From: Leucobacter triazinivorans
Lineage (GTDB): Bacteria > Actinomycetota > Actinomycetes > Actinomycetales > Microbacteriaceae
Direction of reading: 5' to 3'
NCBI RefSeq assembly: GCF_004208635.1
Contig: NZ_CP035806.1
Coordinates: 2,294,001 to 2,358,000, forward strand
Length of the DNA: 64,000 nucleotides
Part shown: positions 1-64,000 of the stretch, piece by piece
Layout: each line of letters begins with the position of its first letter
How positions within the stretch are numbered: the stretch's first letter is position 1
The notes under the pieces: generated by a model
Databases searched by the model: none
Told to the model about the DNA's origin: nothing
Seen by the model: only the letters and a program-made list of their open reading frames with translations
Made by a program: the position numbers and the translations under genes

Positions 1-2
1 GC

Positions 3-674
3 GAGCTGCAGCGGCAGCGCAGTACGCTGCACGAGCCGGACCTCGACGCGGCGCTCGCCACCGGCTACAAGGAGCGGAGCGCCTACGCACGGGCCGAGGT
101 GGCCGTGATGCGCGAACCCGTCTCGCGGGAGCTGCTCGTGGAGAGCGTCTGGCGCGCCACCTGGCCGCACGACCGTCTGGTGCTCGCGGCATCGCGCCTC
201 GTGCGCGTGCTCGACGGACTCGCCCCCGCGCGCAAGCTGGAGGTGCGCGCGAATCGCGGTCTCGCCGGGATCGACGGCACCGTGGCGACCGCGCTCGGCG
301 TGGCGGCGACGAGCCAGGCGAGCGACGATCCGGCGCGGGCGGCGGGCACCACGCGGGTGCTCCTCGGCGACCTGGCGCTTTTGCACGATGCGGGATCGCT
401 GCTACTGCCCGAGCACGAGCCGCGGCCGCGCATCCAGCTCTTCGTCGGAAACGACGGCGGCGGCACCATCTTCGACGGTCTCGAAGTGGCCGGATCGGCC
501 GAGCCTTCCGCATACGATCGCGTGATGTACACGCCCCAGGGGGTGCGCCTCGACGCGCTCGCCGAGGCGTACGGCTGGGCGTATCGGCGGGTCGCCACCC
601 GGGGCGATCTCGAACGCCTGCTCACGGAGCCGGTCTCCGGACCGACGCTCGTCGAGATCCCGCTGAGCCGCTGA
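3..674 (+). CDS. menD: 2-succinyl-5-enolpyruvyl-6-hydroxy-3-cyclohexene-1-carboxylate synthase, C-terminal part (5' end outside window)
   Basis: The reading frame is open from the left edge, so this is the 3' part of a longer gene (full MenD is about 550-600 aa; about 223 codons are here). MenD is a thiamine-diphosphate enzyme that adds 2-oxoglutarate-derived succinyl semialdehyde to isochorismate in menaquinone synthesis. The visible part carries the ThDP-binding domain: the stretch [17 protein letters not shown], then [13 protein letters not shown], then [12 protein letters not shown], the usual order for MenD C-termini. Isochorismate synthase and menG lie nearby, which supports the assignment. 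The stop codon sits inside an 8-base tandem repeat. The frame begins upstream of the first ATG at 108, which lies inside conserved coding sequence, so no start codon in this window is the true one. Confidence 0.93.
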
Positions 675-695
675 GCCGCTGAGCCGCTGAGCCGC
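661..695. repeat. 8-bp tandem repeat over the menD stop codon
   Basis: The unit GCCGCTGA occurs three times exactly (667-690) with partial units on both sides. The menD stop TGA (672-674) is the end of the first full unit. The unit length is not a multiple of three, but every unit supplies a TGA, so slippage would change only the last residues. Confidence 0.8.
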
Positions 696-780
696 CCGCC
701 GGCCGAGCTGGGGCCGGGGAACCGAGTGGGCACCCGATGCCACGCCGTACAGTGGAAGTCATCCGAGCAGAGGAGACGGC

Positions 781-1653
781 ATGGCGCAGACGTTCTGGAC
801 CGGGGAAGCGGCGGAGCTGCTGCGGGTCGGGCCGGGGTTCCGGCTGCAGGACGTGGATCCGGCGGCGACCCCCGGCACCGACGGCGGGAAGAGAGACGGC
901 GCGGCCGAGCTGGCGCGTTCGGCGCAGCAGCTGCGCGGACTGCAGGAGAAGCTCTTCGCGCAGAGCCGTCTCGGGGCGCGGGAGCGGCTGCTCGTGGTGC
1001 TGCAGGCGATGGACGCCGCGGGGAAGGGCGGGATCGTGAACCACGTGTTCTCCCAGCTCGAGCCCTACGGCCTCGCGTTGACAGCATTCAAGCCGCCCAC
1101 GGAGGAGGAGCGCGCGCACGACTTCCTGTGGCGCATCGAATCGCGGGTCCCCGGTCCTGGCGTCATCGGCCTGTTCGACCGCTCGCACTACGAGGACGTG
1201 CTGATCCAGCGCGTACGCGGGTTCGCTCCGTCCGACGAGATCGAGCGCCGCTACGGCGCGATCCTCGATTTCGAGCGCCGCCTCGCCGACGATGGGGTGC
1301 GCATCGTGAAGATCATGCTGCACATCTCTCCCCAGGAGCAGGCCGAGCGGCTGCTCGCGCGGCTCGACGACCCGGAGAAGCACTGGAAGTACAACGCCGG
1401 CGATGTCGAGGAGCGCGTGCACTGGGCGTCGTACATGGAGGCCTTCCAGATCGCCATCGAGCGCACGACCGCCGATCATGCGCCCTGGTTCGTGGTGCCC
1501 GCGAACGCCAAGTGGTACGCGCGGGCGGCGGTGCAGCGCATCGTCATCTCCGAGCTGCAGCGGATCGATCCCCGATGGCCCGAGCCCGACTTCGACGTCG
1601 CCGCCGAGCGGGCCCGCGTCGCCGGGACGCTCGAGCTGCGCTGGCCGGCGTGA
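781..1653 (+). CDS. polyphosphate kinase 2 family protein
   Basis: PPK2 enzymes transfer phosphate between polyphosphate and nucleotides in the cytoplasm. The 290-residue protein has the P-loop kinase layout of the family: a modified Walker A QAMDAAGKGG at about residues 75-84 and a Walker B/lid start FDRSHYEDVL at about 138-147. After that come the HISPQEQAERL and DDPEKHWKYN segments that are typical of PPK2. The length matches single-domain PPK2 proteins. The ATG is preceded by AGGAG at a good distance. It stands alone between menD and the convergent isochorismate synthase gene. Which PPK2 class it belongs to (NDP-, NMP- or AMP-phosphorylating) cannot be settled by eye. Confidence 0.9.
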   Translation: MAQTFWTGEAAELLRVGPGFRLQDVDPAATPGTDGGKRDGAAELARSAQQLRGLQEKLFAQSRLGARERLLVVLQAMDAAGKGGIVNHVFSQLEPYGLALTAFKPPTEEERAHDFLWRIESRVPGPGVIGLFDRSHYEDVLIQRVRGFAPSDEIERRYGAILDFERRLADDGVRIVKIMLHISPQEQAERLLARLDDPEKHWKYNAGDVEERVHWASYMEAFQIAIERTTADHAPWFVVPANAKWYARAAVQRIVISELQRIDPRWPEPDFDVAAERARVAGTLELRWPA

Positions 1654-1761
1654 CGCCATCCGCCGTGTTCCGGTTCCTCGCAGGTTCGTCGCTCAACGGG
1701 CGGTGGATCGTGCGACTGCGTTCGCTGCGCTCTCTTCGCGCAGGGTGACGGGGCGGACGCC

Positions 1762-3087
1762 CTACGGCGCGAACGCCTCGGTGATGGGCCGCAGTTTGGA
1801 GACCGTCTCGCCGAGCTCGTGCTCGGGATCCGAGCCGGCCACGATCCCGCCGCCGGCGCTCGCGACGACGGCGCGCTCCCCGGTCCCGGGATCTGCCGGG
1901 CTCACCTGGGCGCAGCGCAGCGCGATGACCCACTCGCCGTCGCCCTCGGCGTCGATCCACCCGACCGCGCCGGAGTAGCGTCCGCGATCGAACGGCTCGA
2001 GCTCGTCGATCGCCGCCACGGCGGCCGAGGTCGGCGTTCCCGCCACAGCTGCGGTGGGGTGGAGCGCACCCACGAGCTCCAGCGCCGAGCTGCGCTCGCC
2101 GAGACTCGCGCCGAGGTCGGTGGCCAGGTGCCAGACATTGGGGAGCCGGAGGGTGAAGGGCTCCTCGCTCGTGTGCAGCTCGCGCACGTACGGGGAGAGC
2201 GCCGTCACAACGCTCTGCACTGCGAACGCGTGCTCGTGCTGCTCCTTGGCGCTCGTGAGCAGCTCGTCCCGGGCTCGCGCATCGCGCTTCGCATCCTCGG
2301 GGTGCCGTGCGCGCGTGCCGGCCAGCACCCGTGCGGAGACGGCTCCGCTCGTGGAGCGCACGAGCGTCTCGGGGCTCGCGCCGACGAGCCCGTCGACCGC
2401 GAAGGTCCAGCAGTCGAGATAGCGATCGGCGAGTCTGCGCAGCGGGATCCGGAGATCCGCGTCGCGCGGGATCGTGCCGCCGAGCTGACGGGCGAGCACG
2501 ATCTTCTCCGCCTCGCCCTCGGAGATCCGCCTGCCGGCCTCGCGCACGCCGTCGAGGTAGGCCGCGACCGCGTCCGAGTGCGTCTCTCGGTCCGGTTCGT
2601 CCGCTGCGCCCGCCCGCGGGTCCGTCGGCGAGGCGCCGAACGCGGTGCCGGGCCACGACCCCTGCGGGCGCGCCTCGGGACGCAGCGGCGCGCTCGTCGC
2701 CGGCGCATCAGCGCACGAGACCTCGGTGATCCACCAGCTGGTCCGGTGCCGCGCGACGAGGATCCGGGGCACCACGAGCACGCTCTCCGCCGCGCTGCGA
2801 TCCGCGAACGCGAACGCGCCGAGCGCCACGAGCCCGGTGCCCGGCAGGCGCACAGGATCGTCGATCACGGCGGCCTCGGCGATGCGCCGCCACTGCGCCG
2901 CGGCATCCCGGAAGCGGGTGGGCCCGGTGAACGTCAGCCGAAGGATCTCGCCGACACCGACGCACCCGCGGTCGTCCCGCAGCCAGAGCAGCGGGTGCTC
3001 GGGGTCGGCGAGCGACACGAGGTCGGGCGCTTCTGCGAGCGGTCTCGTGATCGCCCGCAGCCGGGGCACTCCGTGATCAGTGGTCAC
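1762..3087 (-). CDS. menF: isochorismate synthase
   Basis: Converts chorismate to isochorismate, the first committed step to menaquinone. The 441-aa protein has a poorly conserved N-terminus and a chorismate-binding C-terminal domain. Recognisable are GEAEKIVLARQL, the segment GASPETLVR, LAGTRARH, KEQHEHAFAV, LHPTAAVAGTP and the terminal GGGIVAGSDPEHELGET. The family fold is shared with EntC and TrpE; the neighbours menD and menG favour MenF. The start is placed at GTG 3087 because a TAGATT box (3095-3100, minus strand) ends seven bases upstream. The in-frame TTG at 3096 lies within that box. The gene is divergent from menG. A siderophore EntC role is the main alternative. Confidence 0.9.
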   Translation of the reverse strand: MTTDHGVPRLRAITRPLAEAPDLVSLADPEHPLLWLRDDRGCVGVGEILRLTFTGPTRFRDAAAQWRRIAEAAVIDDPVRLPGTGLVALGAFAFADRSAAESVLVVPRILVARHRTSWWITEVSCADAPATSAPLRPEARPQGSWPGTAFGASPTDPRAGAADEPDRETHSDAVAAYLDGVREAGRRISEGEAEKIVLARQLGGTIPRDADLRIPLRRLADRYLDCWTFAVDGLVGASPETLVRSTSGAVSARVLAGTRARHPEDAKRDARARDELLTSAKEQHEHAFAVQSVVTALSPYVRELHTSEEPFTLRLPNVWHLATDLGASLGERSSALELVGALHPTAAVAGTPTSAAVAAIDELEPFDRGRYSGAVGWIDAEGDGEWVIALRCAQVSPADPGTGERAVVASAGGGIVAGSDPEHELGETVSKLRPITEAFAP

Positions 3088-3191
3088 TCGATCCAATCTA
3101 CCTCGCTCGCTCGAACGGTCACTGCACGCGGTGCGAGGAGACGCGGGATCCCGCCAGCTCCCCGCCAGTGCGGACGGGCTAGCATGGAGGG
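3088..3191. promoter_or_regulatory. divergent menF/menG promoter region
   Basis: Two -10-like boxes face outward. TAGATT (minus strand, 3095-3100) ends seven bases before the menF GTG. TAGCAT (plus strand, 3180-3185) ends six bases before the menG GTG. Both would give leaderless or nearly leaderless mRNAs. No clear -35 or operator palindrome is seen between them. Confidence 0.5.
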
Positions 3192-4214
3192 GTGACCCGA
3201 GCCGATACCGCGACCAAGCACGCCGCCGACGTCTCAGCGATGTTCGACGAGGTGTCCCCTCGCTACGACCTCATCAACGACGTGCTGACGGTGGGCAACG
3301 ACCGTCTGTGGCGCATCGCCACGACGCGGGCGATCGCGCCCCGCAAGGGCATGCGGATCCTCGACCTCGCCGCGGGAACCGGCACGTCTTCGGCGGCGCT
3401 CACCGCGCAGGGCGCGCACGTCGTCGCGGCGGACTTCTCGAGGGGGATGCTCGAGGAGGGGCGCAGGCGGCACGCGGGCAACGACCTCATCGAGTTCGTG
3501 CAGGCCGACGCCACCGCGCTGCCCTTCGAGGACGACAGCTTCGACGCGGCTACGATCTCCTACGGGCTGCGCAACGTCGCCGATCCGCGCGCGGCGCTCG
3601 CGGAGATGCGCCGCGTGGTGAAACCGGGCGGACGCGTGGTGATCGCGGAGTTCTCCACGCCGCCCTCGGCGATCGTGCGCGGGCCGTACGCGTTCTACGG
3701 GCGCCACGTGCTGCCGCGCATCGCCGGGGTGATCAACCGCGACGCTGCCGAGGCCTACCGCTACCTCAACGAGTCGATCGAGGCGTGGCCGCAGCAGGCG
3801 GAGCTCGCCGCCTGGCTGCGGGAGGCCGGCTTCGAGCGGGTCGCCTACCGCAATCTCACCTTCGGCATCGTCGCACTGCACCGCGGGTTCGTCCCCCACC
3901 GGCCCGCGCCCGTCGAGTCTCCCGCGAAGCAGCCTGCGGCGAAGAAGGAGCCGGCTGCGGCGAAGAAGCCCGCGGCGGCGAACAAGCCCGCGGCGGCGAA
4001 GAAGCCCGCGGCGGCGAAGAAGCCCGCGGCGAAGAAGGAGCCGGCTGCGGCGAAGCAGCCCGCGGTCGCGAAGCAGCCCGCGGCGGCGAACAAGCCCGCG
4101 GCGGCGGCGCAGCCGGCAGCCGACCCGTCCGCCGGGTCGAAGCCGAAGCCGGCCGATCCTGCGCACACGAGCGGCGACGGGCGCCCCGAACCGAGTACCG
4201 GAGATACCCAGTGA
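3192..4214 (+). CDS. menG: demethylmenaquinone methyltransferase with Lys/Ala/Pro-rich C-terminal tail
   Basis: The SAM-dependent enzyme methylates demethylmenaquinone to menaquinone (UbiE/MenG family). The catalytic domain covers about residues 1-240, with FDEVSPRYDLINDVLTVG near the N-terminus, the SAM motif LDLAAGTGTSS, and the late motif YGLRNVADPRAALAEM. The family is normally 230-250 aa; this protein is 340 aa. The extra about 100 residues are built from repeats of the type KKPAAA and KEPAAA, encoded by a roughly 15-bp tandem DNA repeat (about 3925-4115), followed by a polar end. The tail resembles histone-H1-like basic tails. The GTG start follows a TAGCAT box by six bases. The stop overlaps the start of the polyprenyl synthase gene by four bases (GTGA), so the two are translationally coupled. 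Confidence 0.92.
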   Translation: MTRADTATKHAADVSAMFDEVSPRYDLINDVLTVGNDRLWRIATTRAIAPRKGMRILDLAAGTGTSSAALTAQGAHVVAADFSRGMLEEGRRRHAGNDLIEFVQADATALPFEDDSFDAATISYGLRNVADPRAALAEMRRVVKPGGRVVIAEFSTPPSAIVRGPYAFYGRHVLPRIAGVINRDAAEAYRYLNESIEAWPQQAELAAWLREAGFERVAYRNLTFGIVALHRGFVPHRPAPVESPAKQPAAKKEPAAAKKPAAANKPAAAKKPAAAKKPAAKKEPAAAKQPAVAKQPAAANKPAAAAQPAADPSAGSKPKPADPAHTSGDGRPEPSTGDTQ

Positions 4215-5266
4215 GTCGACCAGACGTCTACGACACGGCGACGCAGGCGCTGCCCATGCGCCTCTTCCGCGGCGCGCAGGATCGCCGCCATGCGAAGCAG
4301 CTGCAGGAGCAGCTCGAGCTCATCGAGGCCGGCCTGCAGGAGCATCTCCGCTTCGCCTCCCCGATCGCCGATGCTCCCGCGCGGTATCTGATGCACGCGG
4401 GCGGCAAGCGCATCCGGCCCATGCTGACGCTGCTGACGAGCGAGCTCGGCGATGGTCCCGACGAACTGGTGCGTCGCGCCGCTCAGGCGGTCGAGCTGAC
4501 GCACCTCGCGTCGCTCTACCACGACGACGTGATGGACGACGCGAAGCTGCGCCGCGGCGTCCCCGCCGCGCAGACGGTGTGGTCGAACTCGGTGGCGATC
4601 CTGGCCGGAGACCTGCTCTTCGCTCGCGCGTCGTCGCTGGTGTCGGGCATGGGCGAGGAGGCGATCCTGCTGCAGGCCCGTACATTCGAGCGCCTCTGCT
4701 TGGGCCAGCTGCACGAGACCGTCGGCCCGCAGGCGGGAGAGGACCCGATCGCCCACTACATCCAGGTGCTCGCCGACAAGACCGGTGCGCTCATCGCCAC
4801 TGCGGCCCGCATGGGCGTGATGTTCGGCAACGGTCCCGCAGAGTACGCCGACCCGGTGACGGAGTACGGCGAGCGCATCGGCGTCGCCTTCCAGCTCATC
4901 GACGACGTGATCGACCTCTCTCCGAAGAAGGAGCAGACGGGCAAGCGCGCCGGCACCGACCTGCGGGCGGGCGTCGCGACGCTCCCCTACCTCCTGCTGC
5001 GGCAGCGTGCCTCCGAGTATTCCGCCGATGCCGAGCTGCTCGCCCGGATCGACGCCGGCGTCACGGCGATCGCCGAGGGGGCCGATCCCGCGCTGCTCGA
5101 TCCCGAGGTGGAGGCGCTGCGCGCCCACGAGGTGACGCGCGAGACCGAGGCCACGGCGACGCGCTGGGCCGAGGAGGCGAAGCAGGCGCTCGGGGCGCTG
5201 CCGAGATCGTCCGTGCGGCGCGCGCTGGAGCGCATGGCCGACTCGATCGTCGCTAGAGAAGGCTAG
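4211..5266 (+). CDS. polyprenyl diphosphate synthase (long-chain, menaquinone side chain)
   Basis: An all-trans isoprenyl diphosphate synthase that chains IPP units to make the menaquinone tail. The 351-aa protein has the GGKRIRPML motif, the first Asp-rich motif HDDVMDDAKLRRG (D105 onward) and the second QLIDDVIDLSP (D231 onward), followed by GTDLRAGVATLPYLL. Five-residue spacing before the first Asp motif has no bulky aromatic immediately upstream that would signal a short chain, consistent with a C35-C45 product, but the length cannot be fixed by eye. The GTG at 4211 overlaps the menG stop, so menG and this gene form one operon. The same frame is open far upstream inside menG, but that part is shadow. 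Confidence 0.92.
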   Translation: MSRPDVYDTATQALPMRLFRGAQDRRHAKQLQEQLELIEAGLQEHLRFASPIADAPARYLMHAGGKRIRPMLTLLTSELGDGPDELVRRAAQAVELTHLASLYHDDVMDDAKLRRGVPAAQTVWSNSVAILAGDLLFARASSLVSGMGEEAILLQARTFERLCLGQLHETVGPQAGEDPIAHYIQVLADKTGALIATAARMGVMFGNGPAEYADPVTEYGERIGVAFQLIDDVIDLSPKKEQTGKRAGTDLRAGVATLPYLLLRQRASEYSADAELLARIDAGVTAIAEGADPALLDPEVEALRAHEVTRETEATATRWAEEAKQALGALPRSSVRRALERMADSIVAREG

Positions 5267-5289
5267 CCTTCCGTCGGTCGGCACCCCAT

Positions 5290-5365
5290 GTCATCCTGCG
5301 CGACCGGAGGGAGTCGCAGGATCTCACCGAGAACATTTGGATTCTGCGCCCGCGCGCAGAATGAC
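5290..5365. repeat. two-lobed palindromic intergenic element (REP-like, family A)
   Basis: The element opens with GTCATCCTGCG and closes with CGCAGAATGAC, so its outer ends are inverted. Inside are two hairpins: ATCCTGCG...CGCAGGAT (about 5292-5322) and ATTCTGCGC...GCGCAGAAT (5341-5362). Related copies sit near 6869-6995 and 61172-61232. It lies between the polyprenyl synthase and fprA genes and may act as a terminator or processing signal. Confidence 0.65.
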
Positions 5366-5388
5366 GTCACAGAGGAGAGAGCAGAGCG

Positions 5389-6765
5389 ATGAGCACGATG
5401 CGACTGGCGATCGTCGGAGCGGGTCCCGCGGGGATCTACGCGGCCGATCTGCTGCTGAAAGCCGAGCGGGACTTCGAGGTGGAGATCGACCTCTTCGAGC
5501 AGCTGCCGGCGCCCTACGGGCTGGTGCGCTACGGGGTCTCGCCCGATCACCCGCGCATCAAGGGCATCATCACGGCGCTGCGCGACGTGCTCGACAGCGG
5601 TGCGATCCGCTACTTCGGCAACGTGCGATACGGTCAGGATCTCACGCTCGACGACCTCAAGCGCCACTACCACGCGGTGATCTTCGCGACCGGTGCGATC
5701 CGCGACGCCTCGCTGCAGATCCCCGGCATCGACGCCGAGGGCTCGTACGGCGCGGCCGACTTCGTGAGCTGGTTCGACGGTCACCCCGACGTGCCGCGCA
5801 CCTGGCCGCTCGAGGCCCGCGAGGTGGGCGTCGTGGGCAACGGCAACGTGGCGCTCGACATCTCGCGCATGCTCATCAAGCACGCTGACGACCTGCTGCC
5901 CACCGAGATTCCGCAGAACGTCTACGAGGGACTCAAGGACAACCCCATCGAGGATCTGCACCTCTTCGGCCGACGCGGCCCGAAGTACGTGAAGTTCACG
6001 CCGCTCGAGCTGCGGGAGCTGGGCGAGGTGCGCGACGTCGACATGGTGATCGACGAGCGCGACTTCGACCTGGAGGACGCGTACGCCGACGAGGTGCTCG
6101 CCAAGAACAAGCAGGTCGTCGTGATGACGCGCATCATGGACAAGTGGCGCGCCGAGCAGGGCGAGCGGGATGCCGGGCGGGTCGAGGCGGCGTCGCGCCG
6201 CCTGCACCTGCACTTCTGGTCGAAGCCGGTCGAGGTGGTCGTCGAGGACGGTCGCGTCGCCGGGCTCAAGGTCGAGCGCACGGCGCCCGATGGTCACGGC
6301 GGAGTCGTCGACACGGGCGAGTTCGAGGTCATCCCGATGCAGTCGCTCTATCGTGCGGTCGGGTACTTCGGCTCCCCCCTCGACGAGATTCCCTTCGACG
6401 AGGCGAAGGGCGTGATCCCGAACGTGCAGGGCCGGGTGCACGATCTCGAGGGATCCCGGATCCCCGGGGTCTACGCCACCGGATGGATCAAGCGGGGCCC
6501 GGTCGGGCTCATCGGCCACACGAAGTCGGACGCGATGGAGACCCTCGAGTGCCTGTTGGAGGATCGTGACAGTTGGTGGCGTCCCGAGGCGCCCGAGGCC
6601 GACGCGGTCCCCGAACTGCTGCACGAGCGCGAGGTGCCCTACACCACGATCGAGGGCTGGCGCCGGCTCGACGAGCATGAGCTCTCGCTGGGCGAGGAGG
6701 CCGGTCGCACGCGCATCAAGGTGGTGCCGCGCGACGAGATGACGCGCATCTCGCGCGGGGAGTAG
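5389..6765 (+). CDS. fprA: ferredoxin/adrenodoxin-type NADP+ reductase
   Basis: A FAD- and NADPH-binding flavoprotein that passes electrons between NADPH and ferredoxins. The 458-residue protein begins with the FAD Rossmann motif IVGAGPAGIYAAD, followed by the family hallmark PAPYGLVRYGVSPDHPRIK and ATGA at the end of the first FAD segment. The NADP-binding motif VGVVGNGNVALDISRML lies near residue 145. The late GWIKRGPVGLIGHTKSDAMET segment is also typical of the FprA/adrenodoxin reductase group. Length agrees with mycobacterial FprA. The ATG is preceded by a strong purine-rich site (GAGGAGAGAG). The redox partner is not encoded in this window. Confidence 0.93.
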   Translation: MSTMRLAIVGAGPAGIYAADLLLKAERDFEVEIDLFEQLPAPYGLVRYGVSPDHPRIKGIITALRDVLDSGAIRYFGNVRYGQDLTLDDLKRHYHAVIFATGAIRDASLQIPGIDAEGSYGAADFVSWFDGHPDVPRTWPLEAREVGVVGNGNVALDISRMLIKHADDLLPTEIPQNVYEGLKDNPIEDLHLFGRRGPKYVKFTPLELRELGEVRDVDMVIDERDFDLEDAYADEVLAKNKQVVVMTRIMDKWRAEQGERDAGRVEAASRRLHLHFWSKPVEVVVEDGRVAGLKVERTAPDGHGGVVDTGEFEVIPMQSLYRAVGYFGSPLDEIPFDEAKGVIPNVQGRVHDLEGSRIPGVYATGWIKRGPVGLIGHTKSDAMETLECLLEDRDSWWRPEAPEADAVPELLHEREVPYTTIEGWRRLDEHELSLGEEAGRTRIKVVPRDEMTRISRGE

Positions 6766-6788
6766 CGCGCCCGGCCCGCGATCGGCTT

Positions 6789-6843
6789 GAGATCCCGATT
6801 CTTGTCGCATTCATGGCGGGATCGCGACGAAAATCGGGATCTC
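6789..6843. repeat. family B palindromic element
   Basis: The arms (6789-6808 and 6824-6843) begin GAGATCCCGATT and pair with 18 of 20 matches around a 15-base loop. A second, better copy is at 12459-12513. Both lie directly downstream of plus-strand genes, which suits a transcription terminator or a small mobile palindrome. Confidence 0.75.
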
Positions 6844-6868
6844 GGTGAGGTGACTGCCCGGGCCCTCC

Positions 6869-6995
6869 CCGGTCATCCTGCGCGGAGCGAGTGGTGGGTG
6901 TGCCGCTCCCCGGTCATCCTGCGCGGAGCGAGTGGTGCGTGTGCCGCTCCCCGGTCATCCTGCGCGGAGCGAGCTTGCGAGCGCAGTCGCAGGAT
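6869..6995. repeat. 41-bp tandem array ending in a family A hairpin
   Basis: Units beginning CCGGTCATCCTGCGCGGAGC start at 6869, 6910 and 6951, an exact 41-bp period with a single mismatch between the first two. The third unit runs into GCGCAGTCGCAGGATCC, which pairs back to ATCCTGCG to form a hairpin. This looks like local tandem amplification of one arm of the dispersed palindrome. Confidence 0.8.
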
Positions 6996-7136
6996 CCATC
7001 GCCCCCGGGGGAGCGTGCGGGCGAGCCCTCCCGAAAGCACGCGCGCAATACCCGTTTCCTGTACTAGGATCCAACATGGACACCGTCCAAGCCCGCGGGG
7101 AAGCGGGCCGGTGCTCTGCCGAGGGGATCACCGTCC

Positions 7137-9230
7137 ATGCCGCATCACCGCCACTCGCACTCGCACTCGCACTCGCACTCGCACTCGCACTCGCACCGCC
7201 ACCCGCACCCGAGCCGCCGCGCCCGGGTCCGCCGCCCCGTCTCCGCGATCCTCGCGCTCTTCCTCGCAGCGGGAGCGCTGCTCGGGTTCGCAGCTCCCGC
7301 CTTCGCCGAGCCTCCGGTCCCGCCCACTCTCGCGATCATCGTGCCCGCGAGCGGCCAGAGCGTGGACTTCTCGGCGGAGTTGGAGCCGGGCAGCTCGATC
7401 GTCTCGGTGACCGGCCCGGGCGCCGTGGCGACCACGATCGTGCCGCCCGCCACCATCGTGTTCTCCTCGACGGCCGCGGCCTCCTATCCCTCCTACAGCT
7501 CCCAGGCCCAGCTCGTCTACACCGTCGAGCGCGGCGGGGAGGTCGGGATGGGGGACCTGAACGTCACCGTGGTGCACAGACCGTGGGTGCTCCCGAGCGG
7601 CTCGAATCAGGCGGTCGTCGCTCAGGGGCAGACCGTGCAGCTGGGAGTCGCCGCGCGGGGTCAGGGCTTCGACGCCTCGGGCGTCGCGACGAGCGGCGGC
7701 TACGCGGTGCGGGCGCCGGGGCCGCAGTTCGGCACCGCCTCCGTCGCGAGCGACGGCACCGTCAGCTTCACCGCCCCGGCGAACGCCGTGCCCGGCTCCG
7801 TCGCGACCTTCTCGATCACCGCGACCGATGCCTTCGGGCAGGTCGGTGAGCTCTACACGCCGCTCTCCGTGAGGATCGCGGGCACCGCCGAGGCTGACGT
7901 GTTCAGCGTCGATGTCCCCTTCGAGGGCGATCCGGCCGGCACGCGTGTCGAGATCGTCCCGGATCACGCGCGCGGCGCGAACCCGCGGGTGACGAGCGTC
8001 ACCGCGAACGCGAGCAACGCCTCGGTGGTCTTCGACCAGACGGGCGCGACCTTCACCCCGCCTGCCGGGTACGCGTGGGGCGCGGCGCAGACCGCGTACA
8101 TCTTCGCCGCGCCGTACACGGTCGACGACGACAACGGGGTGCCGGCGAACGCGCAGATCAACGTGCGCGTGCTGCGGCCGCCGCTGCTCTCCGTCGATCA
8201 CCCGCAGCGGGCCGTTCCCATCGGCGGCACGGCCACCGCCACGGTGCGGGCGGACAACGATCTCGTGATCCCGGCGACGGGCGGATATCGCATCGTCCAG
8301 GCTCCGTCGACCGGAGTCGCGACGGTCGACGACCAGGGGATGGTCTCGTACACGGCGCCGGTCGACGCGATGCCCGGCGATGCCGCGACCGTGCGGATCG
8401 AGGTCACCGACACGGTCGGCCAGTCCCGCAGTGTCGACGTCGACTTCGTCGCCTACGTCGGGGCGCACGCTCCCGATATCGACGGGGAGCGGGCGCACTC
8501 GCCGTTCGCGGTGAACCTGCTCGACGGGGCGGGCGGCGACGGGAAGCGGCTCGTCGACGTCACGCGCGTCTCGGGCGATGCGACGGTGGTCGCCGACCTC
8601 GCCACGGGCGCGGTCGAGGTGACGCCGAATGGCACCTGGCCCGCCGGCGAGGCGTCACACGACATCGAGATCGCCTACACGATCGAGGACGCCGAGGGCG
8701 CGACCGACACGGGCGCCGCCGTGTTCCGCGTGCTCGCGCCGCCCGTGTTCGCCGGCGACGATTTGCGGCTGCGGGTCGAGGCCGGCGACCGCCTGGAGTT
8801 CTCCGCCGCGGTGCTGGCCCCGGAGAATCTGCCGGCTGCCGGGGCCTATGCGGTGACGCTCCAGCCCCGGATGCTTGCGGGCGGTGCGGCGGACCGCGCC
8901 GGCGCCGCGTCGTGGTCGTCTGCCCTGTCGGTCGTCGCGCCCGTCGCGGTGGACGACAGCGGCATGGTCACGGTCGACACTGCGGGGCTGGCAGCGGGCG
9001 GCGTCTACGAGCTCGCGGTGCGCGTGGAGGATCGCGTGGGCCAGAGCGCAGTGCGCACGTTCGAGCTCGGCGTGGCGCCGCTCGCGGAGCGTCCGGCCGC
9101 GGATGGGGATGCCGTGCGCGCGAGCTCGCTCGTGCGCACCGGTGCCGAACCGCAGGGAGCGCTGGGCCTCGCGGCGGCACTGCTCGTCATCGCGGCGGCA
9201 GCGTTCGCGCTGCGCCGTCGCGCGCGCTGA
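7137..9230 (+). CDS. cell-surface protein with His-Ser repeat, Ig-like repeats and sortase-type C-terminus
   Basis: A 697-aa exported protein. Residues 4-24 are a His-rich run with seven exact Ser-His pairs, followed by a basic stretch (SRRARVRRP) and a hydrophobic signal segment ending AAPAFAEP (cleavage near residue 59-60). The bulk consists of repeated Ig/cadherin-like modules: three related blocks end in GTVSFTAPANAVPG..DAFGQ, GMVSYTAPVDAMPG..DTVGQ and GMVTVDTAGLAAGG..DRVGQ. The C-terminus has SLVRTGAE, then a hydrophobic helix and RRRAR, the layout of an LxxTG sortase substrate, though the motif is degenerate. Nearest comparison is actinobacterial adhesins or scaffold proteins; the ligand is unknown. 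The His run precedes the signal peptide, so it would be cytoplasmic or removed on export. Confidence 0.75.
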   Translation: MPHHRHSHSHSHSHSHSHSHRHPHPSRRARVRRPVSAILALFLAAGALLGFAAPAFAEPPVPPTLAIIVPASGQSVDFSAELEPGSSIVSVTGPGAVATTIVPPATIVFSSTAAASYPSYSSQAQLVYTVERGGEVGMGDLNVTVVHRPWVLPSGSNQAVVAQGQTVQLGVAARGQGFDASGVATSGGYAVRAPGPQFGTASVASDGTVSFTAPANAVPGSVATFSITATDAFGQVGELYTPLSVRIAGTAEADVFSVDVPFEGDPAGTRVEIVPDHARGANPRVTSVTANASNASVVFDQTGATFTPPAGYAWGAAQTAYIFAAPYTVDDDNGVPANAQINVRVLRPPLLSVDHPQRAVPIGGTATATVRADNDLVIPATGGYRIVQAPSTGVATVDDQGMVSYTAPVDAMPGDAATVRIEVTDTVGQSRSVDVDFVAYVGAHAPDIDGERAHSPFAVNLLDGAGGDGKRLVDVTRVSGDATVVADLATGAVEVTPNGTWPAGEASHDIEIAYTIEDAEGATDTGAAVFRVLAPPVFAGDDLRLRVEAGDRLEFSAAVLAPENLPAAGAYAVTLQPRMLAGGAADRAGAASWSSALSVVAPVAVDDSGMVTVDTAGLAAGGVYELAVRVEDRVGQSAVRTFELGVAPLAERPAADGDAVRASSLVRTGAEPQGALGLAAALLVIAAAAFALRRRAR
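7152..7196 (+). repeat. hexamer microsatellite CACTCG x7
   Basis: Seven exact copies of CACTCG (7152-7193) plus a trailing CAC encode the Ser-His repeat at the N-terminus of the surface protein. The unit is two codons long, so copy-number change alters length but not frame. Confidence 0.9.
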
Positions 9231-9238
9231 CGCAAACC

Positions 9239-9985
9239 CTATGGCTCGAGCGCTAGGAACATCTCGCGCCGCAGTGCGTCGACGTGCGCTCGGGTCACCG
9301 CTACGGCCGCGATCGGGTCGTGCGCTCTGAAGGCCGCGACGAGCGCGCGGTGCTCGTCGCGGCCTCCCTCCAGGCGCTCCTGCGGGTAGGGCACGAAGTA
9401 CTTGATCAGCGCCTCGTAGCCGGAGAGGTAGCTCGGCACTTCGGGGAGGCCGCTCATCTCGGCGACGAGGTGGTGGAAGCGCGCGTCGGGCACGTGGTGC
9501 TCCATCCAGTCCGCGGCCCGCTGCGACTGGAGGATGAGGGCGTCGAGCTCGTCGCACTGCTCCGGGGTCGCGCGCAGTGCGGCCGCGTGCGCGATGGCGC
9601 TCTCCATGAGGCTGCGCTGGTCGATGAGACGGTGGATCGCCTGACCGTCGGCGCGGTAGGCGGAGACCGAGGCGTCGTGCAGCCGCGGGGGCGCATCTGC
9701 CACGAAGGTGCCGCCGCCCCGCCCCGGTCGGCGCACCAGCACGCCGTCGGCGACCAGGCTCTCGAGGGCGCGTCGCGCGGTGATCGCGCTGACCTCGAGG
9801 CCCGCGGCGATGAGCTCGGTGCGGGGGAGGCGGCTGCCCGGCGAGAGTAGTGCGTGCTCGATCGAGAGCAGGATCCGCGCGCGCACGGTCTCCACCGCGG
9901 ACAGGCGCGTCACCTCCGCGGCGCCGGGTGCCGCGAAGAGGGCGCGTTCGACGTCGGCGGCTGGAATCGTGCGTCCGGCAACCAT
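9239..9985 (-). CDS. GntR-family (FCD domain) transcriptional regulator
   Basis: A 248-aa FadR-type regulator. The winged-helix domain (about residues 25-95) contains SRLPRTELIAAGLEVSAITARRALE and DGVLVRRPGRGGGTFV. The C-terminal FCD effector domain carries DQRSLMESAIAHAAALRAT, HVPDARFHHLVAEMSG and ALVAAFRAHD, whose Asp/His pattern suits metal-assisted binding of a small acid. The start at ATG 9985 is supported by a TAGACT box (9992-9997, minus strand) six bases upstream, predicting a leaderless mRNA. It is divergent from a carbon-nitrogen hydrolase, with an operator-like palindrome between them, so it most likely represses that gene. The effector is unknown. Confidence 0.9.
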   Translation of the reverse strand: MVAGRTIPAADVERALFAAPGAAEVTRLSAVETVRARILLSIEHALLSPGSRLPRTELIAAGLEVSAITARRALESLVADGVLVRRPGRGGGTFVADAPPRLHDASVSAYRADGQAIHRLIDQRSLMESAIAHAAALRATPEQCDELDALILQSQRAADWMEHHVPDARFHHLVAEMSGLPEVPSYLSGYEALIKYFVPYPQERLEGGRDEHRALVAAFRAHDPIAAVAVTRAHVDALRREMFLALEP

Positions 9986-9988
9986 GAC

Positions 9989-10017
9989 TTGAGTCTAGCG
10001 ATTCGTCGACCTATACT
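9989..10017 (+). promoter_or_regulatory. promoter of the carbon-nitrogen hydrolase operon
   Basis: TTGAGT (9989-9994) and TATACT (10012-10017) are separated by 17 bases, a good housekeeping promoter. Transcription would start near 10024, at the left edge of the palindrome described next. Confidence 0.65.
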
Positions 10018-10021
10018 GATC

Positions 10022-10050
10022 AAACTGATCATGTTCATAATGATCAGTTT
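10022..10050. promoter_or_regulatory. operator palindrome, probably for the adjacent GntR regulator
   Basis: The arms AAACTGATCAT (10022-10032) and ATGATCAGTTT (10040-10050) are perfect inverted repeats around a 7-base spacer. A third TGATCA lies at 10018-10023. The site starts at the predicted +1 of the hydrolase gene, so binding would block transcription. The stretch is strikingly AT-rich for this genome. Confidence 0.75.
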
Positions 10051-10069
10051 TAGGTGAGGAGGGTCGCCG

Positions 10070-10999
10070 ATGACCGCACGCGGCGTGATGGTCGGGCTCG
10101 CGCAGCGCGCCCCGCTGCCCATCGGAGACAGCCTGGAGCCGTTCCGCGCGGACGTGGCCGTGACTCTCGAGGAGCACCCGGAGATCGGCATGCTCGTCTA
10201 CCCCGAGATGCACCTGCACGACGCCGGGCACCTCCCCGAGGCGGAGCGCGCGGACGCGCTCGAAGCGGCCGCCGTGCCGCTCGACGACCCCTTCGTCGCG
10301 GCCCTCGGCGAGATCGCGGCGGCCCACGGCATCTGGCTCGTGCCCGGCAGCATCGGCGAGCGCTCCGACGAGGGGTACTTCAACACCGAGCTGCTCTTCG
10401 ACCCGCGCGGGGCGCTGCGCGCCCGCTACCGCAAGATGTTCCCGTGGCGCCCGTTCGAACCGCATCGGCCGGGCACCGAGTTCGTCGTGACCGAGCTCGC
10501 CGCCGAGTCGCCGCACCTCGCCGCCGAGTCGCCGCACCTCGGCGCCGTCGGCCTGTCCAACTGCTACGACGCCTGGTTCCCCGAGCACACGCGGCAGCTC
10601 GCGTGGCTCGGCGCAGACCTCGTCGTCAACGTGGTGAAGACCACCAGCCACGACCGCGAGCAGGAGCTGGTGCTCGCCCGTGCCAACGCGATCGTCAACC
10701 AGGTCTACGTGCTCAGCGTGAACTGCGCGGCGCCGACCGGCCGTGGCCGCAGCATCGCCGTCGACCCCGAGGGCTGGGTGCTCGGCGAGGCCGGGCTGGG
10801 CGAGGACACCCTCGTCGTGCACTACGACCCGGAGCGGGTCGCCCGGGTGCGCCGCACCGGCACCGGCGGCACCAACCGGCTCTGGGCGCAGTTCTCGCCC
10901 GATGACGAGCCCGTCCCGCTGCCGATGTACGGCGGGCGGATCGATCCCGCGCGCTGGGCGCCCCGCTCGCCGATAGGCCCCCCTGCGCCGCCCGCCTGA
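10070..10999 (+). CDS. carbon-nitrogen hydrolase (nitrilase superfamily)
   Basis: A 309-aa amidase of the nitrilase superfamily that hydrolyses a non-peptide C-N bond, releasing ammonia or an amine. The catalytic triad is visible: Glu46 in VYPEMHLHD, Lys122 in RYRKMFPW and Cys165 in GLSNCYDAWFPE. A 21-bp exact tandem duplication just before the catalytic Cys (10504-10545 area) gives the peptide LAAESPH twice; this lies in a surface strand and may have no effect. The ATG is preceded by GGAGG. The next gene is an APC permease in the same direction, so the pair probably imports and deamidates an amide or amino acid under GntR control. The substrate cannot be named. Confidence 0.9.
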   Translation: MTARGVMVGLAQRAPLPIGDSLEPFRADVAVTLEEHPEIGMLVYPEMHLHDAGHLPEAERADALEAAAVPLDDPFVAALGEIAAAHGIWLVPGSIGERSDEGYFNTELLFDPRGALRARYRKMFPWRPFEPHRPGTEFVVTELAAESPHLAAESPHLGAVGLSNCYDAWFPEHTRQLAWLGADLVVNVVKTTSHDREQELVLARANAIVNQVYVLSVNCAAPTGRGRSIAVDPEGWVLGEAGLGEDTLVVHYDPERVARVRRTGTGGTNRLWAQFSPDDEPVPLPMYGGRIDPARWAPRSPIGPPAPPA

Positions 11000-11087
11000 C
11001 GCCGCGCCGCCGATCCCCGAGACCCCTATCGTGCCGACGCGATCCCGCGCCGGCCGCACCCCCCCCGATTGGAACAACGGAGTACCG

Positions 11088-12437
11088 ATGTCACTCACCA
11101 CCGCAGCCCCGCCGACCCTCAGCCGCACGCTGCGGCTGCCCTCGCTCGTCATCTTCGGGCTGGCCTACCTCACCCCGCTCATCGTGCTCGGGATCTTCGG
11201 CGTGATCGCCTCCGAGACCGGCGGCGCCAGCGCCAGCGCCTACCTCTTCGCCCTCATCGCGATGCTGTTCACGGCGAACAGCTACGGGCGCATGGCCGCG
11301 GCGTTCCCGGTCGCGGGATCGGCCTACACCTACGTGCGGCGCACGATCGACGGCCGGGTGGGCTTCCTCGTCGGCTGGGCGACCATGCTCGACTACCTGT
11401 TCCTGCCGATGGTGATCTGGCTGATCGGCGGCTCGTACCTGCAGGCGCAGTTCCCCGCGGTGCCGATGCCGGTCTGGATCCTCGGCTTCATCGTGATCAC
11501 CACGGTGCTGAACGTGATCGGGATCAAGGTCGCCGACCGGGTGAACCTCGTGCTCATGAGCTTCCAGATCCTCGTGATCGCATTCTTCGTGCTGCTCGCG
11601 CTCGCCGACGTGGTGCGCACAGACGGAGCGGGAGCGCTCGTGAGCGCCGCGCCCTTCACCGGCATCGACTCGGGACTCACCGCGATCGCGGGAGGCGCGG
11701 CCATCGCGGCCTACTCCTTCCTCGGCTTCGACGCGGTGACCACGCTCACCGAGGAGACGATCGAGCCGCGCCGCACGGTGCCGAAGGCGATCATGCTCGT
11801 GGCGCTCATCGGCGGCGGCATCTTCGTCGTGGTCTCCTACGCGGTGCAGCTGGTGCACCCGGGCGGCGTATTCGAGAACTCCGACGCCGCGGCCTTCGAG
11901 ATCGCGAACCGCATCGGCGGCGCGTTCTTCGGCGCCGTGTTCCTCGCGGCTCTGGTCATCGCGCAGTTCACGTCCGGGATCGCGGCCCAGGCGGCGGGCA
12001 GTCGCCTGCTCTACGCGATGGGGCGCGACGGCGTGCTGCCGCGGGCGTTCTTCGGACGGCTGAACCCGCGCTTCCGCACGCCGGTGCTGAGCATCCTCGC
12101 GATCGCCGCGGTGGGGCTCGTCGCGATCTTCATGGACGTGACCACCTCGACCTCGTTCATCAACTTCGGGGCGTTCCTCGCGTTCATCATGGTGAACCTC
12201 TCGGTGGTCGTCTACTGGGCGCGCGAGCGACGCGCGGGCCGCGCGCACAACGCGCTGCTGTACGTCGTCTTCCCGGTGATCGGCATGCTCGTCATCGCCT
12301 ACCTGCTGACGCAGCTCGACATCCACGCGATCACGCTCGGCTCGATCTGGCTGGGCGTGGGCGTCGTGATTCTGGCGATCGCGACCCGGGGCTTCCGTCG
12401 CCAGCCGCCCGAGCTGGCCGTCGACGAGGCCGAGTAA
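11088..12437 (+). CDS. APC-superfamily amino-acid permease
   Basis: A 449-aa inner-membrane transporter with about twelve hydrophobic helices. The first helix begins LPSLVIFGLAYLTPLIVLGIFGVIASETGG, where the unwound GIFGV-like segment of APC carriers lies. SYGRMAAAFPVAGSAYTYVRR is the conserved helix 2-3 region, and YSFLGFDAVTTLTEETIEPRRTVPKAI is the characteristic helix 6 motif. The ATG at 11088 follows GGAG at a normal distance and was preferred over an in-frame ATG 57 bases upstream. It probably forms an operon with the upstream hydrolase (88 bases apart). The substrate is likely an amino acid or amine. Confidence 0.9.
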   Translation: MSLTTAAPPTLSRTLRLPSLVIFGLAYLTPLIVLGIFGVIASETGGASASAYLFALIAMLFTANSYGRMAAAFPVAGSAYTYVRRTIDGRVGFLVGWATMLDYLFLPMVIWLIGGSYLQAQFPAVPMPVWILGFIVITTVLNVIGIKVADRVNLVLMSFQILVIAFFVLLALADVVRTDGAGALVSAAPFTGIDSGLTAIAGGAAIAAYSFLGFDAVTTLTEETIEPRRTVPKAIMLVALIGGGIFVVVSYAVQLVHPGGVFENSDAAAFEIANRIGGAFFGAVFLAALVIAQFTSGIAAQAAGSRLLYAMGRDGVLPRAFFGRLNPRFRTPVLSILAIAAVGLVAIFMDVTTSTSFINFGAFLAFIMVNLSVVVYWARERRAGRAHNALLYVVFPVIGMLVIAYLLTQLDIHAITLGSIWLGVGVVILAIATRGFRRQPPELAVDEAE

Positions 12438-12458
12438 GGGTCGCGCGCGCACCACGCT

Positions 12459-12513
12459 GAGATCCCGATTCTTGTCGTATGTCCATCTCGAGGTCGACAA
12501 GAATCGGGATCTC
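12459..12513. repeat. family B palindromic element between convergent genes
   Basis: Perfect 19-base arms (12459-12477 and 12495-12513) starting GAGATCCCGATTCTTGTCG surround a 17-base loop. The near-identical copy at 6789-6843 shows this is a dispersed element. Here it separates the APC permease from the convergent pucR gene and could end transcription from both. Confidence 0.85.
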
Positions 12514-12546
12514 GCGGCCTCGTCAGCCTGCGCGCAGCACGACGAC

Positions 12547-14136
12547 CTACCCGCTCCGCAGCTGCAGCCAGGCTGCCAGCAGGGTGTCGGGATCGAGCAG
12601 CGCGACCCCGTAGTGCTCCTCCGCCCGCTTGAGGCGGTAGCGCACGGTGTTCTCGTGGATCCCGAGCTCGCGCGCTGTGCGCGAGACGTTGCCGAAGCAG
12701 CCGCACCAGGTCGCCAGGGTCTCGGCGACGGCGGGGTCCTCCGCGGTCATGCGCGCGAGCTCGGGAGCACGCAGCACCGGCTCTTCCGCGAAGAGCGCGG
12801 TCGTGCGCTCGAACACGAGCGCCGGGCGCAGCGCCGCCACGGTGAGCAGGCGCTCGGCGCCGCTCGGGGGCCCCTGCCCGGCGTACCGGACGTCGAAGAG
12901 GCGGTCCGAGAGCGCGCGCAGCGCGGCCACGTCGACCGGTCGGTGGGCGACGCCCGGCAGCGCGACGCGCACGCCCGGCCCGACGAGCCGGTCGAGCACC
13001 GGGAGCAGCGGCTCGACCAGGTCGCTCGCCGAGCGCGACGACTCCTGCTCGATCAGCGCGTAGACCAGCCCGCCGCGCACCGCGGTGACCGTCTCGGGGC
13101 GGTGCAGCGCGAGGTGGCGGTGCACCGTGGAGCGCAACTGGGTCGGCACGAGCGACGGCCCGCCGCGCTCGGGCGAGAACGCGAGGAGCGCGGCGCCCCG
13201 CTCCTCCGAGAGCCCGAGCTCGGCGAACTCCGATCCCACGACATCGTGCCCGTCGAGCAGCGTGCGCAAACGGTCCTCCCGCGGCTGCTGCGTCGCCCGC
13301 CGCACCCGCAGATCGTCGAGCATGTACGAGGCCGCGAGGGCCGAGGCCGCCCGCATCCGCTGGTCCTGCTCCGGCGTGAGCGGACCGGCGCCCGACGCGT
13401 CGATCGCCCAGATGCTGCCGAGGGGCAGGGTGCCTGCGTGGATCGCGAACGCCACCCGCGGCTCCTCGTCTTCGAGTCGCGGATACTTGGTCGGCGACTC
13501 CGAGCGCAGGACGGTGCGGTACTGGTCGTCGTTGAAGGGGGAATCGGGCACCCGCCGCGTGAGGATCCCCTGCGTGCGGAGGCGGTCGATCAGCTGACCC
13601 GGCACCGACGAGTAGGCGATGATCCTGCGCCCGAGATCCTCGATGGCCACCGAACCGCCGAAGAACTCCGCCAGCTCGTTGGTGAGCGCGAAGAGCGGCT
13701 CCGAGCCGCGATCCCGGTGCGTGTCCTCGCTGAGGCGGCGCTCGCCGAGCAGCTGCGCCAACATGGCGTCGAAGAGATGCCAGGTCACGCGCTCGCTCAC
13801 GCGCAGCAGGGGGATCCCCGCGGTCGCCGCGAGCGTCGAGAGGCGCTCGACGTCGTGCTCGTGGCACTTCACCGCGATCCCCGCGTACCCGATCAGCGAC
13901 GCGCGCTCGGCGAGCCGCGCGAACTCGGCCTCGTGCAGCTGCGCGGCCGAGGGGGCGAGGAGCAGCGTCCCCGGTTGCTCGGGGAGCTCCTCGAGGGCCT
14001 CGTGGAACTCGGTCGCCCGCACGGCGCGGGTGTCGGCGGGGCCGAGCAGGCTCGCGGTCTGCGGCCCGAGTTCCTCGAGCAGCTCGTCGAGCGGCAGGCC
14101 CAGATCCTCGGGAGTTGGAGAAAACGCCCTAATCAT
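12547..14136 (-). CDS. PucR-family helix-turn-helix transcriptional regulator
   Basis: A 529-aa regulator. The N-terminal PucR sensor domain (about 1-130) contains RASLIGYAGIAVKCHEHD and IPLLRVSERVTWHLFDAML. The middle holds a GAF-like/GGDEF-related region (FFGGSVAIEDLGRRIIAYS). The C-terminal PucR HTH reads ETLATWCGCFGNVSRTARELGIHENTVRYRLKRAEE. The start is set at 14136 because TATATT (14143-14148, minus strand) ends six bases upstream; the longer in-frame form would begin inside the divergent gene's upstream region. PucR proteins commonly activate purine, amine or amino-acid use. Divergence from the decarboxylase and ABC transporter genes suggests those are its targets. Confidence 0.9.
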   Translation of the reverse strand: MIRAFSPTPEDLGLPLDELLEELGPQTASLLGPADTRAVRATEFHEALEELPEQPGTLLLAPSAAQLHEAEFARLAERASLIGYAGIAVKCHEHDVERLSTLAATAGIPLLRVSERVTWHLFDAMLAQLLGERRLSEDTHRDRGSEPLFALTNELAEFFGGSVAIEDLGRRIIAYSSVPGQLIDRLRTQGILTRRVPDSPFNDDQYRTVLRSESPTKYPRLEDEEPRVAFAIHAGTLPLGSIWAIDASGAGPLTPEQDQRMRAASALAASYMLDDLRVRRATQQPREDRLRTLLDGHDVVGSEFAELGLSEERGAALLAFSPERGGPSLVPTQLRSTVHRHLALHRPETVTAVRGGLVYALIEQESSRSASDLVEPLLPVLDRLVGPGVRVALPGVAHRPVDVAALRALSDRLFDVRYAGQGPPSGAERLLTVAALRPALVFERTTALFAEEPVLRAPELARMTAEDPAVAETLATWCGCFGNVSRTARELGIHENTVRYRLKRAEEHYGVALLDPDTLLAAWLQLRSG

Positions 14137-14142
14137 GACGCA

Positions 14143-14148
14143 AATATA
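14143..14148 (-). promoter_or_regulatory. -10 box of pucR-type gene
   Basis: TATATT on the minus strand ends six bases before the ATG at 14136, which fits a leaderless start. This short AT-rich patch is unusual against the surrounding sequence. Confidence 0.55.
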
Positions 14149-14220
14149 TCCGAAAAGCACAAAACCTGCTGCTGCGAACCCGCATATCGTAGTCACGCAC
14201 CGACGAGATGGAGGATTCCC

Positions 14221-15570
14221 GTGGCCCAGCAGCACCCCCTTGATCACCCCGCACCCGCGGGCACCCGGCTCGGCGAACTGTGGAGCGTGCTGCCCGAGCA
14301 GGCCTCACGCATCGAGGGTCCCGCCGGCGGCGAGCTGGCCATCGGCGGCGTGGGCGTCACCGCGCTCGCCGAGCAGTACGGCACCCCCCTGCACATCATG
14401 GACGAGGACGGGCTGCGTCGGCAGATCCGCCGCTTCATCGACGGCCTGCGCGAGCGGTGGCCGAACTCCGAGGTGCTGTTCGCCTCGAAGTCGCTGCCGG
14501 CCGTCGGCATGTACCGCATCGCGCAGGAGGAGGGCCTCGCGGTCGACATCGCCGGCGGCGGCGAACTCGTTCTCGCGCTCGCCGCGGGCGTAGCGCCCGA
14601 GCGCCTGCACTTCCACGGCAACGCGAAGACCGACGACGAGCTGCGCATGGCCCTCGACGCGGGCATCGGCACGATCATCGTCGACAACGAAGACGAGCTG
14701 GATCGCCTCGAGCGGCTGCTCGAGCGGCCGCAGAAGCTCCTGCTGCGCGTGATCCCCGGCGTCGAGGCCGAGACGCACGCCTCGCAGGCGACGGGCGGCG
14801 ACAAGTCGAAGTTCGGGCTGCCGATGGATCAGGCGGGGCGCGCCATCGCCCGCATGCAGGCCCACCCGCTCATGGAGTTCGAGGGGGTGCACCTGCACAT
14901 CGGTTCGCAGATCCTCAACACCCGCCAGTTCGCGCAGGCCGTCGAGAACATCTCGACCGTCGGCACCTTCCCCGTCTACGACGTGGGCGGCGGGCTGGGC
15001 GTCCAGTACACCTACGACGAGCCCGCCCCGTCGGTCGACGAGTATCTCGACGCGATCGTGGCGGCGGCCCGTGAGCACCTTCCCGCCGATGCGAAGCTGA
15101 TGATCGAGCCGGGGCGCTCCGTCGTGGCGCGCGCGGGGGTCACCCTCTACCGTGTGGTGTCGGTCAAGCGCACCGGCGACGTGTTCGTGGCCATCGACGG
15201 CGGCCTCGCCGACCAGATGGACATCGCGCTCACCGCTCAGCGCTACGAGGCGCTGCTCGCCGACCGCATCGACGAGCCCTGGACGGAGAGCGTGCAGCTC
15301 GTAGGGCGCCAGTGCGAATCGGGGGACCTCTTCATCGACGGCGCGCCGCTGCCCGAGGCCCGGGTCGGCGACCTCGTGGTCATGCCCGCGACCGGCGCCT
15401 ACGCCTACACCCTCTCGAACAACTACAACGGCGCGCTCAAGCCCGCGATCGTGTTCGTGCGCGACGGAGCATCGCGCCTCGTGACGCGGCGCGAGACCTA
15501 CGACGATCTGCTCGCCACCCACGCGCCGGCGATCGAGTCCTCGCCCACCGCCTCACAGACCGGCGCTTGA
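14221..15570 (+). CDS. lysA: diaminopimelate decarboxylase family PLP enzyme
   Basis: A fold-type III PLP decarboxylase of 449 aa that removes the D-carboxyl of meso-diaminopimelate to give lysine, or a close homologue. The PLP lysine lies in LFASKSLPAVG, followed by DIAGGGELVLALAAG. HIGSQILNT, DVGGGLGVQYT and EPGRSVVARAG are the phosphate-binding and barrel motifs. The CESGD motif and ATGAYAYTLSNNYNG near the C-terminus are DapDC signatures. GTG at 14221 follows a GGAGG site. The setting, divergent from a PucR regulator and upstream of a polar amino-acid ABC transporter, is unusual for biosynthetic lysA, so a catabolic or second-copy role is possible. Confidence 0.85.
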   Translation: MAQQHPLDHPAPAGTRLGELWSVLPEQASRIEGPAGGELAIGGVGVTALAEQYGTPLHIMDEDGLRRQIRRFIDGLRERWPNSEVLFASKSLPAVGMYRIAQEEGLAVDIAGGGELVLALAAGVAPERLHFHGNAKTDDELRMALDAGIGTIIVDNEDELDRLERLLERPQKLLLRVIPGVEAETHASQATGGDKSKFGLPMDQAGRAIARMQAHPLMEFEGVHLHIGSQILNTRQFAQAVENISTVGTFPVYDVGGGLGVQYTYDEPAPSVDEYLDAIVAAAREHLPADAKLMIEPGRSVVARAGVTLYRVVSVKRTGDVFVAIDGGLADQMDIALTAQRYEALLADRIDEPWTESVQLVGRQCESGDLFIDGAPLPEARVGDLVVMPATGAYAYTLSNNYNGALKPAIVFVRDGASRLVTRRETYDDLLATHAPAIESSPTASQTGA

Positions 15571-15731
15571 GATTCGGGGGCACGAAATCAGGAGAGAGCG
15601 TCCTCCCGAATCGCGATCGCCTGCGTGATGGAGCGTCGGATCCCGCAGTGCGGGCTCCGGACTGCACAGCCCCACCTCACCCCACCCACCCCACCCCACC
15701 CACCCCCATCCTCCAACGACGAAGGAGCACC
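15571..15731 (+). other. intergenic spacer with hairpin and pyrimidine-rich tract
   Basis: GATTCGGG...CCCGAATC arms near 15572-15614 could form a hairpin after the decarboxylase gene. A C-rich CACCC-type tract (15667-15715) precedes the ribosome site AAGGAG (15722-15727) of the next gene. The spacer suggests partly separate expression of the ABC genes. Confidence 0.4.
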
Positions 15732-16667
15732 ATGAAGAAGACACCGCTCACCCTGCTCGCCTCCGCGGCAGCGCTCGCCCTCCTGCTCACCGGCTGCCAG
15801 AGCGCGGGCGGCGACGATACGGCATCCGCCGCAGGGGAGGCCGGCGGAGCGAATCTGCCGGTCGGCGACGAGATCGCCACGACCGTCGATCCCGCGCTCA
15901 CCGAACTGCTGCCGGCCGAGATCGTGGAGAAGGGGCGCATCGATATCGCCGTCGACATCCCGTTCCCGCCGATGGCGATGTACGACGATGCCAACCGCGA
16001 GATCGGCTTCGATCCCGAGCTGGGGCGACTCCTCGGGCAGAAGCTCGGCATCGACGTGTCGCTCAACAAGCAGGCGTTCGACTCCGTGATCCCGTCGCTG
16101 CAGGCGGGCAAGAACGACATCATCATGAGCGGTATGAACGATACCCCCGAGCGCCAGGAGACGCTGAGCTTCGTCAACTACACCCACGGCGGCTTCGCCA
16201 TCGCGGTGCAGCAGGGCAATGAGGCGGGGATCGAGACTCAGCGCGACCTCTGCGGCCTGACGGTGTCGGTGCAGAAGGCCACGGTGCAGGGCGACCTGCT
16301 GCGCGCGATGGACTGCGGCGTGAACGTGATGGAGCTGCCGTCGGATCTCGACGCGCAGACGGCGCTGCGCGCGGGCAAGAGCCAGGCCTACGTCGCCGAC
16401 GCCGTCGTCACCGAGTACGTCGTCGCCACCACCGACGACGGCAACGCCTTCGAGATCGTGCGCGATCCGGAGAATCCCGCCGGCTTCGAGCCGGTGTACA
16501 GCGGAATCGGAGTGCTCAAGGACCAGACGGAGCTCGTCGAGGCGATCCGCTCGGCGCTCCAGGCGCTCATCGACGAGGGCACCTACCAGGAGGTGCTCGA
16601 GCGCAACAGCATCGGCGCCTACGCGGTCGACTCGGCGATGGTGAACCAGGGGGCGTCGGCATCGTGA
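15732..16667 (+). CDS. polar amino-acid ABC transporter, substrate-binding lipoprotein
   Basis: A 311-aa family 3 solute-binding protein. The N-terminus MKKTPLTLLASAAALALLLTGC is a lipoprotein signal with lipobox LTGC (Cys22). The mature part has IVEKGRIDIAVDIPFPPMAMYDD, IGFDPELGRLLGQKLG and DIIMSGMNDTPERQETLSFVNY, the standard SBP_bac_3 pattern. It delivers a polar or charged amino acid to the permease encoded next. The stop overlaps the permease start by four bases. A clear AAGGAG precedes the ATG. The ligand cannot be read from the sequence. Confidence 0.92.
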   Translation: MKKTPLTLLASAAALALLLTGCQSAGGDDTASAAGEAGGANLPVGDEIATTVDPALTELLPAEIVEKGRIDIAVDIPFPPMAMYDDANREIGFDPELGRLLGQKLGIDVSLNKQAFDSVIPSLQAGKNDIIMSGMNDTPERQETLSFVNYTHGGFAIAVQQGNEAGIETQRDLCGLTVSVQKATVQGDLLRAMDCGVNVMELPSDLDAQTALRAGKSQAYVADAVVTEYVVATTDDGNAFEIVRDPENPAGFEPVYSGIGVLKDQTELVEAIRSALQALIDEGTYQEVLERNSIGAYAVDSAMVNQGASAS

Positions 16668-17650
16668 CCGAGCGCACCGCCGATGCGACGGCGCTGATGG
16701 GCACCGCCGCCACCGATGACGACGTCGAGGCGATCCCGCTCAGACGGCCGTGGCGCTACATCAGTGCCGTGGCGGTCCTCGCGGTCGTCGTCTGGTTCGT
16801 CGTCGCCGTCGCCACCAACCCCAACCTCGACTTCGGCGCGGTGGGGGAGTTCCTCTTCGACGCGCGCATCCTCGAGGGCGTCTGGCTCACGATCCTCATC
16901 ACCGTCATCTCGATGCTCGTCTCGACCCTGCTGGCGGTGGTCATCGCGGCGATGCGCCTGTCGCCGAATCCGGTGCTCATGAGCGTCGCCTGGTTCTACG
17001 TGTGGGCGTTCCGCGGCACCCCGGTGCTCGTGCAGATCGTGCTCTGGGGCTATCTCGGGCTGCTCTTCGACCAGATCAGGCTCGGGATCCCGCTCACCGA
17101 GGTCGTGTTCTGGGCGATCGACACGAACACCCTCGTCACCCCGTTCATCGCGGGCCTGCTGGCCCTCACGCTGAACCAGGCCGCGTACTCCTCGGAGATC
17201 GTGCGCGCGGGCATGATGTCGGTGGACGAGGGCCAGCGTGAAGCGGCGTATTCGCTGGGTATGTCTCCGCTCTACACCTTCCGGCGCGTGCTGCTGCCGC
17301 AGGCGATGCGGGTGATCATCCCGCCGATGGGCAACGAGCTGATCTCGATGCTGAAGAACACCTCGCTGCTCTCGGTGATCGCGGTGATGGAGCTCTACAC
17401 CCAGGCGCAGGTGATCTCCTCGTCCAACCTCAAGCAGGTCGAGCTGCTCATCGTGGTGAGCCTGTGGTACCTCTTCATGACCAGCGTGCTCTCGGTGCCG
17501 CAGTACTACCTCGAGCGCCGCTTCGGCCGGGGCAGCTCGCGCAATTTGCCGCCCACGCCGCTCCAGCGGCTGCGCGCGGCGCTCGACAGGCGCAAGCCGG
17601 GCCCGCCGCCCGCCCCGCCGACCAACGCCGTGGAGGTGATCGGAGCATGA
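16664..17650 (+). CDS. polar amino-acid ABC transporter, permease
   Basis: A 328-aa HEAT-family (His/Glu/Gln/Arg/opine) permease. After a cytoplasmic N-terminus, a first helix (ISAVAVLAVVVWFVVAVA) is followed by the transport domain with EGVWLTILITVISMLVSTLLAVVIAAM, the FRGTPVLVQIV motif and ALTLNQAAYSSEIVRAGMMSVDEGQREAAYSLG, which is the EAA loop that docks the ATPase. The GTG start overlaps the binding-protein stop, and the stop overlaps the ATPase start, so the three genes are coupled. No second permease is present, so it probably acts as a homodimer. Confidence 0.93.
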   Translation: MTERTADATALMGTAATDDDVEAIPLRRPWRYISAVAVLAVVVWFVVAVATNPNLDFGAVGEFLFDARILEGVWLTILITVISMLVSTLLAVVIAAMRLSPNPVLMSVAWFYVWAFRGTPVLVQIVLWGYLGLLFDQIRLGIPLTEVVFWAIDTNTLVTPFIAGLLALTLNQAAYSSEIVRAGMMSVDEGQREAAYSLGMSPLYTFRRVLLPQAMRVIIPPMGNELISMLKNTSLLSVIAVMELYTQAQVISSSNLKQVELLIVVSLWYLFMTSVLSVPQYYLERRFGRGSSRNLPPTPLQRLRAALDRRKPGPPPAPPTNAVEVIGA

Positions 17651-18450
17651 CCGCGACCGATATCGCAGACGCCGCGCAGCCGCAGCGCGGCGAGGCGCTC
17701 GTGCAGATCCGCAGGGTGCGCAAGAGCTTCGGTGCGCACCAGGTGCTGCGCGACATCTCGCTCGAGGTGCCGGCCGGTTCCGTGACGGTGCTGCTCGGGC
17801 CCTCGGGGTCGGGCAAATCGACACTGCTGCGCTGCGTCAACCATCTCGAAACCATCGACGGCGGCAGGATCATCGTCGACGGCGAGCTCATCGGCTATCG
17901 GCAGGCCGGTGCGAAGACGCACGAGATGACCCCGCGGCAGATCGCGCGGCAGCGGCAGGACATCGGCATGGTGTTCCAGCGATTCAACCTCTTCCCGCAC
18001 ATGACGGCGCTCGAGAACATCATGGAGGCTCCCGTAGGGGTGGCCCGCCGCAGCCGGTCCGTCGCGAAGTCCCGGGCGCTCGAACTGCTCGACCGCGTCG
18101 GGCTCGCCGACTTCGCCGCACACTATCCCGCACAGCTCTCGGGCGGTCAGCAGCAGCGGGTCGCGATCGCACGGGCGCTCGCGATGGACCCGAAGCTCAT
18201 GCTGTTCGACGAGCCCACGTCCGCACTCGATCCCGAGCTCGTCGGCGACGTGCTCGACGTGATGCGCGAGCTCGCCCGCGACGGCATGACGATGATCGTG
18301 GTCACCCACGAGATCGGCTTCGCGCGGGGCGTCGCGGATCAGGTCGTCTTCATGGACGGCGGCGTGGTGGTCGAGGCCGGCGCCCCGTCCGAGGTGCTCG
18401 ACGCGCCGCAGCGCCAGCGCACGCGCAACTTCCTCGACAGCGTGAAGTAG
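17647..18450 (+). CDS. polar amino-acid ABC transporter, ATP-binding protein
   Basis: A 267-aa GlnQ/HisP-type ATPase. Visible motifs are Walker A GPSGSGKST, the Q-loop region GMVFQRFNLFPHMTALENI, signature LSGGQQQRV, Walker B LMLFDEPTSALDPE and the H-loop VVTHE. The length is normal for the family. ATG 17647 overlaps the permease stop (ATGA). It is the last gene of the decarboxylase-ABC cluster and ends at a strong convergent terminator. Confidence 0.95.
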   Translation: MTATDIADAAQPQRGEALVQIRRVRKSFGAHQVLRDISLEVPAGSVTVLLGPSGSGKSTLLRCVNHLETIDGGRIIVDGELIGYRQAGAKTHEMTPRQIARQRQDIGMVFQRFNLFPHMTALENIMEAPVGVARRSRSVAKSRALELLDRVGLADFAAHYPAQLSGGQQQRVAIARALAMDPKLMLFDEPTSALDPELVGDVLDVMRELARDGMTMIVVTHEIGFARGVADQVVFMDGGVVVEAGAPSEVLDAPQRQRTRNFLDSVK

Positions 18451-18455
18451 GGGTC

Positions 18456-18491
18456 CGGATCCCGCTCGCCCATCTGTGCGAGCGGGATCCG
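18456..18491. terminator. bidirectional hairpin between convergent genes
   Basis: Perfect 14-base arms starting CGGATCCCGCTCGC surround an 8-base loop. The hairpin fills the 41-bp gap between the ABC ATPase and the sirtuin gene and can terminate both, although there is no long T-run. Confidence 0.75.
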
Positions 18492-19334
18492 TCAGCTCAG
18501 CATCTCGGCGAGGTCGGTGAGTGTCTCGCTCGTGCCGCCCTCGATGCGCACGCGCACCGAGTCGCGGGAGTCGACAGCGGTCGGGCCCCGGTTGATCACC
18601 GCGATCGGGATCCCGCGCCGTTCGGCGCGGTGCACGAGCCGCATGCCGGTGTTGACGGCGAGCGAGGTGCCCGCCAGCAGCAGTGCACCGGCATCGTGCA
18701 CGAGCGTCTCGCCCGCGGCGAAGACCTCGGGCGGCACGGTCTCCCCGAAGTAGACGACGGCCGGCCGTAGCACCCCGCCGCAGTCCGGGCACTCGGGCAC
18801 CAGCACGCTCGACGGGTCCGAGATGCGCGCGTCGCCATCCGGGCCGAGGGCCGCGTCCGCGTGCTCCTCCGCGTATCCCGGGTTGAGCTGGTCGAAGTTC
18901 GCGAGCACCTCTGCGCGGGTTCGCCGTCGGCCGCAGGCGACGCAGCGGATCGTGGCGCCGTTGCCGTGCAGTTCGACGACTGTGCGCGAGCCCCCGCGAC
19001 GGTGCAGATCGTCGACGTTCTGGGTGATCACCCCCTCGATGCGCCCCGCGGCCTCGAGGTGGGCGAGCGCGCGGTGCCCGGCGTTGGGGGAGACTCCGGC
19101 GCTGCGGAGGAACCCGATCCGGGCGCCCGCCCAGAAGCGCCGTCGGTACGCCACATCGTGCATGAACTCCGCGATGTTCATGGGTGTGCGCGGGGGCGCG
19201 CCCGTGCCGCGGTAGTCGGGTATCCCGGAGTCCGTGCTGATCCCCGCCCCCGTCAGCACGGCGACGGGCCCGTGCGCGAAGAGCGCGGCGAGCTCGCGCA
19301 TCGCATCGGCGTCGGGTTCCGGGCGTCGTGGCAT
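18492..19334 (-). CDS. Sir2-family NAD-dependent protein deacylase
   Basis: A 280-aa sirtuin that removes acyl groups from lysines using NAD. Motifs in order: GAGISTDSGIPDYRG (NAD binding), TQNVDDLHRRGG, the catalytic His in VELHGNG, a zinc-binding pair CVACG and CPDCGG with four cysteines, VVYFGETVP, and LAGTSLAVNTG. The set is complete, so it should be active. ATG 19334 is preceded by GGAGGAAG. It is divergent from pyrE. Whether it is a deacetylase or desuccinylase cannot be told. Confidence 0.93.
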   Translation of the reverse strand: MPRRPEPDADAMRELAALFAHGPVAVLTGAGISTDSGIPDYRGTGAPPRTPMNIAEFMHDVAYRRRFWAGARIGFLRSAGVSPNAGHRALAHLEAAGRIEGVITQNVDDLHRRGGSRTVVELHGNGATIRCVACGRRRTRAEVLANFDQLNPGYAEEHADAALGPDGDARISDPSSVLVPECPDCGGVLRPAVVYFGETVPPEVFAAGETLVHDAGALLLAGTSLAVNTGMRLVHRAERRGIPIAVINRGPTAVDSRDSVRVRIEGGTSETLTDLAEMLS

Positions 19335-19434
19335 GCTTCCTCCTCTCCGTCGAATCTACGGCACGGGCGCACCCGCCGCCTTCGTCGGCGCCTCGTCCCG
19401 CCGCGGCGATCCGGCGGCGAGTAGGATCGTCACC

Positions 19435-19989
19435 ATGACCAGCGCTCGCGAACAGCTCATCGATCTCATCACCGGCGAGGCCGTCTTCCACGGCGACTTC
19501 ACCCTGACGAGCGGCAAGAAGGCCACCTACTACATCGATCTGCGCAAGCTGAGCCTCGACCACCGCGCGGCCCCCCTCATCGGGCAGGTGATGCTCGACC
19601 TCATCGGCGATATCGACGGCGTCGTGGCGGTGGGCGGGCTCACGATGGGCGCCGATCCGATCGCCTCGGCGATCATGCACCAGGGGGTCGCTCGGGGCGA
19701 GGTCTACGACTCCTTCGTGGTGCGCAAGCAGCCGAAGGATCACGGCCGCGGCCGTCAGGTCGAGGGGCCGGATCTCGCGGGCAAGCGCGTGGTGGTGGTC
19801 GAAGACACGTCGACCACTGGCGGATCCCCGCTGCAGGCGATCGAGGCGCTCGAGAAGGTCGGCGCGGAGATCGCCGCGGTGGCCGTGGTCGTGGATCGCC
19901 AGGCCCCCGCGAAGGAGCGCATCGAGGCGGCCGGCTACGAGTACCGCTACGCGATCGGCCTCGACGACCTCGGGCTGCAGCCGCAGTAG
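19435..19989 (+). CDS. pyrE: orotate phosphoribosyltransferase
   Basis: Joins orotate to PRPP to give OMP in de novo pyrimidine synthesis. The 184-aa protein shows FTLTSGKKATYYIDLRKLSL (substrate loop) and the PRPP-binding motif VVVVEDTSTTGGSPLQAI. Length is typical of actinobacterial PyrE. ATG 19435 is seven bases after a TAGGAT box (19422-19427), consistent with a leaderless mRNA. The window's other pyrimidine gene is upp, far away at 60 kb. Confidence 0.95.
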   Translation: MTSAREQLIDLITGEAVFHGDFTLTSGKKATYYIDLRKLSLDHRAAPLIGQVMLDLIGDIDGVVAVGGLTMGADPIASAIMHQGVARGEVYDSFVVRKQPKDHGRGRQVEGPDLAGKRVVVVEDTSTTGGSPLQAIEALEKVGAEIAAVAVVVDRQAPAKERIEAAGYEYRYAIGLDDLGLQPQ

Positions 19990-20060
19990 GGCAGCGGGGG
20001 ATCGCGCGGAGCGAGTCGCGGGTGAAGGGCCGGGCGAGTCGAACCCCGATCCGTCTTCGC

Positions 20061-20090
20061 TTGACACGAGTCGCACAGCTTTGCTTTACT
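20061..20090 (+). promoter_or_regulatory. strong promoter before the mini-ORF
   Basis: A consensus -35 TTGACA (20061-20066) and TTTACT (20085-20090) are 18 bases apart. Transcription would start at about 20097-20098, on the first base of the mini-ORF. It is the best -35 match noticed in the window. Confidence 0.7.
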
Positions 20091-20097
20091 GTGCGGT

Positions 20098-20202
20098 ATG
20101 CATGACACCATTCGCACCCAGTCCGCCGTCGAGGTGAACTTTGGGCTGACCGGCATGATGATGGCCGGACGCGGTGACATGCGCTGTCGAATGTGCGCGT
20201 GA
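20098..20202 (+). CDS. leaderless 34-aa mini-ORF (candidate leader peptide) ending in Met/Cys codons
   Basis: The ORF runs from ATG 20098 to TGA 20200-20202. Its peptide begins MHDTIRTQSA, has three consecutive Met in GMMMAG (codons at 20155-20163) and ends MRCRMCA. There is no Shine-Dalgarno site; the promoter places +1 at the ATG. Leaderless short ORFs with clustered Cys codons are known in mycobacteria as cysteine-responsive attenuators. Here Met (seven in 34, counting the start) and Cys (two) are both candidates for the sensed amino acid. The downstream gene is a winged-helix regulator, 215 bases away. Whether the peptide is made is untested; codon pattern, promoter and position are the evidence. 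Confidence 0.55.
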   Translation: MHDTIRTQSAVEVNFGLTGMMMAGRGDMRCRMCA

Positions 20203-20416
20203 GCGAATCCAGGATCTCGTTCCCCAACGCCGCATCGTGCGACGTTTCGCTCGCCTCACCTGCTCGTATCGCAGATGAGCCGCGCTCCCGCGAGTCTCTG
20301 GGCTGAATCGCAGCCCGCTCGCCTCGCCGCCTCGTAGCGGCCCGCATTCCGCACTCCGAGTGCGCAGTCCCCGGAAGGGGCGCCTCGGACGCGACAGACA
20401 GCTCAAGGACATCATC

Positions 20417-21112
20417 ATGAACGCCGTCACCCAGGCCCTCCGCACCGCCCGCCCCGACCTCGCCGCAGCACTGCCGGCCCTGAGCGCCCCCGAGCGCAAC
20501 GTGCCCGAGGGCACGGAGGTGCGCGGCTTCGCGCTCTACGTGGGGCTCGCAGACGACAAGATCGCCGAGGGCGACCCGCGACTGGGCACCATTGTCACCC
20601 GGATCAAGCAGCTCGTCGCCGAGCTCGCCCCCGCGGCCGACACCTACGCCGCCGTCGCGCTCGCGCCCGAGGGCACCGGAGGCCGCGACGTCGACGTCGT
20701 GCGCCTCGCGCTGGGAGATCCGGCGGCGCACGCCCGCCAGAAGCAGCACGAGGCGGAGGCGGAGGATCGCGCCGCCAGCGGGGTGATCCTCGACCTCTCG
20801 CGCAAGCGCGTGCTGCTCGACAACGTGCCCGCCGCACTCACCTTCCGCGAGTTCGAACTGCTGCAGTACCTGGTGCTGCGCGAGGGGCGCACCATCAGCC
20901 GCGACGAGCTCATCACGGGGCTCTGGGCCGATGCGCCCGCCGAGGAGGTGCCGAGCGAGCGCACCATCGACGTGCACGTGCGGCGCCTGCGCGTGAAACT
21001 GGCGCAGTACCAGGACATCGTGCGCACGGTGCGCGGCACCGGATACCGCTTCGACCGGCACGCGGACGTCTCGATCCTGCACACCGCCGGCCCGAGCCCC
21101 GACGCGTTCTGA
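20417..21112 (+). CDS. winged-helix (OmpR-type DNA-binding) protein without receiver domain
   Basis: A 231-aa protein. The C-terminal part (about 125-215) is a Trans_reg_C winged helix: GVILDLSRKRVLLDNVPAALTFREFELLQYLVLREGRTISRDELI and then ERTIDVHVRRLRVKLAQYQDIVRTVRGTGYRF. The N-terminal about 120 residues show no phospho-acceptor receiver domain. They contain GFALYVGLADDKIAEGDPRLGTIVTRIKQLV, which I do not recognise. Such orphan winged-helix proteins are frequent in Microbacteriaceae. AAGGA lies 9 bases before the ATG. The gene sits behind the mini-ORF leader, so it may be under translational or attenuation control. Confidence 0.8.
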   Translation: MNAVTQALRTARPDLAAALPALSAPERNVPEGTEVRGFALYVGLADDKIAEGDPRLGTIVTRIKQLVAELAPAADTYAAVALAPEGTGGRDVDVVRLALGDPAAHARQKQHEAEAEDRAASGVILDLSRKRVLLDNVPAALTFREFELLQYLVLREGRTISRDELITGLWADAPAEEVPSERTIDVHVRRLRVKLAQYQDIVRTVRGTGYRFDRHADVSILHTAGPSPDAF

Positions 21113-21235
21113 GCGACCGCCGAACACCGACGCCCGGCACACGGGTCCGGACCGTGTGCGGCCGTGCGGCTTCCGTGCAGTGGCCGCCTGCGGTAACGTC
21201 GTAGGAAGAACGCAGTTCCCGAGGAGGAGACCGAG

Positions 21236-21799
21236 ATGACCACGTTGCCCCCTGAGGGCCAGGACGGCCAGGACACTGGCGGTCAGCCCACCAGCGATGC
21301 ACCGCCCGCGGCTCCGACGCCGCCGGCCGCTCCCCAGCAGCCCGCCGCGGCCCCGCAGCAGCCCCAGTACCAGGCGCCGCAGCAGCCCCAGCCGCAGTAC
21401 CAGGCCCCGCCCGCCGGCGGGTACCAGCAGCCGCAGCAGGGCTACGCCCAGCCTGCCGCCGATCCGGTGAGCAACATCACCCTCAACTACTGGCTGTCGG
21501 TCTTCTTCACCTGGATCCCGGCCCTCATCTTCTTCCTCATCGAGAAGGACAAGGGCAATCAGCAGGCGTACGCGTTCCACCGCGACAACCTCAACTTCTC
21601 GCTGCTGCGCGTCGGTGTGGTCGTGGCGACCTACATCCTGATGATCATCCCCTACATCGGCTGGCTGCTCGCGCTCGTGCTGTGGCTCGGATCGCTGGTG
21701 CTGTTCGTGTTCCACATCATCGCCGCCGTGAAGGCTCCCGACGCATACCGTCGCGGCGGGCAGCCGGAGTTCATCTTCAACATTCCGCTGGTGAAGTAG
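21236..21799 (+). CDS. DUF4870-type membrane protein with Pro/Gln-rich N-terminus
   Basis: 187 aa. Residues 1-78 are a low-complexity Pro/Gln/Ala region with repeated QPQYQAP. Residues 80-187 hold about three hydrophobic helices: NYWLSVFFTWIPALIFFLI, LLRVGVVVATYILMIIPYIGWLLALVLWLGSLVLFVFHIIAAVKA, with the conserved FHRDNLNFSLL between them, as in DUF4870/Tic20-like small membrane proteins. Function unknown. The ATG follows GAGGAGG. A strong terminator follows. Confidence 0.8.
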   Translation: MTTLPPEGQDGQDTGGQPTSDAPPAAPTPPAAPQQPAAAPQQPQYQAPQQPQPQYQAPPAGGYQQPQQGYAQPAADPVSNITLNYWLSVFFTWIPALIFFLIEKDKGNQQAYAFHRDNLNFSLLRVGVVVATYILMIIPYIGWLLALVLWLGSLVLFVFHIIAAVKAPDAYRRGGQPEFIFNIPLVK

Positions 21800-21810
21800 A
21801 CGGCTACCGC

Positions 21811-21843
21811 GAAACGGCTCGGGCCCCCGGCCCGGGCCGTTTC
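21811..21843. terminator. rho-independent-type terminator between convergent genes
   Basis: GAAACGGC and GCCGTTTC arms with a GC-rich inner stem (CGGGCC/GGCCCGG region) form a long hairpin. It lies between the DUF4870 gene and the convergent PGPGW protein gene, and the pyrimidine-rich TTTCGTCT on the plus strand suits termination of the former. Confidence 0.75.
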
Positions 21844-21845
21844 GT

Positions 21846-22244
21846 CTATCCGGGGCTGCGCGATCCGCGCCCGTGCGGCGATCCGCGCCCGTCACGCGAT
21901 CGCTGCTCCTTGCGCTCCCGCCGTGCGGCGCGCCACAGATTCCAGCGCTCCCAGAAGCGGGCGAGCACGCGTCGTAGCCACCCGAGCAGGCGCCGGGCCC
22001 AGTGGTACTCGGTGCCGAGCACGGTGAGTCCGATGAAGACGATGAGCCAGCCGGGCCCCGGGAGCGGCACGAGGATCAGGCCGACGATGACGATCACTAC
22101 TCCGAGCGCCGTGATGATCACCTTGTAGGTCGTGTTGAGCCAGGGCCGCCGGCGGATCGAGGCGCGCCACCGCTCCATGAAGCGCCCCACGCGCCTGCTG
22201 AGCCGGTGGGCGCGTTCCGCGTCGCCGGCGTAGGGGTCGGTCAT
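21846..22244 (-). CDS. PGPGW (TIGR02611-type) small membrane protein
   Basis: 132 aa. An N-terminal amphipathic, Arg-rich stretch (RRVGRFMERWRASIRRRPWLNTTYK) leads into two close hydrophobic helices: VIITALGVVIVIVGLILVPLPGPGWLIVFIGLTVLGTE. The PLPGPGW hairpin is the family hallmark. The C-terminus is very basic (RRERKEQRSRDGRGSPHGRG). Function unknown. The start at 22244 has GGAGGC immediately upstream. It is divergent from the aminotransferase. Confidence 0.85.
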   Translation of the reverse strand: MTDPYAGDAERAHRLSRRVGRFMERWRASIRRRPWLNTTYKVIITALGVVIVIVGLILVPLPGPGWLIVFIGLTVLGTEYHWARRLLGWLRRVLARFWERWNLWRAARRERKEQRSRDGRGSPHGRGSRSPG

Positions 22245-22328
22245 GCCTCCGAGGATACGGGCGCGCCCTGGCATTCGGCCGCATGCGGGGCGGGGTCCGT
22301 GCGGGCCCCGCCGCCTACACTGGTGCGT

Positions 22329-23549
22329 ATGACTGCACCCGTGCCCGCGCGGTGGCGCGCCGTGTCCGCGGCCGCGGGGCTCATCGCCCCGGACGGAGCG
22401 GTGCGCCCCACGATCTTCGCCGAGATGACGGCGCTCGCGCAGCAGACCGGCGCGGCGAACCTGGGCCAGGGGTTTCCCGACAGCGACGGCCCGGAGTGGA
22501 TCCGCGAGGCCGCCGTGCGCGCGATCCGCGAGGGCGCGAATCAGTACCCGCCGGGACGGGGGATTCCGCGGCTGCGTGCCGCGATCGCGTCGCACCAGCG
22601 CCGGCACTACGGCCTCGAGGTGGATCCGGAGCGCGAGGTGCTCGTCACCGCGGGGGCGACCGAGGCCCTCACCGCGGCTATCCTCGCGCTCGCCGGCCCG
22701 GGCAACGAGGTCGTGACGCTGGAGCCCTTCTACGACTCCTACGCGGCGTGCATCGCCCTGGCGGGGGCGCGGCACGTCACCGTGCCGCTCGTTCCCGGCC
22801 CCGAGGGGTTCCGCCTCGACGTCGCGGCGCTCGACGCGGCCGTGGGGGAGCGCACCCGACTGATCGTGGTGAACACCCCGCACAACCCCACCGGCACCGT
22901 GCTGACCGGGTCCGAGCTCGCTCGCATCGCGGCGGCGGCCGTGCGCGCCGACGCAGTGGTCGTCACCGACGAGGTCTACGAGCACCTGGTCTTCGACGGC
23001 GCCGCACACATGCCGCTCGCGACGCTGCCGGGCATGGCCGAGCGCACGCTCACCGTCTCGTCGGCGGGCAAGACCTTCTCGGTGACCGGGTGGAAGGTCG
23101 GCTGGGCGAGCGGGCCGGCCGAGCTCGTCGAGGCCGTGCTCGCAGTGAAGCAGTACCTCACCTACTCGGGAGGGGCGCCATTCCAGCCCGCGATCGCCGA
23201 CGCGCTCGAGGCGGGCGACGGCGAGGTCGCCGCACTGCGCGACTCGCTGCGGCGGCGGCGGGACCTCCTCGCCGCGGGGCTGCGCGACGCCGGCTTCGAG
23301 ACCGTGGTGCCGCAGGGCACCTACTTCGTGTGCGCAGACGCCGCGGCGCTGCCGGACGGTGCAGACGGCGCGGAATTCGCCCGCTCCCTCCCCGGCCGGG
23401 CGGGCGTCGCCTGCGTGCCCGTCTCCGCGTTCTGCCGCGCGGGATCGGAGGCCGCGACGGCCCTCTCATCGTGGGCGCGTTTCACCTTCGTCAAGGACGA
23501 GCCGACGCTGCGCACGGCGATCGGCCGGTTGCTGGCTCTGCGCGGCTGA
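22329..23549 (+). CDS. PLP-dependent class I/II aminotransferase
   Basis: A 406-aa fold-type I aminotransferase that moves amino groups between amino acids and 2-oxo acids. Motifs: NLGQGFPDSDGPEWI at the N-terminus, VTAGATEALTAAILAL, NTPHNPTGTVLT (substrate carboxylate and PLP contacts), DEVYEHLVFDG, and the Schiff-base lysine in SSAGKTFSVTGWKVGW. The pattern is close to N-succinyldiaminopimelate aminotransferase and kynurenine aminotransferase-like enzymes; the exact substrate is open. ATG 22329 lies seven bases after TACACT (22316-22321), consistent with a leaderless message. Confidence 0.92.
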   Translation: MTAPVPARWRAVSAAAGLIAPDGAVRPTIFAEMTALAQQTGAANLGQGFPDSDGPEWIREAAVRAIREGANQYPPGRGIPRLRAAIASHQRRHYGLEVDPEREVLVTAGATEALTAAILALAGPGNEVVTLEPFYDSYAACIALAGARHVTVPLVPGPEGFRLDVAALDAAVGERTRLIVVNTPHNPTGTVLTGSELARIAAAAVRADAVVVTDEVYEHLVFDGAAHMPLATLPGMAERTLTVSSAGKTFSVTGWKVGWASGPAELVEAVLAVKQYLTYSGGAPFQPAIADALEAGDGEVAALRDSLRRRRDLLAAGLRDAGFETVVPQGTYFVCADAAALPDGADGAEFARSLPGRAGVACVPVSAFCRAGSEAATALSSWARFTFVKDEPTLRTAIGRLLALRG

Positions 23550-23977
23550 CGGGGCGCCGCGCTTCCCGGACGGGGCGCGATACGTGTGGCGCGGGCGGGC
23601 GGCGCTACCCAGGGAGGCGGTGATCGATCCCTAGTTCTCGGCATCTCAACACCCATTGCGGGATTCAGCACACGCACCCAGTGGCGCGGCGAGAGACCAT
23701 CGTGATGCTGGGCCTGTTGCGTCTGCGACGGGTCGACACGAGTCGAGCAGGGAGCTGCTCTGCGCCGAAGAACGATCTCCGGCCGACTCGAAACCCGAAC
23801 ATCTCTACGGGGGACGCACCGACCGATGAACTCTTCTGTGCACACTGCAGCGATTGCGCGACCGCGAACCCTGCGATCCGGGAGCCCCGGGGCGCGCCCG
23901 AATTTCCATTGCCCGGTGCGCCGCCGCGGTGCTAACTTGTCCACAACAGTCGGTGCCTCATGAGAAGGCGAGTACCC
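23550..23977 (+). other. intergenic region upstream of the LuxR/ATPase gene
   Basis: No convincing gene is seen; the one ORF of about 84 codons (23681-23935) has no family features and lies on the promoter. Candidate promoter: TTGCCC (23909-23914), 18-base spacer, TAACTT (23933-23938), giving a start near 23945. Confidence 0.5.
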
Positions 23978-26551
23978 ATGTTCGTCGGACGGACTCAGAG
24001 CCTCAACGCCGCGGCCGAACTGGTGCGGGCGAACTTGAGCGTGGATGTCGTGGGAAGCCGCGGCAGCGGGAAGACCACGTTCCTCGAGCACCTCAGGCAC
24101 GAGCTGGTCGAGTCCGACTGGCAGGTCGTCTCGATCCGGGGCGTCGCCTCGCTCCGGCAGCACCCGCTCGCGGCGCTGCACCTGGAAGAGATCGGGCAGG
24201 CCGGCCCCGGGGCGCTGCAGGCGACCGCGACGGCGCTCCACGACCGGGTCGTGCGCCCACGATCGGTCATCCTGCTCGACGACTGGGACGACCTCGACGA
24301 GGCGACCTGGGGGGTCGTGGAGTCGGTGCGGAGGTCGCTCGGAGTGCCCGTCGTGCTCTCGCGCCTCGAGGGACTGCACGCCAGGCAGACCCCGAGCGGT
24401 CTGCCTGCCTCCACCATCGGTCCGACCTACGTGATCGAGATGACGCCCCTGCGCATCGACGAGATCGAACGGGCCCTCGAGGACTACCTTGAGGGCCCGA
24501 TCGAGAGCAGCACGCTCATGCGGGTGTTCGCGAAGGCCGGGGGAAACATCGGCCTGACGATGGGGATCGTGATCGCCGCGCTGCGCGAGCGGCGGATCAC
24601 CCGCTCCAACGGCGGCTCCTGGATCAGCTCCGGCGAACTGTGGAGTCCGTCGCTTCGCGCGGTGCTCGAGAGCCAGCTCGAAGACCTGGGCAGCGAAGCC
24701 CGGGACGCGATCGAGATCATCGCGCTCGTCGGTTCCGCCGACATCGAGAGCGTGCGGAGGCTGGTCGACTGGGAGACCCTCGAACTGCTGGAGCGGCGCG
24801 GGCTCGTAGCGCTGCTTCCGAGCAGCCCGAGCGTTCTCGTCACGGTCGTGCCGCCGCTGCTGGTCGAGTATTTCCGGCACGAGCGGTTCACAGCGAGGAG
24901 GATCCGCCTGCGCGAGCTCATCGTGCAGCAGCTCGGTTCCGCAGAGTCCGCATTCGCCGTGCTCTCCGAGCGCGAAACCCGCCCGACGGGCCTCACGAAC
25001 GACGCGGCGCTCTTCGCCGGTTTGGCGAAGGAGCGAGCGCGCACGCGGCGACTCGTGACCGCAGCCGAGTGGGAGGCGCACGCGAACCCGGCCAGTGCGA
25101 CCCGCTACGTGGAGGCGCTTCTGCAGTCGCTGTCGCCGGCCGTCGAAGAGACTGTGGAGCACGTATTCGCGACCACCGACGACGCGCTCGGCGACAACGA
25201 GCAGCGCTGCGCCTATTTCGTGCTGCAGGCGGAGTGGCGCGCGTACGCGCGGGGCGACGTCGAAGGCGCGCTCGAGATCCTGCGGGTGGCGAGGCCCACG
25301 CTCGGTCAGTTCGAGCGCGCCATGGACGCGGCAGAGGTCACCGTGCTCACGAGCGTGGGCGCGATCCCCGACGACTTCCCGGAGAAGCTCGAGATGGAGG
25401 GCGGGATCCCGACGAAGGTGCGGCTCGCGCTGCTCGAGGCGCAGATGCTCGTGCTCGTCTGCACGGCCCGGTTCACCGAGGCGCTCGCCGTCTTCGACGC
25501 GCTCAGCAATGAGGCCGACGCCCTGGATCCGGGTGTCGAGAACTTCCAGCCGAGCGTGCTGCGGGGCTTCGCGTTGCTCGGGCTCGGGCGGCACGCCGAG
25601 GCGCTCGACCTCCTGACCCGGGGCTTCGAGGATGCGAAGAGCTACCTCAACGTCGAGGCCTACCGCGCGTTCGGCGCCGCGATCGCGCTGTGCCACACGC
25701 ACTCGGGAAGCTCTATCGAGATGGACGATCTCTTCGAGCGCGTGTTCACCACGGGCGCACCGGCACCGTTCCCGCACGGTGCTCAGATCGCCCTCTTCGC
25801 GATCGCATCGATGACCGCGTGTCGTCGCGGGCAGATCTCCGCAGCCGAGCGATACGTCGCAGACGCACGCCGCTACGGGCTGACCGATGGGCCGTTGCCC
25901 GGGCAGTCTCTCGCCTGGCCCACGGCCTGGCTCATGCTGAACGGCGGAGACCGGGAGCGAGCCGCCGACGAGCTCTGGCGGGCATCGCTCGCCCAGTGGG
26001 AGCGGGGCGCTACCTTCGCGGCGATCCTGGGCCTCCTCGCGGCGGTGGAGATCAATCCCGATCCCGAGCGGCTGAGCCGGGTGACCGGTTACCTGGAGGG
26101 CATGCCTGAAGCCGTGGTGATGCAGGCTCAGGGAGCGTACGTCGCCGCACTGGTGCATCATGACCCGGCGGGAATGCTCCTGGCGGCAGAACGTCTCTCG
26201 CACTACGGCCGCTACGCGCTCGCCGTGACGGCCTGCCAGTACGCGGCGGAGTGGTGCGAAGCGGCGGAGGACACCGAGGGGCTGCACGCGGCGAGAGCCC
26301 TCGAACAGGTGATCCGGGCTCGCGTTGATCAGATCCCCCTCGATACCTCGCGGTTCATCGCCCCGAGCGCGGTGCTCTCCGAGCGGGAGCGGGAAGTGGC
26401 TCGATTCGCGGCGCGCGGGCTGACCAACCAGGAGATCGCGGCGCAGCTCGTGATCAGTGTGCGAACGGTCGAGAACCACATGCACAAGGCGATGCGCAAG
26501 CTCGGCGCTTCGACGCGGCACGCGCTGGGTGCCATGCTTCTCGATACGTGA
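23978..26551 (+). CDS. large ATPase-LuxR (LAL-like) transcriptional regulator
   Basis: An 857-aa signal-integrating regulator. The start motif FVGRTQSLN leads to Walker A VVGSRGSGKTTF (residues 25-35), with a Walker B RSVILLDDWDDLDE near residue 100 and winged-helix-like features after. The middle (about 350-780) is helical and TPR-like (TEALAVFDALSNEADAL, GLGRHAEALDLLTRGF). The C-terminus is a LuxR HTH: LSEREREVARFAARGLTNQEIAAQLVISVRTVENHMHKAMRKLGA. ATG 23978 has AAGG upstream; ATG 23960 is the alternative. It is monocistronic and its target is not evident; the nearest genes are an aminotransferase upstream and the arsenic operon downstream. Confidence 0.88.
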   Translation: MFVGRTQSLNAAAELVRANLSVDVVGSRGSGKTTFLEHLRHELVESDWQVVSIRGVASLRQHPLAALHLEEIGQAGPGALQATATALHDRVVRPRSVILLDDWDDLDEATWGVVESVRRSLGVPVVLSRLEGLHARQTPSGLPASTIGPTYVIEMTPLRIDEIERALEDYLEGPIESSTLMRVFAKAGGNIGLTMGIVIAALRERRITRSNGGSWISSGELWSPSLRAVLESQLEDLGSEARDAIEIIALVGSADIESVRRLVDWETLELLERRGLVALLPSSPSVLVTVVPPLLVEYFRHERFTARRIRLRELIVQQLGSAESAFAVLSERETRPTGLTNDAALFAGLAKERARTRRLVTAAEWEAHANPASATRYVEALLQSLSPAVEETVEHVFATTDDALGDNEQRCAYFVLQAEWRAYARGDVEGALEILRVARPTLGQFERAMDAAEVTVLTSVGAIPDDFPEKLEMEGGIPTKVRLALLEAQMLVLVCTARFTEALAVFDALSNEADALDPGVENFQPSVLRGFALLGLGRHAEALDLLTRGFEDAKSYLNVEAYRAFGAAIALCHTHSGSSIEMDDLFERVFTTGAPAPFPHGAQIALFAIASMTACRRGQISAAERYVADARRYGLTDGPLPGQSLAWPTAWLMLNGGDRERAADELWRASLAQWERGATFAAILGLLAAVEINPDPERLSRVTGYLEGMPEAVVMQAQGAYVAALVHHDPAGMLLAAERLSHYGRYALAVTACQYAAEWCEAAEDTEGLHAARALEQVIRARVDQIPLDTSRFIAPSAVLSEREREVARFAARGLTNQEIAAQLVISVRTVENHMHKAMRKLGASTRHALGAMLLDT

Positions 26552-26780
26552 GTACCACTCTGCTGAGCACCCTGTCGACTACCTAGTCGATGTGGCGGGA
26601 GTTCTGGCGCGGCACGCGTCAATGCTCTTCTCGGGGCCGGTCCGCACTCATCCGGCCTGTTCGAGTACTTTTCACGGGCGGCTGGCGGCAGTCTTGAAGA
26701 CAGCAAGGCACGGCGGCCCTCCCCGGCCGGGTCTCTCTTTCTCCCTAATCCCCTGCGAGACTCGAGTGCCGTCCTTGTGG

Positions 26781-26810
26781 AGAACGAGTGTCTTCCCGAT
26801 CACTCGTTCT
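26781..26810. repeat. perfect 10-bp inverted repeat
   Basis: AGAACGAGTG and CACTCGTTCT are perfect complements around a 10-base spacer. It could be a protein-binding palindrome or the first stem of a small RNA ending at 26857. Confidence 0.7.
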
Positions 26811-26811
26811 G

Positions 26812-26858
26812 GGTGCGGTGGCCCTGGACTCCCCTTCCAGGCCGCCGCACCTTTTTCT
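26812..26858 (+). terminator. intrinsic terminator with T-tract
   Basis: GGTGCGG.GGCC.TGGA pairs with TCCA.GGCC.CCGCACC, followed by CTTTTTCTT. This is the clearest intrinsic terminator in the window and works for plus-strand transcription. Confidence 0.85.
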
Positions 26859-26965
26859 TCATCCGGGCACCGCAGGCAGAGCCGCCGCCGCGGCGGTGCG
26901 CCAGGTCAGACGTCGATGCGATCCGACTGCGGAGATGAACATCCGGTGACGAGCGCTCGATCCGC

Positions 26966-26999
26966 TTGCGCTCCGATTCGGCGCGCATCAATATAGAAG
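26966..26999 (+). promoter_or_regulatory. arsenic operon promoter and candidate ArsR site
   Basis: TTGCGC (26966-26971), 17 bases, then CAATAT (26989-26994), six bases before the acr3 ATG. An imperfect dyad TCAATATAGAAGAATGTCGA starts at 26988 and overlaps the -10 and the start codon, where an ArsR repressor would act. The assignment as ArsR operator rests on position. Confidence 0.45.
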
Positions 27000-27000
27000 A

Positions 27001-28122
27001 ATGTCGAATCAAGCATCCGCGTCGTCTGCGCGCGAGCTCCGAGCAGGGGCGGGAACGAAGCGGCTGTCGCCCCTCGATAGGTGGCTGCCGCTCTGGATCG
27101 GTCTCGCCATGGTCGGGGGCCTCGCACTCGGCCGCTTCGTGCCGGGAATCTCCGATCTGCTCGCCCGCCTGGAGGTCGGGGGCATCTCCGTGCCGATCGG
27201 TCTCGGCCTCCTGGTGATGATGTACCCGGTACTCGCGAAGGTCCGCTACGACCGCGTCGCCGCGGTGACCGGAGACCGGAGACTGCTGCTCTCCTCGCTG
27301 GCCCTGAACTGGCTGGTCGGGCCTGCGGTGATGTTCGCGCTCGCCTGGGTGTTCCTGCCCGACCTTCCCGAGTACCGCACGGGACTCATCATCGTCGGCC
27401 TCGCCCGGTGCATCGCGATGGTCGTGATCTGGAACGACCTCGCCTGTGGCGATCGCGAGGCGACGGCGGTGCTGGTCGCGATCAACTCCGTGTTCCAGGT
27501 CGTAATGTTCTCAGTGCTCGGGTGGTTCTATCTCACGGTGCTTCCCGGCTGGCTCGGCCTCGACACTCAGGGGCTCGAGATCTCGATGGGGCAGATCGCT
27601 CTGAACGTGCTCGTATTCCTCGGCATCCCGCTCGTCGCCGGCTTCGCTTCACGCTGGTTCGGCGAGCGGCGCGGCGGCCGTGACTGGTACGAGCAGACGT
27701 TCCTCCCCGCGATCGGGCCCTGGGCCCTCTACGGGCTGCTCTTCACGATCGTGCTGCTGTTCGCGCTGCAGGGCGACGCGGTGCTCGCGAGGCCGTGGGA
27801 TGTGGCGAGGATCGCCCTGCCCCTCCTTGTCTACTTCGGGGTGATGTGGTTCGTCGGTCTGCTGCTCGGGCGTCGCCTCGGCCTCGGCTATGCGCGCTCG
27901 GCGACGCTCGCGTTCACGGCCGCCGGCAACAACTTCGAGCTCGCGATCGCGGTCGCCATCGGTACCTTCGGAGCCGCCTCCGGGCAGGCGCTGGCCGGGG
28001 TGGTCGGCCCGCTGATCGAGGTGCCCGTGCTCGTCGGGCTCGTCTACGTCTCCCTGTGGGCGGCGAAGGCCTGGTTCGGCACGGACCCGCATCTCGCCCC
28101 GACCGAATCGAGTGCATCATGA
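27001..28122 (+). CDS. acr3: arsenite efflux transporter, ACR3 family
   Basis: A 373-aa inner-membrane carrier with about ten helices that exports arsenite. Family marks are RWLPLWIGLAMVGGLALGR at the N-terminus, LNWLVGPAVMFALAWVFLP, the Cys-bearing GLARCIAMVVIWNDLACGD (the conserved cysteine implicated in arsenite translocation) and FTAAGNNFELAIAVAIGTFG. Length fits ACR3. It is the first gene of a four-gene coupled cluster; its stop overlaps the next start by four bases. Confidence 0.94.
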   Translation: MSNQASASSARELRAGAGTKRLSPLDRWLPLWIGLAMVGGLALGRFVPGISDLLARLEVGGISVPIGLGLLVMMYPVLAKVRYDRVAAVTGDRRLLLSSLALNWLVGPAVMFALAWVFLPDLPEYRTGLIIVGLARCIAMVVIWNDLACGDREATAVLVAINSVFQVVMFSVLGWFYLTVLPGWLGLDTQGLEISMGQIALNVLVFLGIPLVAGFASRWFGERRGGRDWYEQTFLPAIGPWALYGLLFTIVLLFALQGDAVLARPWDVARIALPLLVYFGVMWFVGLLLGRRLGLGYARSATLAFTAAGNNFELAIAVAIGTFGAASGQALAGVVGPLIEVPVLVGLVYVSLWAAKAWFGTDPHLAPTESSAS

Positions 28123-29246
28123 CCGCCGCCGAGACTGTCCCCGCACCCGAGACCTCCGCCGAGACCTCCGCCGAGACCTCCGCCGCCCCGTCCGCCGTCG
28201 CGTGCGTGCCGTCGACGAGCCACGCGATGGGTGCGGAGGCCGCTGCGACCGTGGCGGCGTCGCTGAAGGCGCTCGGCGATCCGCTCCGGCTGCGTATGCT
28301 CTCGGCGATCGCAGCGGATCCGAGGGGGGAGACCTGCGTGTGCGACCTCGCCGAGCTCTCCAGGGTCTCGCAGCCGACCGTCTCCCACCACCTGCGGGTG
28401 CTCAAGGAGACCGGGCTGCTGCGCTCGGAGCGGCGGGGAACCTGGGTGTGGTACCGGATCGCCACCGGCAGGCGGCGCGCCGTCGCCGCGCTGCTCGACG
28501 CGTTCGCGCCCGCCGCGCTGCTCGATGCGCCGGAGGGCGAGGCTGCCGGGGGAGACACGGCCGAGGGCAACGCGGAACAGGGGGAGGAGCTCCGGCTGAT
28601 GGACGCGCGCGTGGCCCGCCTCGCCGCCGAGCTGGCCGATGCGCACACCGCGCTGGATCGCGAACTCGTCGCCGTCATCGTCCGCGAGTCCTACGCAGAT
28701 CTCGTGCGCTCCGCGAAGCTCACCCGACATCTCGTCCCGCTGACCGAGCGGTTCGCCCGACAGCGGCTCGCCGACTTGCTGCGGGACCGGGATGCCGGCC
28801 CGCCGCAGGTGCTCTTCGTGTGCGTGCAGAACGCGGGTCGCTCGCAACTCGCCGCGGCGCTGCTCAATCGGCTCGCGGGCGGGCGCGTGATCGCCCGCTC
28901 GGCGGGCTCGACGCCGGCCGCTGAGGTGCACCCGCGCGTGCGCTCGCTGCTCATCGAGCTCGAGGGCGACGCCGGTGCCGAGCGGTACCCGAAGCCCCTC
29001 ACGGACGACGCGGTGCGCGCGGCCGACGTCGTCGTCACGATGGGGTGCGGCGACGTCTGCCCGATCGTCCCGGGTGTGCGCTACGAGGACTGGGCGATCG
29101 CCGATCCCGCCCTCGCCGCGCACGAGGGGGTCGAGGCGATCCGGGACGAGCTGACGGAGCGCGTGCGCGCGCTCCTCGCCACCCTTCCTGAGCGCCCATC
29201 CGAGGCGCAGCGAAACGACCGACACGAGGAGTCCCGCCATGCCTGA
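28119..29246 (+). CDS. ArsR repressor - helical bundle - arsenate-reductase-like fusion
   Basis: 375 aa with three parts. Residues about 45-140 are an ArsR/SmtB winged helix, with LKALGDPLRLRMLSAIA, the metalloid-binding ETCVCDLAELS and SQPTVSHHLRVLKETGLL. Residues about 160-225 form a three-helix bundle (ELRLMDARVARLAAELADAH...RHLVPLTERFARQRLADLL). Residues about 228-360 are a low-molecular-weight phosphatase/ArsC-like domain, with FVCVQNAGRSQLAAAL (CX5R) and VTMGCGDVCPIVPGVRYEDW. Catalytic cysteines and Arg are retained, so the domain may be an active reductase or an arsenic sensor. The N-terminus has three exact copies of ETSA. ATG overlaps the acr3 stop; the 3' end overlaps arsC by eight bases. 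Confidence 0.9.
   Translation: MTAAETVPAPETSAETSAETSAAPSAVACVPSTSHAMGAEAAATVAASLKALGDPLRLRMLSAIAADPRGETCVCDLAELSRVSQPTVSHHLRVLKETGLLRSERRGTWVWYRIATGRRRAVAALLDAFAPAALLDAPEGEAAGGDTAEGNAEQGEELRLMDARVARLAAELADAHTALDRELVAVIVRESYADLVRSAKLTRHLVPLTERFARQRLADLLRDRDAGPPQVLFVCVQNAGRSQLAAALLNRLAGGRVIARSAGSTPAAEVHPRVRSLLIELEGDAGAERYPKPLTDDAVRAADVVVTMGCGDVCPIVPGVRYEDWAIADPALAAHEGVEAIRDELTERVRALLATLPERPSEAQRNDRHEESRHA
28148..28183 (+). repeat. 12-bp tandem repeat x3 at the N-terminus of the fusion
   Basis: GAGACCTCCGCC is repeated three times exactly, encoding ETSA three times in a disordered N-terminal segment. It is in frame. Confidence 0.85.
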
Positions 29247-29646
29247 TCAGAAGCCTTCCGTGCTGTTCGTCTGCGTGCACAACGCCGGGAGATCGCAGAT
29301 GGCCGCGGGATACCTCCGCCATCTCGCCGGCGACCGCATCGAGGTGCGGTCGGCGGGATCCGTCCCCGCAGAGCATGTCAACCCGGTCGCCGTCGAGGCC
29401 ATGCGCGAGGAGGGCATCGACATCGCGTCGGAGCAGCCCAAGGTGCTCACCGCAGATGCCGTGCGGGAGTCCGACGTCGTGATCACGATGGGCTGCGGCG
29501 ACGCGTGCCCGTTCTTTCCCGGCAAACGCTACGAGGACTGGAAGCTCGACGACCCGGCCGGCCGGGGCATCGAGGCCGTTCGTCCGATTCGCGACGCGAT
29601 CAGGGCGCGCATCGAGGCGCTGATCGCGGATCTGCTCGCTCGGTGA
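29239..29646 (+). CDS. arsC: arsenate reductase, low-molecular-weight phosphatase type
   Basis: A 135-aa cytoplasmic enzyme that reduces arsenate to arsenite for export. The catalytic loop is FVCVHNAGRSQMAA with Cys12 and Arg18 (CX5R). MGCGDACPFFPGKRYEDWKLDDPAG holds the other cysteines and the catalytic Asp. The sequence resembles the C-terminal domain of the preceding fusion, so the two probably arose by duplication. Whether reduction uses thioredoxin or mycothiol/mycoredoxin is not visible. The start lies within the end of the fusion gene. Confidence 0.94.
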   Translation: MPDQKPSVLFVCVHNAGRSQMAAGYLRHLAGDRIEVRSAGSVPAEHVNPVAVEAMREEGIDIASEQPKVLTADAVRESDVVITMGCGDACPFFPGKRYEDWKLDDPAGRGIEAVRPIRDAIRARIEALIADLLAR

Positions 29647-30890
29647 GCGCGGAGGAGGTGCCCGCGCCAGCGCCCGCGCCCCCGCGCGGGCGGGTCGGCG
29701 AGGTCTTCCGCGCGTTCCTGAAGCTCGGCGTCAGCTCCTTCGGCGGCCCGGCCGCCCACCTCGGCTACTTCCGCGAGGAGTTCGTCGTGCGCCGCCGATG
29801 GATCGGCGAGGCCCAGTACGCCGAGCTCGTCGCGCTCTGCCAGTTCCTCCCCGGCCCCGCGTCGAGCCAGGCGGGGTTCGCGCTCGGGCTTCTGCGCGGC
29901 GGTCCGCTCGGCGCGCTCGCGGCCTGGGCCGCGTTCACGCTTCCCTCCGCCGCGCTGCTCGTGCTCTTCGCCGCCGGGGCGTTGGCGATCGACGGACCGC
30001 TCGGGCAGGGGGCGCTTCTCGGACTGCAGGCGGTTGCCGTTGCGGTGGTGGCGCACGCCGTCGTGGGGATGGCCCGCACGCTGACGCCGGATCTGCGGCG
30101 CGCACTCATCGCACTGGTCTCCGCCGGGCTCGCCCTGCTGCTGCCCGGCAGCCTCGGCCAGATCGCGGCGATCGCGGCCGGAGCGGCGGCGGGGGCGCTG
30201 TGGTGCCGCCCCGGTCCGGGGGAGCAGTCGGCCGAGCCGCTCGCCGTCGCCGTCTCCCGTCGCGCCGCGCTCGTGGCGCTGACGCTGTTCGTCCTCCTGC
30301 TCATCGGGCTTCCGCTGCTCGTGCGACTCACCTCGTCGGCGTGGCTCGGAGCCGCGGACGCCTTCACCCGCGCGGGCGCGCTCGTCTTCGGCGGGGGGCA
30401 CGTCGTGCTGCCGCTGCTGCAGGCCGAGCCGGCGATCGCGGGTTCGGTGTCGCACGAGCAGCTCCTGGCCGGATACGCTGCGGCGCAGGCGGTTCCGGGG
30501 CCGCTGTTCACCGTTGCCGCCGCCTACGGATTCGAGATGGCCCCCGGCTCGGCCGCACTCGCGGCGGCGCTGCTGGCCCTGATCGCGGTGTTCCTGCCCG
30601 GCATGCTGCTGCTGATCGCGGCGCTGCCGTTCTGGAATCGGCTGCGACGCGTCCCGAGCGCGCGGGCGGCGCTCGCGGGGGCGAGCGCCGCGGTCGTCGG
30701 AATCCTCGCAGCGGCGCTCTACAGCCCGGTGATCACCTCGGGCATCACCGGGAGCGCAACACTGGTCATCGCGCTGGTGTGCATTCTGGCGCTCCGGGTC
30801 CTGAGGATCCCCGCGTGGGCGGTCGTGCTCGGCGGAGCGGCGCTCGGGATGATCGCCGTGCTCACCGATATCGGGATCGGCTGGGGGTGA
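29643..30890 (+). CDS. chrA: chromate transporter family protein (ChrA)
   Basis: 415 aa with two homologous CHR domains, each opening with a conserved pattern: FLKLGVSSFGGPAAHLGYFREEFVVRRRWIGEAQYAEL and LCQFLPGPASSQAGFALG in the N-terminal half, and FTRAGALVFGGGHVVLPLLQAE with AAQAVPGPLFTVAAAYGF in the second. The duplicated GG(P/H)..FLPGP/AVPGP motifs are the family signature. ChrA exports chromate. GTG 29643 overlaps the arsC stop (GTGA), tying it to the arsenic operon, which suggests coordinated oxyanion resistance or a related role. Confidence 0.92.
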   Translation: MSAEEVPAPAPAPPRGRVGEVFRAFLKLGVSSFGGPAAHLGYFREEFVVRRRWIGEAQYAELVALCQFLPGPASSQAGFALGLLRGGPLGALAAWAAFTLPSAALLVLFAAGALAIDGPLGQGALLGLQAVAVAVVAHAVVGMARTLTPDLRRALIALVSAGLALLLPGSLGQIAAIAAGAAAGALWCRPGPGEQSAEPLAVAVSRRAALVALTLFVLLLIGLPLLVRLTSSAWLGAADAFTRAGALVFGGGHVVLPLLQAEPAIAGSVSHEQLLAGYAAAQAVPGPLFTVAAAYGFEMAPGSAALAAALLALIAVFLPGMLLLIAALPFWNRLRRVPSARAALAGASAAVVGILAAALYSPVITSGITGSATLVIALVCILALRVLRIPAWAVVLGGAALGMIAVLTDIGIGWG

Positions 30891-30909
30891 TTCGGGCCGG
30901 GCGATCCGG

Positions 30910-32430
30910 TCACTCGCCCGCGCCGAGCTCCCCGGTCAGGCGCGAATGGAACGCTGTGGCGTCGGCGTTCATGCCGACGAGCTCCACCGTCGCGCCGTGC
31001 TGCGCGTACTTCGTCACGATCGCGTCGAGCGCGGCGACGCTCGACGCGTCCCAGACATGCGATCGGGTCATGTCGATGACCACGCGAGCGGGATCCTTCG
31101 CGTACTCGAACAGCGTCGTGAGGTCGTTGCTCGACGCGAAGAACAGTTCGCCGGTCACGACGTAGTGCGCGGTGTCGACGCCGTCGACGGAGGAGACGGT
31201 GCGCTCGACCGATACGAAGTGCGCGACGCGGCGCACGAACAGCACCGAGGCGACGAACACGCCCACGATGACGCCGATCGCGAGATTGTGGGTGACGACC
31301 ACGACCGCGACCGTGGAGATCATGACGAAGGTCTCGCTCTTCGGCATGCGCTTCAGCGTGGCGGGCATGATGGAGTGCCAGTCGAAGGTGGCGACCGAGA
31401 CCATGATCATCACCGCGACCAGCGCGGCCATCGGGATCACGCCGACCAGGTCGCCGAGCAGCACGACGAGGATGAGGAGGAAGACCCCCGCGAGGAACGT
31501 CGAGATGCGCGTGCGCGCCCCGGAGGCCTTCACGTTGATCATCGTCTGGCCGATCATCGCGCAGCCGCCCATGCCCCCGAAGAGGCCCGAGACGATGTTC
31601 GCGACGCCCTGTCCCCACGACTCGCGGGTCTTGTTCGAGTGCGTGTCGGTGACGTCGTCGACGAGCTTGGCGGTCATGAGCGATTCCATGAGGCCCACGA
31701 GCGCCATCGCGAGTGCGTAGGGGGCGATGATCGCGAGGGTCTCCCAGGTGAGCGGCACATCCGGGATGAACAGCTCGGGCAGGCTCTCGGGGAGCTCCCC
31801 CTGATCGCCGACGGTCGGCACGTTGACGGCGAAGACCACCACGACGGCGGTGACGATGAGGATCGACACCAGAGGGGCGGGCACGACCTTGGTAATGCGC
31901 GGCATGAAGACCATGATCAGCAGGCCGGCCGCGACGAGAGGATAGACCATCCACGGCACGCCGATGAGCTGCGGGAGCTGGGCCGAGAAGATGAGGATCG
32001 CGAGCGCGTTGACGAACCCGACCATCACGCTGCGCGGAATGAACCGCATCAGCTTCGCCACGCCGAGCACGGCCAGCACGATCTGGAGGACGCCGGCCAG
32101 CAGCACGGTGGCGATGAAGTACTCCATGCCGTAGTCGCGTGCGACGGGGGCGATCACCAGAGCGATCGCACCCGTCGCGGCGGTGATCATCGCGGGGCGT
32201 CCACCGACGAACGCTATGGTGATCGCCATGATGAAGGACGAGAAGAGGCCCACCTTGGGGTCCACGCCCGCGATGATCGAGAACGAGATCGCCTCGGGGA
32301 TCAGCGCGAGCGCGACCACGAGCCCCGCGAGCGCTTCGCGGGTGAGGATGCGCGGGTTCCGCAGCGCGGTGCGCACGGACGGCTCGGGCCGGTATCGTCT
32401 GGGGTCTTCACGCGTGGGGGTCGCAGGCAC
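30910..32430 (-). CDS. SulP-family anion transporter with STAS domain
   Basis: A 506-aa transporter with 10-12 helices: AGLVVALALIPEAISFSIIAGVDPKVGLFSSFIMAI at the start is the SulP signature, with GVVNALAIL-like GFVNALAILIFSAQLPQ and GGCAMIGQTMINVKASGARTRISTF later. The C-terminal about 100 residues are a STAS domain (VVIDMTRSHVWDASSVAALDAIV). The substrate may be sulfate, bicarbonate or another anion. The GTG start at 32430 lies seven bases after TACTGT (32438-32443, minus strand), consistent with a leaderless mRNA. It is divergent from a MerR regulator and converges on chrA with a 19-base gap. Confidence 0.92.
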   Translation of the reverse strand: MPATPTREDPRRYRPEPSVRTALRNPRILTREALAGLVVALALIPEAISFSIIAGVDPKVGLFSSFIMAITIAFVGGRPAMITAATGAIALVIAPVARDYGMEYFIATVLLAGVLQIVLAVLGVAKLMRFIPRSVMVGFVNALAILIFSAQLPQLIGVPWMVYPLVAAGLLIMVFMPRITKVVPAPLVSILIVTAVVVVFAVNVPTVGDQGELPESLPELFIPDVPLTWETLAIIAPYALAMALVGLMESLMTAKLVDDVTDTHSNKTRESWGQGVANIVSGLFGGMGGCAMIGQTMINVKASGARTRISTFLAGVFLLILVVLLGDLVGVIPMAALVAVMIMVSVATFDWHSIMPATLKRMPKSETFVMISTVAVVVVTHNLAIGVIVGVFVASVLFVRRVAHFVSVERTVSSVDGVDTAHYVVTGELFFASSNDLTTLFEYAKDPARVVIDMTRSHVWDASSVAALDAIVTKYAQHGATVELVGMNADATAFHSRLTGELGAGE

Positions 32431-32483
32431 GCGATAAACAGTAACGTAACGTGAGGTTTGAAGCGAATGGAGGCGGACCACCC
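32431..32483. promoter_or_regulatory. divergent sulP/merR promoter region
   Basis: This 53-base gap holds the sulP -10 box (TACTGT, minus strand) and a CCTCACGTTACGTTACTG stretch (minus strand) with internal repeats of ACGTTAC, loosely like MerR/SoxR-type sites. GGAGG at 32466 serves the MerR gene. The operator assignment is tentative. Confidence 0.4.
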
Positions 32484-32864
32484 ATGCCGCAACAGGGAAT
32501 GATGCACATCGGCGAGCTGGCCGAGCGGACGGGGCTCTCGCTGCGCACGATCCGTCACTACGACGAGATCGGTCTGCTCGCGCCCTCGGGGCGTTCTGAG
32601 GGCGGATTCCGCCTGTACACGGAGGACGACTTCGACCGGCTGATGCTGATCCGCCGCATGAAACCGCTCGGATACTCGCTCGATCAGATGGGCGATCTGC
32701 TGCGCGCCATCGACGCCGTGACCCGCCCGGGCGTCGACTCCGAGGGCGCCGGCCGCGCGCTCGCCGACTTCCGGCAGGACGCGCGGGAGCGGCGCGCGAG
32801 ACTCGCCGAGCAGCTCGGCATGGCCGACGAGTTCCTCGCACTGCTGGAGGCGCGCATCCGCTGA
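32484..32864 (+). CDS. MerR-family transcriptional regulator
   Basis: 126 aa. The N-terminal winged helix reads MHIGELAERTGLSLRTIRHYDEIGLLAPSGRSEGGFRLYTEDDFDRLMLIRRMKPLGYSLDQM, followed by a long dimerisation helix (FRQDARERRARLAEQLGMADEFLALLEARIR). No cysteine-rich metal-binding loop follows, so it is not a classical mercury or copper sensor. ATG 32484 has GGAGG 12 bases upstream; a GTG at 32451 is a weaker start. It is divergent from the SulP gene and likely regulates it and itself. Confidence 0.9.
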   Translation: MPQQGMMHIGELAERTGLSLRTIRHYDEIGLLAPSGRSEGGFRLYTEDDFDRLMLIRRMKPLGYSLDQMGDLLRAIDAVTRPGVDSEGAGRALADFRQDARERRARLAEQLGMADEFLALLEARIR

Positions 32865-33017
32865 GCGTCTGCTGCACCGCGGTCGAGGGTGCCTCGTGTG
32901 CGGGGCTGCGCGATTGCCATCGGGCCGTATGGCGGGATCTCACCGACCGATCGGAGTCGACCGCGGTATCGTGTGTAGACAGGAACGGCGCATTTCCGAG
33001 GCAATGGGGCAGGGAAC

Positions 33018-33878
33018 ATGAACGTATCGTCTTCGAACCCGACCTCGGCGTGGCGACGATTCTGGAACCGGGGCGGGTTCTGGAAAGCGCTCGGCTTCAC
33101 GGTGGCGTACTGGGTGATCTATCAGCTCATCGGCGGCGGCACGGGCGCGGCCTTCGGAGGCCTCATGGTCGAGGGGGATCCCCTCGCCTCTCCGCTCAAT
33201 GTCCTCCTGGGCAAGGCGTTGCCGATTCTCATCACCGGCGCGCTCGCGCTCGCACTGGCCGCGTCGCTGGGCTGGCTCAGGGACCTCTTCGGCCCGCAGC
33301 CGATCAGCGGTCCGGGATGGATGTGGATCGCAGTCGTCGTCGTGATGGGATTCAACGTCCTGCGGTTCGCGTCGGTCGACTATTCGGCTGCGGGGGCCGG
33401 TCTCGTCATCTCGATCCTGATCCTCGGCCTGTGCGTCGGCTTCACCGAGGAGCTCATCGCGCGCGGGTTCAACGTGCTGCTGCTGCGGCGCGGCGGGTAC
33501 GGTGAATGGTCGGTGATGATGCTCACCGCGCTGCTCTTCTCGCTCATGCATCTCGGCAACTTCTTCGCGGGACTCGCGCCGATCTCGTTGGCCGTGCTCG
33601 CCGTGTACACCTTTGCGTTCGGGATCATGATGTATCTCGTCTTGCGGGTGACGCGGAGTCTTGTCTGGGCGATGCTCGCCCATGCGGCCACTGACCCGAG
33701 CCTGATGCTGCTCACCGGGGGTATCGACACTGCGGGACAGCTCGGAGACCCCGGGCCGCTCCTGCAGGTCGCCAACCAGGCCAACCTCGTGGTGATCCTG
33801 TCAGCGATCGTGCTGCTGATCTTCGTTCGCGGCAAGGTGGGTCGAGCCCATTTCGGGGTCGAGACGGGGGCGCCCTGA
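33018..33878 (+). CDS. CPBP-family intramembrane glutamic protease-like protein
   Basis: A 286-aa membrane protein with about seven helices. It carries EExxxR (Glu144, Glu145, Arg149 in GFTEELIARGF) and FxxxH (FSLMHLGNFF), the ABI/CPBP active-site motifs, and a later HAATDPSLML that corresponds to the third (HxxxN/D-like) motif. The family includes prenyl-protein proteases and bacteriocin self-immunity proteins. It stands alone here, so the role is not predicted. The ATG follows GGGAAC; a purine-rich GGGGCAGGG lies nearby. Confidence 0.88.
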   Translation: MNVSSSNPTSAWRRFWNRGGFWKALGFTVAYWVIYQLIGGGTGAAFGGLMVEGDPLASPLNVLLGKALPILITGALALALAASLGWLRDLFGPQPISGPGWMWIAVVVVMGFNVLRFASVDYSAAGAGLVISILILGLCVGFTEELIARGFNVLLLRRGGYGEWSVMMLTALLFSLMHLGNFFAGLAPISLAVLAVYTFAFGIMMYLVLRVTRSLVWAMLAHAATDPSLMLLTGGIDTAGQLGDPGPLLQVANQANLVVILSAIVLLIFVRGKVGRAHFGVETGAP

Positions 33879-33926
33879 GCGTTGCGCCCGCGCCCGTCGC
33901 GCCTGCGCCCGTCGCGCCCGCGCCCC

Positions 33927-33954
33927 GCGGACTCCGCCGCTCAGAGGAGTCCGC
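33927..33954. terminator. hairpin between convergent genes
   Basis: GCGGACTCC and GGAGTCCGC pair perfectly around a 10-base loop, directly before the stop of the convergent maltokinase-cap gene. No T-run is present. Confidence 0.65.
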
Positions 33955-33958
33955 GCCG

Positions 33959-34618
33959 CTACGACTCCGACTGCCGCAGCGCCGCCGCGTTCAGCTGGAC
34001 GGCGGCGAGCAGCACCGGGTCGGCCTGGCCGGGCCAGGTGCCCACGAGGATGCCCGAGCGCTCGGGGGCGGCCGCGTCGAGACCGAGTCGCCGAACGATC
34101 TCGATCACCCCGATGCCGGTCTCGACGCGGGTCGTCACCCCGGCCGCACGGGTCGGCTCCGCCGAGGCGTCGAGCTCGTCGACGTCGATGCCGGATCCGC
34201 GGACCCGCGTGTCGTTCTCGAGCACGACGGGTTCGCCGCCGGTGTCGAGCAGCCGCGCGGCTTCGCCTCGGCCGAACAGCACGGTCTCGACGACCGCGCG
34301 GATGTAGGCGGGATCGTGGCTGCCCTCGGACACCCAGCGCTGTCCCAGCACCCCGTGCTCGAGCGTGCCGATCACGCTGCCGGGCGAGACAGCCGGCGGG
34401 CCGCCCCGGTAGGTGAGCGGCACCTGGAACACGTCGTCGCCGCCGGCGGTGACGAGCAGCGTCTCGATGCCGACCTCGCCGTCGGGGTCGTCGAAGCGGA
34501 AGCTGCCGACCTGCTGCAGCGCGGTCGCATCGCCGCTGAACCAGGGCTGCCCGGGCAGCCACCGGGAGAGCAGTTCGAGCTTCGTCGGGGAGAGCGTGGT
34601 CTCGTGGAGAATCGCCAA
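33959..34618 (-). CDS. maltokinase N-terminal-cap-like protein (CG0192-type)
   Basis: 219 aa. The N-terminus MAILHETTLSPTKLELLSRWLPGQPWFSG and the next FRFDDPDGEVGIETLLVTAGGDDVFQVPLTYR match the N-terminal cap of actinobacterial maltokinases (Pep2/Mak) without the kinase domain. This stand-alone form is known in corynebacteria (CG0192) and elsewhere. It may bind a trehalose- or amino-sugar-like ligand or a partner enzyme; no enzyme motif is visible. Only 52 bases separate it from the upstream lipoprotein gene, so the two may be cotranscribed. Confidence 0.82.
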   Translation of the reverse strand: MAILHETTLSPTKLELLSRWLPGQPWFSGDATALQQVGSFRFDDPDGEVGIETLLVTAGGDDVFQVPLTYRGGPPAVSPGSVIGTLEHGVLGQRWVSEGSHDPAYIRAVVETVLFGRGEAARLLDTGGEPVVLENDTRVRGSGIDVDELDASAEPTRAAGVTTRVETGIGVIEIVRRLGLDAAAPERSGILVGTWPGQADPVLLAAVQLNAAALRQSES

Positions 34619-34670
34619 GGGTCGGGCCTTTCTGTCGTGACGGGGGTCTACGGGGCGGACGCGCCCGTGC

Positions 34671-35606
34671 TCAGGGGGTCTCCGCCCACGCGCAACCCAG
34701 CACGCCGTCCTGCTGCACGCCGATCAGGATCCATCCGGGGAACGGCTCCCCGTAGACCGGCCACGGTTCCACCGGGAACGCCCCGACCTCCGCGCCGCCG
34801 GTGATCTCGGCGCCGACAGCCTCGTCGGGCACCGGGTGGAGCTCGCCCGAGTAGGGCACCGCCTCGTATTCGGCGGCGACGGGGCACAACCCTCCGAAGC
34901 CCCCGGCCGGGTCGGTGCGCACCGGCCACCACTCGCCCGCGTTCCTGGCCTCCATCGCGGTGACCACGCGGGTGCGCTCATCGGTGCCGGTTTCGGTGCA
35001 GGGCAGCGCGTCTTCCCCGATCGTGCGGCGCGTCTCGTGGATCTGCACGCCACCGCCTTCCGCCGCCGTGACCGAGTGGGTGACCGTGCCGCACCTGCTG
35101 GCGCGGGCCACCGGCAGGGTCACCTGCACCGGTCCGTCGTCGTCGGCCACCCACAGATACCACTGCTCGTCGACCGCGTTCCCGTCGAGTCTCGTCACCT
35201 GCACCGCGGCGTCCATACGGTCGTCGTCGGTCAGCTGGGCGTGCACCGTCTCGCCGAGCGTGTAGGTGACCATGCCGTCCGTCGCCGACCCGTCGACGAA
35301 CTCGAGCTGCACCGTCTCGGGCAGGTTGCCTCCCGGTCGGAACACCCACGGAAGCGAGCCGAAGTCGGTCTCCTCGAGGCCGGCGGACGTCGGCGCGGCG
35401 GTCTCGGACGGCGCCGGCGACTGCTCCTGCGCCTCACCCTGCGCAGTGGATCCGTTCTGCAGTGGCGCCGGAGCGCATGCGACGAGCCCCGCCGCCGCGG
35501 TCGCGGCGGCGAGCACGACGGCCGCGCCGGTCGCGCACCGCGACCGTCCGAGTGCCTCATGTGCCCTGAGTGCCCTGAGTGCCCTGAGTGCCCTGAGTGC
35601 CCGCAT
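34671..35606 (-). CDS. putative lipoprotein with RAL tandem-repeat N-terminus
   Basis: 311 aa. Before the signal segment there is a run MRALRALRALRALRAHEAL coded by a 9-bp tandem repeat, then GAAVVLAAATAAAGLVAC, which is a lipoprotein signal with lipobox LVAC. The mature part begins with a Gln/Ser/Thr-rich linker and has no recognised domain; it contains GTVTHSVTAAEGGGVQIHE and GEWWPVRTDPAGGFGG. ATG 35606 is preceded by TACGGT (35614-35619, minus strand) with a 7-base gap, so it appears leaderless; a GTG at 35615 is the alternative. Function unknown. Confidence 0.7.
   Translation of the reverse strand: MRALRALRALRALRAHEALGRSRCATGAAVVLAAATAAAGLVACAPAPLQNGSTAQGEAQEQSPAPSETAAPTSAGLEETDFGSLPWVFRPGGNLPETVQLEFVDGSATDGMVTYTLGETVHAQLTDDDRMDAAVQVTRLDGNAVDEQWYLWVADDDGPVQVTLPVARASRCGTVTHSVTAAEGGGVQIHETRRTIGEDALPCTETGTDERTRVVTAMEARNAGEWWPVRTDPAGGFGGLCPVAAEYEAVPYSGELHPVPDEAVGAEITGGAEVGAFPVEPWPVYGEPFPGWILIGVQQDGVLGCAWAETP
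35561..35605 (-). repeat. 9-bp tandem repeat in the lipoprotein signal region
   Basis: GTGCCCTGA (plus strand) is repeated four times exactly (35561-35596) plus a diverged fifth. On the minus strand it codes for Arg-Ala-Leu repeats directly after the start codon. Confidence 0.9.
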
Positions 35607-35710
35607 GTCCTCCACCGTACGAGCCGGAGCCTGGCCGCGGGGAGGTTCGTGACCGAATCGAGAGCGAACGGTGCATCGGCCGCACCTGTCGGGGATGGTT
35701 TCATGGAGGC

Positions 35711-36607
35711 ATGCCCCACGCGCCGCCCCGATCCGCGACGTCGGTTCGGGGCGTCGTCTCGGCCGTGCTGGCCGCGGCGCTGTTCGCGCTGATCTTCTAC
35801 CTCTCGGGCACGATCGACGCGTCGGCCGAGGTGACGTTCGGCGTGCGCGTGCTCATCACACTCGGCTGCTACGCGCTGGCGCTGCTGTACCCCGCCGCGC
35901 GTCGCCTGCTGCGGATGACTTGGTGCCGACTGCGGGGCAGCCGGAGCGCCCTGCTGCTCTTCCCGGTGCTCTGCGCCCTGGTCGGCGTGCAGCTGTGGCT
36001 GTTCTCCTGGGCGCCGCTGCACGGTCACGCGCTCGACGCCTCGCTCGGCTTCCTGCTGCTCCCGCTCGCGATCGTGCTCGGCAGTCGAGTCGTGCTGCGG
36101 GCAGAGGTGACCCGGGTCCAGTGGGCGGCGATGGGCGTCGCCCTGCTCGCGGTGACCATCGCATTCGCGCTGACGCCCCAGTTCTCGTGGGTCACGCTCG
36201 TGATCTGCGCGGGCTACCCCGCGTACTTCATCATGCGGCGACGGCTCGGGCTCGACAACCCGATGGCGTTCGGCGTGGAGGTCGCCGTGCTCGCCCCCAT
36301 CGCCATTCTTCTGGTGGGTCTCGGCGGCCCGCTGCCGCAGAGCGCAGCGGGGGCTCTCGGCCTCGTGGTGGTGGGGTTCGCCGGTGCGGCGGCGATGGCA
36401 GCCTTTCTCGCCGCGTCCCGGCTGCTTCCGCTGCCGCTGTTCGGGCTGCTCGGGTACCTCGAGCCCGTGCTGCTGGTCGTGGTCGCCCTGCTGCTCGGCG
36501 AGCGCCTCACCGGGGCGGATCTCGTCGTCTACGGTCTGCTGGCCGTGGCCCTGGCGGTGCTCGGCATCGACGGATTCCGCAGCCGCTCGGCCTCGACGGT
36601 CCGCTGA
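35711..36607 (+). CDS. EamA-family (RarD-like) drug/metabolite transporter
   Basis: A 298-aa ten-helix membrane protein. Helix 1 RGVVSAVLAAALFALIFYLSG, an internal LDASLGFLLLPLAIVLGSRVVLRAEVTRVQWAAMGVALLAV and the second half YLEPVLLVVVALLLGERLTGADLVVYGLLAVALAVLG show the two EamA repeats. RarD-type proteins are linked to chloramphenicol sensitivity, but most substrates are unknown. ATG 35711 follows GGAGG. Confidence 0.88.
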   Translation: MPHAPPRSATSVRGVVSAVLAAALFALIFYLSGTIDASAEVTFGVRVLITLGCYALALLYPAARRLLRMTWCRLRGSRSALLLFPVLCALVGVQLWLFSWAPLHGHALDASLGFLLLPLAIVLGSRVVLRAEVTRVQWAAMGVALLAVTIAFALTPQFSWVTLVICAGYPAYFIMRRRLGLDNPMAFGVEVAVLAPIAILLVGLGGPLPQSAAGALGLVVVGFAGAAAMAAFLAASRLLPLPLFGLLGYLEPVLLVVVALLLGERLTGADLVVYGLLAVALAVLGIDGFRSRSASTVR

Positions 36608-36621
36608 TCGGGCGGATGCGG

Positions 36622-37215
36622 TCAGCCCCCGTGCGCGCCCGCGCACCGGTCGGGCTGCACCCAGCTGGCGAGGATCGCGAACCGCTCGCGGGTGGCCCGG
36701 TCCTCCGACGGCAGATAGACCGTCAGGGTCGTGCCGGGGTCGCGGGCCGGCGTCAGTTCCTCCCGGAGCAGGATCAGCTCGCCGACGACCGGGTGGCGGA
36801 GCCGCTCCCTCGGAAGCCGGACGCCGCTGGTGCGGCGCGCCGACCAGCGGTCCCGGAACGTCGCGCTGCGGGTCGACAGCTCGCCGATGAGCCGGTGCAG
36901 TGCGCGATCGTGCGGGTCGTGCTCTGCTGCGCTGCGCAGCAGGTGGACGCACTCGTCGCAGAGACGCTCCCAGTCCGGGAAGAACGATCGCGCCCGCTCG
37001 GGGTCGAGGTACACGAACCGGGCCAGGTTGGGCGTGCGGCTCCCGCTCATCACCGGCTCGTACAGGGATCGCGCCAGAGGGTTCGCCGCGATGAGATCGA
37101 GTCGCCGGGTGCGCAGGATCGCGGGCGCGCCCGTGATCGCGGACACCAGTGCGCGCGCGGAGTCGCCCTTCCCATCACGCTCCGCCGCCGTCGACCTCGT
37201 CGTGCGCTCGCCCAT
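36622..37215 (-). CDS. MmyB-like ligand-binding domain protein lacking the HTH
   Basis: 197 aa. The whole protein matches the C-terminal MmyB ligand-binding domain: APAILRTRRLDLIAANPLARSLYEPV, NLARFVYLDPERARSFFPDWERL, LIGELSTRSATFRDRWSA and VVGELILLREEL. The paralogue at 38720-39601 has the same domain preceded by a full XRE-type HTH, which is absent here, and no HTH is found upstream in any frame. It has its own leaderless start: TACGGT (37223-37228, minus strand) ends seven bases before ATG 37215. It may be a small-molecule-binding modulator of the full-length paralogue, or a decayed regulator. Confidence 0.8.
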   Translation of the reverse strand: MGERTTRSTAAERDGKGDSARALVSAITGAPAILRTRRLDLIAANPLARSLYEPVMSGSRTPNLARFVYLDPERARSFFPDWERLCDECVHLLRSAAEHDPHDRALHRLIGELSTRSATFRDRWSARRTSGVRLPRERLRHPVVGELILLREELTPARDPGTTLTVYLPSEDRATRERFAILASWVQPDRCAGAHGG

Positions 37216-37392
37216 ATCGTCAACCGTAGGGCCGGCGTCGCCCGTGAGGCAGACCCGGTGCAGGGGTGGTATCAGCAGGGACTGTCTGCGGCTCCCGCGC
37301 GGTCGTAGCGTGGATCATGATCCGAGCCGGGCGGCGCCGGCCCTCGTGCGTCGAGGGCGGCGCCGCCCGGCGGCCAGAACCAGGAGAGGGCC

Positions 37393-37827
37393 ATGACCGA
37401 CACCGAATTCCCGCAACCGTTCCCGCGAGGCGAGGCGAACGACGCCTTCGCCGAGTACTTCATCGGCCGGAGCTATCTCGCCCCGCTGGCCGGTGGCAGT
37501 GCACCGCTCGCCAACGTCACGTTCGAACCCGGATGCCGCAACAACTGGCACATCCACCACGGCGAGGACGGCGGCGGCGACCAGATCCTGATGTGCACGG
37601 CCGGGTCCGGCTGGTACCAGGCAGAGGGCGAGGACCCCGTGAGCCTCGGCCCGGGCAGCGTGATCCGCGTGCCGGCCGGGACGAAGCACTGGCACGGGGC
37701 GAAGGCCGGATCGTGGTTCAGCCATCTGGCCTACATCACGCCGGGCACGAATGTCAGCAACGAGTGGCTCGAGCCCGTCACCGATGCGGTGTACGGCGCT
37801 CTGCCCCAGAACGGAGAGAACGCATGA
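37393..37827 (+). CDS. cupin-domain protein
   Basis: 144-aa single-domain cupin. The metal-binding motifs are NNWHIHHGEDGGGDQILMC with His residues and Glu, and the second motif PAGTKHWHGA. Such proteins may be dioxygenases, isomerases or binding proteins; many actinobacterial ones sit beside oxidoreductases, as here. The ATG is preceded by CAGGAGAGGG. The stop overlaps the aldo/keto reductase start (ATGA), so the two act together. Confidence 0.88.
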   Translation: MTDTEFPQPFPRGEANDAFAEYFIGRSYLAPLAGGSAPLANVTFEPGCRNNWHIHHGEDGGGDQILMCTAGSGWYQAEGEDPVSLGPGSVIRVPAGTKHWHGAKAGSWFSHLAYITPGTNVSNEWLEPVTDAVYGALPQNGENA

Positions 37828-38681
37828 GCATCCTGAACGAGACTTTCCACCTGTCCAACGGCGTCGAGATCCCGCAGCTGGGGCTCGGCACCTGGTTCAT
37901 CGACGACGACCGGGCCGCAGAGGCGGTGCGCGCGGCGATCGAGATCGGGTACCGCAACATCGATACCGCGCAGGCCTACGGCAACGAGCGCGGCGTCGGC
38001 GAAGGCGTGCGCACCAGCGGCGTCCCGCGCGATCAGCTGTTCGTCTCGTCGAAGCTCGCCGCCGAGATCAAGGACTACGACGGCGCGGCCGCCGCGATCG
38101 ATGCGTCGCTGGCCACGATGGGCCTCGACTTCCTCGATCTGATGCTCATCCATGCGCCGCAGCCGTGGGACGACTTCCGCGGCGGCGCCTACGCCGAGGG
38201 CAACCGCGAGGCGTGGCGCGCGCTCGAGGACGCGCACCGCGCCGGCAAGCTGCGCGCGATCGGGGTGTCGAACTTCCTGCAGGAGGATCTCGAGAACATC
38301 ATCGCCGGCGGGACCCTGGCGCCCCACGTCAATCAGCTGCTCGTGCACGCCGGGAACACGCCCGTCGACCTGATGGCGTTCTGCGAGCGGCACGGGATCC
38401 TCGTGCAGGCCTACTCGCCCATCGCGCACGGCGAGCTGCTGGGCAACCCCCGCATCGCGGCGGTGGCCGAGACGTACGGCGCCACCGTGCCGCAGCTGTG
38501 CCTGCGGTACGTGCTGCAGCTGGGGGCCCAGCCGCTGCCGAAGACGGCGAACCCGGAGCACATGCGCTCGAACGCCGAACTCGACTTCGTGATCTCGGAC
38601 GAGGACATGCGCACGCTCGGCGCACTCGACGAGCGCGACTACGGCGCGCACAGCTTCTTCCCCGTGTTCAGCGGGAAGTAG
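37824..38681 (+). CDS. aldo/keto reductase
   Basis: A 285-aa NADPH-dependent carbonyl reductase of the 2,5-diketo-D-gluconate reductase-like group. IPQLGLGTWFID is the family start. The catalytic tetrad appears in order: Asp in YRNIDTAQAYGNE, Tyr53 in the same segment, Lys in FVSSKLA and His in LMLIHAPQPWD. IGVSNF and PLPKTANPEHMRSN are NADP-binding segments. It is coupled to the cupin gene and flanked on both sides by MmyB-type proteins on the opposite strand, which probably control the pair. The substrate is unknown. Confidence 0.92.
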   Translation: MSILNETFHLSNGVEIPQLGLGTWFIDDDRAAEAVRAAIEIGYRNIDTAQAYGNERGVGEGVRTSGVPRDQLFVSSKLAAEIKDYDGAAAAIDASLATMGLDFLDLMLIHAPQPWDDFRGGAYAEGNREAWRALEDAHRAGKLRAIGVSNFLQEDLENIIAGGTLAPHVNQLLVHAGNTPVDLMAFCERHGILVQAYSPIAHGELLGNPRIAAVAETYGATVPQLCLRYVLQLGAQPLPKTANPEHMRSNAELDFVISDEDMRTLGALDERDYGAHSFFPVFSGK

Positions 38682-38719
38682 CGCGCGAGCGCGGCAGGTC
38701 GCGGCGAGCCGGGTGCAGC

Positions 38720-39601
38720 TCAGTTCGCCGCGACCCGCCGATCCGCGCGCCGGCGCTCGCCGCCGCCGTGGGTCAGCTCGATCAGTCTGCGCAGGTTCGC
38801 GTCGCTCGGCGTGTTCGGCTCGGCGCTGTAGGCCGTCAGCGTCAACCCCTGCTGCGCCGGCAGCGTGAGCGCGTCGAAGCTCAGCCGCATCTCGCCCACG
38901 ACCGCGTGCCGGAACACCTTGTCGCCGCTCTCGTGCAGGCGCACGTCGTACTGCGCCCAGAGCGTCCGAAACTCCTCCGAGCAGGTGGAGAGCTCGCCGA
39001 TCAGCTCCGTGAGGCGCTCGTCGTCGGGGTCGCGGCCGGCCTCGGTGTGCAGGATCGCGACCGAGGCTCGGGCGGCCTGCTGCCAGTCCGGGTAGAGCCT
39101 GTGCGCGCCGGGATCCAGGAAGCAGAATCGGGCCAGGTTCACGGGTCGCCCCGGGGTCACATAGGCCTCCGAGTAGAGCATCTGACCGAGCGCGTTGACG
39201 GCGACGACGTCGAGGCGGCCGTTGCGGATGAACGCCGGGACCTCGGTCATGCCGTCGAGGAGGCGCTGCAGGCTCGCGGAGACCTGACCGGCGCGCCGGC
39301 GCTGCGACCGGGAACCCGGGCCCGCGGCGCGCGCGAGGTCGAACAGGTGCGCGCGCTCCGCCTCGTCGAGTTGCAGCGCGCGCACCAGCGCGTTCAGCAC
39401 GCTGTCCGACACGCCCGCGAGCCCCCCGCGCTCCAGGCGCGTGTAGTACTCGACGCTGACGCCGGCGAGCAGCGCGACCTCTTCACGCCGCAGGCCCGGG
39501 ACCCGTCGCACCCCTCCGAAGTCGGGCAGACCCGTATCCGCCGGGCGCAGTCTCGCCCGGCGCGACATGAGGAATTCCCGGGCATCGGCGCGATTGTCCA
39601 T
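38720..39601 (-). CDS. XRE/MmyB-type transcriptional regulator
   Basis: 293 aa. The N-terminal HTH is typical: EFLMSRRARLRPADTGLPDFGGVRRVPGLRREEVALLAGVSVEYYTRLERG. The C-terminal MmyB domain has VPAFIRNGRLDVVAVNALGQMLYSE, NLARFCFLDPGAHRLYPDWQQAARASVAIL and LTELIGELSTCSEEFRTLWAQYDVR. ATG 39601 is preceded by TATCGT (39608-39613, minus strand) with a six-base gap (leaderless). It is convergent with the aldo/keto reductase and probably represses the neighbouring operon in response to a small aromatic or fatty ligand. Confidence 0.92.
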   Translation of the reverse strand: MDNRADAREFLMSRRARLRPADTGLPDFGGVRRVPGLRREEVALLAGVSVEYYTRLERGGLAGVSDSVLNALVRALQLDEAERAHLFDLARAAGPGSRSQRRRAGQVSASLQRLLDGMTEVPAFIRNGRLDVVAVNALGQMLYSEAYVTPGRPVNLARFCFLDPGAHRLYPDWQQAARASVAILHTEAGRDPDDERLTELIGELSTCSEEFRTLWAQYDVRLHESGDKVFRHAVVGEMRLSFDALTLPAQQGLTLTAYSAEPNTPSDANLRRLIELTHGGGERRRADRRVAAN

Positions 39602-39696
39602 ACGCCAACGATAGCCTCCGCTCCGCCGCGCCAGGCAGGCACTGGCAGGGCCTGCCTGGCGCGGGGACGACGCCCCGTCTCGCGCCGACTCTCGAT

Positions 39697-41382
39697 CTAC
39701 GCCGTGATGAGATCCCGGCGTCGGAAGCCCATCGCGCCCACCGCGACCAACCCCGCAGCGATCGCCGTGAGCAGGCCCACGGCCGCCCACTCGATCTCCT
39801 CGGCGGGGTACTGCCCGACGTGGCGGAACACCGAGGTGGCGAGCACCGCCTCATCGAGATCCAGCATCTCGCCGAAGAAGCCGAGCAGGGTGCTCCAGAC
39901 GAACACGGCCCAGGTGAGCCCGAGCAGCCTCGGCGTCAGCCCGTAGAGCGCGACGGAGATCCCCAGCAGCAGCCAGACCGCGGGCGCGTGCACCACGTGC
40001 CCCAGCACCACCGGGCCGAGCAGATCCCAGTCGCCCGTGGCCAGTCCGGCGCCGAGGCCGTTGCCGAGCCCGGCGAGCGCGAGCATGCCGAGCGCGCCCA
40101 GGGCCGCGACTGCGGTCCAGGCGAGCAGCCACGCCGGCCGCGAGACCGATGCCGCGAGCACGGGTTCCGCGCGCACGCCCTGCTCCTCGCCCCGCAGTCC
40201 CTGCACCGCGACGATCGCCGAGACCGCGATCATGATCGCGAAGTAGACGCCCATGAACCCGAGGTAGCCGTCCACCAGGCCCTCCGTGCCCCCGATCACG
40301 ACGAGGATCTGCTCGGGCATGCCGCTCGCGTTCTCGGCCATCGGTCGCACGAAGGCGCCGAGCGTGACCCCGCCCGCGAGCATCCCGAACGACCACCAGA
40401 TCAGTGCGGAGCGCTGCAGGCGCAACGCGAGGGAGAACGGTCCGCGCAGCCAGGCCGGAGCGGCGGGCGACCCGAGCCGGTCCGGCAGGATGCCGGCGGC
40501 GAGGTCTCGGCGCGACTGCAGCGCGAACCCCGCTGCGGCGAGGAGCAGCGCCGCGCCGAGCGACAGGAGGAGCGGCCACCACCGGTCGAGGGTCAGCGGT
40601 GCGGTCTGCTGCGACCATCCGAAGGGCGACAGCCAGGTGAGCCAACCCAGGTCGCCGCCCTGCTGCGCCGACATGTCGCCGAGGCCGCGTACGATGAAGG
40701 CGGCCGCGAGAGCCGCGCCGGCGATGCCCGAGGCCGCCCGCGCGAACGGCGAGAGCTGCACGGTGACCGCGGCCAGACCGGCGAAGACGAGGCCCGCCGC
40801 GCCGATGCTGCAGGCGAAGAGCAGAGCGGCCGCCGGCGACCCCGGCTCGGCGGGCGAGGCGATGAACGCGAGCGTCATCAGTCCGGTCGCGGCCGCGTTC
40901 ATGAGCGCGGTCAGGATCAGCGCCGCGGCGAGCGGGGCGTGCCGGCCGACCGCGCTCGCGCGCACCAGTTCGGCTCGCCCCGTCTGCTCCTCGACGCGGG
41001 TGTGGCGCGAGACGGTCGTGATGCTCATGAGCGCGGCGCCGATCATCAGATAGCCGCCGTAGAGCCCCACGAGGAACCGCGCCGTCGTGATCTCGTCGAA
41101 TCCGTATCCCGGGCCGCCGATCAGTGCCATCACCGGCGTCGCGGCGAAGGCCGCGAAGCTCGCCAGGGCGGTCTCGTCGAGCACGAGGCCCAGCGCGACG
41201 CCGAAGTAGGCGAGCAGCGCTGTGAGACCGAGCACCCACGCGGGCAGGCGGACGCGGTCGCGGCGCAGCATGAACCCCAAGAGGCTCCAGGTGCCCGTCA
41301 GCGATCCCCCGGCGGTGCGGTCCGCGCCGGATGCGCTGTGCGCGCCCCGCGGGTCGGCGGAGCGCGGCAGCGCGGCGGTCAT
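39697..41382 (-). CDS. ABC-2-type export permease
   Basis: A 561-aa polytopic protein with about 12 helices in two similar halves ([25 protein letters not shown] at the start of the first, [18 protein letters not shown] in the second). It is the membrane part of a peptide- or drug-type exporter (the large two-half permeases often called exporters of polyketide antibiotics). Its ATG overlaps the ATPase stop by four bases, and it is the last gene in the tetR-ATPase-permease operon. The substrate is unknown. Confidence 0.88.
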
Positions 41383-42308
41383 GACGCGCTCCGATGCAGC
41401 TCGTCTCCGTAGTGGCGCAGCAGCAACTGCTCGAGCGTCGGCGGCGTCGCCGTCAGCGCTCTCACGCCGCTCGCAGAGAGCTCCCGCATGACCTCAGGGA
41501 GCTCGCGGGAGTCCACGTCGAAGTGCAGCTGCCCGTGCTCCTCGCGCAGCCCGTGCACGCCGGAGCGCCCAGCGAGCCCGGCCACGGGCGTCTCGGTCTG
41601 CACAGTGACCGCGGTGCGCGAGAGGTGGCGCAGCTCGGCCAGGGTGCCCGACTCCACGATCCTGCCCTGCCGGATGATGGAGATGCGGTCGGCGAGCACC
41701 TCGACCTGCGCCAGGATGTGGCTCGACAGCAGCACGGTGCGGCCGAGGGCCTTGGCCTCGCGGATGCACTCCTGGAAGACCGCCTCCATGAGCGGGTCGA
41801 GACCCGCGGTGGGTTCGTCGAGCAGCAGCAGATCGACGTTCGAGGCAAGCGCCGAGATCAGCGCCACCTTCTGGCGATTGCCCTTGGAGTAGGTGCGCCC
41901 CTTCTTGCGCGGATCGAGATCGAAGCGCTCGATGAGCTCATCGCGCTTGCGAGTATCGACGCCTCCGCGCAACCGCGCGAACAGATCGATCGCCTCGCCG
42001 CCGGTGAGGCCCGGCCAGAGCTCGACGTCGCCCGGCACGTAGGCGAGTCTGCGGTGCAGGGGCACGGCGTCCCGCCACGGGTCGCCGCCGAGCAGCCTGA
42101 CGGTGCCGGAGTCGTGGCGCAGGATGCCGAGCAGCACCCGGATGGCTGTCGACTTGCCGGCTCCGTTGGGGCCGAGGAAGCCGTGCACCTCGCCCGCGGC
42201 GACGTCGAGGGTCAAGCGGTCGAGCGCCCGGACGGAGCCGAAGTTCTTCGTGAGGTCGGTGATGCTGATGGCGGGCTCCGCGCGGCCCGCGTGGGTGATG
42301 CGTGTCAT
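41379..42308 (-). CDS. ABC exporter ATP-binding protein
   Basis: 309 aa. Walker A is GPNGAGKST, the Q-loop region [19 protein letters not shown], the signature region [10 protein letters not shown] (a variant of LSGGQ, as in drug-exporting ABC proteins), Walker [16 protein letters not shown] and H-loop LLSSHIL. The C-terminal tail ([19 protein letters not shown]) is the extension usual in DrrA-like ATPases. The start overlaps the tetR stop, and its stop overlaps the permease start. Confidence 0.93.
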
Positions 42309-43021
42309 GATCTGCCTTCGTTCGAGGTGGGGATGCCGGTCTGCGCGTCGCCCGGAGCGGGCGGATCATGCGGGCTCCCCGGGTTCGATCCGGGCTCGGG
42401 GGCGTGCTGCGCGTGCGGCACGGACTCGATGAAGCCGTGCCGGTAGAGGTCCATCAGGGTGGGGGCGAGGCGGGTCATGGAGCTCTCGAGATCGTCGGTG
42501 CCGAGCACGTGCCGGATTCGGGGCTCGAGGAGGGGCAGCGCAAGCGCCAGCATGGCGATCGCGGTGGACTGGGCGCGCCGGTCCTCGGCCCGCCGCAGGG
42601 TGTACCCCGCAAAGCCCTCATCGGCGACCCGCTCGATGGTCTCGACGTAGTGGTCGAAGAACCGCTGCCCCTGTGCGGAGGGGTCGAGCAGCGACTTCAG
42701 CAGGTAGTCGACGTGGGTGCGGGTGCGCTCGTCCGAGAACATCCTGCTGGCGACGAACAGCGGTGACGCGTTCGCGTGTTCGGATTTGACCCGGGTGAGC
42801 TCCTCGAAGACGTGGTCGTCGCAGGCCGCGCGCAGCCCGTTCTTGGACCCGAAGTGATGGATCACCAGCCCCGGCGAGACTCCCGCCGCGGTCGAGATCG
42901 CCCGCACGGTCGACTTCGTGAAGCCGTGCGCCGCGAACTCGGCGATGGCCGCGTCGCGGATGCGCTCCGCGGTGGGCGGTGCGGGCGCCGCGGGCCGCGC
43001 GGGGTGCCTCGTTGAACTCAT
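42305..43021 (-). CDS. TetR-family regulator of the exporter operon
   Basis: 238 aa. The N-terminal HTH reads [49 protein letters not shown], followed by an unassigned ligand-binding domain. ATG 43021 is chosen because the promoter TTGACG (43052-43057) and TTCAAT (43029-43034), 17 bases apart on the minus strand, put +1 at about 43021-43022; an in-frame ATG at 43030 would lie inside the -10 box. The operon order tetR-ATPase-permease with ATGA overlaps suggests a self-regulated exporter with the repressor first. Confidence 0.9.
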
Positions 43022-43037
43022 GTTCAACATTGAACGC
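43013..43037 (-). promoter_or_regulatory. TetR operator overlapping the operon start
   Basis: On the minus strand three half-sites follow in close order: GTTCAA, TTGAAC and GTTCAA, giving two overlapping palindromes (spacers TG and ATGA). They cover the -10 box and the start codon, so repressor binding would block initiation. Confidence 0.65.
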
Positions 43038-43118
43038 CTGTTCGATCGTCGCGTCAAGACGCTCGGATGGCGGGTGCAGGTGTGCGGCGCGCAGAGCGGA
43101 GCGATCGACGCCGCGTCG

Positions 43119-43814
43119 TCAGCGCAGCTGGGCGAACGCCTCGACGTTGATGGTGGGGCCGACCACGAGCATCGTGTCGCCCTCGTGCAGGATCGTGCTC
43201 GCCTCGGCGTTGCGCCAGTTGCCGCCCGGAGTGCGGTAGGCGGCCACCGTGACCTGGTGGGCCGAGCGCACGCCCGCCTCGCTGAGCGTGATGCCGTGGA
43301 GCGCCGCGGGCGCCGCGGTCTTCACCATCGCGTAGCCCGGATCGATCTCGACGTAGTCCGCGGCGGCGCCGCGCACGAGATGGGCGACACGTCTGCCCAT
43401 ATCGCGCTCGGGTGAGAGCACGCGGTGCACCCCGATCTGCTCGAGGATCAGCGCGTGCTGCTCGTCATCGGCCTTGGCCCACACGACCGGAACGTCGAGC
43501 CGCAGCAGGAGCGACGCGGTCAGGATCGAGACCTTGATGTCGGAGCCCACTGCCACGACGACCCGATCGAAGGCTCCGATCCCGAGCTCCTCGAGCACCT
43601 CGAGCTTGGTCGAGTCGGCGCGCACGGTCTGGGTGAGGCGCCCGCTCATGGCCTGTACGATCGTGTCGTCCACGTCGATGCCGAGCACCTCGGTGCCGGT
43701 GGCCATGAGCTCCAGCGCGAGGGAGGAGCCGAATCGGCCGAGGCCGATCACCGCGACGGAGTCGGCCTCCGCGATCCGGTGCATCTGACTGGTGGACGGG
43801 TGGCGTTTGGGCAT
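43119..43814 (-). CDS. trkA: Trk potassium uptake regulatory subunit TrkA (single-RCK)
   Basis: 231 aa. The N-terminal NAD-binding Rossmann (RCK_N) domain has VAVIGLGRFGSSLALEL, DSTKLEVLEELG and VGSDIKVSILTASLLLR; the C-terminal RCK_C/TrkA_C domain has VRSAHQVTVAAYRTPGGNW and TMLVVGPTINVEAFAQL. It binds nucleotide and gates TrkH. ATG 43814 has GAGAG nine bases upstream; ATG 43823 (three codons earlier) is the alternative. The gap to trkH is about 20 bases, so both are cotranscribed. Confidence 0.93.
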   Translation of the reverse strand: MPKRHPSTSQMHRIAEADSVAVIGLGRFGSSLALELMATGTEVLGIDVDDTIVQAMSGRLTQTVRADSTKLEVLEELGIGAFDRVVVAVGSDIKVSILTASLLLRLDVPVVWAKADDEQHALILEQIGVHRVLSPERDMGRRVAHLVRGAAADYVEIDPGYAMVKTAAPAALHGITLSEAGVRSAHQVTVAAYRTPGGNWRNAEASTILHEGDTMLVVGPTINVEAFAQLR

Positions 43815-43834
43815 GCGAGGCATCTCTCGAGTGG

Positions 43835-45235
43835 TTATCCGATGATGGGGCGCTCGGCCGGAAACTCGTAGAGCTCTTGGCGCTGCCGCACCGCCAGTGC
43901 CGATGCGAGGACGATCGGACCGACGCGTCCCATGAGCATGAGGGCGGAGAGCACGTACTTGCCGAACGGGCCGACCTCTGCCGAGATCCCGACCGAGAGG
44001 CCGCAGGTGGCGAAGGCCGAGATGACCTCGAAGAGGATGCGATCGAGCTTGGCGTCGCTCACCACCGTGAGCAGGGCGGCGGCCACGAAGACGAGCGTGG
44101 CGCCGAGGAAGACCACGCTGATGGCGAGCCGGAGGGTGCCGTCGGGGAGCCGGCGCCCGAGCGCGTTCGTGTGCCGTGTGCCCTTGGCCTCCGCGACGAT
44201 CGCGAGGAACAGCACGGCGAGCGTCGTGACCTTGATGCCGCCGGCCGTCGAGGCCGAGCCGCCGCCCACGAACATGAGCGCATCGCTGAGCAGCATCGTC
44301 GTCGACGTCGAGGATTCCATGTCGACGATGGAGAAGCCCCCCGAGCGCATCATCGTCGAGGCGAAGAACGCGTGCGCGAGCTTGCGCCACCACGGTTCAT
44401 CGCCGACGGTGTCGGGGTTGTTCCACTCGAACCCCGCCCACGCGATCGCCCCGAGCACCAGCAGCACGCTCGTCGTGATCAGCGTGAGCTTGGTGTGCAG
44501 CGTCCACTTGTGCCGGGTCCATCGCACGCGGATCAGATTCAGGAAGACCGGGAATCCGAAGCTGCCGACGAAGACGCCGACGGCGATCGGGGTGAGCACG
44601 AACGGGTTGTCGGCGAACGGGGCGAGTCCGCCCGCGTGCGGCGTGAATCCGGCGTTGCCGAACGCCGAGATCGCGTAGAAGATCCCGTGCCAGACGCCCC
44701 GCCAGAACGATTCGCCGGTCGAGATGAACGCCGGGATGAGGAAGGCCGCGAGCGCGCCCTCGATCACGAAGGTGGTCGTCACCACCACCCGCAGCAGCTG
44801 CCCGACGCCGCCGATGCCGTTCGCGCCGATGCTCTCCTTGGCGAAGACCCTGCCCGAAACCCCGAGCTTGCGCGTGACCATCATGGCGAGCAGCAGGGCG
44901 ATCGTGACCACGCCGAGCGCGCCGGTCTGGATGGCGATCAGGATCACCACCTGTCCGAACATGGACCAGTGCTCTGCGGTGTCCACGGTGGTGAGCCCCG
45001 TGACCGTCACCGCGGATACGGCGGTGAACAGCGCGTCCGGCAGCGCGGTCCCGGTCTCGCGGGCGGACGCGATGGGGAGCATGAGGAGCCCCGTGAACAC
45101 GAGCGTCGCGGCCGCGAACACGAGGATGGCGATTCTCGCGGGGGCGTGCCCGGCGGCGTACCGCGCGCGATTGCGCACTCGCACGGCGAAATCGCGAGCC
45201 TGCAGCAGCAGACTGCTTTCAGGGCCCGAATTCAT
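43835..45235 (-). CDS. trkH: Trk-type potassium transporter membrane subunit TrkH
   Basis: A 466-aa membrane protein with four pore-like repeats. The selectivity segments are visible: FTAVSAVTVTGLTTVD, YAISAFGNAGFTPHAGGL, MMRSGGFSIVD with GGGSASTAGGIKVTT, and VISAFATCGLSVGISAEVGPFGK. It takes up K+ (or Na+/K+) with TrkA. ATG 45235 follows AGGGGG; an in-frame GTG/ATG 33 bases earlier is less supported. It is divergent from the hypothetical gene at 45506. Confidence 0.94.
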   Translation of the reverse strand: MNSGPESSLLLQARDFAVRVRNRARYAAGHAPARIAILVFAAATLVFTGLLMLPIASARETGTALPDALFTAVSAVTVTGLTTVDTAEHWSMFGQVVILIAIQTGALGVVTIALLLAMMVTRKLGVSGRVFAKESIGANGIGGVGQLLRVVVTTTFVIEGALAAFLIPAFISTGESFWRGVWHGIFYAISAFGNAGFTPHAGGLAPFADNPFVLTPIAVGVFVGSFGFPVFLNLIRVRWTRHKWTLHTKLTLITTSVLLVLGAIAWAGFEWNNPDTVGDEPWWRKLAHAFFASTMMRSGGFSIVDMESSTSTTMLLSDALMFVGGGSASTAGGIKVTTLAVLFLAIVAEAKGTRHTNALGRRLPDGTLRLAISVVFLGATLVFVAAALLTVVSDAKLDRILFEVISAFATCGLSVGISAEVGPFGKYVLSALMLMGRVGPIVLASALAVRQRQELYEFPAERPIIG

Positions 45236-45505
45236 CTGGATCGCCCCCTGTCGCTCAGACGTCCCCAACGACCGAAGCGGCGTATCCGCCCGACTTCCCG
45301 ATGCACCGCACCGATGCTACTCCATTCCCTCGGCATCGCATAGCGCCGTCGATTGCCTGCGCGGATCGCCGCGCGATGGGTGCGGGACCCCGCGTCGGCA
45401 GCATAGGATGGGGTGTCGTTGCGGGCACTGCCCCGAGACGACAGGTGTGCCGGGAAGTCTGGTCGGCGGAAGACGATACGAACCGGAACCCGAAGGGCTG
45501 CATCC

Positions 45506-45991
45506 ATGACCGCACCGTTCCTCATACGCGGCGACGCGCTGCCGGCGCTCGCGCCCCTCTCGGAGACGCCCGACGAGGACGACTCGCCGGCCATGCTGTG
45601 GGGCGTCGACCTCTCTGCATGCGCGACGCGCAAGCAGGCGAAGGCCGCGTGGCACCATGCGCTCGCCGCCCTGAAGTCGCAGCTCGACGAAGCGCCCCGC
45701 GTGCGGCGCGTCTGCATCGCCTGCCTGCGACCGAGCGGGTTCGCACGGCAGGCGCCGATCCGGGTGCCCGAGCGCATCGCGACGCAGCTGCACAACGATC
45801 TGGAGCGGGATCGCGCCCGCTATGTCAGCACGCTCGTGGTCGACGTGACGGAGTGCGACGACCCCGCCCTGCTGCGCACCCGGCTCGGTGCCGCGTTGAC
45901 CGAGTCGACCAGGTGGGGCGACCTGACGCTCGAATGGCAAGACATCGCCGACTGCACCGTGCACGAGGCCTGGGCGCGCGAAGCGCTCTGA
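45506..45991 (+). CDS. hypothetical protein, 161 aa
   Basis: No recognised domain. A short acidic N-terminal part is followed by a mixed alpha/beta sequence with LWGVDLSACATRKQAKAAWHHALAAL and RVRRVCIACLRPSGFARQAPIRVP (three Cys in the protein, two as CIAC). The coding pattern and GC3 look real, and AAGGG precedes ATG 45506. It lies between the trkH promoter and nhaA with a 60-base gap to the latter; cotranscription with nhaA is possible. Confidence 0.6.
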   Translation: MTAPFLIRGDALPALAPLSETPDEDDSPAMLWGVDLSACATRKQAKAAWHHALAALKSQLDEAPRVRRVCIACLRPSGFARQAPIRVPERIATQLHNDLERDRARYVSTLVVDVTECDDPALLRTRLGAALTESTRWGDLTLEWQDIADCTVHEAWAREAL

Positions 45992-46051
45992 CCCCCCCAT
46001 CTCATGATCCCGCCCGGCGCACGCCGGGTCGCCACCTCCCAGAAAGCTCTT

Positions 46052-47434
46052 ATGACCGACCGCACCCCCCGCTCATCCGGCCTGTTCCCCCGCTACGGCT
46101 CCTTCGCCGAAGCGCGGCGCATCGGCGAAGTCCTGCGCAAGGAGACCGTCGGGGGCATCCTCCTCGTCATCGCCGCAGCCATCGCGATCGTCTGGGCCAA
46201 CACGCCCCTGGCCGACTCCTACTTCGCCCTCCGCGACTTCGAGATCGGGTACGAGCCCTGGCACCTCAGGCTCAGCCTCGGGGCCTGGGCCGCCGACGGA
46301 CTGCTCGCGATCTTCTTCTTCCTCGTCGGGCTCGAGCTCAAGCGGGAGTTCGTCGCGGGCGACCTGCGCAAGTTCAGCACCGCGATCGTGCCGATCGCGG
46401 CGGCGGCGGGCGGCGTGATCGTGCCCGCGCTGATCTACGTGTTCGTGGTGCAGGGGCGTTCGGAGCTCACGCACGGCTGGGCGATTCCCACGGCGACCGA
46501 TATCGCGTTCGCCGTGGCCGTGCTCGCGATCATCGGCTCGCACCTGCCGTCGGCGCTGCGCATCTTCCTGCTCACCCTCGCCGTCGTCGACGACCTCATC
46601 GCGATCAGCATCATCGCCATCTTCTACACCGACCACATCGAGTTCGTGCCGCTGCTGCTCGCGCTGGCCACGATCGTCGTGTACGGCTTCATCGCGCAGC
46701 GCTACCGCGCGTTCTTCGGGCGGCGCCTCTTCGCGGCCTGGCTGATCCTGCTGCCCATCGGCGTGGTCGCCTGGGCGCTCATGCACGCGTCGGGCATCCA
46801 CGCCACGATCGCGGGCGTGCTGCTCGGGTTCACGATCCCCGTGCTCCACAAGCGGGGCGCCAGCACCGAGCAGCAGGCCGGCGCCGGTCTCGCCGAGGAG
46901 TTCGAGCACCGCTTCCGCCCGCTCTCGGCGGGGATCGCCGTGCCGATCTTCGCGTTCTTCGCCGCGGGCGTCTCCGTCGGAGGCTGGGAGGGGGTGCAGG
47001 CCGCCGTCGTCAACCCGGTGACGCTCGCGATCGTCGCCGCGCTCGTGCTCGGCAAGCCCATCGGCATCGTCGCGACGACGTGGCTCACCACCCGGATCAT
47101 GCGGAGCCGGCTGGATCCCGACCTCCGGTGGATCGACCTCGCCGGGGTGGGCCTCCTCGCGGGCATCGGCTTCACCGTGTCGCTGCTCGTCGCCGAGCTG
47201 AGCTTCGACGCCGGCTCGGCCGAGCACGACTACGCGAAGGTCGCGATCCTCGCCGCCTCGCTCATCGCCGCGCTCGCCGCCTCCCTGGTGCTCGGCACGC
47301 GCAACCGGCGATACCGCCGCATCCAGCAGCGCGAGGCCGTGGATGCCGATGCCGACGGCATTCCCGACGTCTACCAGCAGGAGGAGCACGGCGACTGGTA
47401 CAAGCCGGCGCGCACCCGACCCGACGGCTCCTGA
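46052..47434 (+). CDS. nhaA: Na+/H+ antiporter NhaA
   Basis: 460 aa with about twelve helices. The family signature begins [30 protein letters not shown], followed by [45 protein letters not shown] and [21 protein letters not shown] with the double Asp (VVDDL) that binds Na+. It exchanges Na+ for H+ and regulates internal pH. The C-terminal tail after helix 12 is longer than usual ([23 protein letters not shown]). ATG 46052 is preferred; ATG 46004 would add 16 residues without known homology. Confidence 0.94.
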
Positions 47435-47530
47435 CCGCGGCGGAGCGGGCGAAGCGGGGGAGCAGGCGAAGCTCCCCTCGACCCCGGCGCCCCCCGGCTG
47501 GTACTGTCCAGGAAACGAGGGAGCCCACGC

Positions 47531-48535
47531 ATGAGCGCGAGACCGGCGGCAGAGCGGAACACGGTCGAGCATGTGCGCGAAGCCGTCTTCTTCGAAGGGC
47601 CGCGGGCAGCCCAGAAGCTCAGCAGGTTCTGGATCCTGCTCGTGCTCGCCGCGGTCATTGCCGCGGCCGGGGTCGTCGCCGATTCCACCGCCACGGTCAT
47701 CGGGGCGATGATCGTCGCCCCGATGATGACCCCGATCCAGGGGATCATGGTCGCGACCGTGCTGGGCGACCGGCGCAACCTCACCCGCTCCGTGCTGCTC
47801 GTCGTCGCGGGCGCGCTCGCGGCCGTCGGGATCGCCTACGCCGTCGGGCTGCTCTCGCTCAACGACATCGTCGCGGCCACGAACGGCCAGGTCTCGGCGC
47901 GGGTCAATCCGAAGCTCATCGACCTGCTCGCCGCGCTGGGCACCGGCGTCGTCGGCTCGATCGCCCTCGTGCGCAAGGACATCTCGGACACCCTGCCCGG
48001 CGTGGCGATCGCCATCTCCCTCGTGCCACCGCTCAGTGTGGTCGGGGTGACCCTCGAGTCGGGGGCCTACGCGCAGGCCGGCGGCGCGGCGCTGCTCTTC
48101 CTCACCAACGTCGCGGCGATCCTGGTCACGGGGATCGTGGTGATGGGCGTCTATGGGGTGCGGGCGCCCGACCTCGCGCCCGCGGACGGCGCGGCCGCCG
48201 AGGCTGCGCCGAGGCGACCCGGGCGTGCGCTGATCACCATCGTCTCGATGGTCGTCGTCATCGGGATCCCGCTCACACTGGCGACCGTCTCCAGCACCTC
48301 CGACGCGCTGCGCACGGCGCAGGTGCAGCAGCTCACCCGCGACTGGCTCGCGGGCACGGAGTGGGATCTGCTCGGCGTGACGAGCGACGCAGATGCGCTC
48401 CGGATCCGCGTGACCGGTCCCGATCCCGCGCCATCCACCGCGGCGCTCGGGGCCGCGCTGCGCGATGCCGGGATCGATACGCAGGGGGTCGAGGTCGAAC
48501 TCATCCCGTCGATCACCCGGAGTCTCGACCGGTAG
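47531..48535 (+). CDS. DUF389 (TIGR00341-type) membrane protein
   Basis: 334 aa. The membrane part carries FWILLVLAAVIAAAGVVADSTATVIGAMIVAPMMTPIQGIMVATVLGDRRNL and GVVGSIALVRKDISDTLPGVAIAISLVPPLSVVGVTLESG, the conserved DUF389 core of about six helices. The C-terminal part is cytoplasmic or periplasmic with an alpha/beta pattern. Function is not established for the family. ATG 47531 has GAGGGAG upstream. Confidence 0.87.
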   Translation: MSARPAAERNTVEHVREAVFFEGPRAAQKLSRFWILLVLAAVIAAAGVVADSTATVIGAMIVAPMMTPIQGIMVATVLGDRRNLTRSVLLVVAGALAAVGIAYAVGLLSLNDIVAATNGQVSARVNPKLIDLLAALGTGVVGSIALVRKDISDTLPGVAIAISLVPPLSVVGVTLESGAYAQAGGAALLFLTNVAAILVTGIVVMGVYGVRAPDLAPADGAAAEAAPRRPGRALITIVSMVVVIGIPLTLATVSSTSDALRTAQVQQLTRDWLAGTEWDLLGVTSDADALRIRVTGPDPAPSTAALGAALRDAGIDTQGVEVELIPSITRSLDR

Positions 48536-48550
48536 GCGCGCCGGGGGCGC

Positions 48551-48593
48551 GGCCGGAGGGCCCGGCGCCGCTCGGGCGACGGGCCCTCCGGCC
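48551..48593. terminator. convergent hairpin between DUF389 and aztD genes
   Basis: Perfect 13-base arms starting GGCCGGAGGGCCC are separated by a 17-base GC-rich loop. It lies between the two convergent stops. Confidence 0.75.
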
Positions 48594-48603
48594 CACGACG
48601 GTC

Positions 48604-49806
48604 CTAGCCGAGGGCCACCGCGAGCTCGTTCGGCGTGTGCTCGAGCTCCACGGAGGCCACGATCTCCCCGCTCGTGAGATCGATCGCGTGGACCGCGTCG
48701 GCGGCGGGCTCGGTGACGTACGCGATGTCGCCGTCGACCTTGATGGCGGGGTGGGGATCCTGCCACTCGGCCGGACCCTCCCACGGCTCGACGACCGGGT
48801 AGGCGTCGACCAGCTCGCCCGTCTCGGGGTCGAGCACGTGGATCCGACCGTCGGTCGAGAGGATGTAGGCGAGATCGCCGGGGCCGCGCGCGATGTCGCG
48901 GAAGGTGTACTGCACCTCGTCGGGGAGGTCGATCACCTCGAGGGTCTGCGCGGCCGTGTCGATCAGCGTGACGGCGTTGAGGAGGTACCCCTCCGCGTCG
49001 GGATCGCTCTTGTAGTCGCCCACGACCACCGGGCTCGTCTCCGAGACGAAGGCGTTGCCCATGCGTCCGTAGGCGTCGGGCGCCTGGAGCTTCACGAACG
49101 CGCCGTCCCGGTAGAGCAGCGCGCCGTCCTCGCAGCCGAAGATCACCGCCTCATCCGCCGCGGTGCCCTCGCCGTGGATCCCCGGGCACTCGTCGCTCGC
49201 GGCCTCCTCGTGCCAGTGGTCGTCGTGCGCGTGCAGCGCGACGGCGCCGGTGCGGCCCGTCTCGTCGCCGACGGTCGTGAGCAGGGTGCCGTCCTCGAGC
49301 ACGATCGATACGCCGTGATGCGCGGCGGGGGCGGTGTAGGTGACCGTCTCCGGCTCGGCATCGGCGCCGTCGGCGAAGGCGTCGGTGTCGAGCACGGTGG
49401 TGGTGCCGGTGCCGTCGTCGAAGAGCACGGTCTTGCCGTGGTGCGCCACGACGTGCCCCGCCGCGGTCGCGTCGAAGACGCGATCGGTGAGGGCGGGCTC
49501 CGCGGTGTCGAGGATCTGGAAGCCCTCGGAGGTGGTCACCGCGATCGAGCGGCCGTCGCCGAAGGCGTTGAGCCGCGTGAACTCCTCGGTCGCGACTTCG
49601 CCCACCACTTCGAGCGTTTCGGGGTCGAGCACCGCGATCCCGTTGGGGAATGCGACCGCGACGCGGCCGACGGCCTCGCTCGCGCCGGCGGGATCAGACG
49701 CCTCGGACGCCGCGGCGTCGTCGCCTCCCGTCGAGCACGCCGTGGCGAGCAGCGAGACGCCGAGCAGCGCCGCCGCTGCGGTCGAGACGCGGGTGTGTCG
49801 TTTCAT
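48604..49806 (-). CDS. aztD: zinc metallochaperone AztD-like
   Basis: A 400-aa secreted beta-propeller-like lipoprotein. The signal MKRHTRVSTAAAALLGVSLLATAC has lipobox LATAC. The body has repeated propeller segments (VAVAFPNGIAVLDPETLEVVGEV, GRIHVLDPETGELV) and a His/Asp cluster HAHDDHWHEE suitable for metal binding; Cys pairs SDECPGIHG and GCEDG may form a disulfide. AztD is known to pass zinc to the binding protein AztC. The start lies 21 bases after the aztC stop, in the same operon. Confidence 0.88.
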   Translation of the reverse strand: MKRHTRVSTAAAALLGVSLLATACSTGGDDAAASEASDPAGASEAVGRVAVAFPNGIAVLDPETLEVVGEVATEEFTRLNAFGDGRSIAVTTSEGFQILDTAEPALTDRVFDATAAGHVVAHHGKTVLFDDGTGTTTVLDTDAFADGADAEPETVTYTAPAAHHGVSIVLEDGTLLTTVGDETGRTGAVALHAHDDHWHEEAASDECPGIHGEGTAADEAVIFGCEDGALLYRDGAFVKLQAPDAYGRMGNAFVSETSPVVVGDYKSDPDAEGYLLNAVTLIDTAAQTLEVIDLPDEVQYTFRDIARGPGDLAYILSTDGRIHVLDPETGELVDAYPVVEPWEGPAEWQDPHPAIKVDGDIAYVTEPAADAVHAIDLTSGEIVASVELEHTPNELAVALG

Positions 49807-49827
49807 GGTGTTCCTTTCGTGAGTGCC

Positions 49828-50745
49828 TCATGGTGCGAGGCCGGTCGAGATGCGCTCGGTGTTCGCGCGCATCATGCTGAGGTAACTGTCGGCGCCCTCG
49901 CCGGGGGCGGTGAGCGATTCGGTGAAGAGCTCGACCACGTCGACCTGCACCCCGGCCTCGTCGGCGAGCACGCGCACCAGCCGATCCGGTTGCGAGGACT
50001 CGGCGAAGATGGTCGGCACGCCGGCCTCTTCGATGGCGCCGGTGAGTTCGCGGAGGTCCGCCGCGCTCGGCGAGGCGAGCGTGGTTCCGCCCGGAACGAT
50101 CGCGCCGATGATGCGGAAGCCGAAGCGATCGGCGAGGTATCCGAAGACGTGGTGGTTCGTGACCAGCGCGCGGCGCTGGGGCGGGATCCGCTCGAACGAC
50201 GCGGTCATCTCGCGATCCAGGCCGGCGAGCTCGTCCCGATACGCCGCGGCATTGGCGCCGACGGCTGCGGCATCGACCCCGGGGACCGCGCCGAGTGACG
50301 CCTCGAGCGCATCGACCACGTCGATCATGCGAGCGGGATCCGTCCAGAAGTGGGGATCGGGGGCGCCGCCGGCGTCGGCGGAGGCATAGTCGAGCACGTC
50401 GATGTGGTCGCCCGCGACGAACGAGGGCGCGCGCGCCGCGATGGCGCGATCGAGGTGCTGCTGCAGGCCCTCTTCGAGCCCGAGCCCGTTCGAGACGATC
50501 AGATCGGCGTTCTCCAGCAGCGCGGCCTCCTGGGCCGAGATCTCGAAGGCGTGCGGGTCGGCGTTCGGCCGCATGAGCGTGGTGACGGTCGCCTCGTCTC
50601 CCGCCACGTGCTGCACGACGTCGCCGAGGATGTTGGTCGTCACGACCACCTGCGGCCCCGAGTCGGAGGCCTCGGGGGCGCACCCGGCGAGCCAGACGAG
50701 TCCGACGGCGAGCGCGGCGGCGGAGAGGCGGCGTCGGATCCTCAT
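49828..50745 (-). CDS. aztC: zinc ABC transporter substrate-binding lipoprotein
   Basis: 305 aa, cluster A-I (ZnuA/TroA-like). Lipobox LAGC follows MRIRRRLSAAALAVGLVW. The mature protein has VVVTTNILGDVVQHVAGDEATVTTLMRPNADPHAFEISAQE (with a metal-binding His), DPHFWTDPARMIDVV (His) and TNHHVFGYLADRFGF (His). It lacks the long His-rich flexible loop that some ZnuA proteins have, consistent with AztC and its partner AztD. Its start overlaps the upstream gene's stop (ATGA). Confidence 0.92.
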   Translation of the reverse strand: MRIRRRLSAAALAVGLVWLAGCAPEASDSGPQVVVTTNILGDVVQHVAGDEATVTTLMRPNADPHAFEISAQEAALLENADLIVSNGLGLEEGLQQHLDRAIAARAPSFVAGDHIDVLDYASADAGGAPDPHFWTDPARMIDVVDALEASLGAVPGVDAAAVGANAAAYRDELAGLDREMTASFERIPPQRRALVTNHHVFGYLADRFGFRIIGAIVPGGTTLASPSAADLRELTGAIEEAGVPTIFAESSQPDRLVRVLADEAGVQVDVVELFTESLTAPGEGADSYLSMMRANTERISTGLAP

Positions 50746-51962
50746 CGTCCCACCTCCGCCATCACGTACGGCGGCGTCCGGGGCTCCAGGGTGCGGGCGA
50801 CGCGCACCTCGCCCGCGTACGCGATCTCGTGGACCGCGTTGCGCGCCGGGTCGTTGAGGTAGGCGCGCTGATCGTCGAGCGTCAGCGCGATGCCGCCCGA
50901 GACGTCGGCGACGAGTGGGTCGGTCGCGCCGATCTGCTCCCCGGTCTCGGCGCGGTAGACCCGCACCCGACCCTCCGCGTCGAGGGCGACGACGTGGCCC
51001 TCCGCGTCGTCCGCGGCCACCACCCGCAGCAGCGGGACCTCGGTGGCGACGTGCTGCCAGGCGCGCTCCCGCGTGTCGAGCAGCCAGAAGCCGCTCGGCG
51101 CGGCGGCCGCCGCGATGGTGGGACGGCCCTTCCGGCCGGCGAAGTCCCCGGTGCGCGCGGCGTCGACGCCCGCGGGGTAGGGGATCTCCTCGAAGACGGG
51201 ATCGGCGCCGCCGCTGATGAGCACGGCGCCGCCGTCGCATCCGACGACCAGGCCGACGCGCGTGGTGAGGGTGCCGGAGGCCCCCGTGCAGGGCGCAGTT
51301 GCCCCGGTGGCCCGTCCGTCGGAGTCGTGCAGCACGAGCTCGTGCGTCGTGGAGATCACAGCACGGTCGCCGAGCGGAGCGATCACGGCGTCGTCGGATC
51401 CGGTCTCGATCCGGAACACCTCCACGATCTCGCCGCGGGAGAGCGCTGCGTTGTCGAGCAGCACGGCCTCGCCCGAACCGGGGAAGAACACGCCCGTGGT
51501 CCCCGCGGTCGACAGCATGCCCGTCGATACGCGTGCTGCTCCGTCGCCGGGCAGCAGACCCACAGTGCGGGGTTCGGCCCGGTAGTAGTGGAAGTGATCG
51601 ACGTGATCCCACGTCCACCGCCCGGAGTCGACGATCTCGACTCCGCCGGCGACCGACACGAAGGCGTACCGCCCATCGCTCGCGAGGGCGAGCGGCGGGG
51701 CGACCTCCGCGAGCTGCTCGGCCTGGCCGTCGAGCAGATCGAGCAGGCCGGCGCCGCCGTGCTCGTCGATCGTGAGCAGGGCGAGCGGGGGCTCGGCGAC
51801 CTCCGCGGCGCCGCGGACCTCCCCGTGGCCCGCCGCCCCGTTCGGCTCGGCGGATTTTGCGGCGGGGGGCGTCTCTGCGGCGGGAGACGTCTCTGCGCAG
51901 GCGATCAGGCTGAGGAGCGCCAGCGCCGCCGGAAGCGCGATGAGTGCGCGGCGCGGATTCAT
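50742..51962 (-). CDS. second AztD-like propeller lipoprotein
   Basis: 406 aa. The signal MNPRRALIALPAALALLSLIAC ends in lipobox LIAC, then an Ala/Pro/Glu linker. The beta-propeller-like body has VSVAGGVEIVDSGRWTWDHVDHFHYYRAEPRTVG (His/Asp cluster DHVDHFHY), GFWLLDTRERAWQHV and GRVRVYRAETGEQIG. It resembles the AztD at 48604-49806 in layout but not closely. Its position between the permease and aztC and the overlaps on both sides mark it as an integral part of the zinc system, perhaps a second chaperone with a different His site. Confidence 0.8.
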   Translation of the reverse strand: MNPRRALIALPAALALLSLIACAETSPAAETPPAAKSAEPNGAAGHGEVRGAAEVAEPPLALLTIDEHGGAGLLDLLDGQAEQLAEVAPPLALASDGRYAFVSVAGGVEIVDSGRWTWDHVDHFHYYRAEPRTVGLLPGDGAARVSTGMLSTAGTTGVFFPGSGEAVLLDNAALSRGEIVEVFRIETGSDDAVIAPLGDRAVISTTHELVLHDSDGRATGATAPCTGASGTLTTRVGLVVGCDGGAVLISGGADPVFEEIPYPAGVDAARTGDFAGRKGRPTIAAAAAPSGFWLLDTRERAWQHVATEVPLLRVVAADDAEGHVVALDAEGRVRVYRAETGEQIGATDPLVADVSGGIALTLDDQRAYLNDPARNAVHEIAYAGEVRVARTLEPRTPPYVMAEVGR

Positions 51963-52870
51963 ACGGTCCTTTCTGCGGAGTCGGATCCGATCGGCGTCCG
52001 GGTGCTGTCCCGGCGCGGAGCGGTGGTGGTCGTCGGCTCGCGGGATGCGCTCCGCGCGACGGCGCGCCGCGCCAGGGCGGACAGCGCGGCGCCCCCGATC
52101 GCGGCGGCCGCGATCGACGCACCGGCTGCGGTGCCCCAGTACCAGGAGGCGAGGAGGCCGGCGACGACGGCGACGATGCCGGCGAGCGAGGCGCCGACCA
52201 TGATCGTCGGGATCCTCGTCGTCCAGGCCCGCGCTGCGACGGCGGGTGCGAGCAGGAGCCCGACCACGAGCAGGGTGCCGACCGCTTGGAACGAGGCGAC
52301 CACGGCGAGCGTCACGAGGCCGGTGAGGGCCACCTGGGCGAGTCGCGGACGCAGCCCCAGCGCGGCGGCGATCCGCCGGTCGAACGCCGATGCGACGAAC
52401 GCGCGGTGGAAGAACAGGGTGATCGCGACGGTCGCGGCGAGCGCCGCCGCGAGGATCGCGATGTCGGAGGCCTCGATCGCCAGCACGTCGCCGAAGAGCA
52501 GCGCGGTCGCGTCGGTGGCGAAGCTGCGGGAGTGCGACACGATGATCACGCCGAGGGACAGCATGGCGACGAACAGCAGCCCGATGCTCGTGTCGTAGGA
52601 CAGCCGGCCCCTTCGCTGCAGCGCGCCGACCGCGGTGCTCATGACCGCGGCGCTGACGACTGCGCCGCCGAGCACCGGCAGTCCGAGCACGGTGGCGAGC
52701 GCCACCCCGGGGAGCAGGCCGTGCCCGATGGCCTCGCCGAGGAAGGCCATGCCGCGGATCACCACCCAGGTGCCCACGATGCCGCAGATGACGGCGACGA
52801 GCGCGCCGCCGAGCAGTGCCCGGGCGAAGAACTCCGTGGCGAACGGGGAGAGGGGAATCATCACGAGCAT
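51959..52870 (-). CDS. aztB: zinc ABC transporter permease
   Basis: 303 aa, ABC-3 family with eight or nine helices. FFARALLGGALVAVICGIVGTWVVIRGMAFLGEAIGHGLLPGVALA is the ABC-3 hallmark, followed by DTSIGLLFVAMLSLGVII and GTLLVVGLLLAPAVAAR. It moves zinc across the membrane with AztA. The first in-frame start is ATG 52870; ATG 52861 is also possible because the region has a TAGGGT box (52873-52878, minus strand). Its stop overlaps the next gene. It is divergent from aztA across a Zur-type box. Confidence 0.9.
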   Translation of the reverse strand: MLVMIPLSPFATEFFARALLGGALVAVICGIVGTWVVIRGMAFLGEAIGHGLLPGVALATVLGLPVLGGAVVSAAVMSTAVGALQRRGRLSYDTSIGLLFVAMLSLGVIIVSHSRSFATDATALLFGDVLAIEASDIAILAAALAATVAITLFFHRAFVASAFDRRIAAALGLRPRLAQVALTGLVTLAVVASFQAVGTLLVVGLLLAPAVAARAWTTRIPTIMVGASLAGIVAVVAGLLASWYWGTAAGASIAAAAIGGAALSALARRAVARSASREPTTTTAPRRDSTRTPIGSDSAERTV

Positions 52871-52886
52871 CCACCCTAGAGCTAAA

Positions 52887-52901
52887 TGATAACCATTATC
52901 A
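52887..52901. promoter_or_regulatory. Zur-type box shared by the divergent zinc genes
   Basis: TGATAA-CCA-TTATCA is a perfect palindrome, close to the TGATAATCATTATCA-like Zur consensus. It lies between aztB and aztA, over the -35 region of aztA (the -10 TAGAGT is at 52909-52914). One site could repress both transcription units when zinc is plentiful. Confidence 0.82.
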
Positions 52902-52920
52902 AATCTGCTAGAGTGCAGGT

Positions 52921-53604
52921 GTGCTCGATCCCCTCCTCACCGCGTCCGGCGTGTCCTACGCCTACTCGACGACCGATGCGCTCTGCGACGTCTCCCTCTC
53001 CGTCGGGCCGGGCGAGCTGCTCGTCGTGGCGGGGCCGAACGGATCGGGCAAGTCGACGCTCATCGAGGTGCTCGCCGGTGTGCGAAGGCCCCGCACCGGA
53101 CGCGTCGTGCGGCGCGGGGACGTCGCACTCGTCGTGCAGCGGCCCGACGTCTCGCCGATGCTTCCCGTCACCGTGCGCGACGTCGTGACCATGGGGATGT
53201 GGAGGGGGCGCTTCGCAGGGCGCACCACCCGAGCGGACCGCGTGGGCGTCACCGAAGCCCTCGAGCGCGTCGGCATACGCCGATTGGCCGAGCGTCCGCT
53301 GGCGACGCTGTCGGGCGGGCAGCGCCAGCGCGCCTTCCTCGCCCAGGGGCTCGTGCGCCGGCCCGACGTGCTGCTGCTCGACGAGCCCACCGCCGGGATC
53401 GACGAGTCGGGCGTGCTCGGCGTGCACGAGCTGTTGCGCGAGGAGACCCGGCGCGGGGCGGCGGTGGTGTGCATCTCGCACGACCCGCACGCGGTCGCGG
53501 GAGCGCACCGGGTGCTCCGGCTGCACGAGGGGCGCGTGGCGCACCGGCCGGTGCGAGAGTCTCAGCCGCGCAGCACGCCCTCGAGCTCGGCGATCGGGTC
53601 GTAG
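52921..53604 (+). CDS. aztA: zinc ABC transporter ATP-binding protein
   Basis: 227 aa. Walker A AGPNGSGKST, Q-loop LVVQRPDVSPMLPVTVRDVVTMG, signature LSGGQRQRAFLAQ, Walker [16 protein letters not shown] and H-loop CISHDPHAV are all present. The GTG start at 52921 lies six bases after TAGAGT, consistent with a leaderless mRNA. It is transcribed away from the rest of the operon, which is unusual for Azt loci. Its 3' end overlaps the convergent ccdA gene by 43 bases. Confidence 0.93.
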   Translation: MLDPLLTASGVSYAYSTTDALCDVSLSVGPGELLVVAGPNGSGKSTLIEVLAGVRRPRTGRVVRRGDVALVVQRPDVSPMLPVTVRDVVTMGMWRGRFAGRTTRADRVGVTEALERVGIRRLAERPLATLSGGQRQRAFLAQGLVRRPDVLLLDEPTAGIDESGVLGVHELLREETRRGAAVVCISHDPHAVAGAHRVLRLHEGRVAHRPVRESQPRSTPSSSAIGS

Positions 53605-54299
53605 AGACCCGAGTCGAGGATCCAGGTCTGCACCTGCTTGTCGAACCCGGTGACGATGACGAGACCGACGACGATGAACACCACGCCGACCGTGCGGCGG
53701 AACCAGCCGTGCGGGTCGGCGAGCCAGCCCAGGCGGCGCACGAGGCTGCGCCCGAGCAGCGCGATCAGCAGCAGCATGCCCGCGAGTCCCGCCGCGTAGG
53801 CGATGATCGCCGCGAGTCCCTCCGCGAACGATGCCGGCAGCACGGTCGCGACGATCAGCGCATAGGTCGGACTGCAGCTCGAGAACACCGGTCCGAGCGC
53901 CGCGCCCGTGAGCACGTCGCCGCCGAACCCGGATCGATCGGCCGAGCGCTGCAGCAGCGCGTTGCTCCGCCGCTGCAGACCGAGCGACGCCGAGAAGCGG
54001 TCCCAGATCGAGGGGAGGATGAGGTTCACTCCGAGCGCGATGAGGATCCCGCCCGATATCGCCTGCCACACCTGCGGCGGCACGCCGAGCAGCGCCGTGG
54101 TCGCTTTGAGCAGCAGTGTGAAGACCACGACGCTCACCGCGAGCGAGCCGGCGATCACGATCGGGCGCCACCGGTCGCCCGATGCACCCGCGCCCCGCGC
54201 GATCGTGCCGCCCACGATCACCGGCAGGAGCGGCAGCACGCACGGCGCGGCGACGGTCAGGACGCCGGCTGCGAACCCCAGCAGCAGGGTTCCGGTCAC
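53562..54299 (-). CDS. ccdA: cytochrome c biogenesis protein CcdA-type thiol transporter
   Basis: 245 aa with six helices: TGTLLLGFAAGVLTVAAPCVLPLLPVIVGG (Cys in helix 1), GPVFSSCSPTYALIVATVLP (Cys in helix 4) and AIIAYAAGLAGMLLLIALLG. The pair of Cys marks a DsbD/CcdA electron carrier that moves reducing power across the membrane. It would reduce the thioredoxin-like lipoprotein encoded just upstream. The GTG start overlaps that gene's stop. The last 43 bases overlap aztA tail-to-tail. Confidence 0.9.
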   Translation of the reverse strand: MTGTLLLGFAAGVLTVAAPCVLPLLPVIVGGTIARGAGASGDRWRPIVIAGSLAVSVVVFTLLLKATTALLGVPPQVWQAISGGILIALGVNLILPSIWDRFSASLGLQRRSNALLQRSADRSGFGGDVLTGAALGPVFSSCSPTYALIVATVLPASFAEGLAAIIAYAAGLAGMLLLIALLGRSLVRRLGWLADPHGWFRRTVGVVFIVVGLVIVTGFDKQVQTWILDSGLYDPIAELEGVLRG

Positions 54300-54847
54300 G
54301 GCATCGCCCCGCGCAGCGACGCGACCGAGGGGTCGTCGTAGAGCACCGCCTTCGAGATCTCCCGCCCGTCGTCGTCGACGAAGACGATCGTCGTCTGCAG
54401 GGTGACGCCGTATCGCTGCCGCAGATCGGTGCGGCCGTCGTAGTCCACCTGGAACACGGTGAGGCCGTCCGGTGCGCCGTTCGCGCGCAGATCCTCGTCG
54501 AGCGCGCGGCACTGCGGGCACCAGCTCGCGTGGAAGAACAGCGCCTTCGGCCCGTCCGTCCGCTCGATGATCCCGTCGGTGTACGCGAGGTAGGCGCCCG
54601 AGTCGTCGTCGCTCTCGGATGCCGGGGAGTCGTCACCCGGGCCGTCGCCCGCCGCGTCGCCCACGGCGTCGTCGTCGGCTGCGTCGTTCGCTGCGTCGTC
54701 GGTGGGGGCGAGGGGCTGCGTCGTGGCGGAGTCCGGATCGCCGGGCCCGGCGGCGGACCCGGCATCGGTCTGCGTCCCGCAGCCCGCGAGCATCAGCGCG
54801 GCTGCGCAGGCGAGGGCGAGGATCGAGCCACCGGTGGTCTTCCGCAT
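54296..54847 (-). CDS. thioredoxin-like lipoprotein
   Basis: 183 aa. Signal MRKTTGGSILALACAAALMLAGC ends in lipobox LAGC. An Asp/Ala-rich linker (about residues 25-80) is followed by a thioredoxin fold with the redox motif FHASWCPQCRALDEDL. The C-terminal VFVDDDGREISKAVLYDD fits. It works at the outer face of the membrane with CcdA. The start has GGAGC upstream. The pair lies next to the zinc locus and may keep metal-binding or haem cysteines reduced. Confidence 0.9.
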   Translation of the reverse strand: MRKTTGGSILALACAAALMLAGCGTQTDAGSAAGPGDPDSATTQPLAPTDDAANDAADDDAVGDAAGDGPGDDSPASESDDDSGAYLAYTDGIIERTDGPKALFFHASWCPQCRALDEDLRANGAPDGLTVFQVDYDGRTDLRQRYGVTLQTTIVFVDDDGREISKAVLYDDPSVASLRGAMP

Positions 54848-55047
54848 GTGCCTGCTCCTTCTCGACGGTGAGACGGGAGAACCGCTCGAGCGCCGCGCGG
54901 CGAGCGGATCCTCACCCGCTCGTCGTGCGCGGCGGGGTTCGTGCCGCGCCTGCGAGACGGATGCGTCCAGTGTAGGCGCCGCTCGTCCCGGGCGCGCGGC
55001 GCGTGCTCGATCGGCGGCCGGGTGGGCGCGCAGGATCCGGGTGCGGC

Positions 55048-55599
55048 TCAACGACCGTGCGGAGCGGACGGCGCCTCATCCCGATGCTCCGGCGGCCAGA
55101 CGACGCTGAAGTGCTCGAACACGATCTCCTGGGATTCCGACCAGCTCGCGCCGCGCGCGGCGCACACGCGCGTCCAGTAGCGGCGGTGCTCGCGCTGCCA
55201 GCTCTCCAGCGAACCGTCGCCCTCGGCCTCCGCAGCGGCGAACGAGGCATCGCCGTGCGAGAACGGGCCGACGCGCAGATCCGTGCTGCGCAGGATCGCC
55301 CGGGGTGCCCCGGATCCGTCGCAGGCGATCCAATGTTCGCCGATGCGCGGAAGCGCATCGCCGCGCGACACGAACTCGTCGACGAGATCCGCCGTCGCGC
55401 GCTTCGCGCCGAACAGCACGAGGTCGAGGAGCTCGTCGGCGAGCTGCGCATGGTCGCCGAAGCGGTCGACGGTGTACTCGGGCGCCGCTGCGACGGCCTC
55501 GGGGAAGGCGCCGCAGTACGCTCGCCACATGCTCGCCGCGGCCTCGAGATCGAGCGGCTGGGCTGGGCGGCGGAGATCTTCGGCGTGCATGCGCACCAT
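55048..55599 (-). CDS. ASCH-domain-like protein
   Basis: 183 aa. The fold markers are FGDHAQLADELLDLVLFGAKRATADLVDEFV and LPRIGEHWIACDGSGAPRAILRSTDLRVGPFS, then an EGDGSLESWQREHRRYW segment. ASCH proteins are PUA-like, associated with RNA or nucleotide binding; here the pattern is like the E. coli YqfB/ASCH group. ATG 55599 has GAGAGG upstream. Confidence 0.85.
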   Translation of the reverse strand: MVRMHAEDLRRPAQPLDLEAAASMWRAYCGAFPEAVAAAPEYTVDRFGDHAQLADELLDLVLFGAKRATADLVDEFVSRGDALPRIGEHWIACDGSGAPRAILRSTDLRVGPFSHGDASFAAAEAEGDGSLESWQREHRRYWTRVCAARGASWSESQEIVFEHFSVVWPPEHRDEAPSAPHGR

Positions 55600-55711
55600 G
55601 ATGCCTCTCGCACCGGGAGCGCCTCTCGGCGACACGCCGCGCGGGGCGTCGGCAGGGTGCGCTTGCCCGGCCGGGCGACCCCGGGTAGTGTGCGCCTCGG
55701 GAGGTGGGGAC

Positions 55712-56050
55712 GTGGTGCGTCGGCGTGTGATCCGGGCGGTGACCTGGACGGCTCTGATCCTGCTGCTTCTCGCCTGGGCTGGCTCGCTCGCGATTACTGC
55801 GCCGTGGACGCCGTGGTTCACGATCGCGCTGTGGACGACGATCGGCGTGGGCCTCGTGGTGCGGATTCTGAGAGGACGCGGCCGGAAGACGGCGCCGCTC
55901 GACGCCTTCGACGAGATGAACCAGGTGTATCTCGGGCGAACCCGGACTCCGCGCATCGACGGAACCGCGCCGGAGAGCGCGGAGATCGGGCGCCCCTTCC
56001 CAGACGCGGCGGATTCGTCGGGCCGGGGGAGCGCCACCCGGAGCGAGTGA
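55712..56050 (+). CDS. small membrane protein, function unknown
   Basis: 112 aa. Two hydrophobic helices (AVTWTALILLLLAWAGSLAI and WFTIALWTTIGVGLVVRIL) are followed by a basic and then acidic soluble tail with LDAFDEMNQVYLG. GTG 55712 has GGAGG upstream. No family is recognised; the tail resembles short actinobacterial membrane proteins. Confidence 0.6.
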   Translation: MVRRRVIRAVTWTALILLLLAWAGSLAITAPWTPWFTIALWTTIGVGLVVRILRGRGRKTAPLDAFDEMNQVYLGRTRTPRIDGTAPESAEIGRPFPDAADSSGRGSATRSE

Positions 56051-56081
56051 ACGGGTTCCGAGTGCCGGCTCCGGGAGCCGG

Positions 56082-56205
56082 GCATCGCGCGGCATCGGGA
56101 TCCGGCATCGGGATCCGGCATCCGGATCCGGCTTCGGGATCCGGCATCCGGATCCGGCATCGCTCGGGATCGCGCAGCATCGGGATCCGGCATCGCGCAG
56201 CATCG
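56082..56205. repeat. degenerate 12-bp tandem repeat rich in GGATCC
   Basis: Units related to ATCCGGATCCGGC recur at least seven times with drift, in a gap between convergent genes. The array is not CRISPR-like; it probably came from replication slippage. Confidence 0.75.
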
Positions 56206-56245
56206 GCGTGCCCGCTAGACATGGACTCGACCGGGCAGCCGGCTC

Positions 56246-57499
56246 TCAGAGCTTCGCCGTGCCCGCGGCCGGGACCTGCTGCGGCTCGCGCTGGGGCGAT
56301 CGACCCGCGGCGAACAGCGCGCACGCGTGCGCGGCAGCCTCGGTGAGCAGCGCGAGACTGTCGGCCTGCAGCTGTTCGAGCGACGCAGGCCCCTGCGCGA
56401 TCGAGACCGCTGCCGTCACGCCCGCCGCCCGGGCCGCGTCGCACGACAGGCCGACCGATCCCGCGATCACGACGACCGGTGTTCCTCCGGCTTCGGACAG
56501 CACCTGCGAGACGACCTTCCCGTCGAGCGATTGCGCGTCGAAGCGCCCCTCGCCGGTGAGGACGAGCGTCGCGTCGGCGAGGGCCGCGGGGAGCCCCACG
56601 GCGTCGCTCACGAGCTTGGCGCCCGGCAGCAGTTCGGCCCCGAACAGCGCGACGAGCCCGAGCGCGAGACCGCCGGCGGCGCCGAGCCCGTCGCGTGCGG
56701 TCAGATCCGACGCTCCGGCCGCACGCTCGTCGTCGCGCGCCGTCGTGGACAGCGCCGCTGTGGAGAGCGCCGCTGTGGAGAGCGCCGCTGTGGAGAGCGC
56801 TGCCGCGAGACGCGCGAGGCCGGCGTCGATGCGCGCGACCTCGGCAGCGGTGGCGCCCTTCTGCGGCCCGAACACGGCAGCCGCGCCGCGTGGACCGGTG
56901 AGCGGGTTGTCGACGTCGCAGGCCACGCGCCAGCTGACCTTCCGCGTGCGCGGATCCAGCCCGGCGAGGTCGATCCGGGCGAGGTCCGCGAGCCCGCGTG
57001 CTCCCGGGGCGATCGGCTTGCCCGCCGCGTCCAGCAGTCGCGCGCCGAGCGCGCGCAGCATGCCGGCCCCGCCGTCGCTGGTGGCCGATCCGCCCAGGCA
57101 CAGGAGCACCTGCGTCGCTCCCGCGTCGAGCGCCGCGAGGATCAGCGAGCCGACGCCCTCGGAATCGGCGTCGAGCGCCTGCAGCGGGCGGTCTGAGACG
57201 AGCGGGAGTCCGTTGGCGTCGGCGGTCTCGATGATGGCGGTAACGGCGCGGGCGGCGTCGCCGTCGCTCCCTGCCGAGAAGCCCACCCGACCGGTGCGCG
57301 GACGACCGAGGGCGTCGGTCGTCGCGACCTCGGAGACGCTCGCGCCCCAGGTCGAGACGAGCGCGTCGAGCGTGCCTTCTCCGCCGTCGGCGAGGGGGAT
57401 CTCGCGCACCTCGGCTCCGGGCCCGAGCGCCGCGCGCACCCCCGCTGCGAGCGCTCGCGCGGCCTCGGGAGACGAGCAGCTGCCCTTCAGCGAGTCGGG
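56246..57499 (-). pseudogene. glxK: glycerate kinase, 3' part, cut by an IS element
   Basis: Together with 58799-58831 this made an intact gene of 428 codons. The visible part has IAPDSLKGSCSSPEAARALAAG, PLADGGEGTLDAL, LCLGGSATSDGGAGMLRALG and LTGEGRFDAQSLDGK, all glycerate-2-kinase type (GlxK) motifs. The IS cut it after codon 11. An in-frame GTG inside the IS (57559) reads through the IS end and joins the kinase, giving a 437-codon open frame, so activity may remain if a promoter and ribosome site exist in the IS; none is obvious. A 15-bp tandem repeat inside (STAAL three times) is at about 56748-56806. Confidence 0.85.
56748..56806 (-). repeat. 15-bp tandem repeat in the glycerate kinase
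   Basis: The unit GAGAGCGCCGCTGTG (plus strand) is present about four times with one diverged copy, encoding STAAL-type repeats in a surface loop. The unit is in frame. Confidence 0.8.
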
Positions 57500-57507
57500 G
57501 GCGATTA

Positions 57508-58798
57508 GGGCTATCGGCCAAAAAGAGTGGATGGAAGCCCGATCTAACCGCGTGATCACGCGGCAAAACAGGGATCGTTAATGTCCGCAACGATTAGTTG
57601 TGGCACACAGCACCCCTCCCTCGGCTTGCGTGGTATGCGAGACCAAGCTCGTGAAGAACGGTCGCAACAAGGCCGGGAATCAGCGCTGGAAGTGCCCGTC
57701 GTGCGGAGCCTCCTCGGTGCGTAAACGCGCCGACCGCTCCAAGATCTTCACACTGCTCAGGTTTATCGACTGGCTGCTCGGCAAGAACTCTCAAGCCGAC
57801 GCTGACGGTACTCAGTCGGGGCGCTCGTTCCGGCGTCGCATCGCTTGGTGCTGGGAACTACGACCCAAGATCCCATTCACCGGGGTCGTGCATGACGTGG
57901 TCGAGATCGACGGGTTCAACCTCAGAACTGGCTGGTGCATCCTTACCGCCAGATCAGCCGGGAACGTGGTCGCCGCGCAGTGGTGCGCCCGAGAGTCACA
58001 AGCAGCGTGGAGCGAACTGTTCAAACGCCTCCCCGAACCCATCGTGGTGGTGTGCGACGGCGGCCCGGGCATGCACGCCGCTCTCAAGGAGCACTGGCCG
58101 AACGCGCGGGTGCAACGCTGCCTTGTGCACCTCCAACGCAACGTCCGAAAATACGTCACTACCCGATCAAAAACGGTTGCGGGGAAGGCGTTATGGGGCC
58201 TCGCCTTGAAACTCACCCGGGTGAAAACGAATGCGGACGCGGCAGCCTGGTCGAAGCTGCTCATCGAGTGGGAGGGCGCGTTTCTGCACCTCACGAAAGA
58301 GCGCAGCTACCGCAAGACCGCAGCCGAGGTGCCCTCCTGGGTGCGGGCGACGCAGCAGTGGTGGTACACCCATCAGCGGCTCCGTTCGGGCTACCAAGCG
58401 ATTCGCCGGGTGAGCGATCGGGGGCACCTGTTCACGTTCCTCGACAAGGAACTCACTCATTTGAAGGTGCCGTCGACAACGAACGGGATCGAGGGTGGTA
58501 CGAACTCGCCCATGCGGCTCCTGCTGCTCCACCACCGCGGCATGACCGAGGAACATCAGCGCCGCCTGATCGAGTGGTGGCTGTACCTGCACACCGAGCA
58601 CCCCGACCCCGCCAAGGTGCTCGCTGAGCACGTGGCCCAGCCTCCGAAGCCAGCACGCCCAGCGCTCAGTGAACCAGACCCGGGACCCCCGCTCTACGAC
58701 ACCGGGCTCAGCGCCGAGGAAGGACTCTGGCTACGCGCCGGTACCGCGGGCAACGCCTGACACACCCAACACCATCCACTCTTTTTGGCCGATAGCCC
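57508..58798. mobile_element. IS1249-type insertion sequence (IS256 family), 1291 bp
   Basis: Perfect 27-bp terminal inverted repeats (57508-57534 and 58772-58798) begin GGGCTATCGGCC. An 8-bp target duplication GGCGATTA flanks it (57500-57507 and 58799-58806), as expected for the IS256/IS1249 group. It carries one transposase gene on the plus strand. Removal of one target copy restores the glycerate kinase frame exactly, so the insertion is recent or at least undecayed. Confidence 0.95.
57600..58760 (+). CDS. IS1249-family transposase
   Basis: 386 aa. The N-terminus has a zinc ribbon CVVCETKLVKNGRNKAGNQRWKCPSCGA. The catalytic DDE-type residues appear in VVEIDGFNL (Asp), VVVCDGGPGM (Asp) and NGIEGGTNSP (Glu), with HWPNARVQRCLVHLQRNV between, as in mutator-type transposases. 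GTG 57600 is the chosen start; the frame is intact, so the element may be active. It is transcribed opposite to the interrupted kinase. Confidence 0.93.
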   Translation: MAHSTPPSACVVCETKLVKNGRNKAGNQRWKCPSCGASSVRKRADRSKIFTLLRFIDWLLGKNSQADADGTQSGRSFRRRIAWCWELRPKIPFTGVVHDVVEIDGFNLRTGWCILTARSAGNVVAAQWCARESQAAWSELFKRLPEPIVVVCDGGPGMHAALKEHWPNARVQRCLVHLQRNVRKYVTTRSKTVAGKALWGLALKLTRVKTNADAAAWSKLLIEWEGAFLHLTKERSYRKTAAEVPSWVRATQQWWYTHQRLRSGYQAIRRVSDRGHLFTFLDKELTHLKVPSTTNGIEGGTNSPMRLLLLHHRGMTEEHQRRLIEWWLYLHTEHPDPAKVLAEHVAQPPKPARPALSEPDPGPPLYDTGLSAEEGLWLRAGTAGNA

Positions 58799-58831
58799 GG
58801 CGATTACGATCACGGGCCCAGCGCTGTCCAT
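58799..58831 (-). pseudogene. glxK: glycerate kinase, 5' fragment (first 11 codons)
   Basis: ATG 58831 starts MDSAGPVIVIA, which continues without loss into the 3' part at 57499 once the IS and one target copy are removed. A TAGCCT box (58838-58843, minus strand) lies six bases upstream, the native leaderless promoter, now separated from the kinase body. Confidence 0.85.
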
Positions 58832-59025
58832 GGGCTCAGGCTACCGCGAATCGCGCGGGCGTCCGGGGGAGGGGCGGGCGGGCCCGCGTCACGTGCCTTC
58901 GGGAGCAACCGCGAAACTGAGGCGAGTGCTCGAGACCGAGGGCTTTGTCGAGGCAGAACCGCGCGGGTTCGGACAATCGACTCCGTTTCGGGGGTCGGGG
59001 GCCGGGGGCCGGGCCCGCCGGTACA

Positions 59026-59056
59026 GCAAAACCCCCGCATTCAGCAGGGGTTTTGC
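59026..59056 (-). terminator. terminator after the tRNA pair
   Basis: GCAAAACCCC and GGGGTTTTGC arms pair perfectly around an 11-base loop; on the minus strand the stem ends in GGGTTTTGC. It follows tRNA-Met in the transcription direction. Confidence 0.8.
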
Positions 59057-59063
59057 CTGACTC

Positions 59064-59140
59064 TGGTAGCTGAGGCGGGGCTCGATCCCGCGACCTCACG
59101 ATTATGAGTCGTGCGCTCTAACCAGCTGAGCTACTCAGCC
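59064..59140 (-). tRNA. tRNA-Met (CAT)
   Basis: The 77-base gene folds into a standard cloverleaf on the minus strand. The anticodon CAT is at 59104-59106 within the loop CTCATAA. The D-arm AGCTCAGCTGGTTAGAGC and T-arm GGGATCGAGCCCC are normal, and CCA is encoded. Acceptor position 1-72 is a G-T wobble. Elongator Met is most likely, but a lysidine-modified tRNA-Ile2 with the same anticodon cannot be excluded by eye. Confidence 0.92.
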
Positions 59141-59168
59141 AAACTCTTGGCGAACCAAGCAGAGTCAG

Positions 59169-59240
<72 letters not shown>

Positions 59241-59363
59241 GCGGCCACGCTGCGGTGACAACCGTTAGAGAATAGCACTCTTTGCGGAGCGATGCGAAAT
59301 TCGCGGGCTCCGGGCATGTCCGCCTCTGGGCCTAGGCTGGGGGTATCGAGGAGAGGGGTGCGC

Positions 59364-59837
59364 GTGAGCCGGATCGTGGCGATCGTCGGGGTGGTGCTGG
59401 CGCTGTGGATGGCAGCGGGGCGGTGGCTGTTCGGCATCGGAGGCTCGCTGACGTGGTGGTATGTGCCGACCATCGGCGTGCTGTTCGTCGGGTTGCAGCT
59501 CTGGTTGGCTCGGCGACTGCGCGTCACCCGGGATCGCGGGCGTCGCACGAGCCGCAGCACCGTCGTCACCCTCGTGCTGGCCTGGCTGAGCGCCCTCGGC
59601 TTCGGACTGACCGTGCCGGATCTCACCCCTGACGGCCTCGTCTCGATCCTCAGTCTCGCCTCGGGATCGGCCTTTTCAGCCGAGATGTCGATCGCGCTGT
59701 GCAATCCGCTCGGCATTCTCGCCTTCGCCTGCGCGATTGCAGCGCTCGGGTTCGCGTACGCAGACGCCCGCGACCCGAAGCCTGAGGAGGACGAGTACCC
59801 GGACGAGGCCGGGATGGCTCCGCACCCGCTCGCGTAG
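59364..59837 (+). CDS. hypothetical four-helix membrane protein
   Basis: 157 aa. Hydrophobic segments VAIVGVVLALWMAAGRWLF, WWYVPTIGVLFVGLQLWL, VTLVLAWLSALGFGLTV and CNPLGILAFACAIAALGFAYA are separated by short basic loops; the tail is acidic (DPKPEEDEYPDEAG). GTG 59364 has GAGGAGAGGGG upstream. No family is recognised. Confidence 0.65.
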   Translation: MSRIVAIVGVVLALWMAAGRWLFGIGGSLTWWYVPTIGVLFVGLQLWLARRLRVTRDRGRRTSRSTVVTLVLAWLSALGFGLTVPDLTPDGLVSILSLASGSAFSAEMSIALCNPLGILAFACAIAALGFAYADARDPKPEEDEYPDEAGMAPHPLA

Positions 59838-59856
59838 CCTGACCGCGCACGGACCC

Positions 59857-59929
59857 CTCGACGATCGCGCGCCACAAGATGCCGCCTGACGCCGCACTCT
59901 CGACGATCGCGCGCCACAAGATGCTGCCT
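59857..59929. repeat. 31-bp direct repeat x2
   Basis: Copies at 59857-59887 and 59899-59929, with one mismatch, contain ATCGCGCGCCACAAGATG. They lie in the gap between the membrane protein and upp. Their role is unknown. Confidence 0.8.
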
Positions 59930-60040
59930 CGCGCGCGTTTTGACCACGACTACTGACGCGCGTTGCGCGCGCGGTGGTGGTGAGTTCGACGCGCGGCGCC
60001 GGCGCCGACCCCGGGCCGCAGGGCGCCCGGACGGGCCCGC

Positions 60041-60679
60041 TCAGTGGTCGACGGTGCCGTAGAGCCGGTCGCCGGCGTCGCCGAGACCCGGCACGATGTA
60101 GGCCTGATCGTTCAGGCCCTCGTCGATCGCGCCGAGCACCAGCGTCACATTGCGGTCTCCCGCGGCCTCGCGGATCACCTCGACGCCCTCGGGCGTGCCG
60201 AGCACGCAGATGGCGGTGACGTCGTCGGCGCCGCGGTCGAAGAGGAACCGGATCGCCGCCGCCAGCGAGCCCCCCGTGGCGAGCATCGGGTCGAGCACGA
60301 AGCACTGCCGTCCGGCGAGCGAATCGGGCAGGCGCTCGGCGTAGGTGGTGGGCTGCAGCGTCTGCTCGTCGCGCACCATGCCGAGGAAGCCGACCTCGGC
60401 CGTCGGCACCAGCTTGACCATGCCCTCGAGCATGCCGAGCCCCGCGCGCAGGATCGGCACAATGAGCGGCAGCGGCTCGCTGAGGCGCACCCCCGTGGTC
60501 GGGGCCACCGGGGTGAGGATCTCGTGCGGCTCGACGCGCACCTCGCGCGTGGCCTCGTAGGCCAGCAGCGTCATGATCTCCTCGATGAGCAGCCGGAACG
60601 TCGGCTGCGGCGTCTTGGCATCGCGCAGCACCGTGAGCTTGTGGGTGATGAGGGGGTGATCCGCAACGAAGACTCGCAT
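60041..60679 (-). CDS. upp: uracil phosphoribosyltransferase
   Basis: Salvages uracil with PRPP to give UMP. The 212-aa protein shows [30 protein letters not shown] and the PRPP-binding [14 protein letters not shown] motif, with [16 protein letters not shown] at the C-terminus, as is standard. It is divergent from tadA with only 17 bases between the two start codons, sharing one palindromic -10 region. Confidence 0.95.
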
Positions 60680-60696
60680 GGGCCTATCCTATTGCC
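60680..60696. promoter_or_regulatory. shared symmetric -10 region of upp and tadA
   Basis: TATCCTA (60685-60691) reads as TATCCT for tadA, ending six bases before its GTG, and as TAGGAT (60686-60691 complement) for upp, ending six bases before its ATG. Both genes would start leaderless from overlapping -10 boxes on opposite strands. Confidence 0.55.
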
Positions 60697-61170
60697 GTGA
60701 CCCCGATTCCCCCGTCTCAGGCCGAGCTCGCGGCGATGGGGCGCGCCCTCGAAGAGGCGCGGTGCGCAGCCGAGGCGGGAGAGGTCCCCGTCGGCGCGAT
60801 CCTGCTCGACGCCGCGGGCGAGGCGATCGGGTCGGGCCGCAACGCCCGCGAGGCGGATCCGGATCCCACCGCGCACGCCGAGGTCGTCGCGATCCGGGCG
60901 GCCGCGCGTCGCCGGGGCGACCGCGTGCTCGACGGGTGCACGCTCGTGGTGACGCTCGAGCCGTGCGCGATGTGCGCGGGGGTGATCCTCGCCGCGCGGG
61001 TGCCGCGCGTGGTGTTCGGCGCGTGGGACGAGAAGGCCGGCGCCGTCGGCAGCGTCTACGACCTGCTGCGCGACGGCCGCTTGCCGCACCCCGTGCCCGA
61101 GGTCGTCGCCGGTGTGCGGGCCGAGGAGTGCGCGGCGCTGCTGCGGGAGTTCTTCGGGGCACGGCGGTAG
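60697..61170 (+). CDS. tadA: tRNA(adenine34) deaminase
   Basis: 157 aa. Makes inosine at the wobble position of tRNA-Arg(ACG). The zinc deaminase motifs are HAE at residues 60-62 and PCAMC at 89-93 (PCxxC), with VPVGAILLD at the N-terminus and GAWDEKAGAVGSVYDLLRD in the family-specific loop. Length is normal. GTG 60697 is the start. Confidence 0.93.
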   Translation: MTPIPPSQAELAAMGRALEEARCAAEAGEVPVGAILLDAAGEAIGSGRNAREADPDPTAHAEVVAIRAAARRRGDRVLDGCTLVVTLEPCAMCAGVILAARVPRVVFGAWDEKAGAVGSVYDLLRDGRLPHPVPEVVAGVRAEECAALLREFFGARR

Positions 61171-61171
61171 G

Positions 61172-61235
61172 GGAGGATCCTGCGACTGCGCACAGGATGA
61201 CGGATGGGGCGCGCAGGATGACCGGGGGTGCGCAA
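61172..61235. repeat. family A palindromic element copy after tadA
   Basis: GGATCCTGCGACTGCGCACAGGATGAC is an inverted version of the elements at 5290 and 6951, followed by a second CGCAGGATGACC. It lies between the convergent tadA and the CDF-like gene. Confidence 0.6.
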
Positions 61236-61258
61236 CCCCGGCCGGGAGAGCGGCTCGC

Positions 61259-61561
61259 TCAGTCCTCCGAGAGCATCACGATCGAGCTGGTCGACGGCGT
61301 CTTTGCGTTGGGGTCGAGGTAGACATCGGGCTCGATGTAGATCGACTCGATCGCGGGCACCGCGGCGAGAGCGCGCCGCTTGGCCTGGTAGAGGATCACC
61401 GACACCTCGCGCATGGTCGCGTCGGGCTCGATGTCGATCTTCGCGCCCACGAACAGCGCATCGTCGGCACCCTGGATGTCGAGATCGAGCACACGCCGAA
61501 CGTGGGCGCTCTCCAGCAGCGCTGCTGTGATCTCCGCGGTGTGCTCGTGCTGTTCGCTCAT
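61259..61561 (-). CDS. stand-alone CDF dimerisation-domain-like protein
   Basis: 100 aa with no membrane helix. The pattern AALLESAHVRRVLDLDIQGADDALFVGAKIDIEPDATMREVSVILYQAKRRALAAVPAIESIYIEPDVYLDP follows the cytoplasmic C-terminal domain of cation diffusion facilitator exporters (ZT_dimer), which binds metal and dimerises, but the six-helix transporter part is missing. ATG 61561 has GGGAGG upstream and a TAGAAT box further up. It may sense or chaperone a metal; the call rests on the pattern only. Confidence 0.65.
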   Translation of the reverse strand: MSEQHEHTAEITAALLESAHVRRVLDLDIQGADDALFVGAKIDIEPDATMREVSVILYQAKRRALAAVPAIESIYIEPDVYLDPNAKTPSTSSIVMLSED

Positions 61562-61638
61562 GACTCGATTGCCTCCCGGACGCTGGCTCGTGTGCCTGTT
61601 CTGCGACATTCTACGCGGCGCGCTTCTAGACTGGCGGC

Positions 61639-62502
61639 ATGAACGAGACGACGCGACCGGCCGAGAGCGATCCCCTGCCCCGCACCGCCATGATCGGCGT
61701 GGGATCGATGGGGGGCGCGATCCTCGCCGGTCTGCGCGCCCCGGGGGTGCGCATCGACGGGCCCATCGCCGTGACCACCCGCTCTCTCGCGAGCGCGGAG
61801 CAGTTCGCGGGCGCCGAGGATGTCGTCGCTTTCGCCTCGGAGAGCGACCCGGAGGCCAACCGCCGCGCGGTGCGCGGCGCCCGACTCGTGATCCTCGGCG
61901 TGAAGCCCTGGATGATCGCCGATGCGGTGCGCGAGATCGCCGACGCCCTCGAACCCGGTGCGATCGTGGTGAGTGTCGCGGCGGGGGTGCCGAGCGCGGC
62001 CATCGAGGCGCTGGTCCCGGCGGGCATCTCCGTGGTGCGCGCCATGCCCAACACGCCCTCGCATCTCGGGCTGGGAGCCACGGGGGTCGCTCCCGGAGCC
62101 TCGGCGGATGCCGCAGCGGTCGACACCGTGCGCCGGCTGTTCGAGACCGTGGGCATCGTGCTGGTGGTGCACGAGGACCAGATCAACGACGTCGCCGCCG
62201 TGTCCGGATCGGGTCCCGCCTACCTCTTCCTCTACGCGGAGGAGATGACGGCGGCTGCGGCGCGCCTGGGCTTCGACGAGGATCAGGCGCGCCGGCTCGT
62301 GCTGCAGACCATCGTGGGCGCCGCCGAGCTCATGCGCTCCACGGGCGAGGATCCCGCCCGGCTCCGCCGCAACGTCACGAGCCCGAAGGGCACCACCGAG
62401 CGCGCGATCGCCGTGCTGCAGGATGCGGGGTGGGGCGCACTGTTCGACCGCGCGCTCGCCGCGAACGTGCAGCGTTCGGAGGAGCTGGAACGCGGGGAGT
62501 AG
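61639..62502 (+). CDS. proC: pyrroline-5-carboxylate reductase
   Basis: 287 aa; the last step of proline synthesis. IGVGSMGGAILAGL is the NADPH Rossmann motif, VRAMPNTPSHLGLG and SGSGPAYLFLYAEEMTAAAARLGFDEDQARRLV are the family signature, and SPKGTTERAIAVLQ closes the active site. ATG 61639 lies six bases after TAGACT (61627-61632), consistent with a leaderless mRNA. Confidence 0.95.
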   Translation: MNETTRPAESDPLPRTAMIGVGSMGGAILAGLRAPGVRIDGPIAVTTRSLASAEQFAGAEDVVAFASESDPEANRRAVRGARLVILGVKPWMIADAVREIADALEPGAIVVSVAAGVPSAAIEALVPAGISVVRAMPNTPSHLGLGATGVAPGASADAAAVDTVRRLFETVGIVLVVHEDQINDVAAVSGSGPAYLFLYAEEMTAAAARLGFDEDQARRLVLQTIVGAAELMRSTGEDPARLRRNVTSPKGTTERAIAVLQDAGWGALFDRALAANVQRSEELERGE

Positions 62503-62516
62503 CCGAGCGCGGCCGG

Positions 62517-63179
62517 TCAACCGGCCGCCATGCCCCGCCAGATCGTCTCGATCGCGGCCCGCACGCGGCGCACCGCAGCCGGATCGTGCATCGAGTCGCC
62601 GCGCACGGCCGCCTGATAGTAGGCGACGCCGGCGATCGCGTCCCAGCAGGCCTCGACGTCGAGGTCGGCGCGCAGCAGACCTCGGGCCACGGCCGAGCGC
62701 AGCAGATCCTCGGTGGGAGCCCGGCGCTCCGCGACATACGCCCAGTAGTCCCGCTGCAGATCCCGGTCCGTCATTACCAGGCGCATCCGCTGCCGGAACC
62801 TGGCCTCCGGGTACCGCTCGGCCGTCGGCGTCGCGCCGCCAGATCCGACGCCGGCGGCGTCGAGGATCAGTTCGAGCAGCTCCCCCTGATCGGGGCGCTC
62901 GGGATACGCGGGCGGCAGCGTCCTTCCGACGTCGAGCGCTCGCGCGACCAGGGCGTGCATCGAGGGCCAGCGCCGATACAGCGCTGCGCGGCTCACGCCG
63001 CTGCGCGACACCACCCGTGCCACGGTGATCTCCTCACCGGCGTCGATCAGGGCGAGCGTCGCCTCGATGATGCGCACGTCGAGCGCTGCCGTCCGCGGCC
63101 GGCCGGGGCCGCGGACGGCAGCCGAACCGGTCGTCGCCGGTCCGGTCGCCGGCCAGGCCGCCTGCGCGAGGGCCGTCAT
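62517..63179 (-). CDS. TetR-family transcriptional regulator
   Basis: 220 aa. The HTH is RIIEATLALIDAGEEITVARVVSRSGVSRAALYRRWPSMHALVARALD. A C-terminal helical ligand domain follows, with RQRMRLVMTDRDLQRDYWAYVAERRAPTEDLL. An Ala/Pro-rich N-terminal extension precedes the HTH. ATG 63179 overlaps the upstream phosphatase stop (ATGA), so it is cotranscribed with it. Confidence 0.9.
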   Translation of the reverse strand: MTALAQAAWPATGPATTGSAAVRGPGRPRTAALDVRIIEATLALIDAGEEITVARVVSRSGVSRAALYRRWPSMHALVARALDVGRTLPPAYPERPDQGELLELILDAAGVGSGGATPTAERYPEARFRQRMRLVMTDRDLQRDYWAYVAERRAPTEDLLRSAVARGLLRADLDVEACWDAIAGVAYYQAAVRGDSMHDPAAVRRVRAAIETIWRGMAAG

Positions 63180-64000
63180 CCCTGCAGCGCCCGCCGCCGC
63201 AGCCGGACGATCGTGTCCTCGCTCAGCCCCGATCGGCGCAGCGGTGCCAGGGCGTCGCCGTGCCGCTCGCGCAGGGTGTCGAGCAGGATCCGCATCGACA
63301 CCTCCATCGACCCCTCGAGCAGTGCCGAGGCGTCGTGGGCGTCCGGGTCGAAGCCGAGCGCGCGCCACATCGCGCCGAGCACGGGGCGGGTGCGTCGTAT
63401 GATCGCCCCCATGTTGGCCCCGGTGCGCGCGTAGTCGGCCACGATGTGCTCCTCGTCGGCGCCGAGTGTGAGCAGCAGCGCCGCGGCGAGCACTCCCGTG
63501 CGGTCGCGCCCGGCGGCGCAGTGGAACGCGGTGGCCCCCGGCGTGCAGGCGATCACGTTGAGCGCTGTGACGAGCTGCGGGGCGGCGTTCTCCATCATGC
63601 GCACGTACATCGCGCCCATGGCCGCGTGCCCGAGATCGGGGGCGCGCCTCGGCGCCGGGCCGTCTTCTCGCAGCGGCTCTGCGACGTCGGCGAGGAGGGG
63701 CAGGTGGTGGTACGCGACGGGGAACCGGCCGAGCGGCCCCCGGCCGGTCACCGCTGCCTCGAGCGGGGAGCGCAGGTCGATGATGGCGGTGAGCCCCTCG
63801 GCGACGAGCGCCGACGCGACGTCGTGCGTCACGTATGCGAGGTCGTCGGTGCGGATCGCGAGGCCCTCGCGCAGCAGACCGCCGGCGATCGGGATGCCGC
63901 CGAGGTCTCGGAGGTTGACCGGGGCGCTGAGCTCGATCTCGAACGCGGGGGTCGGGATCGGGCTCGGGCTCGGATCCGTGGTCCGGGGCGGGTTCGACTC
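63176..64000 (-). CDS. tyrosine-protein phosphatase (Y_phosphatase3-type), 5' end outside window
   Basis: The frame is open to the right edge, so at least part of the N-terminus is missing; 275 codons are visible including the stop. The motifs NLRDLGGIPIAGG, LTAIIDLRSPLEAAV and the active-site FHCAAGRDRTGVLAAALL (CX5R with Cys and Arg) define the family of IphP/LmPtp-like phosphatases. It dephosphorylates Tyr, or possibly phosphoinositides. Its stop overlaps the tetR start by four bases. An internal GTG at 63832 is not the start, because conserved sequence precedes it. Confidence 0.9.
   Translation of the reverse strand, partial: ESNPPRTTDPSPSPIPTPAFEIELSAPVNLRDLGGIPIAGGLLREGLAIRTDDLAYVTHDVASALVAEGLTAIIDLRSPLEAAVTGRGPLGRFPVAYHHLPLLADVAEPLREDGPAPRRAPDLGHAAMGAMYVRMMENAAPQLVTALNVIACTPGATAFHCAAGRDRTGVLAAALLLTLGADEEHIVADYARTGANMGAIIRRTRPVLGAMWRALGFDPDAHDASALLEGSMEVSMRILLDTLRERHGDALAPLRRSGLSEDTIVRLRRRALQG

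Follow-up and report, generated by a model that had tools for sequence, protein, structure and literature searches.

The window that we analyzed, a stretch of 64,000 nucleotides from Leucobacter triazinivorans, contains a short upstream open reading frame (uORF) ahead of an orphan winged-helix regulator gene, and we consider it likely that this uORF acts as a leader-peptide attenuator that responds to sulfur amino acids. It would probably gauge the supply of these amino acids and set the level of the regulator, which is itself a candidate sulfur-starvation regulator. In the proposed mechanism, a ribosome would start on the AUG at the 5′ end of the transcript and translate the uORF, and when charged Cys- or Met-tRNA is short, it would stall on the corresponding codons; this stall would keep the regulator expressed. 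In Leucobacter, a run of Met codons may pair with the regulator start, so that a ribosome stalled over the run would free the site (translational attenuation). A second route fits at least as well: the Cys codons lie beside the stop codon, where a stalled ribosome could shield the adjacent C-rich leader from Rho. The regulator, whose synthesis costs no Cys and, after the initial residue, no Met, would most likely activate sulfur assimilation and the synthesis of Cys and Met. In its widest form, which we put forward tentatively as plausible but short of probable, the proposal is that a dual Met/Cys leader is the sensor of a previously undescribed sulfur-starvation regulator in Microbacteriaceae, Micrococcaceae, Brevibacteriaceae, and Dermabacteraceae; that the sensor codons double as an anti-start strand (an AUG run against a CAU run); that the Dermabacteraceae version is a Met-run attenuator; and that Cys and Met have been removed from the regulator, allowing its synthesis when both are absent.

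All elements of the locus lie on the plus strand. The −35 element TTGACA (20061 to 20066) is followed after 18 bases by the −10 element TTTACT (20085 to 20090), which has TGC directly 5′ (extended −10 type) and ends seven bases before the uORF ATG at 20098. The preliminary description had called this a consensus promoter; its coordinates and 18-base spacer held up, whereas "consensus" did not, as the −10 agrees with TATAAT at four of six positions. A promoter scan of 18000 to 23000 that required A at the second position of the −10 hexamer reported none. TTGAC was found 35 to 37 bases 5′ of the uORF ATG in 38 of 39 Leucobacter loci (it is absent in L026, and the upstream sequence of L035 is too short for judgement), and the −10 of these relatives is mostly TTAACT. 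Since the TTGAC spacing is kept so widely, the predicted promoter is more than a chance match. A Shine-Dalgarno-like motif precedes only 1 of 115 uORFs (Leucobacter, other Microbacteriaceae-type loci, and L045). The predicted promoter spacing and the missing Shine-Dalgarno sequence fit a start of translation at the transcript 5′ end, which is predicted to fall on the ATG at 20098. An inverted repeat around the −10 of the window, CGCACAG/CTGTGCG, was discarded, as it is not conserved in relatives. Rfam gave no relevant family in the window at the gathering score, nor at E values up to 5 around the uORF. The gene 5′ of the uORF (19435 to 19989 in the window) varies across 40 Leucobacter loci: 4 of them, the window among these, have pyrE there, 27 have upp, and 9 have neither, so that two phosphoribosyltransferase genes occupy one place upstream of the uORF.

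The uORF (20098 to 20202; stop codon TGA at 20200 to 20202) has 34 codons, encodes MHDTIRTQSAVEVNFGLTGMMMAGRGDMRCRMCA, and ends M-R-C-R-M-C-A-stop. Between its stop and the ATG of the winged-helix gene at 20417 lie 214 bases of C-skewed intergenic leader (20203 to 20416), a possible Rho-loading region, at the end of which the Shine-Dalgarno sequence AAGGA is followed by CATCATCATG with the regulator start codon (20405 to 20419). The regulator gene (20417 to 21112) encodes 231 amino acids. The coordinates first given for a 34-codon frame with a triple Met and a terminal MRCRMCA, more than 200 bases from a winged-helix gene, were right.

Within the genus, the regulator ortholog was present in 37 of 37 genomes searched (in G010 it is truncated by a contig edge), and the uORF preceded the same winged-helix gene in all 36 genomes with readable upstream sequence. 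Its frame is intact in 35; in L017, from a genome of 89% completeness, a one-base shift breaks it. Among 29 indel-free loci (25 of them distinct), codons GAG12, GTG13, GGG16, GGC19, ATG20-22, ATG28, CGA31, ATG32, and TGC33 are invariant. CGA, GGG, and TTT, which make up 4%, 7%, and 4% of the codons for their amino acids in regulator genes, are conserved in the uORFs, CGA invariantly, and uORF codon choice is unusual in three groups (z of −3.6, −3.6, and −3.1). Because codons are invariant, rare ones are kept, and codon choice is unusual, the nucleotides or the decoding of the uORF are under constraints additional to those on the peptide. Of 47 matches to the motif ATGNNNTGYCGAATG in 37 genomes, 36 are the uORF and 11 lie elsewhere. 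The proposed sensor codons form a Cys30-CGA31-Met32-Cys33 block (GCTGTCGAATGTGC; 20183 to 20196), and the last 12 codons hold four to six Cys and Met codons in 31 of 31 distinct Leucobacter sequences. Conservation among relatives had been named earlier as a check, and the peptide, the terminal Cys/Met codons, the promoter geometry, and the downstream gene are indeed all kept; we regard the mini-ORF at 20098 to 20202 as real.

The uORF extends beyond the genus. Of 297 genomes from the order, 87 have a regulator homolog (E ≤ 1e-22), 23 of the 87 being from Microbacteriaceae; since 190 unmatched genomes went unlisted, these counts do not amount to a fraction for the family. A pattern search found the uORF in 75 of 80 non-Leucobacter Microbacteriaceae-type loci, for example, as MTDNSRTLTSFEALGDAGMMMAGRDSVMCCRMCR in Leifsonia. 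Of its five misses, L127 and L134 have a visible uORF, L129 has a short variant, and L084 and L155 have little upstream sequence; the uORF of L121 is frame shifted. In Micrococcaceae, the uORF is GTG started and Cys rich (e.g., VNKNSTAPAAAEHWPSTPAAADMRCCRMHA); it was found by pattern in 23 of 40 loci and by eye in four more (L046, L057, L133, and L135), and it was not seen by eye in Rothia and Kocuria loci. Leaderless initiation is less sure in this family because the promoter match is weaker. Forms such as MTSTIEPLRMPGADMCMPCVRGR occur in 8 of 12 Brevibacteriaceae loci, and Met-rich uORFs such as MTSIAVRVEAAIRVASAMMRSMMMMMMQMMQRQPSL, with runs of three to six Met codons, occur in 11 of 11 Dermabacteraceae loci, both families being assigned from the names of best relatives. 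Three to eight Cys and Met codons lie among the last 12 in 70 of 70 distinct uORFs from other Microbacteriaceae-type loci, and three to five in 21 of 22 from Micrococcaceae. At least one of the last 12 is Cys in 31/31 Leucobacter, 70/70 other Microbacteriaceae-type, and 21/22 Micrococcaceae uORFs; several Dermabacteraceae uORFs lack Cys and have Met in its place. In Micrococcaceae (L037 to L052 and L137 to L150), a palindrome-like element near GTCTCAnnATGnGGAC lies 5′ of the uORF promoter, and a repeated GTTAC lies further 5′.

The counts by group rest on the following samples. Cys/Met-tail and skew counts use distinct sequences of Leucobacter, other Microbacteriaceae-type loci, and Micrococcaceae. 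L045 (Micrococcaceae) is grouped with the other Microbacteriaceae in these counts, in the promoter and Shine-Dalgarno counts, and in the ribosome-binding site (RBS)-opening model, which took every second "other" locus. L046, L121, L126, L089, and L097 (doubtful ORF or start) are left out of some or all of the partner-swap, hairpin/codon, RBS-opening, tail/skew, promoter/Shine-Dalgarno, and GTYAY counts, and L017 is left out of the hairpin/codon, RBS-opening, and Cys/Met-tail and skew counts. One alignment in which the row for L028 was wrong was set aside.

A CxxC motif, carried by 27 of 31 Leucobacter uORFs and by 63 of 70 from other Microbacteriaceae-type loci, along with the Met/His-rich ends of the Dermabacteraceae uORFs, would also suit a metal-sensing leader, whose nascent peptide, rich in Cys and Met (CxxC, Met runs), would stop translation on binding copper or another thiophilic metal. 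We judge this very unlikely, as CxxC occurs in just 1 of 22 Micrococcaceae uORFs, several Microbacteriaceae forms (L080, L128, and L162) have a single terminal Cys, and metal sensing would not explain why the regulator lacks Cys and Met.

That composition is a pronounced feature of the regulator, an OmpR-type protein. Its one Pfam match above cutoff is Trans_reg_C (PF00486; residues 139 to 212; 73 bits against a cutoff of 26.2), no receiver domain was found at its N terminus, and NCBIfam matches were all far below their cutoffs. Profile matches in the PDB are to OmpR/PhoB winged-helix proteins, the best being 8hml and 8hig, both of which we take to be GlnR. The protein is 95% identical to its homolog in L. 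celer subsp. astrifaciens; a first structure model was poor (pLDDT of 62.8), and a second reached a mean pLDDT of 84.9. We counted distinct proteins over the core, which extends from the conserved RGF motif through the C terminus. All 37 Leucobacter cores and 70 of the 74 cores from other Microbacteriaceae-type loci (together 107 of 111) had neither Cys nor Met, and all 111 cores together hold 4 Cys and 1 Met. This core count replaces one of 8 in 40, set aside because its frames had been extended 5′ as far as the first ATG or GTG. For comparison, other coding-like ORFs in 61 such loci average 1.01 Cys and 1.86 Met per 100 amino acids, with 2 of 115 lacking both; 1 of 41 ORFs in the window lacks Cys and internal Met; and the five other OmpR-type proteins of the same genome have one to six internal Met residues. 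Depletion is weaker elsewhere, with both residues missing from 7 of 23 Micrococcaceae, 4 of 12 Brevibacteriaceae, and 0 of 11 Dermabacteraceae regulators. A sulfur-free composition is what would be expected for a protein needed when Cys and Met are short. The single ORF among the 41 in the window that lacks Cys and internal Met lies on the minus strand at 33962 to 34696 and encodes a protein with a maltokinase N-terminal cap domain.

The Met run of the uORF mirrors the regulator start. The proposed anti-start strand, CATGATGATG (20154 to 20163; Met codons 20 to 22 and the preceding base), is the exact reverse complement of 20410 to 20419, and RNAalifold on 36 Leucobacter leaders proposes that CATGATGATG (codons 19 to 22) pairs with CATCATCATG at the regulator start. 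Exact complements of the Met run of at least 7 bases, between −50 and +12, were found in 38 of 39 Leucobacter loci. Of 69 other Microbacteriaceae-type loci, 31 have one, often just 5′ of the Shine-Dalgarno sequence, and 38 have none. The start region GCACATCATCATG of L024, L027, and L028 is matched by a corresponding change to CATGATGATGTGC in the uORF. Core uORF:RBS pairs are almost invariant in Leucobacter. AGGAC-N0-5-ATCATCATG had 40 matches in 37 genus genomes, 34 of them at the regulator start, and the start context is largely private to the regulator gene. In Dermabacteraceae, complements of 7 to 11 bases lie no more than nine bases from the start in 9 of 11 loci, which 0 to 19% of other windows equal. 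Leader complements of at least 6 bases also exist for the Cys30-CGA31 block; 36 of 39 Leucobacter loci and 73 of 100 others have one, yet on average 20% and 29% of gene windows, respectively, do equally well. In the window, the complement, CGACAG (20392 to 20397) to uORF CTGTCG, is only 6 bases long, and 52% of gene windows equal or surpass it. In 20 of 25 Micrococcaceae rows, GCATTCG is found near −45, and many leaders of this family (L037 to L150) have a short GCCG-loop-CGGC hairpin of varying sequence between this motif and the Shine-Dalgarno sequence.

Over shuffled leaders, the best helix of the Leucobacter Met run gained 4.75 kcal/mol, that of the tail 1.8 to 2.2 kcal/mol, that of the Met-run segment outside Leucobacter 1.5 and 0.3 kcal/mol, and those of the controls (uORF 5′ end and gene segment) at most 0.9 kcal/mol. 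The energy of the uORF:RBS duplex, which reached the best 5% in at most 2 of 141 loci, was not extreme and is ordinary for such GC-rich RNA. Coevolution of uORF and RBS appears weak because partner-swap tests within groups were mostly nonsignificant (six tests; P = 0.17, 0.038, 0.009, 0.49, 0.46, and 0.30; two below 0.05). In Leucobacter, the modeled cost of opening the RBS was 5.6 with a free leader, 4.8 with a stall on the Met run, 8.6 at the first Cys, and 6.2 at the stop, and a footprint at codon 12 also raised it, to 7.2; the other groups hardly shifted. Because a Met-run stall lowers this cost and a first-Cys stall raises it, folding at best favors Met sensing in Leucobacter and leaves Cys unexplained. 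The suggestion that the uORF senses Cys and/or Met is backed by two separate lines of evidence, the Cys-rich and Met-run forms in other families and the near absence of Cys and Met from the regulator. The folding model speaks against a simple release of the RBS by a Cys stall. The several hairpins originally described gained no support: RNAalifold on the 36 leaders found none conserved in the intergenic part, and the hairpin within the ORF, ACCGGC-ATGATGATG-GCCGGT, was rejected, being no more stable than synonymous shuffles (mean z of −0.26, −0.34, and +0.11 in three groups). Both sides of its outermost pair are changed in a few of 28 rows. The scan of 18000 to 23000 found no site like an intrinsic terminator in the leader, which, together with the lack of a conserved intergenic hairpin among the 36 leaders, speaks against a trp-type transcription attenuator with its terminator and alternative hairpin.

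The folding models give no single switch common to all groups, and within Leucobacter much of the peptide beyond its end is conserved, as would suit a uORF whose product is a small trans-acting protein, or one kept only for promoter or start-site reasons, with the regulator not attenuated. This seems unlikely to us: across families the body of the peptide diverges and the Cys/Met codons beside the stop stay, the putative target is sulfur free, and rare uORF codons are kept.

A stronger rival is attenuation of transcription by Rho only, in which a ribosome stalled at the uORF end shields a C-rich loading region, Rho terminates before the regulator once that ribosome is gone, and the RBS pairing is incidental. 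We see this as possible but somewhat doubtful. The C-over-G skew of the leader is 0.23, 0.26, and 0.22 in the three groups against 0.02, 0.04, and 0.03 upstream of the promoter, and leader skew exceeds promoter-upstream skew in 31/31, 68/69, and 20/22 loci; the regulator genes, however, are C skewed as well (0.12, 0.15, and 0.20). Placement of the last Cys codon two codons before the stop in 28 of 31 Leucobacter and 65 of 70 other Microbacteriaceae-type uORFs is consistent with shielding, whereas the near-private CATCATCATG start context is left unexplained.

Our literature search, with subscription journals mostly outside it, returned neither a methionine-codon leader peptide nor the present leader and regulator. 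So far as it shows, the spread to these families, the Met-only versions, and the regulator as target are new, as are the sulfur-free composition of the regulator and the Met run mirroring its start region. Cys-rich leaderless uORFs were reportedly described in mycobacteria by Canestrari in 2020, and the mycobacterial gene Rv0485 encodes a regulator. The accessible parts of two reports describe such uORFs in mycobacteria (PMC4633059 and PMC9031893), the first of them upstream of cysA2, Rv0485, and nirA. Like them, the present uORF is short, predicted to be leaderless, equipped with Cys codons near its end, and conserved before a gene that it possibly controls. Unlike them, the present leaders add or substitute Met codons, and the putative target is a sulfur-poor OmpR-type regulator whose start the Met codons can mirror. 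As far as the accessible text of a 2005 study goes (PMC1262725), Cys leader peptides were predicted for cys operons of Mycobacterium and Propionibacterium acnes and for Bifidobacterium cbs, likewise with Cys codons near the stop and no conserved terminator hairpin, and Rho was proposed there, also for the mycobacterial cys leaders; those leaders precede biosynthetic genes, and that text mentions no Met version. The LEU element before leuA, in the same text (PMC1262725), has a sensor codon run that pairs with the RBS of the next gene, as proposed here, but with Leu codons, a pseudoknot, and a biosynthetic target. Ribosome stalling on the whiB7 uORF raises a transcription factor, as we propose, although signal and factor differ and the accessible part of the source describes transcription attenuation (PMC13236596). 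Were our reading correct, a large group of Actinomycetota would have a named sensor for sulfur amino acids and a likely regulator to go with it, a single lineage of leader peptides would be seen to move from sensing one of Cys and Met to sensing the other, and the regulator would be a clear example of elemental sparing.

Evidence for a regulon marked by GTYAY repeats is weak. Of 37 Leucobacter loci, 3 have at least two repeats 10 to 11 bp apart at the uORF promoter, as do 19 of 73 other Microbacteriaceae-type loci and none of 23 Micrococcaceae loci; shuffles would give at most 0.1 per group, a control region gave 0 of 136, and the uORF promoter of the window has none. Genome-wide, a triple repeat is nonspecific in the genus because 41 genomes gave 30 matches against 20 for the reversed pattern. 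Eleven genomes, picked mostly for a repeat already seen there, gave 17 distinct sites against 4 reversed-pattern matches: 8 at the regulator, 1 before MetY, 2 before a NirA-type siroheme reductase, 1 before a MetE-like gene, 2 before OsmC, and 3 elsewhere. Among homologs, repeats were present at 2 of 6 reductase and 2 of 30 MetY genes (controls, 0 of 6 and 1 of 30), and for the MetE-like gene in the three Leucobacter loci seen and, by eye, 1 of 20 loci of other genera. Since the best PDB profile matches are presumably GlnR, this or another OmpR-type factor could own the GTYAY sites. In two Leucobacter genomes (L216 and L199), a triple GTCAY repeat stands ahead of OsmC-family genes, and the source genome has six head-to-tail CGTCACGCGY-like units near a ferredoxin gene (G000:C1:1284981-1285035; L204). 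Many Microbacteriaceae outside Leucobacter (L219 to L232) carry GCGAAGCCTCGC some 100 bases 5′ of a MetE-like gene; Rfam gave no match there in six of these loci, and the sequence may be an undescribed RNA element.
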